A stretch of DNA of 32,731 nucleotides from Candidatus Moranbacteria bacterium CG23_combo_of_CG06-09_8_20_14_all_35_22 (GTDB taxonomy: Bacteria > Patescibacteriota > Minisyncoccia > Moranbacterales > UBA2206): positions 1,802 through 34,532 of the forward strand of contig PCRW01000076.1 of the NCBI GenBank assembly GCA_002772115.1, read 5' to 3'. Every line of letters starts with the position of its first letter. The first letter of the stretch is position 1. The position numbers were made by a program, and so were the translations under genes. Shown here piece after piece: positions 1 to 32,731 of the stretch. Under the pieces are notes generated by a model that saw only the letters and a program-made list of their open reading frames with translations, was not told the origin of the DNA and searched no databases.

Positions 1-12
1 TGAGTTCCTTAC

Positions 13-97
13 TGGTGCCGATGGTGGGACTTGAACCCACAAACCTTGCGGCACACGAACCTGAATCGTGCGTGTTTGCCAATTTCACCACATCGGC
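13..97 (-). tRNA. tRNA-Leu(CAG), 3' CCA encoded
   Basis: Reverse complement GCCGATGTGGTGAAATTGGCAAACACGCACGATTCAGGTTCGTG...GGGTTCAAGTCCCACCATCGGCACCA; acceptor GCCGATG/CATCGGC, anticodon loop TTCAGGT, long variable arm. Confidence 0.95.
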
Positions 98-129
98 TTT
101 CGTATTTCGTTAATTTCGTAGTTCGTAAA

Positions 130-468
130 TTATCCTAAAATCGCTTTGAGTCTCCTCACTTCTTCCGCCAACACTCCTTCATTTTCATACTCTCCATGAT
201 GGCGCGTGCCTTCTCCATAAGTTTCCTTTTTGGCATCTAAATGAATATTGATTGTCATATTCGCTCCATTTACCTTAACATACATATGAAATCGCGGATA
301 GCCCGAAGCTGAAAATGGACGCACAAAACTCATTTCCCCGCCTCGCGTCGACGAGCGATCGTCTCCGCGAGTCGAGGCGGGGTCGCTTTCTTGTCTTTGA
401 AAAAGATATCCCGCTCGACGAAGCAGATTAGCTGGGCTACTGGAAATGTTTTTAATTTCTAACTGCAT
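130..468 (-). CDS. Small conserved-looking hypothetical protein with an in-frame palindromic repeat insertion
   Basis: 112-aa ORF; DPASTRGDDRSSTRGGE segment is encoded by the repeat at 336-382 that recurs elsewhere in the window. Confidence 0.7.
   Translation of the reverse strand: MQLEIKNISSSPANLLRRAGYLFQRQESDPASTRGDDRSSTRGGEMSFVRPFSASGYPRFHMYVKVNGANMTINIHLDAKKETYGEGTRHHGEYENEGVLAEEVRRLKAILG
336..382. repeat. GC-rich palindromic element, copy 1 (CCCCGCCTCGCGTCGACGAGCGATCGTCTCCGCGAGTCGAGGCGGGG)
   Basis: Near-identical to 30761-30805 and, inverted, to 21602-21647. Confidence 0.9.
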
Positions 469-615
469 AATTTTAATCTAAAATTGCAAATAAATAAAAA
501 TTTGTTAAAATTCCTGTTTGAGAATCTTAATTTTTTCTAAAATTTTATGTACCAGCCGTCGACTTAATAAAATTTTAGCTAAAAAATTAGGATTCGAATT
601 AATTTTAAAAAATTT

Positions 616-1467
616 TTATTTATTTGCGAGCTTTGTAGCTCTTAAAGTATTACACAATAGCATCGCGACCGTCATCAGTCCTACTCCACCGGGCACGGGC
701 GTAATCGCGCTAGCAATTTTGGAAACTTGCAAAAAATCCACATCGCCCACCAATTTTCCTTCCTTGTTTCGATTCATTCCGACATCCACAACGACTGCTC
801 CTTGTTTTATCATATCCGCCGTAATTAGTCCAGCATGCCCCACCGCCGAAATCAAAATATCTGCCCCCAAACATTTTTCTTTCAAATTTTTTGTTTTGGA
901 ATTGCAAACCGTTACCGTCGCTCCCGCGTTTATCATCATTAGCGCTAATGGCTTTCCCACAATATTGCTTCGCCCCACAATCACACTGTCTTTGCCAATT
1001 ATCTCAATTTCGGATCTTTTCAAAATTTCTAGAATTCCTGCCGGCGTGCAAGGAAAAAATTTTTCTTGGCCTAAACCTAAAAATATTTTCCCGATATTTT
1101 CCGGATGAAAACAATCCACATCTTTTTTGGGATCAATGGCCAAAATTATTTTTTCTTTATCAATTTGTTTTGGCAACGGCAGTTGGACCAAAATTCCACT
1201 CACTGTTTCATCCTTATTCAACTTTCCAATTAGTTTTAACAATTTTTCTTCTTCTGTTTTTTCTTCCAATTCATACACTTCCGAATTAATTCCAATTTCT
1301 TCACAAGCCCTTTTTTTATTTTCCACATAAATTTTAGAAGCCTCGTCATCCCCCACCATCACCACCGCCAGCCCAGGAACAATTCCATTTTTTTTCAATT
1401 CCAAAACTTCAACTTTCAATTCTTTTTTAATTTCTTCTGCTAATTTTTTGCCATCTAATATTTTCAT
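616..1467 (-). CDS. folD: Methylenetetrahydrofolate dehydrogenase/cyclohydrolase FolD
   Basis: SGILVQLPLPKQID, DVDCFHPENIG, PCTPAGILEILK, VIVGRSNIVGKPLALMM, ITPVPGGVGLMTVAMLL. Confidence 0.97.
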   Translation of the reverse strand: MKILDGKKLAEEIKKELKVEVLELKKNGIVPGLAVVMVGDDEASKIYVENKKRACEEIGINSEVYELEEKTEEEKLLKLIGKLNKDETVSGILVQLPLPKQIDKEKIILAIDPKKDVDCFHPENIGKIFLGLGQEKFFPCTPAGILEILKRSEIEIIGKDSVIVGRSNIVGKPLALMMINAGATVTVCNSKTKNLKEKCLGADILISAVGHAGLITADMIKQGAVVVDVGMNRNKEGKLVGDVDFLQVSKIASAITPVPGGVGLMTVAMLLCNTLRATKLANK

Positions 1468-2126
1468 ACGATTTGATCTTTAATTTTTTTTAATATCTCC
1501 ACCACTTTATCATTTTTTTGAAGTTCGTCAACTGATTTCATTATACTTTCCGTATTTTCAGGATCTTCCAGCGTTTTAACTGCAAATATTCGAATAGTTT
1601 TATTCTCAGGTTTCCTCTCCACATATTTAGCCAAAATAGCATACCACAAGCCAAATGTTTCTGGACTTATATTTAAATTATTTTTTATATATGGCGGATT
1701 GTTAAAATAATTTACAATTTTTTCCCAATTATTATATTCGTCATAAATTAATTCTTCTTCCAAAAACTTGGCTGCTTGAATATAAAATTTAGTGTCATTC
1801 TTGAAGGAATAGAAATTATATTTATTTAAAATTTCTTCGCGTTTCATATCACAATACAAATGAAATTTCCAGCCAGCTTCAAATGATGTAAGCCCCGAAA
1901 AATTCAAATTCAAAACAGGAAAATAAAGGTGAGTATCTTTTCTTTTTATACTTTTATCAATCCTGCGAATATCTGGAAAAACACAGCCCAAAATAAATTC
2001 GTCGCGACTAATTTTACTCGTCGGCACCAAAAGCGTTTTTTCATCTTCCAAATCATTAAGACCCTCCGAATCCAATCGGTCAAAATATTTCTTAGCATAA
2101 ACAATGTGCGCAATTTGTGAAGCCAT
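1464..2126 (-). CDS. Hypothetical protein, possibly zinc-dependent phospholipase C-like
   Basis: N-terminal MASQIAHIVYAKK, FILGCVFPDIRRI, HLYFP, GWKFHLYCD pattern; overlaps folD by 4 nt. Confidence 0.6.
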   Translation of the reverse strand: MASQIAHIVYAKKYFDRLDSEGLNDLEDEKTLLVPTSKISRDEFILGCVFPDIRRIDKSIKRKDTHLYFPVLNLNFSGLTSFEAGWKFHLYCDMKREEILNKYNFYSFKNDTKFYIQAAKFLEEELIYDEYNNWEKIVNYFNNPPYIKNNLNISPETFGLWYAILAKYVERKPENKTIRIFAVKTLEDPENTESIMKSVDELQKNDKVVEILKKIKDQIV

Positions 2127-2167
2127 GCTATAATAATACCATAAAAATTAATAATAGCTATAACTAT

Positions 2168-2395
2168 ATGCCAAATGAATTAGAACAACCAAATTTAACT
2201 ATAATTCGCCGACGAAAAAAAGAAAATGGTGATACTAAGGATACCCGATTAGAAAATGGCCAAATAATAAAAACAGATCTAATTGGAGGAATAACACCGG
2301 AAGAAGTCAATGAAAAAGAAGTTCGGACTAAAAATGAAGCGATGGAAAGAAAATTAAAAGAAGAAATCACCGACTTTTTAGCTACAAGAAAATAA
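2168..2395 (+). CDS. Small hypothetical charged protein
   Basis: Likely start at ATG 2168 (MPNELEQPNLTIIRRRKK...), followed by a strong terminator. Confidence 0.55.
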   Translation: MPNELEQPNLTIIRRRKKENGDTKDTRLENGQIIKTDLIGGITPEEVNEKEVRTKNEAMERKLKEEITDFLATRK

Positions 2396-2406
2396 CTACT
2401 AAACTA

Positions 2407-2440
2407 AAGCGGGATCAAAAAAAACAATCCCGCTTTTTTT
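2407..2440 (+). terminator. Rho-independent terminator
   Basis: AAGCGGGAT ... ATCCCGCTT then a T-run. Confidence 0.85.
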
Positions 2441-2515
2441 ATTTTTTTTATTTATCACTTTTATTTTATATCTTAATTTACAACATCAACCTAGCCAGCC
2501 TCTGTCTCACTTTTG

Positions 2516-2576
2516 TGCATATGCACAAATTTGAGAATAATCACAAACTATGCATATGCATAAAGTTGATTATTCT
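2516..2576. repeat. 61-bp intergenic repeat, copy 1
   Basis: TGCATATGCACAAATTTGAGAATAATCACAAACTATGCATATGCATAAAGTTGATTATTCT; identical to 3707-3767. Confidence 0.95.
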
Positions 2577-2603
2577 GTCCCAAAGCTCAACTTTTAATTT
2601 CCT

Positions 2604-3593
2604 TTAAACTTCACTAATCACATCAAAACCTTTGAAACTTCCCACTACTGAATAACCGATAATTTTGATTTTTTTGTCAGTTATAGTTCTGATTTTTTTG
2701 GCTGTTTCATTTAGTGTCGCTCCAGAACCCGTAGCATCGTCGATAATCAAGATATTTGAATTGATAGTTTGATTTGGATTTATCGCTATCGTAGTTTGAG
2801 CATTAATTATCCGGTCTTCCAATTTTCGTAATGTTTTTTGTGGAATTTTAGTAGGACTATCAATTTTAACTGCATTTATTTTAGCCAGATTCAAATTCAA
2901 GTATTTCTCAAAAACATCTAAGAATTGAACTTTACGATCGATGGTTGGTGGGATAAAGCAAATTAATCCAATATTATATTTTTCAATTATATCCTTTATT
3001 CCGCTTTTAGTTAGTTTTGCAATTTCCAAAATCAAATCCTTGTTTTGAGAAGATTTTCCCAAATAGACCAATTGTCCCAATTTTGTCTTGCCAAAATGAC
3101 CAATAGTATAAAAATCACTAAAAAAAATATCATCCAGATAGACTTTCTCTTTTCCAGAAAGAATTATTTTTTTAGCAGAAATTAGTCCACTTTTTTTATT
3201 TTTAAATTTTTGGCTAATTTTAAGTTTTTGAATAAATTCTTCTTTTTCTTTTTCAAGATTAAATTGGTTTTTTCGGCACCAAATCTGAAATCCGGAAATT
3301 CCTCGAGATATCTCTCCACTAGGCGAAACATAGATATAATTTTGCTCAATAAGTTGATCGTCTTTGTCTAATGAATCAAAGTTTATATTTTCCAATTCAT
3401 TATCAACCACATAAAAAACACGCGGTACTGAGCCAGTTTTTTTGACTAATCGTTCATCCAGTAATTTCGCCAAATGTTTATGTGAGTTTTTTGAGGATAG
3501 GCCAAGCATTTTGATCAGTTCGGTTGACCTAATTGGACCATACTGCCTTATAATCCCCAATACTTTTTTTGCCTCCTTTGAAATATTTATCAT
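2604..3593 (-). CDS. Winged-HTH/phosphoribosyltransferase (ComF-like) fusion, putative autoregulator
   Basis: N-terminal wHTH (IRQYGPIRSTELIKMLGLSSKNSHKHLAKLLDERLVKKTG); C-terminal PRTase PRPP loop ILIIDDATGSGATLNETAKKI. Confidence 0.75.
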   Translation of the reverse strand: MINISKEAKKVLGIIRQYGPIRSTELIKMLGLSSKNSHKHLAKLLDERLVKKTGSVPRVFYVVDNELENINFDSLDKDDQLIEQNYIYVSPSGEISRGISGFQIWCRKNQFNLEKEKEEFIQKLKISQKFKNKKSGLISAKKIILSGKEKVYLDDIFFSDFYTIGHFGKTKLGQLVYLGKSSQNKDLILEIAKLTKSGIKDIIEKYNIGLICFIPPTIDRKVQFLDVFEKYLNLNLAKINAVKIDSPTKIPQKTLRKLEDRIINAQTTIAINPNQTINSNILIIDDATGSGATLNETAKKIRTITDKKIKIIGYSVVGSFKGFDVISEV

Positions 3594-3599
3594 AATATG

Positions 3600-3636
3600 A
3601 TTATAGCAGGTGAGTATTCACCTGTCAATACTCACC
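3600..3636 (-). promoter_or_regulatory. Consensus promoter with embedded operator-like palindrome
   Basis: Minus strand TTGACA (3623-3628), 17-bp spacer, TATAAT (3600-3605); GGTGAGTATTCACC fills 3609-3622 and AATACTCACC lies at 3627-3636. Confidence 0.85.
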
Positions 3637-3706
3637 CCCTAATAACGCCCTGTAATCTCTGCCTCTTTTTATTTTCCTATTCTATATCCACTACTCTCAC
3701 TTTCTA

Positions 3707-3767
3707 TGCATATGCACAAATTTGAGAATAATCACAAACTATGCATATGCATAAAGTTGATTATTCT
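3707..3767. repeat. 61-bp intergenic repeat, copy 2
   Basis: Base-for-base identical to 2516-2576. Confidence 0.95.
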
Positions 3768-3778
3768 TTTTGCGTAAT

Positions 3779-4213
3779 TTATTTTTTCTTCAAAATTTTC
3801 TTTGCTTCTTTCAAGAAATCCACTGCACTTTCCAACATACTTTCAGTTCCGGTTTTGTCAAAATCGCCATAATAATCAGCATTTTCACGAAGAGATTTTC
3901 CCAGTTGGAGTGCTTCCAAAAATTTATAACTCAAAATATTTTCTGCAATGTATAAAGATTTCAAAGCTTCCATTAAACAAAAGTGACTTTTCTCACGATA
4001 GCCTTTTTTATAAATCAAAGCCCTAGCTGTATGAAACATTGAATAATAAGTTTGAATTGTGCTCCATTTATAATTCTTTTGTACAAAACTATCTTGGGCT
4101 ATTTTCAAATCTTCCTTGGCTAAATCCAATTCTTTCAAAACTAACTGCTTGGCTTTGAAAAATGTTTTTATCTTTCCTCTCTCTAAACATTTTTCAAATT
4201 CCCTAGTCTTCAT
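3779..4213 (-). CDS. HEPN-domain protein
   Basis: AKEDLKIAQDSFVQKNYKWSTIQTYYSMFHTARALIYKKGYREKSHFCL; start set to MKTREFEK; partner of the MNT gene upstream. Confidence 0.8.
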   Translation of the reverse strand: MKTREFEKCLERGKIKTFFKAKQLVLKELDLAKEDLKIAQDSFVQKNYKWSTIQTYYSMFHTARALIYKKGYREKSHFCLMEALKSLYIAENILSYKFLEALQLGKSLRENADYYGDFDKTGTESMLESAVDFLKEAKKILKKK

Positions 4214-4739
4214 TTTTTTCCCAAAGCACTCTGCCTTTTTCAATCTCTTGAAAAAGCAAAGGCTTATTTTTATTAATTTTTATCATTTCATTGGGAGTTT
4301 TCACGATTAACTGAATCTTTTCTGAAAATTCTGAATTATTTATTATTTTTCTCACAACATTTAAGCTATTTGTTAGGACAAATATATCAATATCGCTGTC
4401 TTTTTTGTTCATTCCATCAGCAAACGATCCGAATAAAACAATTCTTATACTTTCCAATCTTAATTTTTCCACCAAAGGCTCAAGCGCTAAAATATTCAAA
4501 AGAATTTTCATTTCCCGAATTAAATTGTTTTTAACATCAGCACTGTAAAGAGAGCTTCTGCCAATTTTTCTACAACTTATCAATTTATGTTTAACTAAAA
4601 GATGCAACGCTAAATTAACCGCCGATTTCTTGACACCTGTTTTTTTTGAAATTTCTTTTTCTTGAAATTCTTCTCCGACATTTTCGCATATAAAAGCTAA
4701 TATCTTTTGTTGAGAAGTTGTGAAAAATATCTCTTTCAT
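4203..4739 (-). CDS. Winged-HTH + minimal nucleotidyltransferase (MNT)
   Basis: wHTH N-terminus (QEKEISKKTGVKKSAVNLALHLLVKHKLI) and NTase motif VLFGSFADGMNKKDSDIDIFVL. Confidence 0.85.
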   Translation of the reverse strand: MKEIFFTTSQQKILAFICENVGEEFQEKEISKKTGVKKSAVNLALHLLVKHKLISCRKIGRSSLYSADVKNNLIREMKILLNILALEPLVEKLRLESIRIVLFGSFADGMNKKDSDIDIFVLTNSLNVVRKIINNSEFSEKIQLIVKTPNEMIKINKNKPLLFQEIEKGRVLWEKNED

Positions 4740-4753
4740 GGTTTTATATTATA

Positions 4754-4806
4754 TTCCATTATTTTGGATATATTTCCATTATAATGGAATACAATAATTT
4801 TGTCAA
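4754..4806 (-). promoter_or_regulatory. Consensus promoter with two operator-like palindromes
   Basis: Minus strand TTGACA (4801-4806), 17 bp, TATAAT (4778-4783); palindrome TTCCATTATAATGGAA (4774-4789) and degenerate copy TTCCATTATTTTGGAT (4754-4769). Confidence 0.85.
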
Positions 4807-5074
4807 TATTCACGCGCGATCTGCCTCTTTTTATTTTGCACTTTTATTTTATATTTTAATTTCCAACAACAACCACTTTCTCACTTTTATGCATATGCAC
4901 AAAAGTGATTATTTCGTTTTGTTGGAGATACTTTCATTATTTCGAAAAGAATATTGTGCACTCTTACTCTCTCATCAAAGTTGAGCTTTTTGAAAAGTTT
5001 AGGCTCCACCCTAAAGCTCAACTTTTAACATCCCACATTTTGTTTCATGCTTTATGTTTCATGTTTCATGCTTT

Positions 5075-6649
5075 TTATTCCACCCAATACTTCTTCTTCA
5101 TCAATTCTTCCTCCTCTTTCTTTTCTTCTTCGATTTTTTTCTTAGCCATCACGCGAAGATCGTTAAGATCTTTTTTATTTAAAGCTTTCGCCAAATTTAA
5201 TAAATCTTTTTTATTATTCAGTTTTTGATCATCAATCACCTCGGCTAGCATCACATCCAAGATTGCCCCAATTTTTGGTCCGGGTTGAAGTTTTAATTCT
5301 TTTATCAAATCATTGCCATTAATTTTGAGTTGCTTGACCGAAATTGCATCGTGCGAAACTTTTTCCACCATAAATTTGAAATGACGCAGTTTATATGGCA
5401 CGGCTTTTGCCACGCCTGACCCAAGTCGATCAGCAATTCGTACATCGATTAAATCATTGATATTTTCCACGCCAACTTTTTGCACCACTCGACGCACTCC
5501 CGATTCACCCACTTCATCCACATTGTAGTAGAACATATGATTTTTCACAAGCATCACAGTTTTCTCAATAACCTTCCTTGGATATTTCATCCGTTCTAAA
5601 ATTTTCTCCGCCATTTTTGCACCGACATATTCATGCGAATAGAAAGTTGCCATTTCCCCAGTTCCTCTTTTTGATTTCGGTTTTCCAATATCATGCAAAA
5701 ATGAGGCCAACCGCACTTCTAACTTGGATGACGGACATTTTTCTAAGCTAGCCAGAAGATGCGCATAAACCGTGTTGTATGGTCCAAAATAATGATGGCG
5801 ATTTTGCTTTATCCCAATTGCTTCAATTATCTCAGGAATAAATTCATCCATCAATTTACTTTCCACTAAAAGTTCCACCCCCCCACTTGGATCACTTGAA
5901 AGAATTATCTTATTGAATTCATCTCGAATTCTTTCTTGTGAAATAAATCGTAAATTTTTCGCATTCTTCTTGATCGCCAAAAAAGTTTTTTCTTCGATAG
6001 TCCAACTATTTTGAATTTGAGATTTTGAATTTGAAATTTGTTTGTTATTTGTTATTTGAGATTTGTTATTTCCGCTAAGCTGAACAGCGAAGCGGACTGC
6101 TCGCATCATCCGCAGTGCATCCTCATCAAATCTTTCATTTGCATCCCCTACTGCCCGAATTATTTTATTCTTAAGATCTTCTTGCCCCCCAAACAAATCA
6201 ATAATTTCATATTTGTCTTTTGTTTCATGTTTCATGTTGCATGCTACATGAATTGCCATCGCATTCACCGTAAAATCTCTTCTTGAAAGATCTTCTCCTA
6301 AAGTTTTAGCAAATTTCACCTCATCCGGATGACGCTTATCAGAATATTTTGATTCGATACGATATGTGGTAATTTCCACATTCGGCCCATCCCAATCTTT
6401 TTCTTCTACGCCCTCAATATATTTCAAAGGCAACATCACTGTCCCAAAATCATTCTCATATTTTCCGTCTGGAAAGATTTTCAAAATTTCCTCCGGCTTT
6501 CCATTTGTTGCAATGTCCCAATCCTTCGGTTCCTTTTCTAACATCAAATCCCGCACACATCCACCAACTATATACGCCTCAAAACCAGCCCATTCGAGCT
6601 TTCTAATAACTTCTATTATATATTGAGGGAATTCTATTTTTTTAGTCAT
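5075..6649 (-). CDS. cca: CCA tRNA nucleotidyltransferase with HD domain
   Basis: AYIVGGCVRDLMLEKEPKDWDIATNG, SRRDFTVNAMAIH, HDIGKPK; contains low-complexity insertions NNKSQITNNKQISNSKSQIQNS and ACNMKHETKDKYE. Confidence 0.93.
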   Translation of the reverse strand: MTKKIEFPQYIIEVIRKLEWAGFEAYIVGGCVRDLMLEKEPKDWDIATNGKPEEILKIFPDGKYENDFGTVMLPLKYIEGVEEKDWDGPNVEITTYRIESKYSDKRHPDEVKFAKTLGEDLSRRDFTVNAMAIHVACNMKHETKDKYEIIDLFGGQEDLKNKIIRAVGDANERFDEDALRMMRAVRFAVQLSGNNKSQITNNKQISNSKSQIQNSWTIEEKTFLAIKKNAKNLRFISQERIRDEFNKIILSSDPSGGVELLVESKLMDEFIPEIIEAIGIKQNRHHYFGPYNTVYAHLLASLEKCPSSKLEVRLASFLHDIGKPKSKRGTGEMATFYSHEYVGAKMAEKILERMKYPRKVIEKTVMLVKNHMFYYNVDEVGESGVRRVVQKVGVENINDLIDVRIADRLGSGVAKAVPYKLRHFKFMVEKVSHDAISVKQLKINGNDLIKELKLQPGPKIGAILDVMLAEVIDDQKLNNKKDLLNLAKALNKKDLNDLRVMAKKKIEEEKKEEEELMKKKYWVE

Positions 6650-7016
6650 AAATTTCTACTTTCATAATATCTTCTATATCATATTTTCGCAAATATTTCA
6701 GGAATATAAAAAGAGCCAAAATACCAAAAATAGCATCGATAATATTTTTGAAAAATAGGTATAACATTTTACAAAAATAAACAACAAAAAGGAAACTCCC
6801 AAAAAGAAATAGCATAGAGAGAACAAACCCGCAAGCAGATAAACAACCCATTACTAAAATAGCAACAAAGGATGAGGCAGTCGTCAAATGATAAAGATAG
6901 GACGATAACTCCCATAACACAAACAAAATTAAACTTAAAAAACATAATGAACTTCCAGTTAATAGACAATCGCCAACTACTTCTTTCTTCAATTCACTGT
7001 CCAATATTTTTTTCAT
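6642..7016 (-). CDS. Small multi-TM hypothetical membrane protein
   Basis: Hydrophobic segments; start set to MKKILDSELKKE because AAAGGAGAGGG precedes it; TTGACA-17-TATACT promoter upstream. Confidence 0.55.
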   Translation of the reverse strand: MKKILDSELKKEVVGDCLLTGSSLCFLSLILFVLWELSSYLYHLTTASSFVAILVMGCLSACGFVLSMLFLFGSFLFVVYFCKMLYLFFKNIIDAIFGILALFIFLKYLRKYDIEDIMKVEIYD

Positions 7017-7095
7017 TTTCCCTCTCCTTTTTAAATTTTCAAAGATCTCTGCTAAGCCTCCAATTGACCTATTCAATTTTTCAGCTTAACAAAAG

Positions 7096-7124
7096 AGTAT
7101 AGCATACTATTTTTATTTTGTCAA
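7096..7124 (-). promoter_or_regulatory. Sigma70-type promoter
   Basis: Minus strand TTGACA (7119-7124), 17-bp spacer, TATACT (7096-7101). Confidence 0.75.
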
Positions 7125-7241
7125 CCCTTTTTGATGATAATTTTGCATAATTTTGATATTTTGCTTTATATTAGCCTTAATTTTAAATAATCAAACAAAG
7201 GTTTATTTGCTATTTTTCTTCCCCTGTGCTATAATTAAGCT

Positions 7242-7985
7242 ATGATAAAAAACATTTTCAAAAAACAGCTGATTGGTCTTGGTTTTAGTGATCACGAGGC
7301 GGATATCTATCTAGTTCTACTAGAAAATGGACATTCCTCGACTGGACCAATTATCAAAAAAACTAATTTGCATCGAAATATCGTCTATGAGACGCTAAAT
7401 AAGTTAGTTAACAAGAAATTCGTTTCTGAATCTAATCAACGAGGCATAAAACACTACAAAGCACTAAATCCAGAAAAAATATTGCATCATAAAGAAGAAC
7501 AATTCAATCTTGCTCAAAATTTAATCCCCCAACTTAAGGATTTACAAACAAAAGAAAAAGTTGAAGTAGTTTTATATGAAGGTTTAAGCGGTTTTCAGAC
7601 AGCTCTTAAAAACGCAATTGATAGAATTACTCCCAATCAAAATATATTGGTTTTAGCAACTGGAGGAGAATTTTTTTACAAAAATATTGGCAATGCTCTT
7701 AAATATTACGACAAAAAAAGAAAAGAGAAAAAAATCAATATCAAAATGATTTATCAATCTTCCAAAAACGAAAGCCTGGCAAAAACTACACGCCTTAGAC
7801 CACTTATGGAAGTTAAATATATTGAATCTCCTTTTTTGCCAATTTCTGAAATTGAAATTATGGAAAATACAATTTTAATGCAAATTTATTCTGATCCTCC
7901 TGTGGTAATTGAAATATCCAGCAAAGAAGTCGCCGATAGTTACAGAAATCATTTTACTGATCTTTGGGAGAAAGCTGAAAAATAA
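7242..7985 (+). CDS. TrmB-family transcriptional regulator
   Basis: N-terminal LIGLGFSDHEADIYLVLLENGHSSTGPIIKKTNLHRNIVYETLNKLVNKKFV HTH followed by the typical C-terminal domain. Confidence 0.85.
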   Translation: MIKNIFKKQLIGLGFSDHEADIYLVLLENGHSSTGPIIKKTNLHRNIVYETLNKLVNKKFVSESNQRGIKHYKALNPEKILHHKEEQFNLAQNLIPQLKDLQTKEKVEVVLYEGLSGFQTALKNAIDRITPNQNILVLATGGEFFYKNIGNALKYYDKKRKEKKINIKMIYQSSKNESLAKTTRLRPLMEVKYIESPFLPISEIEIMENTILMQIYSDPPVVIEISSKEVADSYRNHFTDLWEKAEK

Positions 7986-8002
7986 TTCCTTTTAAAATCA
8001 CA

Positions 8003-8031
8003 AAAAAAATCACTACGCAGTGATTTTTTTT
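8003..8031 (+). terminator. Rho-independent terminator
   Basis: AAAAAAATCACT ACGC AGTGATTTTTTT. Confidence 0.85.
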
Positions 8032-8041
8032 ATTTGTTTTG

Positions 8042-8240
8042 TGTCCCCACCAAGAATCGAACTTGAATCTAGAGCTTCCGCCAAAGGCGGACAAGTAGGA
8101 GTCTCTGTTCCCCGCCTGCCATCGCCTGTGCCCTCGTCAAGAATCGAACTTGAATCTAGAGCTTAGGAGTCTCTTGTTCTATCCGTTGAACTACGAGGGC
8201 TCAGGCAAAGGCGGGCAGGTATCCATTGAACTATGAGGAC
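8042..8240 (-). pseudogene. Split tRNA-Arg(CCT)-like gene interrupted by two repeat insertions, one containing an intact tRNA
   Basis: Pieces 8240-8220, 8110-8096 and 8076-8042 join to GTCCTCATAGTTCAATGGATA+GAACAGAGACTCCTA+AGCTCTAGATTCAAGTTCGATTCTTGGTGGGGACA, a 71-nt cloverleaf with acceptor GTCCTCA/TGGGGAC. Confidence 0.75.
8129..8200 (-). tRNA. tRNA-Arg(CCT)
   Basis: GCCCTCGTAGTTCAACGGATAGAACAAGAGACTCCTAAGCTCTAGATTCAAGTTCGATTCTTGACGAGGGCA; loop CTCCTAA. Confidence 0.9.
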
Positions 8241-8245
8241 AATCG

Positions 8246-8872
8246 TTAGGTTAATTCTTTTTTAATAAATTTTATCATACTTATAATTAACTTGAATGAT
8301 TTTGTGCCGTTAGTGACTCTTACTCTGCACATACCATAAGGTAATTTTCCTTCTTTCTTTCCTTTTAGCACATTTACATTTACAATACTTTTTATGTTTA
8401 TTCTGCACACTTTTGCCCAATATTTTTTTGATTCATTGATATTTATACTATCATATATTCTTATTGAAACGCGCAAATCATCTTTATTAACACCAATCTC
8501 TTTTATGCAAGAAATGAATACGCGAATAAGATCTGGGTCACTATTAATAATATTCAAGTCTTTTTTTGTTCCCTCTCCCCAATAAATAGCCGCAAGAATT
8601 AAAAGTTTTTCTTTTTTTGAAATTTTTTTTAATAATTTTTTTGCATTATATTCAGATTCTTTCCATAATTTTTCGGCCCTAACAATACTACCTCCTTGCT
8701 TTCTTTTAAGAATATCCGCAAATTCAGGCAAAACAGCTACTTCTTTCGTATATCTCTGGATTGTAGATTTACCTCTTCCTAACACTGTGCAAATTTCAGA
8801 TATACTATGCCCTTTTTGACGAAGGTTTTTAATCTGATTAGCTTCTTTTTTTGTTATAATTTTTCCATTCAT
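8246..8872 (-). CDS. HTH protein with LAGLIDADG homing endonuclease-like domain
   Basis: N-terminal resolvase-like HTH (GHSISEICTVLGRGKSTIQRY); LLILAAIYWGEGTKKDLNIINSDPDLIRVFISCIKEIG resembles a LAGLIDADG helix followed by the N-S-D-P segment. Confidence 0.55.
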   Translation of the reverse strand: MNGKIITKKEANQIKNLRQKGHSISEICTVLGRGKSTIQRYTKEVAVLPEFADILKRKQGGSIVRAEKLWKESEYNAKKLLKKISKKEKLLILAAIYWGEGTKKDLNIINSDPDLIRVFISCIKEIGVNKDDLRVSIRIYDSININESKKYWAKVCRINIKSIVNVNVLKGKKEGKLPYGMCRVRVTNGTKSFKLIISMIKFIKKELT

Positions 8873-8917
8873 ATATCAATTATAACATAACGAGCGATAT
8901 AATACAAGGACGGATTT

Positions 8918-8940
8918 GCTCTATCCATTGAGCTATGAGG
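8918..8940 (-). pseudogene. tRNA-Arg 5' relic (acceptor/D-arm)
   Basis: CCTCATAGCTCAATGGATAGAGC, with intact D-stem GCTC/GAGC; nearly identical to the 5' part of the split tRNA; no 3' half adjacent. Confidence 0.7.
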
Positions 8941-9028
8941 AAAAATAAAATAAAAAAACCTATACCTTTCAACTACACTATACTTATTGCCAGATAGTTA
9001 TTAAACTATGAAAAATTGTTAACTAAAA

Positions 9029-9637
9029 TTAAATTTTTTCAACCAAATCAGGATACTTTTCCAAAGCTTCTTGTTTCAGAAATTTAGCCTGCTTATAATA
9101 TTCATATCTTTTACCATATATTCCTTTCATCAATTCTTCTTTTGAATTTTGGTATTCTTCATATTTTCTTGCAGTGTTTTGTTGCTTAATTTCATCTAAA
9201 AAATATTGGATGTCCCCTTCAAAAGAAAAAGGCTCTGGATATTTATTAAGAAAATTTTCTGCATCTCTCGCATTAAGATTTTCATAATCATTTGCATTAT
9301 TTAAAACAAGATAGGCTACCATTTTTTCCATTTGTTTGTTTCCTAAAATTTTAGCAAATAATCCCGCTGGCTCATCCGGATTTACAGGCGCCTTGATACA
9401 GAGTAATAATTCTCTAAAATCATCTTCCATAATTTCTCCTTTAGCAATTTTTTCAATAACCTCATTTCTGATTTCATCTCTCACGCGAAATATTTTTTCT
9501 TCTAAAATTTCTGGTTTTCTTTCTTTAAGGTAAGCAATTATTTTATTTTGTTGTCTAATATTAGGTATTTCGCTTTTTTTATCTTCTTCGCTTTTGTGAA
9601 TAATTGTTATCCCCTCAAAACCTGGGTTATTAAGCAT
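9029..9637 (-). CDS. Hypothetical protein
   Basis: 202-aa ORF, charged, no recognised domain. Confidence 0.6.
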   Translation of the reverse strand: MLNNPGFEGITIIHKSEEDKKSEIPNIRQQNKIIAYLKERKPEILEEKIFRVRDEIRNEVIEKIAKGEIMEDDFRELLLCIKAPVNPDEPAGLFAKILGNKQMEKMVAYLVLNNANDYENLNARDAENFLNKYPEPFSFEGDIQYFLDEIKQQNTARKYEEYQNSKEELMKGIYGKRYEYYKQAKFLKQEALEKYPDLVEKI

Positions 9638-9729
9638 AGTTTTATTTTTATAAATAATTATATTTTTCTAAAAACATTCATCCCTATTTATTTAAATTTA
9701 AAATTATTTAACAGGGTGAATTTTTTTAG

Positions 9730-9800
9730 TGGACCTATGGAGAATTGGACTCCAGACTGATCCATGCCATGGATCCGTAATACCACTTTACTATAGGCCC
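9730..9800 (-). tRNA. tRNA-Ala(GGC)
   Basis: GGGCCTATAGTAAAGTGGTATTACGGATCCATGGCATGGATCAGTCTGGAGTCCAATTCTCCATAGGTCCA; anticodon loop ATGGCAT; acceptor contains the G3-U70 Ala identity pair. Confidence 0.92.
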
Positions 9801-9886
9801 AACATATTTTACACTAACCTAATCATATTTTATTTACTTCACTTGGTCAATGGTTTTTTTTGAAATTTACGCTATAATCAACTTAT

Positions 9887-11887
9887 ATGAGTAGTTTGAT
9901 TTCTAGATTTTGGAACAATTTCAAAACTCAACCAGATATGTGGTTCTTTTTTGGGTTTTTATTAACTTTTACGCTAAGTATTAGGAAAGTAATGTTATAC
10001 TTTCCAATCCAAGGAACTTTCAATGAATATTCCGGAGTGTTTATCTACCTTTCAGATGTTTTTCTAATTTTAACTCTAGTTTTCTGGTTTATATCTATAT
10101 TATGCAATGATTTTATTATTTTGTCAAGGTACAGGCTGTGGATAAGTAGTGCTTTCCACAAGTTACCCCCACACCAAAATTATAAATATAATCTCTATAA
10201 AATTAAGATTTATCTAAAAAATAGCCTCAAAATGAGAGCAAAGCGTATTTTTAATTTTTGGTGGAGGGGCATGTACATATTTTTACCTCTATTTTTAGTT
10301 TTTCTTTCTTTTTTATCAATTCTATGGTCGCAAAATCTGTCAATAGCCCTTTTCCGATCATTTAAGCTTTTGGAGTTTTATTTATTATATCTTTATATTA
10401 TTTTCAGATTTGTTTCAAAATTGTTCCACGCCCGCCTGCCAAAAAATTGTTCCGCGCCTATCTGCGACAATAATGTTCCACGCCCGCCTGCCGGCGAGGC
10501 AGGTGGAACATCCATCAATGAGAAGCAAGGATCAACCTCTAATTGTTCCACATGGAACAATTTTGGGCGGGTGGAACAATTTTGGGCGGGTGGAACAATT
10601 TGGTTATTTTTTAACATCATTATAATTTTAGGCTTATTTCAAGCCATAATCGGCATCATTCAATTTTTCCTACAAAAATCAATTGACCTATTTTGGCTTC
10701 GAGAAAGCCTAATTTCACCAGAAATCCTTGGGGTGGCTAAAGTAATCTTAAATGGAGAAAAATACATCCGCGCCTATGGCCTTATGACACATCCTAATGT
10801 TTTGGGTGGATTCTTACTATTTTCTATTGTTATCACATTATTATATAAAAAAATGTTCCATATGAAACATCAACTACCCCCCTCGCCTTTACAAGGAGAT
10901 GGGCAAGGGGTGAGGTTAAGCGATGTTCCACGTGGAACAATATCAGAAAAAAAGATATCTTCAATATCCAATTGTTCCACATGGAACAATTGGATATTTA
11001 GGCTTATTTTAGCCATTCAAATTTTAGCGCTAATCTTAACATTCTCAAAATCAGCCATAATTGGGCTCATTATCGCTCTTATATGCCTATCTGTGCCTGC
11101 CCGCCAAAAAAATGTTCCATGTGGAACACTATCAAAAGAAGAGTTTTATCCAAATTCAAATTGTTCCACGTGGAACAATTCTAAAATACACCTCACCCAA
11201 TCCCTCTCCTTATTAAGGAGAAAGTGGCTCAAGATGTTCCATGTGGAACATTTGAAATTAATAATCCTCTCGGTCTTAATTATTTTAGTATCCATATTTT
11301 TCATAATTAAACCCAATTTGAATTCTTTATTTTTTAATTCCCTAAATGAACGCCTATTTTATCTAAATGTTCCATATGGAACATTTGAGAGTGATCTAGT
11401 ATTGGGAATTGGCGCCGGACAATCAGTCCTAATGATGCAAAAATTTTACTCACAAACTTTAGAATTCTGGCAATATCAGCCTATTCATAATGTTTTTCTA
11501 CTAATATTTAGCGAGTTAGGCTTAATCGGTCTAGGGTTATTTATTTGGTGGTTGTGGAAATTGTTCCACGTGGAACAATTTGAAAATTCACCTCATCCTA
11601 ACCTTCTCCTTATTAAGGAGAAGGAACTTGCCCCCCTCTCCTTTATAAGGAGAGGGGCAGGGGGTGAGGTTAAAATTGTTCCACATGGAACAATAGAAAA
11701 TAACGACTACATATTACACAATAATAATATATATTTGTCAAGTATAATATTCTCTCGATATTTCCAAAGAATTCTTTTAGGTCTTATTTTTATCATGCTT
11801 TTTGACCATTATATCTGGGATATCCAACAGGGGAGCCTCCTATTCTGGCTAACCGCCGGCTTTGTTGCTGGAATAAGCAGGAAATAA
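9887..11887 (+). CDS. O-antigen ligase/polymerase-like multi-TM protein riddled with palindromic repeats
   Basis: HPNVLGGFLLFSIVITLL, LILTFSKSAIIGLIIALI, QPIHNVFLLIFSELGLIGLGLFIWWLW; repeat-encoded NCSTWNN, VPRGT, MFHVEHL segments. Confidence 0.8.
   Translation: MSSLISRFWNNFKTQPDMWFFFGFLLTFTLSIRKVMLYFPIQGTFNEYSGVFIYLSDVFLILTLVFWFISILCNDFIILSRYRLWISSAFHKLPPHQNYKYNLYKIKIYLKNSLKMRAKRIFNFWWRGMYIFLPLFLVFLSFLSILWSQNLSIALFRSFKLLEFYLLYLYIIFRFVSKLFHARLPKNCSAPICDNNVPRPPAGEAGGTSINEKQGSTSNCSTWNNFGRVEQFWAGGTIWLFFNIIIILGLFQAIIGIIQFFLQKSIDLFWLRESLISPEILGVAKVILNGEKYIRAYGLMTHPNVLGGFLLFSIVITLLYKKMFHMKHQLPPSPLQGDGQGVRLSDVPRGTISEKKISSISNCSTWNNWIFRLILAIQILALILTFSKSAIIGLIIALICLSVPARQKNVPCGTLSKEEFYPNSNCSTWNNSKIHLTQSLSLLRRKWLKMFHVEHLKLIILSVLIILVSIFFIIKPNLNSLFFNSLNERLFYLNVPYGTFESDLVLGIGAGQSVLMMQKFYSQTLEFWQYQPIHNVFLLIFSELGLIGLGLFIWWLWKLFHVEQFENSPHPNLLLIKEKELAPLSFIRRGAGGEVKIVPHGTIENNDYILHNNNIYLSSIIFSRYFQRILLGLIFIMLFDHYIWDIQQGSLLFWLTAGFVAGISRK
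10421..11692. repeat. Array of parS-like palindromes TGTTCCAYRTGGAACA
   Basis: 16-mers at 10544, 10854 (TGTTCCATATGAAACA), 10924, 10973, 11113, 11162, 11235, 11368, 11562, 11677; interrupted copy 10474-10510; half-sites at 10421, 10448, 10571, 10590. Confidence 0.93.
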
Positions 11888-12045
11888 TTTTTTTTTAAGT
11901 TGATAATTTACCAATGACAGTAAATGGTAAATTAGAAAAAATTGCTACAATAAATACAAAATGCTATATTAAAAATAGAATTAGAGCAATAAGTTCCCAT
12001 ATAAACGAGATATTCAAATAAATAAAACTTTTGGGAATTTCTACT

Positions 12046-12522
12046 ATGAATGATAAAAGTCCACAAAAAGAAGCTACAAGAAAAAGGTCTCTCGGTGAAC
12101 TGGGAGAATTGTTTGCTATAAAAGCTCTGGTTGATAATAAATTTGATAAAATTCGAAATCTTAATGACGATCATTTTAATGAAGCATTTGCGGATTTAAA
12201 ATGTGAAAAAAATGAAAAAAAATATGTTATTAGCGTCAAAGCTAGAAATAAATTTCAAAAAAACGGGAAGCTAAATAGTCGGTATAATCTCGGTTCAAAT
12301 GCTTATCAAAAGGCAAAGATAGCAGAGGCAAAATATCATGCAAAAGCATATTGGATGGCAATTCAATTTGATAAGAATTTTTTTTCAATTTATTTCGGTT
12401 CTTTATCGGAATTAAATGGTTCTAAGGCAATTCCGGTAAATAAATGTGAAAAGGGCCAATTAGGTTCAATACTAGTTAATAATCAATGTCATTATTTTGA
12501 TTTCGAATTTTATACAAATTAA
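12046..12522 (+). CDS. Hypothetical protein, possible PD-(D/E)XK nuclease-like fold
   Basis: LGELGELFAIKALVD...ADLKCEKNEKKYVISVKARNKF pattern; start chosen as ATG 12046. Confidence 0.55.
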   Translation: MNDKSPQKEATRKRSLGELGELFAIKALVDNKFDKIRNLNDDHFNEAFADLKCEKNEKKYVISVKARNKFQKNGKLNSRYNLGSNAYQKAKIAEAKYHAKAYWMAIQFDKNFFSIYFGSLSELNGSKAIPVNKCEKGQLGSILVNNQCHYFDFEFYTN

Positions 12523-12708
12523 AACTATATCTGGCACTGCACATAACAGCGTGTATGCGATTACGCTTCGCTTTACCCATATTACTAACGCAACATCGTA
12601 TACATGCAAACTTTCAGCAAAATAAATTTTATCTTAATGGTAATTTAAATTTCCATGAGTTAAGTCAAGAAGCAGAAAAAACTGATTAATTTTATATGCA
12701 ATAAAAAT

Positions 12709-13278
12709 ATGAAAGGATTAATGACTTACAAAGATTATCAATTACTTCTCAAAGGAGATTTGGGCAAATACTATGAGGGTCGTTGGGAATATTTTAAAGA
12801 AGTTATAGAGATCATTAAAAATGAAAAAATTAAATCTGTTTTGGAAATTGGTCCTGCTCAAGAACCAATTGTCAAAAATTGTGATGTAATGGTAAAGCCA
12901 GAAGATGATATGTGGGGAAGACCGAAAAATGTTTTTTTTCAAAAAGAATATTTACATAACGCGACTGAAAAACCTTGGCCGATAAAAGATAAGCAATATG
13001 ACTTACTCATAGCTCTTCAGGTTTGGGAACATTTGGACAATAAGCAAAGCAGGGCTTTTCGAGAAGTAATGCGAGTATCAAAAATGGCCGTACTTAGTTT
13101 TCCATACTTGTGGAATTGTCCAAAAGATAGTAGAAATTATCCAGCCCATCATATGCTAGACGAAGAACTTATTAGCGATTGGATATTGAATATTAAACCA
13201 GAAAAGATTATTAGAATCCCAAGAACTGGTCCGGAAGTGAGTAAGGGACCAAGAATAATATATTTTTGGAAGTTTTAA
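12709..13278 (+). CDS. Class I SAM-dependent methyltransferase-like protein
   Basis: IKSVLEIGPAQEPIV motif I, KQYDLLIALQVWEHLDNKQSRAFREVMRVSKMAVLSFPY. Confidence 0.75.
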   Translation: MKGLMTYKDYQLLLKGDLGKYYEGRWEYFKEVIEIIKNEKIKSVLEIGPAQEPIVKNCDVMVKPEDDMWGRPKNVFFQKEYLHNATEKPWPIKDKQYDLLIALQVWEHLDNKQSRAFREVMRVSKMAVLSFPYLWNCPKDSRNYPAHHMLDEELISDWILNIKPEKIIRIPRTGPEVSKGPRIIYFWKF

Positions 13279-13331
13279 AAAAAAGAAAAATTAGGTATAA
13301 ATTATAACAATTATTTTAAAAGGAGGTCGCC

Positions 13332-13502
13332 ATGTTCCAAGTACCCGAGTATGTAGCAACTTGCAAAAAGTGTAAGAATGAATTTCCGGCATATGATGAA
13401 AATGCTATTAAGTGTCCTGGCTACTGTGAGTTACTTACACCTGAACCTTTAAAAAAAGACTGGCCGAAACTGCGGTCAGAGGAGGATTTGAAATTTTATT
13501 AG
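13332..13502 (+). CDS. 56-aa putative zinc-ribbon microprotein
   Basis: MFQVPEYVATCKKCKNEFPAYDENAIKCPGYCELLTPEPLKKDWPKLRSEEDLKFY; strong SD AAAAGGAGGT; terminator downstream; absent from the supplied ORF track. Confidence 0.7.
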   Translation: MFQVPEYVATCKKCKNEFPAYDENAIKCPGYCELLTPEPLKKDWPKLRSEEDLKFY

Positions 13503-13515
13503 TTTTTTTCTCACA

Positions 13516-13556
13516 AAAAAATCCTACACCCTTAAACTTCGGGCGTGGGATTTTTA
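13516..13556 (+). terminator. Rho-independent terminator
   Basis: AAAAAATCCTACACCC ... GGGCGTGGGATTTTTATTTT (with G-U pairs). Confidence 0.75.
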
Positions 13557-13618
13557 TTTTGTAAAAAGAATTAAGAATTTATAAGCTATTCCACCATCAA
13601 ATTAAATAAAAAAAACCG

Positions 13619-13656
13619 ATATTACACCCAGTCGCAATTGCGACTGGGTGTAATAT
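13619..13656. repeat. 38-bp perfect palindrome
   Basis: ATATTACACCCAGTCGCAATTGCGACTGGGTGTAATAT. Confidence 0.95.
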
Positions 13657-13791
13657 TATAAATAAGTAGTAGATAATGAATAATAGATAGTTGACAGTTG
13701 GTAATTAGTAATTGGTAATTGGTAATTGGTAATTAGAAGCTGGTAGTTGAAAAGAGAAATACTTAGAAAAATTAGAAATAATTGAAAATAA

Positions 13792-14394
13792 TTAGAGCTT
13801 GAATTCTTTTTTTAGTTTTTCTCCATAAAGCATTTTATCCACAGTAAGAATTTCGATAAATTTTTGCACATTATAAATTTCCGCTAAAAATAAAATTTCA
13901 TCTTCACATTCATAAGGATATACCCAAACGCTTTTTTGCAATTGGAAAAACCCCAGCGTCTTTATTTTGTCGCGCAAAGCTTCTCGCGCTTTATTGTATA
14001 TTTTCGGATAAGAGGGGATATCAAAAATAAAAACTCGCCACTTGCCATCCCACTTTTTCGGTTTGGCTATTTTCAATGCTTCAAAACAAAACTCTTTCAC
14101 ACGCTTTTGACCTTTATTGGTAAGTTGAACTTTTATTTTATTTTTGCCTTCTTGCAAAACTTCTATAAATTTCCGGTGTTTCAAAACATTGATCGTATTT
14201 TGTATTTTCTTTTTGGAAAATTTTTTTCCATACTTTCGATTTTTTTCTATCATTGAAAACATAGCCGGAACCAACGCTCCAGCAAAAACAATTCCGCCCA
14301 GCGCCAAAATCATTAAGACAAACTTAGTTACCGTAGCTTTCTTACTATCTGAATATAAAAAGTCTTCTATTGTATTTTTAATATTATTTTCCAT
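13792..14394 (-). CDS. PaaX-like protein with Cas2-fold domain and membrane segment
   Basis: KWDGKWRVFIFDIPSYPKIYNKAREALRDKIKTLGFFQLQKSVWVYPYEC; N-terminal hydrophobic segment then HTH-like region. Confidence 0.8.
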   Translation of the reverse strand: MENNIKNTIEDFLYSDSKKATVTKFVLMILALGGIVFAGALVPAMFSMIEKNRKYGKKFSKKKIQNTINVLKHRKFIEVLQEGKNKIKVQLTNKGQKRVKEFCFEALKIAKPKKWDGKWRVFIFDIPSYPKIYNKAREALRDKIKTLGFFQLQKSVWVYPYECEDEILFLAEIYNVQKFIEILTVDKMLYGEKLKKEFKL

Positions 14395-14446
14395 TTTTTA
14401 TTTTTTAATTTCTTAATTTAAATTTACTAAGTATATTTTACATCAT

Positions 14447-14480
14447 ATTACACCCAGACGCAATTGCGACTGGGTGTAAT
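14447..14480. repeat. Second copy of the 34-38-bp palindrome
   Basis: ATTACACCCAGACGCAATTGCGACTGGGTGTAAT, one mismatch between arms. Confidence 0.93.
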
Positions 14481-14633
14481 AGATGATATTTTATATTGTT
14501 TAAGCTTAATTCTAAAAAATTGACAAAGCACTACTAATTATGCAATCTTATCTCTATTTCACAGCCATGACTGTGATTATAACTTGCCCCTACTTGTGCC
14601 ATGACTTACCCTCAATCCTGTTTTTATTTACAA

Positions 14634-14668
14634 AAAAGACGAGCAAGTCTGCCCGTCTTTTATTATTT
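14634..14668 (-). terminator. Terminator-like hairpin downstream of gyrA
   Basis: AAAAGACG ... CGTCTTTT, symmetric so possibly bidirectional. Confidence 0.65.
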
Positions 14669-14683
14669 TTCTAGACTATTTTT

Positions 14684-17152
14684 TTATAAAACCGTACTCG
14701 CACTAACTTTGTCTCCCGCTTGCGGACGCATAACGCGCACACCTTGAGTGGCTCGACCGAGAACGGAAACGCTGGAAAGAGGAATGCGAATGATTTGACC
14801 TTTTTCGGAAGTTAAAATTAAATCGGTATCAAGCGCGTCCATATTGATAATCGTTGCGCCAATTATTTTTCCGGTTTTGGAAGTGACAGAGGCAGTTTTT
14901 ATTCCAGAACCACCACGCTTTTGGACTTTATAATATTTCAAATCTGATCTTTTTCCAAAGCCGTTTTCCGAAATTGTAAGAAGCTGATTACCTTTTTGAT
15001 TTTTGAAAACCACATCCATTCCAACCACAGCGTCGTCTTTTTTGAGTTTTATTCCACGCACTCCGGCCGCGTTTCGTCCCATTGAACGAACATCTGATTC
15101 TCGAAATCTAATCGCTTGACCATTTCTTGTAGTAATAACTATTTCATCTGTTCCCGTAGTCGCGTCCACCCAACCAAGAGTGTCACCTTTTTCCAATTTT
15201 ATCGCAATGAGTCCTGAACGACGAACATTTTCAAATTCATCTAAAGTAGTTTTCTTGACTGTGCCCATTGCTGTCGTCATCAAAAGATATTTATAAGCAT
15301 CATCTTTGTTGAAAGCAATGATAGCTGTGACAGATTCTTCTTGAGAAAGAGAAAGAAAATTCACAATCGATTGACCTTTGGCAATGCGAGTGGATTCCGG
15401 AATTTCATAGGCTTTAGTTTGAAAAACTTTTCCAGAATTTGTGAAAAATAGCAGATTATCATGCGTCATCACTCCGAGCATTTTTTGAATTTCATCCCCT
15501 TCGCGCGTTGTTGCCCCAATCACTCCTTTGCCTCCGCGCTTTTGAACTTTGTAGGCACTCGGATTCATTCTTTTGACATAACCATCTTTGGAAAGAGTGA
15601 TAATAGCTTCTTCATTGGGCACTAAATCTTCTTGCCGAAATTCTCCCACACCAGATTTTATCACTTTCGTTCTTCTTTCATCACCATATTTTTCCTTAAC
15701 ACGAGCTAATTCATCTTTGATAATAGAAAATATTTTTTTCTCACTTTTTAGAATAGCTTCAAGCTGGGCAATCAGTTTTATTTTTTCTACTAATTCGTCT
15801 TCAATTTTCTTTCGTTCTAGTCCAGCCAAGGTTTGCAATTTCATTTCCAAAATAGCCGTAGCTTGCTTTTCTGACAGTTTGAATTTTTTCATTAAATTCT
15901 TATGCGCTTCTTCTTTAGTAGGAGATTTTTTGATTGTTTCAATCACTGCGTCAATGTGATCTAGCGCAATTTTCAATCCTTCCAAAATATGCGCGCGATC
16001 CCGAGCTTTTTCTAAATCAAATTTAGTTCTTCTAATTATCACAATTTTTCGGTGCGCTACATATTCCTCTAAAATTGTTTTTAAATTCAAAACTTTCGGC
16101 TCGATACCATTGACCAGCGCTAGCATATTGACACCAAAATTTTTCTGAAGATCAGTCAGAGAATAAAGTTTATTCAAAACTTTTTGCGGATAGGCATCCT
16201 TTTTCAAATCTACCACAATTCGCACGCCTTCCTTGTCCGATTCATCGCGTAAATCTTTTATACCAACAATTTTTCCATCGCGAACTAAATTGGCCATAGT
16301 TTCAATCAGTGTGGCCTTGTTGGTAGCATAAGTTATTTCGCTAATCACTATTTGAAAAGTTCCGGTTTTGCTTTCTACGATATCTGCTTTACCCCGTGTT
16401 AAAATTTTTCCTCGACCAGTTTTATACGCTTCGACAATATCCTTTTTATTATAAATTATTCCACCAGTTGGAAAATCCGGTCCCTTGATAAATTCTGAAA
16501 GTTCTTCAATAGAAATTTCCGGATTATCAATCAAACTATTTATACCATCTACCAATTCAGAAAGATTATGCGGAGGAATGTTGGTCGCCATTCCCACCGC
16601 AATTCCCATTGAACCATTTAATAATAATTGCGGAAGTCTGGCTGGAAGCACTGCCGGTTCTTTGTGCTGACCGTCAAAATTAGGCACAAAATCCACTGTG
16701 TTTTTTTCAATGTCAATCAGCATTTCTTCTGCCATTTGGGAAAGTTTAGCTTCCGTATAACGATAAGCCGCTACACCGTCGCCGTCCATTGAACCGAAGT
16801 TTCCTTGACCTTTGACCATCGGATAGCGCAAAGAAAAATCCTGTGCCATTCTTACCATTGAATCATAAACGGCCACATCGCCATGTGGATGATATTTTCC
16901 CAAAACTTCTCCCACCACCGTAGCTGATTTTCGAAATTTCGCGCTAGCACGAAGACCCGACTGCCACATTGAATAAAGAATTCGTCGATGCACTGGTTTC
17001 AATCCATCGCGAACATCAGGCAAAGCGCGCGAAACAATCACGCTCATAGCATAATCCAAATAGGATTGTTGAATTTCCAAAGTTATTTCTCTAGCTTGAA
17101 TATTTTTATCTATATTATTTATTTCTTCTGGCATATTATTTTTATAAGGCAC
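14684..17152 (-). CDS. gyrA: DNA gyrase subunit A
   Basis: [41 protein letters not shown]; GyrA-box [11 protein letters not shown]. Confidence 0.96.
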
Positions 17153-17165
17153 TAAAAAATTAAAC

Positions 17166-17423
17166 TTATTTTTCTAATAAACTTTTCATTTGCTTGGTTG
17201 CGTCTTGAATAGATTCCTTTTGAGTTGTTAAATCTTCTATCACTTGGCTATTTAAAATATTTTCTTTTTCCGAATCATCCGTATTTTCAAATTGAGCAGA
17301 AAAAGAAATCATCCAAATTATTAAAATAAAAATCATTCCAAAAGCAGTGAGCCCCCACACCCAACGCAAGCGGATATGTTCCGGCTGGCGACGAATCTGT
17401 TCTATTTTATCAAATATACTCAT
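17166..17423 (-). CDS. Small single-TM hypothetical protein
   Basis: 85 aa, one TM ([21 protein letters not shown]), just downstream of gyrA's start on the opposite flank. Confidence 0.6.
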
Positions 17424-17458
17424 TCTTTACGAACTACGAAATAAGCGAAATACGAAAA

Positions 17459-17845
17459 TTAATCTAAATTTACTACTCTTTTGTATCTCACACCTTCGCT
17501 AGTAAAAGTAATTATTATACCTAATCTTAGATTTGTAGCTTTGAGATATTTATACAATTGATTAATATCCTTACTAGAAATAAAATTTCTTTGTTTTATT
17601 TCTAAAATAATTTTATTAAATATTAGAAAATCAAAAATATAAATTCCTAAATCTTCTTCTTTATATTTAACTTTATACCTTAATTGTTCTTTAAATTCAA
17701 AACCGTTATCCGTGAACTCTTTAGCTAGAGCTTTTTGAAAAAAATTTTCTTTATGCCCAAATCCTAATTTTTTAAATACTCTAAAAACCGCTCCCATTAT
17801 CCGATAACATTCCTCGGCATATATTAAGTTCTTTTTTGTTTTCAT
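17459..17845 (-). CDS. GxxExxY family protein
   Basis: VFKKLGFGHKENFFQKALAKEF and DFLIFNKIILEIKQRNFIS pattern. Confidence 0.85.
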   Translation of the reverse strand: MKTKKNLIYAEECYRIMGAVFRVFKKLGFGHKENFFQKALAKEFTDNGFEFKEQLRYKVKYKEEDLGIYIFDFLIFNKIILEIKQRNFISSKDINQLYKYLKATNLRLGIIITFTSEGVRYKRVVNLD

Positions 17846-17896
17846 TTTTTATTTTTCGTAATTTCGTATTTTTTCGTAGTTCGTAAATTTTAAATT

Positions 17897-18559
17897 TTAT
17901 TCGATGTCCATAATCACAACTGCCATTTCTTTTTCTTCTAAATCTTTCTTTTTTATATTAATTTTAGAAACTTTTTCTTTGGGGCAACTGCCAATTTCAC
18001 TGCAAAATTTCTTTTCGTCATCAACCTCAACTGTTGAACCTTTTATCTTATAATGCATTGGAATAATCATTTTTGGTTCAATTTTTTTGATTATATCCAC
18101 TGCCTTTTCTCCATCAATCGTATAATTTCTTCCGCCAATCGGTACCATTAAAATATCAATGCCATTTATTTTTTCCAACTGTTTTTCTGATAGATCGGTT
18201 CCCAGATCGCCCAAATGGCAAACTCGCAAATCTTCCGATTCTAAAACAAAAATAGTATTTGTTCCGCGTTCCGTGCCTTCTTTATTATCATGAAAAGAAG
18301 TAATTCCAATGACATTGACGCCCTTGGCGCTATATTCACCAGGAATGTCAATCACATACGGTTCACCTTTGAGCGCAGAAACATTATTATGATCAGAATG
18401 ATTGTGACTCACTAAAACTAAATCCGCTTGCCCTTGCGGAGGACGCAAACCGACTGACTTGTCAAACGGATCAAAAAAAACCACCACATCTTCCCGCCCG
18501 CGTCCCGCCGGCTTAGTAGTGATCTTAAAGCAAGAATGACCGTAATATTGAATAAGCAT
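17897..18559 (-). CDS. MBL-fold metal-dependent hydrolase (UlaG-like)
   Basis: MLIQYYGHSCFKI, DLVLVSHNHSDHNN, CHLGDLG, IPMHYK. Confidence 0.92.
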   Translation of the reverse strand: MLIQYYGHSCFKITTKPAGRGREDVVVFFDPFDKSVGLRPPQGQADLVLVSHNHSDHNNVSALKGEPYVIDIPGEYSAKGVNVIGITSFHDNKEGTERGTNTIFVLESEDLRVCHLGDLGTDLSEKQLEKINGIDILMVPIGGRNYTIDGEKAVDIIKKIEPKMIIPMHYKIKGSTVEVDDEKKFCSEIGSCPKEKVSKINIKKKDLEEKEMAVVIMDIE

Positions 18560-18707
18560 ATAATTGATGAGAGTTCATAAAGTTCGTAAAGTTTATAAAG
18601 TTTTTAAAACTACATAAGCTTTTTTCTAAACTTTAAAACCTTAAGAACTTTATAAACTTTTTTAACTATTATAGTCTAGCACTAAAAAAATCTCTTGTCT
18701 ATATCTC

Positions 18708-18736
18708 TTGACAAAAAGCTATGTTTCGAATATAAT
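18708..18736 (+). promoter_or_regulatory. Consensus sigma70-type promoter
   Basis: TTGACA (18708-18713), 17 bp, TATAAT (18731-18736), upstream of the AbiE-like pair. Confidence 0.85.
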
Positions 18737-18797
18737 AGAAATGAAGCTATAAAAAGGCGTTATAAATAGAAAGTAAAATTAACCTTAAATTTGCAAT

Positions 18798-19388
18798 ATG
18801 ACCAAAAAAGAGCTTATTTGGCGGGAAATTTTGTTCCAAGGTCAAGAAAATAAAATATTTGAGTTCACTCAAAAGGAACTGGCAGAAAAATTCGGCTTTT
18901 CTTTAAGCACAATCTTTAACGCGCTCAAAATTCCGCGCGCTACGGGCGCAATTTCCGTATCTGGGCGAAACTTTACCGTACGAAGTTTGGAAAAATTTCT
19001 TTATATTTGGGCAACGCAAAGAAACTTGAAAAAAGAAATTATTTATGAAACTCACACCAATATGTCCGCCAAAGAAATGGAGGGGCTAGCTCCTGACGGA
19101 ATAATTTTCGGCACTTACAGCGCCTATTCTCAAAAATATCTGTCCGCACCGGCCGAATATGACAAAGTTTATTTTTACGCCGAACCAGAAAAACTGGCGG
19201 AAATTGAAAAAAGATTTCCTAAACTCAAAGGCTATGCTAATTTTTTTGTTTTGAAAGCCGACCCATATCTTTCAAACTTCGCTCCATTCACGCCTGATGT
19301 CCAAACTTTTTGCGATCTTTGGAATCTTCCTGATTGGCAAGCTAAAGAATTTTTGGAAAAATTGAAAAATAAAATAATTTTAACTTAA
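18798..19388 (+). CDS. HTH protein, AbiEi-like putative antitoxin
   Basis: FTQKELAEKFGFSLSTIFNALKIPRATGAI HTH; directly precedes a nucleotidyltransferase. Confidence 0.65.
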   Translation: MTKKELIWREILFQGQENKIFEFTQKELAEKFGFSLSTIFNALKIPRATGAISVSGRNFTVRSLEKFLYIWATQRNLKKEIIYETHTNMSAKEMEGLAPDGIIFGTYSAYSQKYLSAPAEYDKVYFYAEPEKLAEIEKRFPKLKGYANFFVLKADPYLSNFAPFTPDVQTFCDLWNLPDWQAKEFLEKLKNKIILT

Positions 19389-19392
19389 TTTT

Positions 19393-20016
19393 ATGCAATA
19401 TTATCATAACATTATCACGCAAAAAAGTTTTGATTTCCTCAAAGAATTCAACGCTGATTTTGATTTCGTTTTGATTGGAGGTTGGGCGGTTTTTTTGTAT
19501 TCTCGAGCGCTTAAATCGAAAGATATTGATATAATCGTAGATTATGAAAATCTGGCGAAGCTCAAAGAAAAATTTGCAGTATTTAAAAACGACCGACTGA
19601 AAAAATATGAAATTCAAACTGGCGAATTTGATGTAGATATTTATGTTTCGCATTATTCCTATCTAGGAGTGGAAGTTTCAGAAATTGAAAAGCGTGTTTT
19701 TTCCAAAAAAGGTTTTCAAATACCGGAATTGGAAGCGCTTTTTATCTTGAAATTATTCGCTTGGCATAATCGACGCGGATCAGCCAAGGGACAAAAAGAT
19801 GAATTGGATATTTTCAGTTTGACCTTCTTACCGGAATTTGACTGGAAAAAATATTGGGAATTGATAAAATTATTTAATTTTTCCGATTATCATAAAAATT
19901 TCACAACTCTTCTCAAAAAAACCCGCCAAATCCCCGAGTTGAATATCAACAAACAGCAAATGGCAAAAATAAGAAAAACTATTTTGGAAAAATTAGAATC
20001 GTCAAAATTTGACTAA
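19393..20016 (+). CDS. Nucleotidyltransferase, AbiEii-like
   Basis: FVLIGGWAVFLYSRALKSKDIDIIVDY NTase motif; 4-nt gap to upstream ORF. Confidence 0.75.
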   Translation: MQYYHNIITQKSFDFLKEFNADFDFVLIGGWAVFLYSRALKSKDIDIIVDYENLAKLKEKFAVFKNDRLKKYEIQTGEFDVDIYVSHYSYLGVEVSEIEKRVFSKKGFQIPELEALFILKLFAWHNRRGSAKGQKDELDIFSLTFLPEFDWKKYWELIKLFNFSDYHKNFTTLLKKTRQIPELNINKQQMAKIRKTILEKLESSKFD

Positions 20017-20131
20017 TAAGCTAATTACCGCTAATTTAAGGTTAGATAATTTCCAAGGAGGAAATCAGTGATTTGGGGATTTTTTGAGTGGTTCGTTAAA
20101 AACTAGAACTTCATACTAAAGGAAGTGCGTT

Positions 20132-20215
20132 ATGAAGTATTGGTGTAAAAAACATAAGCGATCAATCACATTATTGGAAGTCAGGGGCGCTTGCCTAAAT
20201 TTTATCGTCTTTTAG
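20132..20215 (+). CDS. Possible 27-aa Cys/His-containing peptide or 5' part of a frameshifted gene
   Basis: MKYWCKKHKRSITLLEVRGACLNFIVF with SD AAAGGAAG; +1 frame continues open to 20342 (HNCKTLCFQHHPVCFWHE). Confidence 0.35.
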   Translation: MKYWCKKHKRSITLLEVRGACLNFIVF

Positions 20216-20443
20216 GACCGCTTTTCATAATTGCAAGACCTTGTGTTTCCAACATCATCCTGTGTGCTTTTGGCACGAATCGGTAAATGACAACCTGTGT
20301 CTATATATCGTACTGTTTTTAGGCAGTAGCCACTACAGTTAGATTAAAATTGAAAGGAGCAAAATTATTTAAAATCTATTCTGTTAATTTGGCTTATTTA
20401 GAGGGATTGACTTTTTTTATCGGTAAAATGAAAGGAAAATTGC

Positions 20444-21189
20444 ATGAAAAAAATCCTCGATTGTACAACATTGCTCGAACTCATTGAACTCACCTATCAT
20501 CGTTTACGAACTTATGGGACCGCTTCCGAAGAAGAATTGCTTCATATTTTTTCTCTTTGCGATGCTTACTGGTATCATGACGGCGATCCGAAAAAACCGC
20601 ATGCGGAACTTACAGGCGGATGGTGTAGCAATGGATTTTTGACTGTCTGCGCGTATTAAAATACCTAACACTCTCTGATTTTCTCGCATTTCAACACGCA
20701 TTGAAAATCGGAGAAATTCTTGAAGATAATGGTATCGAATGCTATGATTGGATAATTGGTTCTCCAACGGCCGGCATTACATACGCCCATGATCTCGCCA
20801 GAGAACTTGGCGCACCGATAAATATGTGTGTCGAAAAAGATCCTAAGAATCCAATGGGCAAAAATATGATATGGAATCGCATGCAAATACCCGCAAATGA
20901 TTCCGTATTGCAAATTGAAGAATTGACTACCACAGCCAAAACATTAACTGCTGTGCAAAAAGCTATTATCGATGGCAACGGCGGTCCTGTTAATTTTTTG
21001 CCCTATATCGGCATTCTTGTTCATCGACCACCCAAACTTCCTGTAACGCATTACGGCGATCGACAAGTCATTGCTTTGATTGAAAAGGAAATCTGGGCCG
21101 TTCCACAGGAAGAGTGTCCACTTTGCGCCCAAGGCTCTTCAAGGTATCGCCCAAAGCAAAATTGGGAAAAACTTACCGGCATGAAATAA
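20444..21189 (+). pseudogene. Orotate phosphoribosyltransferase-like gene split by a one-base frameshift
   Basis: ORFs 20444-20659 and 20701-21189 rejoin if one T is added at the T5 run 20636-20640: HAELTGGWCSNGFFDCLRVLKYLTLSDFLAFQHALKIGEIL; PRTase-like DWIIGSPTAGITYAHDLARELGAPI, VLQIEELTTTAKTLTAV. Confidence 0.75.
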
Positions 21190-21209
21190 TTTAACAATAA
21201 TTATACTCA

Positions 21210-21252
21210 ACCAGCGCCCTCACGAAAGGAGGAATGAGGCGCTGGTTTTTTT
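21210..21252 (+). terminator. Rho-independent terminator
   Basis: ACCAGCGCC ... GGCGCTGGT then TTTTTTT. Confidence 0.9.
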
Positions 21253-21365
21253 ATCCCCCACCACTTTTTATTTAAAAAATAATTTTTGTGAAAAAACAGC
21301 TCCAAAATAATTGATTACTTAGTTTGATTTTTAAAATAGCAGAAATAAAAAGTGGCGGGGGATAA
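21251..21365. repeat. 115-bp inverted-repeat element (MITE-like)
   Basis: Left arm TTATCCCCCACCACTTTTTATTT, right arm AAATAAAAAGTGGCGGGGGATAA (22/23 complementary). Confidence 0.85.
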
Positions 21366-21601
21366 ATTCCCTAAAATTTGACACAATCCCGATTCTAAAC
21401 TACAATAACTTTACGGTTAATTATTAAGAAAAATGAATAAGGGATGATTTAATCCCTGTTTATACCCAGCTTCGGCTGTGGATAAAGTCTTAATAATTTC
21501 CTTTAATTGAGGGAATTTTTATTTTTTACGAACTACTAAATAAATACGAAGGTACGAAGGTACGAAAAGGGAGCCTAATTGTTTCGTATTTCGTTCATTT
21601 C

Positions 21602-21647
21602 GCCAGCCTCGACTCGCAAAGATAATTACTCGTCGACGCGAGGCGGG
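21602..21647. repeat. GC-rich palindromic element, copy 2 (inverted), nested in another repeat
   Basis: GCCAGCCTCGACTCGC...ACTCGTCGACGCGAGGCGGG between the halves of a TTCGTATTTCGTT...TTTCG|TAGTTCGTAAA repeat. Confidence 0.85.
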
Positions 21648-21721
21648 TAGTTCGTAAAACTAAAGCATTTTAATAATAATTAACGCGATTTTAATGCTTA
21701 TTCGCAAAAATTTATACTATT

Positions 21722-22975
21722 ATGTCAGATATACTCGACAATCTTGCCAAAGAAGTTGATAAAATTTCGCAAGAAGAAGTAAATTTAAACAAAAAAAACT
21801 CTAACAAAGAAACTCTACCAGCTGATTTGCCGGAAGATGATTCTTTAATGAGCCAGTTAATGGCGAAAAGTTCTCTAAAATTTCCAGAAGTAGGCGACAC
21901 AACCTCTGGAAAAGTTATTTTTGTTTCTTCTAATGAAATATATCTTGATCTTAACCCTTTTGGAACAGGCGTGGTGCTGGGAAAAGAAATAAAAGACGGA
22001 CTGGGAACAGGAAAGCTTAAAATTGGAGATACGGTAAATGCTACTATCATTGATACAGAAAATGAAGATGGCTACATCGAACTTTCTATTCGGGAAGCTT
22101 CTTGCGAAAAAGCGTGGGATGATTTGGAAAGCAAACGCGACACCCAAGAAAAAGTTTTCGTTAAGGTTCTTAGCGCCAACAAAGGTGGTCTTTTAGCTGA
22201 AGTCAATGGAATTTCTGGTTTTTTGCCAGTTTCACAATTATCCAGCAAAAATTATCCCCGAGTGGAAGATGGTGATAAAAATAAAATTCTCAATTTACTC
22301 AAAAAATTAATTGGTCAAGAATTGGAAGTACGCATAATTGATGCCAACCGAGAATCAGAAAAACTTATCGTGAGCGAAAAAGCCGCTCAAAGTGAACGCG
22401 ATATGGAAGTTATTTCCGCTTTAAATGTCGGCGACACAGTAAGTGGAGAAATTAGTGGGGTAGTTGATTTCGGTGCTTTTCTTAAATTTTCTCTCAAAGA
22501 AAATGAGGGGGAAAGAAAACTAGAGGGTTTGGTACATATTTCAGAATTAGCTTGGCAATTAATTGAAGATCCTCGAACAATTGTAAAAGTTGGCGACAAA
22601 GTCAAAGCAAAAATAATTGCTATCGATGGAGACAAGATTTCCCTTTCTATCCGTGCCCTGCAAGAAGATCCTTGGTCTGAAATTTCCACTAAATATAAAA
22701 AAGGCGATCTAGTTATGGGAACAGTCAACAAAATAAATCACTTTGGAGCTTTTGTATATCTAGACAAAGACATCCATGGCTTGGCACATATCAGCGAAAT
22801 GTCGGAAATGTATCCCGGCAAAAGCCTAAATGAACTAATTAAGGTTAGCGAAAAATATAACTGGGAAATTCTTTCTATTGAACCCAAAGAACACAGGATG
22901 GGACTTGTGCTAGCTAAAAAGAAAAAGGAAAAACCAGCCTCCGCTAAAGCTACGGTTGGCAAGGAAGAAAAATAA
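21722..22975 (+). CDS. rpsA: Ribosomal protein S1-like, multiple S1 RNA-binding domains
   Basis: GDTVSGEISGVVDFGAFLKF, GLVHISELAW, KGDLVMGTVNKINHFGAFVYLDKDIHGLAHISEMS. Confidence 0.92.
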   Translation: MSDILDNLAKEVDKISQEEVNLNKKNSNKETLPADLPEDDSLMSQLMAKSSLKFPEVGDTTSGKVIFVSSNEIYLDLNPFGTGVVLGKEIKDGLGTGKLKIGDTVNATIIDTENEDGYIELSIREASCEKAWDDLESKRDTQEKVFVKVLSANKGGLLAEVNGISGFLPVSQLSSKNYPRVEDGDKNKILNLLKKLIGQELEVRIIDANRESEKLIVSEKAAQSERDMEVISALNVGDTVSGEISGVVDFGAFLKFSLKENEGERKLEGLVHISELAWQLIEDPRTIVKVGDKVKAKIIAIDGDKISLSIRALQEDPWSEISTKYKKGDLVMGTVNKINHFGAFVYLDKDIHGLAHISEMSEMYPGKSLNELIKVSEKYNWEILSIEPKEHRMGLVLAKKKKEKPASAKATVGKEEK

Positions 22976-22985
22976 AAACATTTTT

Positions 22986-23537
22986 ATGTCTAACATTTTT
23001 ATTATTTCCGGACCATCAGGCGCCGGACAAGATTCAGTAATTAGGGGACTCAAAAAAGAATTTGATTTAGATAAAATAATTACTACAACTACTAGAGAGA
23101 TGCGCCCAGAAGATGCAGAGGGCATTTCTTATTATTTTATTTCTAAAGAAGAATTTGAAAAAAAGATAAAGGAAGATAAATTTTTCGAATACGCGCTAGA
23201 AGATAATGGAAATTATTACGGTGGAACTTATGCCGAATTGGAAAGAGTAAAAAAAAATCAAAAACCTGTTATCTGGAAAATTGATTACAAAGGAGTGCTA
23301 AATGCAAAAAAAATATTACCTGAAGCTAAATCAATTTTTATCCATATTCCTTTTGAGCTTATCCGAAATCGGCTTGAAAAGCGAGGCGAATCAGAAGAAA
23401 TAATCCAAGCGCGCCTTGATTATTCACATGGCTGGTATGAAAATGAAAATATCTTTGATTATAAAATTACTAATGAAGAAGGAAAACTTGAAAAAACTGT
23501 CCAGAAAGTGGCTGAAATTATAAAGGAAAATTTATAA
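22986..23537 (+). CDS. gmk: Guanylate kinase family protein
   Basis: FIISGPSGAGQDSVIRGL, TTTTREMRPEDAEGISYYFISKEEFE; start set to MSNIFIISG. Confidence 0.9.
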   Translation: MSNIFIISGPSGAGQDSVIRGLKKEFDLDKIITTTTREMRPEDAEGISYYFISKEEFEKKIKEDKFFEYALEDNGNYYGGTYAELERVKKNQKPVIWKIDYKGVLNAKKILPEAKSIFIHIPFELIRNRLEKRGESEEIIQARLDYSHGWYENENIFDYKITNEEGKLEKTVQKVAEIIKENL

Positions 23538-23542
23538 AATAA

Positions 23543-23590
23543 TTTCAGACCCTAAGCGTCTGAAATTCACTTGACGCTTAGGGTCTGAAA
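23543..23590. repeat. Perfect 18-bp inverted repeat between gmk and tilS
   Basis: TTTCAGACCCTAAGCGTC / GACGCTTAGGGTCTGAAA with a 12-nt loop. Confidence 0.9.
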
Positions 23591-23594
23591 TCTT

Positions 23595-24560
23595 ATGCCT
23601 AACTTAATCAAAAAAGTTCAGAATACAATCTCTCAAAATAATCTTTTTGACCACGAAGCGAAAATAATTTTGGCGGTTTCGGGCGGGCCGGATAGTGTGT
23701 GTATGCTTGATATTTTTTCGCGTCTGCAAAAAAAATACTCACTGGAACTTATTATTGCGCATATAAATTATAATCTTCGCGGGAAGGACAGTATCGCTGA
23801 TGAAAAATTCGTGCAAGATTTAGCACAAATATATAACTTGGAAATTTTTGCTTTGGATTTGGTAGAGACGCAAAATTTTGCGTCTCTACATGCAAAGAAA
23901 AAAAATTCTGAAAATTATCTGCGCGAAATTCGTTATGATTTTTTTGAAAAGCTTCGCGTGGAAAATAACTTTGACTATATCGCTGTGGCGCACAACCTTG
24001 ATGACCAAGTAGAAACATTTTTGATGCGCATTATTCGTGGCAGTGGAATGTCAGGACTTTCTGCGATGAAATTCAAAAATGAAAAAATAATTCGACCATT
24101 GCTTTCCACTAGTCGAAAAGAAATTTTGGAATATCTTCACAAGGTCAATAGGACATATAGGACGGATAGGACGAATGCACAGAATTTATTTTTGCGAAAT
24201 AAGATCCGAAACAAACTCGTTCCAATTTTAGAAAAAGATTTCAATCCTAAGATCAAAGAAACTATTTTTGATTCTCTGATTTCAATCTCCGAGGATTCCG
24301 AGTATCTCGAAAAAACTGCTTTGAAAAATTCAAAAAGTTTAGAAATCAAAAAACTAGAGGAACTACATCCCGCAATTCTCCGCAGAGTTTTACGCAATAA
24401 TTTAAAAAAAACTAAGGGGGATTTAAAAAATATCAGCGCAAACAATATTGAAGAAATCATAAAAATCATAAAAAGCAAGAAAAGCAAAACCCCAACTGTA
24501 ATAATGTTAGGGTTGAAAATTATTCGAAAGAATGATAAAATCGTAATTAGTAAATTGTAA
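23595..24560 (+). CDS. tilS: tRNA(Ile)-lysidine synthetase
   Basis: ILAVSGGPDSVCMLDIF PP-loop, AHINYNLRG, AHNLDDQVETFLMRIIRGSG. Confidence 0.94.
   Translation: MPNLIKKVQNTISQNNLFDHEAKIILAVSGGPDSVCMLDIFSRLQKKYSLELIIAHINYNLRGKDSIADEKFVQDLAQIYNLEIFALDLVETQNFASLHAKKKNSENYLREIRYDFFEKLRVENNFDYIAVAHNLDDQVETFLMRIIRGSGMSGLSAMKFKNEKIIRPLLSTSRKEILEYLHKVNRTYRTDRTNAQNLFLRNKIRNKLVPILEKDFNPKIKETIFDSLISISEDSEYLEKTALKNSKSLEIKKLEELHPAILRRVLRNNLKKTKGDLKNISANNIEEIIKIIKSKKSKTPTVIMLGLKIIRKNDKIVISKL
23862..23889. repeat. 28-bp perfect palindrome inside tilS
   Basis: GTAGAGACGCAAAATTTTGCGTCTCTAC, translated as VETQNFASL. Confidence 0.95.
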
Positions 24561-24626
24561 ATCGTAATTTGGAATAATTCGAACTTTCGTATTTTCGTAA
24601 TTTCGTTTTATTCGTAGTTCGTAATT

Positions 24627-26501
24627 ATGCAGAAGCTATTCAAAAACATCAGTATTGTCATTTTAATTTTTCTTTTTATTTCCGGAATTTTCGTTCTTTA
24701 CGGCAGTCCAAGTGTCAAACCTGATGTTATTTCTCTTTCCACGCTAGCTCAACAAGTAAACGAAGGAAAAGTCAAAGAGATAAAAGTTGACGCAAACAAT
24801 CTTGCTATCACGCTCAATGATAGTAAAACGGAAAAATCTACCAAAGAAACCAGCGCGGGAATCGTAGAAACTCTCAAAAATTATGGGGTTGATAGTGCAA
24901 AAATTCAAAATGTGAGCATTGATATTCAAGGCGAGTCCGGTGTAAGTTTTTGGTTAGGAACAATTTTACCCTTTCTTTTGCCCTTTCTTTTGGTTGGCGC
25001 TTTCATTTGGTTTATGTTCCGCCAAGCCCAAAGAGGCAATAATCAAGCTTTGTCCTTCGGCTCTTCGCGTGCCAGAATGACTGATCCAAAAAACAAAAAC
25101 CAAAGAACTACCTTCAAAGATGTGGCTGGATCTAAAGAAGCTAAGGAAGAATTATGTGAAATTGTAGAATTTCTAAAAAATCCAAAAAAATTCCTCAATC
25201 TTGGCGCTAAAATTCCCAAAGGCGTTCTTTTACTTGGTTCTCCCGGAACTGGAAAAACTTTGATTGCCAAAGCAGTAGCCGGTGAAGCCAATGTGCCATT
25301 TTTCAATATTAGTGGTTCGGAATTTGTAGAAATGTTTGTAGGGGTTGGAGCTTCTCGCGTTCGTGATCTTTTCAAACAAGCCAAAAAGAATGCGCCCGCC
25401 ATAATTTTTATTGATGAAATCGACGCAGTCGGAAGACATCGTGGCGCTGGACTGGGTGGAGGACATGATGAAAGAGAACAAACCTTAAATCAAATTTTGG
25501 TAGAAATGGATGGTTTTGACACCAATACTAATGTGATTATTATCGCTGCTACCAACCGACCAGATGTACTTGATCCAGCCCTTCTTCGTCCTGGACGATT
25601 TGATCGTCGAGTGACCATGGATTTGCCAGACATTGCTGAACGAGAAGAAATTTTACATCTGCATTCTAAAAATAAACCCTTAGCTAAAGAAACCGATTTG
25701 AAAAAAATTGCCCAACGAACTCCTGGTTTTTCCGGCGCCGATTTATCTAATCTTCTCAATGAAAGTGCTATTTTGACCGTTCGAAGAAATAAGAAAATAA
25801 TTTCTATGGACGAACTTACTGAATCGATTGAAAAAGTTATTTTAGGGCCGGAACGAAGAAGTCGAAGAATCGACGAGGAGGAAAAGAAAATTATCGCTTA
25901 CCATGAAGCAGGACATGCACTTTTAGCCGCCACTCTCAAAAATGCTGATCCGGTGCAAAAAATTTCCATCATTTCTCGTGGGTCAGCCGGCGGATACACT
26001 TTCAGCACCCCAGAAAAAGATAAAACTTTACATTCGAAAAATTATTTCCTTGATGAACTTTCCGTTTTGCTTGGAGGATATGTAAGTGAAAAATTGACTT
26101 TTGGCGATGTGACCACAGGAGCTTCTAATGATTTAGAAAGAGCCACGAATATGTCGCGAAGTTTGGTCACTCGCTATGGAATGAGCGAACTTGGACCGCG
26201 TACTTTTGGACACAAAAAAGAATTGGTATTTTTGGGCAAAGAAATGCATGAAGAAAAAAATTATTCCGAAAAAACTGCCCAGGATATTGATCGGCAAGTT
26301 TCTCTTTTCATTGAAAATGCTTATCAGGTTGCTAAAAATATTTTGCAAGATAAAAAAGAATTGCTGGAAAAACTTTCTGCCACTCTTTTAGAAAAAGAAA
26401 CAATTGAACAGGAAGAATTTAATGAAATTATGGGAATAGCTCCAAAAGCAAAAAAGGAAGAGGCAGTTGCTGAAGGTAAAAAAATAATTTCTAATGTTTA
26501 A
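24627..26501 (+). CDS. ftsH: ATP-dependent zinc metalloprotease FtsH
   Basis: [57 protein letters not shown]. Confidence 0.97.
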
Positions 26502-26563
26502 AAATTAAACATTTATATTTATTTATAAAATTAAAAATTCAAAAATTACAAAATTAAACTCAT

Positions 26564-27544
26564 ATGTCATCTATCAATTATTTAGAAATAATCCAAAAAG
26601 CTTGGGCAATCACTTGGAAAAATAAATATCTATGGTGGTTTGGTTTTTTTGTGGCCTTGGGTGGTACAGGAGGCATCAACTTTTTTTTCAATTCAGGCGA
26701 CGAGAAAAAATTAGATCCGGCGCAAAATGAAAAATTTCTGGAATTTTTTTCTCAAAATATGTCTTGGATTATAACTCTTATAATTATCGCTTTTTCACTC
26801 CTGATTATTTTTTCTATCTTGAATATTCTCGGCCGAGGCGCGCTCATTGCTTCGATTGAAAAAAATTTCCAAGGACAAACTGCCGATTTCAAATCCGGCT
26901 GGAATTCTGGCAAGAAAAATTTTTGGAAAATATTTTATATCAATATTTTCTTGAGCCTTTTTATCTTTTTCACCCTCATTATTCTTATCGCTCCTTTGGC
27001 AGTTTTGTTTTTGAATAAAAACTATATCATTGGTGGAATTTTGTCTTTTTTGGCAGTTTTTATTTTCATTCCTCTAGTAATTTTAGTTTCTTATTTAAGA
27101 ATTTATAGTTATCTTTATGCTGTTTTAGGAAAATTAAATTTCTGGCCATCCTTAGAAAATGCTTACAATCTTTTTGCTAAAAATATTTGGCCCAGTATTA
27201 TCTTGAGTTTGATTTTTATTCCACTAAGTTTTGTTTTTATGCTGGTTATTTTTACTATTTTACTTATATTATTTTTCATTTTTCTCCTTCTAGGCGGAAT
27301 TGCTTTTTGGCTATTTGGAAAAATTACTGCCATTATTATCGGCGCCATTGGAATAATAATCTTTCTACTAATCTTACTTTTTCTTCAAAGTATCTACGCT
27401 GTTTTTTCTCAAAGTATTTGGATTCTTTTCTTCCACGAAATCGCAACGCCCAAAGTCGAGGAAGTATTAGCTGAAATTAAGGAAGAAGAAAAAGAAACTG
27501 TTGCCAAACCAATGCCGGTGATTGAAACGAGAAAAGAGAATTAA
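26564..27544 (+). CDS. Multi-TM membrane protein of unknown function
   Basis: Several hydrophobic helices, N-terminal WAITWKNKYLWWFGFFVALGG. Confidence 0.7.
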   Translation: MSSINYLEIIQKAWAITWKNKYLWWFGFFVALGGTGGINFFFNSGDEKKLDPAQNEKFLEFFSQNMSWIITLIIIAFSLLIIFSILNILGRGALIASIEKNFQGQTADFKSGWNSGKKNFWKIFYINIFLSLFIFFTLIILIAPLAVLFLNKNYIIGGILSFLAVFIFIPLVILVSYLRIYSYLYAVLGKLNFWPSLENAYNLFAKNIWPSIILSLIFIPLSFVFMLVIFTILLILFFIFLLLGGIAFWLFGKITAIIIGAIGIIIFLLILLFLQSIYAVFSQSIWILFFHEIATPKVEEVLAEIKEEEKETVAKPMPVIETRKEN

Positions 27545-27552
27545 ATTTTAAT

Positions 27553-27614
27553 TGTCATCCTGAATTCGTTTCAAGATCTACTAAACAAGATGCTGAAATA
27601 AATTCAGCATGACA
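27553..27614. repeat. Palindromic TGTCATCCTGAATT... repeat
   Basis: TGTCATCCTGAATTCGTTTCAAGATCT ... AGATGCTGAAATAAATTCAGCATGACA; same family as 31423-31499. Confidence 0.9.
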
Positions 27615-27640
27615 AAAGTCATTTATATTCTAGAAATTTA

Positions 27641-27673
27641 AAACCGCCCCAATTTAATCGGGGCGGTTTTTTT
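27641..27673 (+). terminator. Rho-independent terminator
   Basis: AAACCGCCCC AATTTAATC GGGGCGGTTTTTTT. Confidence 0.92.
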
Positions 27674-27674
27674 G

Positions 27675-27746
27675 TGGGACTGACAGGATTCGAACCTGTG
27701 ACCAGGCGATTATGAGTCGCTCGCTCTACCACTGAGCTACAGTCCC
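27675..27746 (-). tRNA. tRNA-Met(CAT) (or Ile2 with modified C34)
   Basis: GGGACTGTAGCTCAGTGGTAGAGCGAGCGACTCATAATCGCCTGGTCACAGGTTCGAATCCTGTCAGTCCCA; loop CTCATAA. Confidence 0.9.
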
Positions 27747-27791
27747 AAATTTTTAATTGACGCATAACTTTATCCCCCACCACTTTTAGAG

Positions 27792-27865
27792 TGGGTCTGT
27801 GCAGACTCGAACTGCAGACCTCGTCGATGTCAACGACGCACTCTAACCAACTGAGCTACAGACCC
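27792..27865 (-). tRNA. tRNA-Val(GAC)
   Basis: GGGTCTGTAGCTCAGTTGGTTAGAGTGCGTCGTTGACATCGACGAGGTCTGCAGTTCGAGTCTGCACAGACCCA; loop TTGACAT. Confidence 0.93.
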
Positions 27866-27940
27866 TAAGAGTGGTGGGGGACAAGCTGAGCTAAACACCC
27901 AGCATAACATCTCTCATACTATTTCAAAAAAAACAATTGG

Positions 27941-28888
27941 TCAATCTTTTTTCCTTCTTCTGGCGTGAAATGCTTTATGCACTTCTTTGAGATGTGGGTT
28001 AGTGACATGGGTATAAATTTGGGTGGTGTTGATCGAAGCGTGACCGAGCATTGCTTGAACAGAGCGAATATCGGCTCCGTTCATCAAAAGATCAGTGGCA
28101 AAAGAATGACGCAGAGTGTGCGGATGGACATCTTTCACAATTCCCGCTTTCAAGGCATAGTATTTGACAATTCGTTGAATAGAACGCGGGGTGAGACGCA
28201 AATTATCATCATCCTTCGTATTTTCATTTTTCTTCTTAAATTTCGCCAAACTCTTAATATCCCGCACAAACAACGCCGGATCAACATCTTCCCTTTTTTT
28301 GAGATATTCTTCTAATGATTTTTTGGCTGTATCAGAGATAAAAACTACTCGAATTTTGTTGCCCTTGCCTCGCACACTCAATTCTCCGCTTTTGAGATTA
28401 AGTTTATCCCGATTGATATTAGTTAGCTCTGAAACTCGGAGTCCTGCCGAGAAAAGCAATTCCATAATTGCCCGATCACGCAGAGATTTGAAATTTACTC
28501 CGCCAGCCGATTCCAAAATCCTCTCCACTTCACTGTTTTCCAAAAAATCTACCTCTCGCTCCGGAGTTTTGCCAATCTCCACTTTTTCTGCCTGAAGAGT
28601 CTTCACATCCCGCTTAGCTAAATACTTTAAAAAACATCTTAACGCAATAATATAATAATTTTGAGTTATTTTCTTTAAATTTTGACCTTTTTCATTAGTA
28701 AATCGATTGAGATACAACCTAAAATTTCTGACTAAATCATCATTAATACCACTTGGATTGCTAATTTTTGCCCAAGCCAAAAATTTATCCAAATAACGAC
28801 CATAATTTTCAATCGTTTTGGGTGAACGCTGTTTTTCCACTTCCAAATATTCCAAAAATTGAGTTTTAAGCTTATAAAGTTCTGTCAT
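27941..28888 (-). CDS. XerC/XerD-type tyrosine recombinase
   Basis: ELLFSAGLRVSELTNI, VRGKGNKIR, HTLRHSFATDLLMNGADIRSVQAMLGHASINTTQIYTHV; start set to MTELYKLK. Confidence 0.94.
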   Translation of the reverse strand: MTELYKLKTQFLEYLEVEKQRSPKTIENYGRYLDKFLAWAKISNPSGINDDLVRNFRLYLNRFTNEKGQNLKKITQNYYIIALRCFLKYLAKRDVKTLQAEKVEIGKTPEREVDFLENSEVERILESAGGVNFKSLRDRAIMELLFSAGLRVSELTNINRDKLNLKSGELSVRGKGNKIRVVFISDTAKKSLEEYLKKREDVDPALFVRDIKSLAKFKKKNENTKDDDNLRLTPRSIQRIVKYYALKAGIVKDVHPHTLRHSFATDLLMNGADIRSVQAMLGHASINTTQIYTHVTNPHLKEVHKAFHARRRKKD

Positions 28889-28918
28889 ATTGAATTTATT
28901 ATACCCCAAAACTTCCGT

Positions 28919-28947
28919 TTGACAAAAAGACCCCAGCAAGCTATACT
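28919..28947 (+). promoter_or_regulatory. Sigma70-type promoter
   Basis: TTGACA (28919-28924), 17 bp, TATACT (28942-28947), upstream of the LysM/CHAP ORF. Confidence 0.75.
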
Positions 28948-29170
28948 GTTTTAGAAGTAAATATTAGGGTTTCGAAAGATAAATTGCCTTATAATAAGGC
29001 TTTTTAAAATCAAAACCACAAGAAAGACTAATCCTATTAGTAAACTAATAGCATTATTTAGAAGATTATTCAGCCGAAAAAATATAGGAAATATAAGAAG
29101 CCTTATTCGCAACAAACAGAGAATTGTCGCCACTTTTATCAAAGAGCGTCGCACAATAAAGGTTCTTCAC

Positions 29171-30202
29171 TTGTTTCGAAATTATTCTGCTTTTGCTGTT
29201 GTTGTATCCAGCACCTTCTTAGTTTCTGCTACTAATCTAGCCGCAGGACGAGAGTCCAGTGGTTTTTTATTTGGCTATTTTGGAGAAAATGAAAATTATG
29301 AAAACCCTTTAAAAGATATGATGTTTTTGAAAACAACCGAAAAAACCAGCCTTGCTGTAGCCGATTTGATTCAAGCTAAAAATCTTCCACGCTCCAAAGA
29401 TATCGCTTTTGAAAAAAATGACACTTCTTTCATAATCCAAGGACAAGCCTTAGTGGCCGGAAATAGCCCAGTCAAAAAAGATCCTCAAGAAGACGGCGGA
29501 GTGATTATCTATGAAGTAAAACAAGACGATACAATTAGCGCCATTGCTTCTGCTAATAATATTTCTATTAATACCATATTATGGTCCAACGAATTGGATA
29601 ATGTTGATTCCATTCAACTAGGAGATAAAATATTCATCCTGCCAGTATCCGGTCTTGAATATAAAGTCAAAACAGGAGATACTATTGAAAAAATTGCCTC
29701 TGAATATAAGGCGGATAAAAATAAAATCATTGCTTTCAATGATTTGCCGGCCAATGGTGAGTTAGAAATTGGTCAAAAAATTATTATTCCTGATGGGAAA
29801 AAAGAAGTGCCCATCCCACCTTCTAGTTCGTTTAATATCGCTCAAAGACCTTATGAATCATTCTCAAGTGGAAAAGTTTTAGATGGCAAAGCTGGTGCAG
29901 GACACAGCTTTCCTTATGGCTACTGCACTTGGTATGTGGCGCAAAAAAGATATGTGCCATGGGGCGGAAATGCTGGTACTTGGCTCTATCATGCCAAGGC
30001 CGCTGGATATTCCACCGGCAAAACTCCGCGTGTCGGAGCCATTATGGTTTCTTCCGAATCTTGGTGGGGCCATGTCGCTATCGTAGAAAAAGTTTCTGGC
30101 GGAAATATTACTATTTCCGAAATGAATTATGTTAAGTTCGCCAAAAAAAGCACCCGCACATTAAGTTCAAAATCACGGGTAATCAAAGGCTTCATTTATT
30201 AA
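29171..30202 (+). CDS. LysM-domain protein with C-terminal CHAP (amidase) domain
   Basis: Two LysM-like repeats (YEVKQDDTISAIASANNISINTILWSNEL; YKVKTGDTIEKIASEYKADKNKIIAFNDL); CHAP YGYCTWYVAQKR...WGHVAIVEKV...ISEMNY. Confidence 0.88.
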   Translation: MFRNYSAFAVVVSSTFLVSATNLAAGRESSGFLFGYFGENENYENPLKDMMFLKTTEKTSLAVADLIQAKNLPRSKDIAFEKNDTSFIIQGQALVAGNSPVKKDPQEDGGVIIYEVKQDDTISAIASANNISINTILWSNELDNVDSIQLGDKIFILPVSGLEYKVKTGDTIEKIASEYKADKNKIIAFNDLPANGELEIGQKIIIPDGKKEVPIPPSSSFNIAQRPYESFSSGKVLDGKAGAGHSFPYGYCTWYVAQKRYVPWGGNAGTWLYHAKAAGYSTGKTPRVGAIMVSSESWWGHVAIVEKVSGGNITISEMNYVKFAKKSTRTLSSKSRVIKGFIY

Positions 30203-30205
30203 GTC

Positions 30206-32587
30206 TTATATTTTCTTGATTGGCGCAATTGAAGCGGAAAGTTTTTTAAGCCCTGATTTAGAAAATGCCACAGTGATAATATCGCCTTGACTCGCCACGA
30301 TTAATCCTTCGCCAAAAGTTTCGTGCGATACTCGATCACCATCGGTAAAAATAATTTTTACCTTATTTTCCCTCTCCTTTCCAAGGAGAGGGTTAGGGTG
30401 AGGTTTAGTGTTTCCGCTTTCTATTAGATGTTCTGGCACATCGTCCAGAAATCGACTTGGCGCATTAATTTGAGTGGAACCAAAAATATTTCTCATACGG
30501 GTAAAAAGCAGATAAACTTTTTCCATCGCCCGAGTCACTCCCACATACATCAGGCGCCTTTCTTCTTCCATTTCGCTGTCATCTAATATACTTCGGGAAT
30601 GGGGCAAAATTCCTTCTTCCAATCCTGCGATAAAAACAATTTTAAATTCTAAACCTTTCGCACTGTGTAGTGTCATAAGATGAACCGCATCTTTCGCTTG
30701 ATCAATATTATCCGTGTCAGAAACCAAAGCTACTTCTTCTAGAAATAATCTTAAACCCTCCCCGCCTCGCGTCGACGAGCGGTCATCTCCGCGAGTCAAG
30801 GCGGGATTACTTTCATACTCGCTATATTTTTTGGCGACCGTCAAAAGTTCGCGTACATTTTCATTTCTCATTTCTCCTTCTTCCGTTCCATCCATCAGAA
30901 ATTTTTCATATCCTGATTCGCTATAAACTTTTTGAATGAAATCCGTAAGAATCAATTTTTCTTTGAGCTCCGCCATTCGTTTTATAAATTCGCAAAATTT
31001 TACAATTGCATCTATTTTTGAATTTTGAATTTTATTTTTTGGAACCTGCCTGCCGGTAGGCAAGGTTTGATCATTAGAATTTGAAAATTCATTGGAAATT
31101 GATATTTGGAAATTGGAAATTGCGAGGCCACAAGATATTAAATCTAAATTATTACTCCTAGCTATATTAATCCATTTTCCCAAAGTAACATCCCCAACGC
31201 CTCGCTTTGGTTCATTAATTATTCTTTCCAATGAAGTTTCATCATTAAAATTATTAATTAAACGCAAATAGGCAACCACATCTTTGATTTCTTTTCTTTG
31301 ATAAAATTTCACTCCACCAATAATTCGGTAGGGAATAGAAGCACGAAGCATCGCTTCTTCAATCATCCGTGATTGTGCGTTGGTGCGATAAAGCACCACG
31401 AAATCAGAAAACTTATATCTGTCATTCCGGACTTGATCCGGAATCTCTTGAGATCCTGAAACCCGCCCGCCGGCGAGACAGGCAAGTCCAGAATGACATA
31501 TTTTTTTTATCTCATCTACAATAAACTGCGCTTCTTCTTTTTCATCTTCCGCTTCAAACCTCGTTATCAAATGTCCGCTCTGGTTTTGAGTCCAAATTTT
31601 TTTGTCTTTGCGATTGATATTTTTAGAAATCACGCCATAAGCCGCGTCCAAAATATTTTGCGTGGAACGATAATTTTGGATTAATTTAATAGTTTTAACC
31701 TCTGGATAATCTTTCTCAAAATTTAATATATTAGTTATATCCGCGCCTCTAAATTTATAGATACTTTGATCATCATCACCCACAACACATAGGTTTCTAG
31801 ATTTTTGTGACAATAATTTAATAAGAACATATTGCGCGCGGTTGGTATCTTGATATTCATCCACCATAATATAGCGAAAAAAATTCTGATATTTTTCTAA
31901 CACTTCCGGAAATTTCTGAAAAATTTTAACTGTGATCATCAAAATATCATCAAAATCCAAAGCATCTTGTTCTTTCAATTTTTTCTGGTAATTTATATAT
32001 ATTTTCGCCACCATTTCTTCAAAATATCCGCCCACTCCCGCCAAAAAATCTTCTGATCCAATTAGTTCATTTTTCGCTTTGGAAATTGCGCCTAAAATTG
32101 TCTTGGGCTTGAATTGATCAATGTTTATTTCCATTTCTTTCATCACTTTTTTTATCAGCGCCAGCTGATCCTGATCATCAAAAATATTAAAGGAACTTTT
32201 ATATCCAACTTTTTCAATTTCCCGCCTTAGAATTTTTACACAAATAGAATGAAAAGTCCCGACAGTCGGCATGTCGGGATGGCCACCCTCTCCTTTATAA
32301 GGAGAGGGGCTGGGGGTGAGGTCATTCGCATCATTCGCATCAATTCGCGTATTTGCATTAAGCAACTCTTTTATTCTTTCTTTCATCTCTCCCGCCGCTT
32401 TATTGGTAAAAGTCACTGCCAAAATCCTCCTTGGATTGATCTTTTTTTCGCAAATCAAATACGCCACTCGATGAGTGAGCGCCCGCGTTTTCCCTGACCC
32501 CGCACCCGCAATAATCAAAACCGGTCCTTCCGTCGTCATCACTGCCTCTCTCTGTGGAGCATTAAGTTTTTCCAAAATTTCCTGCAT
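30206..32587 (-). CDS. pcrA: UvrD/PcrA-family ATP-dependent DNA helicase with multiple in-frame repeat insertions
   Basis: LNAPQREAV, IIAGAGSGKTRALTHRVAYL, VDEYQDTNRAQY, VGDDDQSIYKFRGADI, LMTLHSAKGLEF, RRLMYVGVTRA. Confidence 0.95.
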   Translation of the reverse strand: MQEILEKLNAPQREAVMTTEGPVLIIAGAGSGKTRALTHRVAYLICEKKINPRRILAVTFTNKAAGEMKERIKELLNANTRIDANDANDLTPSPSPYKGEGGHPDMPTVGTFHSICVKILRREIEKVGYKSSFNIFDDQDQLALIKKVMKEMEINIDQFKPKTILGAISKAKNELIGSEDFLAGVGGYFEEMVAKIYINYQKKLKEQDALDFDDILMITVKIFQKFPEVLEKYQNFFRYIMVDEYQDTNRAQYVLIKLLSQKSRNLCVVGDDDQSIYKFRGADITNILNFEKDYPEVKTIKLIQNYRSTQNILDAAYGVISKNINRKDKKIWTQNQSGHLITRFEAEDEKEEAQFIVDEIKKICHSGLACLAGGRVSGSQEIPDQVRNDRYKFSDFVVLYRTNAQSRMIEEAMLRASIPYRIIGGVKFYQRKEIKDVVAYLRLINNFNDETSLERIINEPKRGVGDVTLGKWINIARSNNLDLISCGLAISNFQISISNEFSNSNDQTLPTGRQVPKNKIQNSKIDAIVKFCEFIKRMAELKEKLILTDFIQKVYSESGYEKFLMDGTEEGEMRNENVRELLTVAKKYSEYESNPALTRGDDRSSTRGGEGLRLFLEEVALVSDTDNIDQAKDAVHLMTLHSAKGLEFKIVFIAGLEEGILPHSRSILDDSEMEEERRLMYVGVTRAMEKVYLLFTRMRNIFGSTQINAPSRFLDDVPEHLIESGNTKPHPNPLLGKERENKVKIIFTDGDRVSHETFGEGLIVASQGDIITVAFSKSGLKKLSASIAPIKKI
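30761..30805. repeat. GC-rich palindromic element, copy 3, inside the helicase gene
   Basis: CCCGCCTCGCGTCGACGAGCGGTCATCTCCGCGAGTCAAGGCGGG, encodes NPALTRGDDRSSTRGGE. Confidence 0.92.
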
Positions 32588-32731
32588 AATAATTTCATTT
32601 TATCACACTAAGAGTTTTGTCGCCAAAAATTTGCCAAACTTTCAATTATGTTGTAATGTTAGTTTATAATAATAGGTCACTGAAAAATTAAAATTTTTTC
32701 GAAATTAAACTCGGACCCTGAATTTCCTTGC

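Follow-up and report, generated by a model that had tools for sequence, protein, structure and literature searches.

Nested tRNA-Arg(CCT) genes in a Patescibacterium: a tRNA locus probably overwritten in layers by self-compensating insertions

Background

tRNA genes are regarded as the most conserved parts of genomes and as passive docking sites. A locus in a Moranbacteria-type Patescibacterium raises the question of how a complete tRNA-Arg(CCT) gene came to lie within the split remains of another gene for the same isoacceptor. The locus is situated in a stretch of 32,731 nucleotides (the window) from Candidatus Moranbacteria bacterium CG23_combo_of_CG06-09_8_20_14_all_35_22, whose fragmented assembly (G000) comprises 906 kb in 82 contigs with 25 detected tRNAs, and whose nearest named relative is the Candidatus Moranbacteria genome G001. 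In the initial annotation, the arrangement had been ascribed to a duplication of the tRNA gene plus an invasion of repeats.

Results

Organization of the locus

The tRNA-Arg(CCT) gene on the minus strand between positions 8240 and 8042 is interrupted twice, in the D loop by a 109-bp insert (8219-8111) and in the anticodon loop by a 19-bp palindrome. In the 109-bp insert (the cassette), an intact tRNA-Arg(CCT) is enclosed by a GC-rich arm on either side. The following features, all on the minus strand, are found in the direction of reading:

8908..8940, minus strand: 5' half of a former tRNA-Arg(CCT), preserved as a relic (CCTCATAGCTCAATGGATAGAGCAAATCCGTCC) with the break after C35 of the anticodon; 34 nt identical to the inner tRNA of G005
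8879..8907, minus strand: promoter-like TTGTAT-17-TATAAT abutting the break point and directed towards the ORF and the tRNAs (from reading of the sequence)
8246..8872, minus strand: ORF of 208 aa with HTH and LYWGEGxK (LAGLIDADG-like) domain, putative homing endonuclease (Pfam HTH_38/HTH_7; family profile against I-DmoI)
8220..8240, minus strand: outer tRNA-Arg(CCT), 5' part, nt 1-21 (sequence, ARAGORN)
8201..8219, minus strand: left arm of the cassette (CCTGCCCGCCTTTGCCTGA); its initial 17 bases are the same in G005, arm family found class-wide
8129..8200, minus strand: inner, intact tRNA-Arg(CCT) (ARAGORN 8128-8200; Rfam 63.5 bits)
8111..8128, minus strand: right arm of the cassette (CAGGCGATGGCAGGCGGG); identical in G005, predicted to base-pair with the left arm
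8096..8110, minus strand: outer tRNA-Arg(CCT), middle part, from the 3' side of the D stem to nt 37; nt 26 missing
8077..8095, minus strand: cargo-free palindrome of 19 bp interrupting the anticodon loop of the outer copy (CTTGTCCGCCTTTGGCGGA); read by ARAGORN as a 19-nt intron
8042..8076, minus strand: outer tRNA-Arg(CCT), 3' part (sequence, ARAGORN)
8002..8031, minus strand: terminator-like hairpin and T run at the end of the locus (read from the sequence); conserved in G001 and G002

Apart from the inner gene, none of the tRNAs detected in the assembly is a complete tRNA-Arg(CCT); a second copy could be missing from these fragmented contigs. The outer copy is shorter than the inner one by a single nucleotide, position 26 being absent. 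When the whole block was folded as RNA, a z value of -5 relative to shuffled sequence was obtained, with the arms pairing below the inner acceptor stem. The 19-bp palindrome is present once in the window, against 0.03 expected copies, and no version of the cassette without cargo or with a short loop was found within the genus.

On recheck, all coordinates previously given for the split gene proved exact to the base, and the acceptor-stem differences between the outer and the inner copy are compensatory, as had been claimed. After excision of both inserts, ARAGORN calls the 71-nt joint product as tRNA-Arg(CCT), and when the 109-bp insert alone is removed and introns are permitted, the same tRNA with an intron of 19 nt is obtained; the proposed cloverleaf is nevertheless imperfect on account of the missing position 26. 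Concerning the arms, their description as repeats applies to Patescibacteria, through which the family is scattered, but they are not a high-copy repeat of their own genome, in which only one occurrence was found at up to 2 mismatches.

Elsewhere in the window, two unrelated ORFs (130-468 and 30206-32587) contain a similar insert (DPASTRGDDRSSTRGGE and NPALTRGDDRSSTRGGE, respectively), which suggests that repeats have been inserted in frame into proteins of the host genome. A tRNA-Ala(GGC) at 9729-9800 was called by ARAGORN and is absent from the Rfam list for the window; in the genome search, it matched with 53.6 bits.

The upstream ORF and its tRNA-linked family

The earlier reading was incomplete in that it did not include an upstream nuclease-like element with a displaced tRNA half of its own. 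The outer tRNA-Arg(CCT) starts directly behind the 208-aa ORF, which is the one long ORF in the block 9019-8042 and is not an integrase. The element thus comprises a displaced 5' relic upstream (33 nt in the window) and a full, regenerated tRNA behind the ORF. On the minus strand at 9015-8950, upstream of the relic, there are two further stretches resembling badly decayed 5' halves of tRNAs (TTTTTCATAGTTTAATAACTA and GTGTAGTTGAAAGGTATAGG), which suggests even older layers.

In the conserved C-terminal domain of the ORF family, for which Pfam yielded no matching family, Y97, E100, and G101 are invariant in 22 sequences, and the motif helix ending in an acidic residue (LYWGEGxK) aligns to the LAGLIDADG motif of the homing endonuclease I-DmoI. 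The family profile matched I-DmoI with an E value of 1.7e-5 (0.008 for the members not linked to Arg alone). Since Pfam and NCBIfam yielded HTH or transposase-type matches only, and no curated LAGLIDADG model matched the ORF, the protein is termed LAGLIDADG-like here and is not filed as a member. The AlphaFold model of the 208-aa protein, computed from the single sequence only, has a pLDDT of 54 and gave no significant Foldseek match. Relatives of the ORF were not found in phage records and viral contigs.

In 37 of 40 relatives of the ORF, a tRNA on the same strand starts at most about 45 nt from the stop codon. The three closest members in the family, including that of the window, are all situated directly upstream of tRNA-Arg(CCT), nearly all class-wide members at E<=1e-20 adjoin Arg(CCT), and remoter members precede tRNAs for Gly, Gln, Trp, Phe, Tyr, Met, or other Arg. 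At L117-L139, paralogous ORFs with HTH and LYWGEGxK immediately precede tRNAs for Gly, Gln, Trp, Phe, Tyr, Met, and Arg(TCG).

A cognate 5' relic ending at or before the anticodon is present upstream in 7 of 20 Arg-linked loci, i.e., the relic position of the window is repeated in six others. Cognate relics scored at least 39, as compared to 19-28 for non-cognate tRNA halves in six loci and 33 in the window. A TTGAAC or TTGACA similar to the promoter-like motif of the window follows the GTCC break at L116, L146, L148, L151, and L152. In nine Arg-linked ORFs (L116, L146-L148, L150, L151, L159, L161, L162), the reading frame ends within the tRNA, its stop codon being the TAG of positions 8-10, the TAA of the anticodon loop, or situated further in, such that 5' processing of the tRNA would strip the stop codon from the ORF mRNA.

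The same locus in related genomes

In G001, the flanks on both sides are around 96% identical to those of the window, and a single plain tRNA-Arg(CCT) is situated between them, which matches the inner copy of the window at 51 of 72 positions; the 208-aa ORF is missing from the syntenic place. G005, in turn, exhibits the nested layout with the same D-loop point, and its tRNA is clearly diverged in sequence from that of the window; its outer copy additionally carries a palindrome in the T loop. G002 and G006 possess an intact tRNA and, behind it, a residual 3' end whose T loop contains a palindrome; leftovers similar to this type are found after the tRNA in G014, G028, G031, and G033. In G016, the nested copy is situated in the T loop and its arms are unrelated. 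Leftover tRNA-Arg 3' ends with a T-loop palindrome (often CCTGCCTGCCGGCAGGCAGG) also occur behind an intact tRNA at L004, L089, L109, L112, L113, and L144, in several genomes belonging to the family of the window. A putative tRNA CCA-adding enzyme, recognized by protein motifs, is the next gene downstream of tRNA-Arg(CCT) at L085-L087, L090, L092, L094, L104, L105, and L140; in the window, such a gene lies at 5075-6649, around 1.4 kb from tRNA-Arg(CCT).

Both the uninterrupted gene (G001, L003) and the nested form (G005, L002) are thus found at the syntenic locus of sister genomes. The proposal that repeat-like DNA entered a former tRNA gene is borne out, and the joined parts of the outer copy form a tRNA-Arg(CCT). 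Since nested, plain, and leftover forms coexist among relatives, the tRNA-Arg(CCT) locus evidently turns over via wholesale replacement.

Recurrence of tRNA-bearing cassettes in the class

A search of 392 genomes of the class for arm pairs situated 80-110 nt apart, in which the flanks were ignored, yielded 44 matches in 24 genomes, as compared to none with the reversed pattern. This control, together with the identical layout in the sister G005 despite its diverged tRNA, implies that the nested layout is not due to chance. A complete tRNA is situated between the arms in 19 of the 44 matches (17 genomes), and in 18 of these 19 the outer flanks make up a whole or partial tRNA that has the isoacceptor identity and orientation of the inner one and is interrupted in its D, anticodon, or T loop; in the remaining one, a Thr(GGT) at L192, the flanks are too decayed to be classified. 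None of the 19 tRNA-bearing cassettes was found outside a tRNA, which argues against random insertion, given that the search took no account of flanks. The matched isoacceptors in the scan are Thr(TGT), Thr(CGT), Arg(CCT), Arg(TCT), Pro(GGG), Pro(TGG), Cys(GCA), Gln(TTG), and Gly(TCC); four further nested cases were found beyond it, three with variant arms (Arg(CCG), Val(GAC), and G005) and one with other arms (G016). As a general explanation, assembly error is unlikely in view of 23 nested loci in 20 genomes, although most of these are draft assemblies.

The insertion points are always situated in tRNA loops or at a loop edge and recur between remotely related families, with TAGA^GC as the D-loop point of Thr tRNAs (L168, L176, L177, L179, L194) and GGATA^GARC in that of Arg tRNAs (the window, L002, L070, L178), whereas in Pro(TGG), Arg(TCT), Gly, and one Thr the insertion is mostly found between anticodon bases 35 and 36. 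In three cases (L171, L173, L184), the cassette is inverted relative to both tRNAs, the inner and outer of which still agree in direction. The bases beside the arms vary (GATA, TAGA, TTTG, TCTG, and others, by inspection only).

After removal of the cassette, the outer isoacceptor was recovered outright by ARAGORN in eight cases. Identity between inner and outer copy ranges from 66 to 90% (n = 13 pairs), most pairs exhibiting 66-83%, so that the inner copy usually appears to be a different allele and not a fresh local duplicate; in the window (89%) and in G005, i.e., the pairs around 90%, conversion or local duplication is possible. The inner acceptor stem is paired at 7/7 positions in all 13 pairs and the outer one fully in 10 of 13, for which reason many of the insertions look recent; ruined outer copies occur as well (L177 and L178 are truncated, and L176 has 3/7 acceptor pairs).

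Palindromes of the same family without cargo are common outside tRNAs. The same arms also enclose around 80 nt of non-tRNA sequence (L164, L165, L167, L172, L174, L175, L181-L183, L188-L191, L193), often alike among copies within one genome, and at L165 and L189 the flanks resemble tRNA relics. An Rfam scan of these cassettes with non-tRNA cargo gave no family, only neighbouring tRNAs.

Discussion

On comparative sequence evidence, the locus is probably a resident tRNA-Arg(CCT) gene that two types of self-compensating mobile insertions have overwritten layer by layer. In the order suggested by the nesting, a LAGLIDADG-type homing-endonuclease element would have entered the anticodon loop between bases 35 and 36; a dead 5' half would have remained upstream, and a complete tRNA-Arg(CCT), today's outer copy, would have come to lie immediately after the ORF. 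The 109-bp palindrome-flanked cassette with a different complete tRNA-Arg(CCT) would then have entered the D loop of the outer copy, with the inner tRNA taking over, and the 19-bp palindrome without cargo would finally have entered the outer copy, by then dispensable, at its anticodon loop. The inner tRNA, which we read as the working gene, would be co-transcribed with the outer parts and released by normal 5' and 3' tRNA processing, the outer parts being discarded. The outer tRNA is most likely dead, as insertion sites vary, several outer copies are ruined, and the inner copy makes it redundant.

We infer that the ORF protein cuts DNA; its target would be the uninterrupted tRNA gene at the anticodon, and the element would spread via break repair, bringing the replacement tRNA. 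The cassette may follow the same logic without a gene of its own, depending on a nuclease acting in trans or on recombination of incoming DNA, and would arrive from outside together with its tRNA. That the insertion itself delivers the spare tRNA is suggested by the different alleles and by the isoacceptor match recurring for Thr, Pro, Cys, Val, Gly, Gln, and other Arg tRNAs. Homing-style delivery, in which a break in a tRNA loop is repaired from incoming DNA, is our preferred guess for the cassette, which we hold tentatively.

The view of the initial annotation, i.e., an ordinary tandem duplication of tRNA-Arg(CCT) and a subsequent, unrelated insertion of repeats into the spare copy, agrees with the high identity of the inner and outer copies in the window. 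It leaves unexplained, however, the exact place of the spare between the arms of a palindrome, and it requires a unique event, contradicted by the recurrence for about a dozen isoacceptors and by the lower identity of most inner and outer pairs; hence the invasion stands, whereas simple duplication is hardly to be credited. Highly improbable, too, is an intron-like element, with the outer tRNA still spliced and one transcript giving rise to two tRNAs. The arms do form a long GC-rich stem, superficially like archaeal split-tRNA precursors, ARAGORN places the 19-bp insert at the usual intron site, and most outer acceptor stems are intact, a state that fits recent insertion and that a maintained outer tRNA would also fit. 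Yet the insertions lie not only at 37/38, where the earlier hint of splicing had its basis, but also in the D loop, at 34/35, at 35/36, and in the T loop, several outer copies (those of L176-L178) are beyond use, and an outer tRNA is redundant given the inner copy. Bacteria, moreover, are not known to possess a tRNA splicing endonuclease of the archaeal type.

Two further explanations concern the way in which the cassette came to lie in a matching tRNA. Selection only, with palindromes inserting at random, a second tRNA copy captured by chance in the palindrome loop, and survival restricted to cells in which the captured tRNA matched an outer gene that was needed, would accommodate the common cargo-less palindromes outside tRNAs, and the location of both palindromes and tRNA in hairpin loops could suit a loop-breaking repair. 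We nevertheless regard it as rather unlikely, since random capture predicts tRNA-bearing palindromes at neutral sites (0 of 19) and isoacceptor-specific insertion points are repeated in distant families. That Y1 transposases (REP-associated, IS200-like) moved a two-palindrome unit in which a tRNA was enclosed by coincidence is unlikely as well, and somewhat more so: although the host has five Y1_Tnp matches, and two inverted palindromes around a segment resemble a transposable REP pair, Y1_Tnp is not discriminating (230 of 392 genomes versus 12 of 17 tRNA-nested ones), five tRNA-nested genomes are without a match, no constant tetranucleotide is found beside the arms, and a transposase with random targets leaves the matched cargo unexplained.

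The proposed overwriting by self-compensating insertions has partial counterparts in known systems. Mobile ORFs (mORFs) of fungal mitochondria bring a replacement gene end, e.g., for atp6 in Allomyces and Glomus (PMC3630166), and share with the ORF element the LAGLIDADG-type ORF, the insertion in a gene, the foreign replacement part, and the displaced dead part; they replace, however, the C terminus of a protein gene, whereas the ORF element affects a tRNA gene, in a bacterium, and the 5' half of that gene. Genomic islands integrate in tRNA genes by tyrosine integrases (Islander, PMC4383910), and there, too, the tRNA target is split and regenerated by DNA of the element, with a displaced fragment remaining; in contrast to islands, no integrase is present here, the ORF element displaces the 5' half, and the cassette brings a whole tRNA and leaves its target split around it.

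CPR bacteria also harbour LAGLIDADG homing endonucleases within insertions of their rRNA genes, e.g., I-ShaI (PMC11270868); these resemble the ORF family in host group, single LAGLIDADG motif, and target-specific spread, but they reside in rRNA genes and match LAGLIDADG models of Pfam, whereas the tRNA-linked ORF family has no such match and carries an N-terminal HTH; the text of that paper does not mention tRNA. SegB of phage T4 is a free-standing homing endonuclease in a tRNA gene region (PMC2988022), as the ORF described here would be, but belongs to the GIY-YIG family, is inserted intergenically, and does not replace a tRNA. REP palindromes and BIMEs (PMC3733652) are short, GC-rich, and dispersed as are the palindromes of the cassette, in which, however, no GTAG/CGTC end tag was seen and which carries a tRNA as cargo and lies within tRNA loops. 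None of the mORFs, islands, CPR rRNA endonucleases, and SegB corresponds to a palindrome cassette with a whole matching tRNA. In the open-licence literature, no description was found of nested tRNAs of the same isoacceptor or of tRNA-linked LAGLIDADG genes in Patescibacteria, which is weak evidence. The broad kind would be tRNA-targeting, gene-restoring mobile DNA, and there is a real chance that the cassette constitutes a class of its own.

Conclusions

It is quite possible, though we put this forward with caution, that a new class of mobile DNA exists in Patescibacteria, namely cassettes of around 110 bp that possess no gene for movement and carry as cargo a foreign version of exactly the tRNA that they disrupt. 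Their insertion would be targeted to isoacceptors, each hop would harmlessly swap the tRNA of the host for the allele of the element, and their hosts would be shared with tRNA-linked, nuclease-like genes of the same break-and-replace logic. tRNA genes would here be repeatedly overwritten, with the replacement supplied by the invader. The divergence of tRNA-Arg(CCT) between nearly identical flanks in the window and G001 bears on tRNA phylogenies, and automatic tRNA annotation is affected, as the nested outer copy goes uncalled. The ORF family may serve as a catalogue of candidate tRNA-specific nucleases, in which the adjacent tRNA would predict the target, and the locus as a whole bears on how selfish DNA can strike essential genes.
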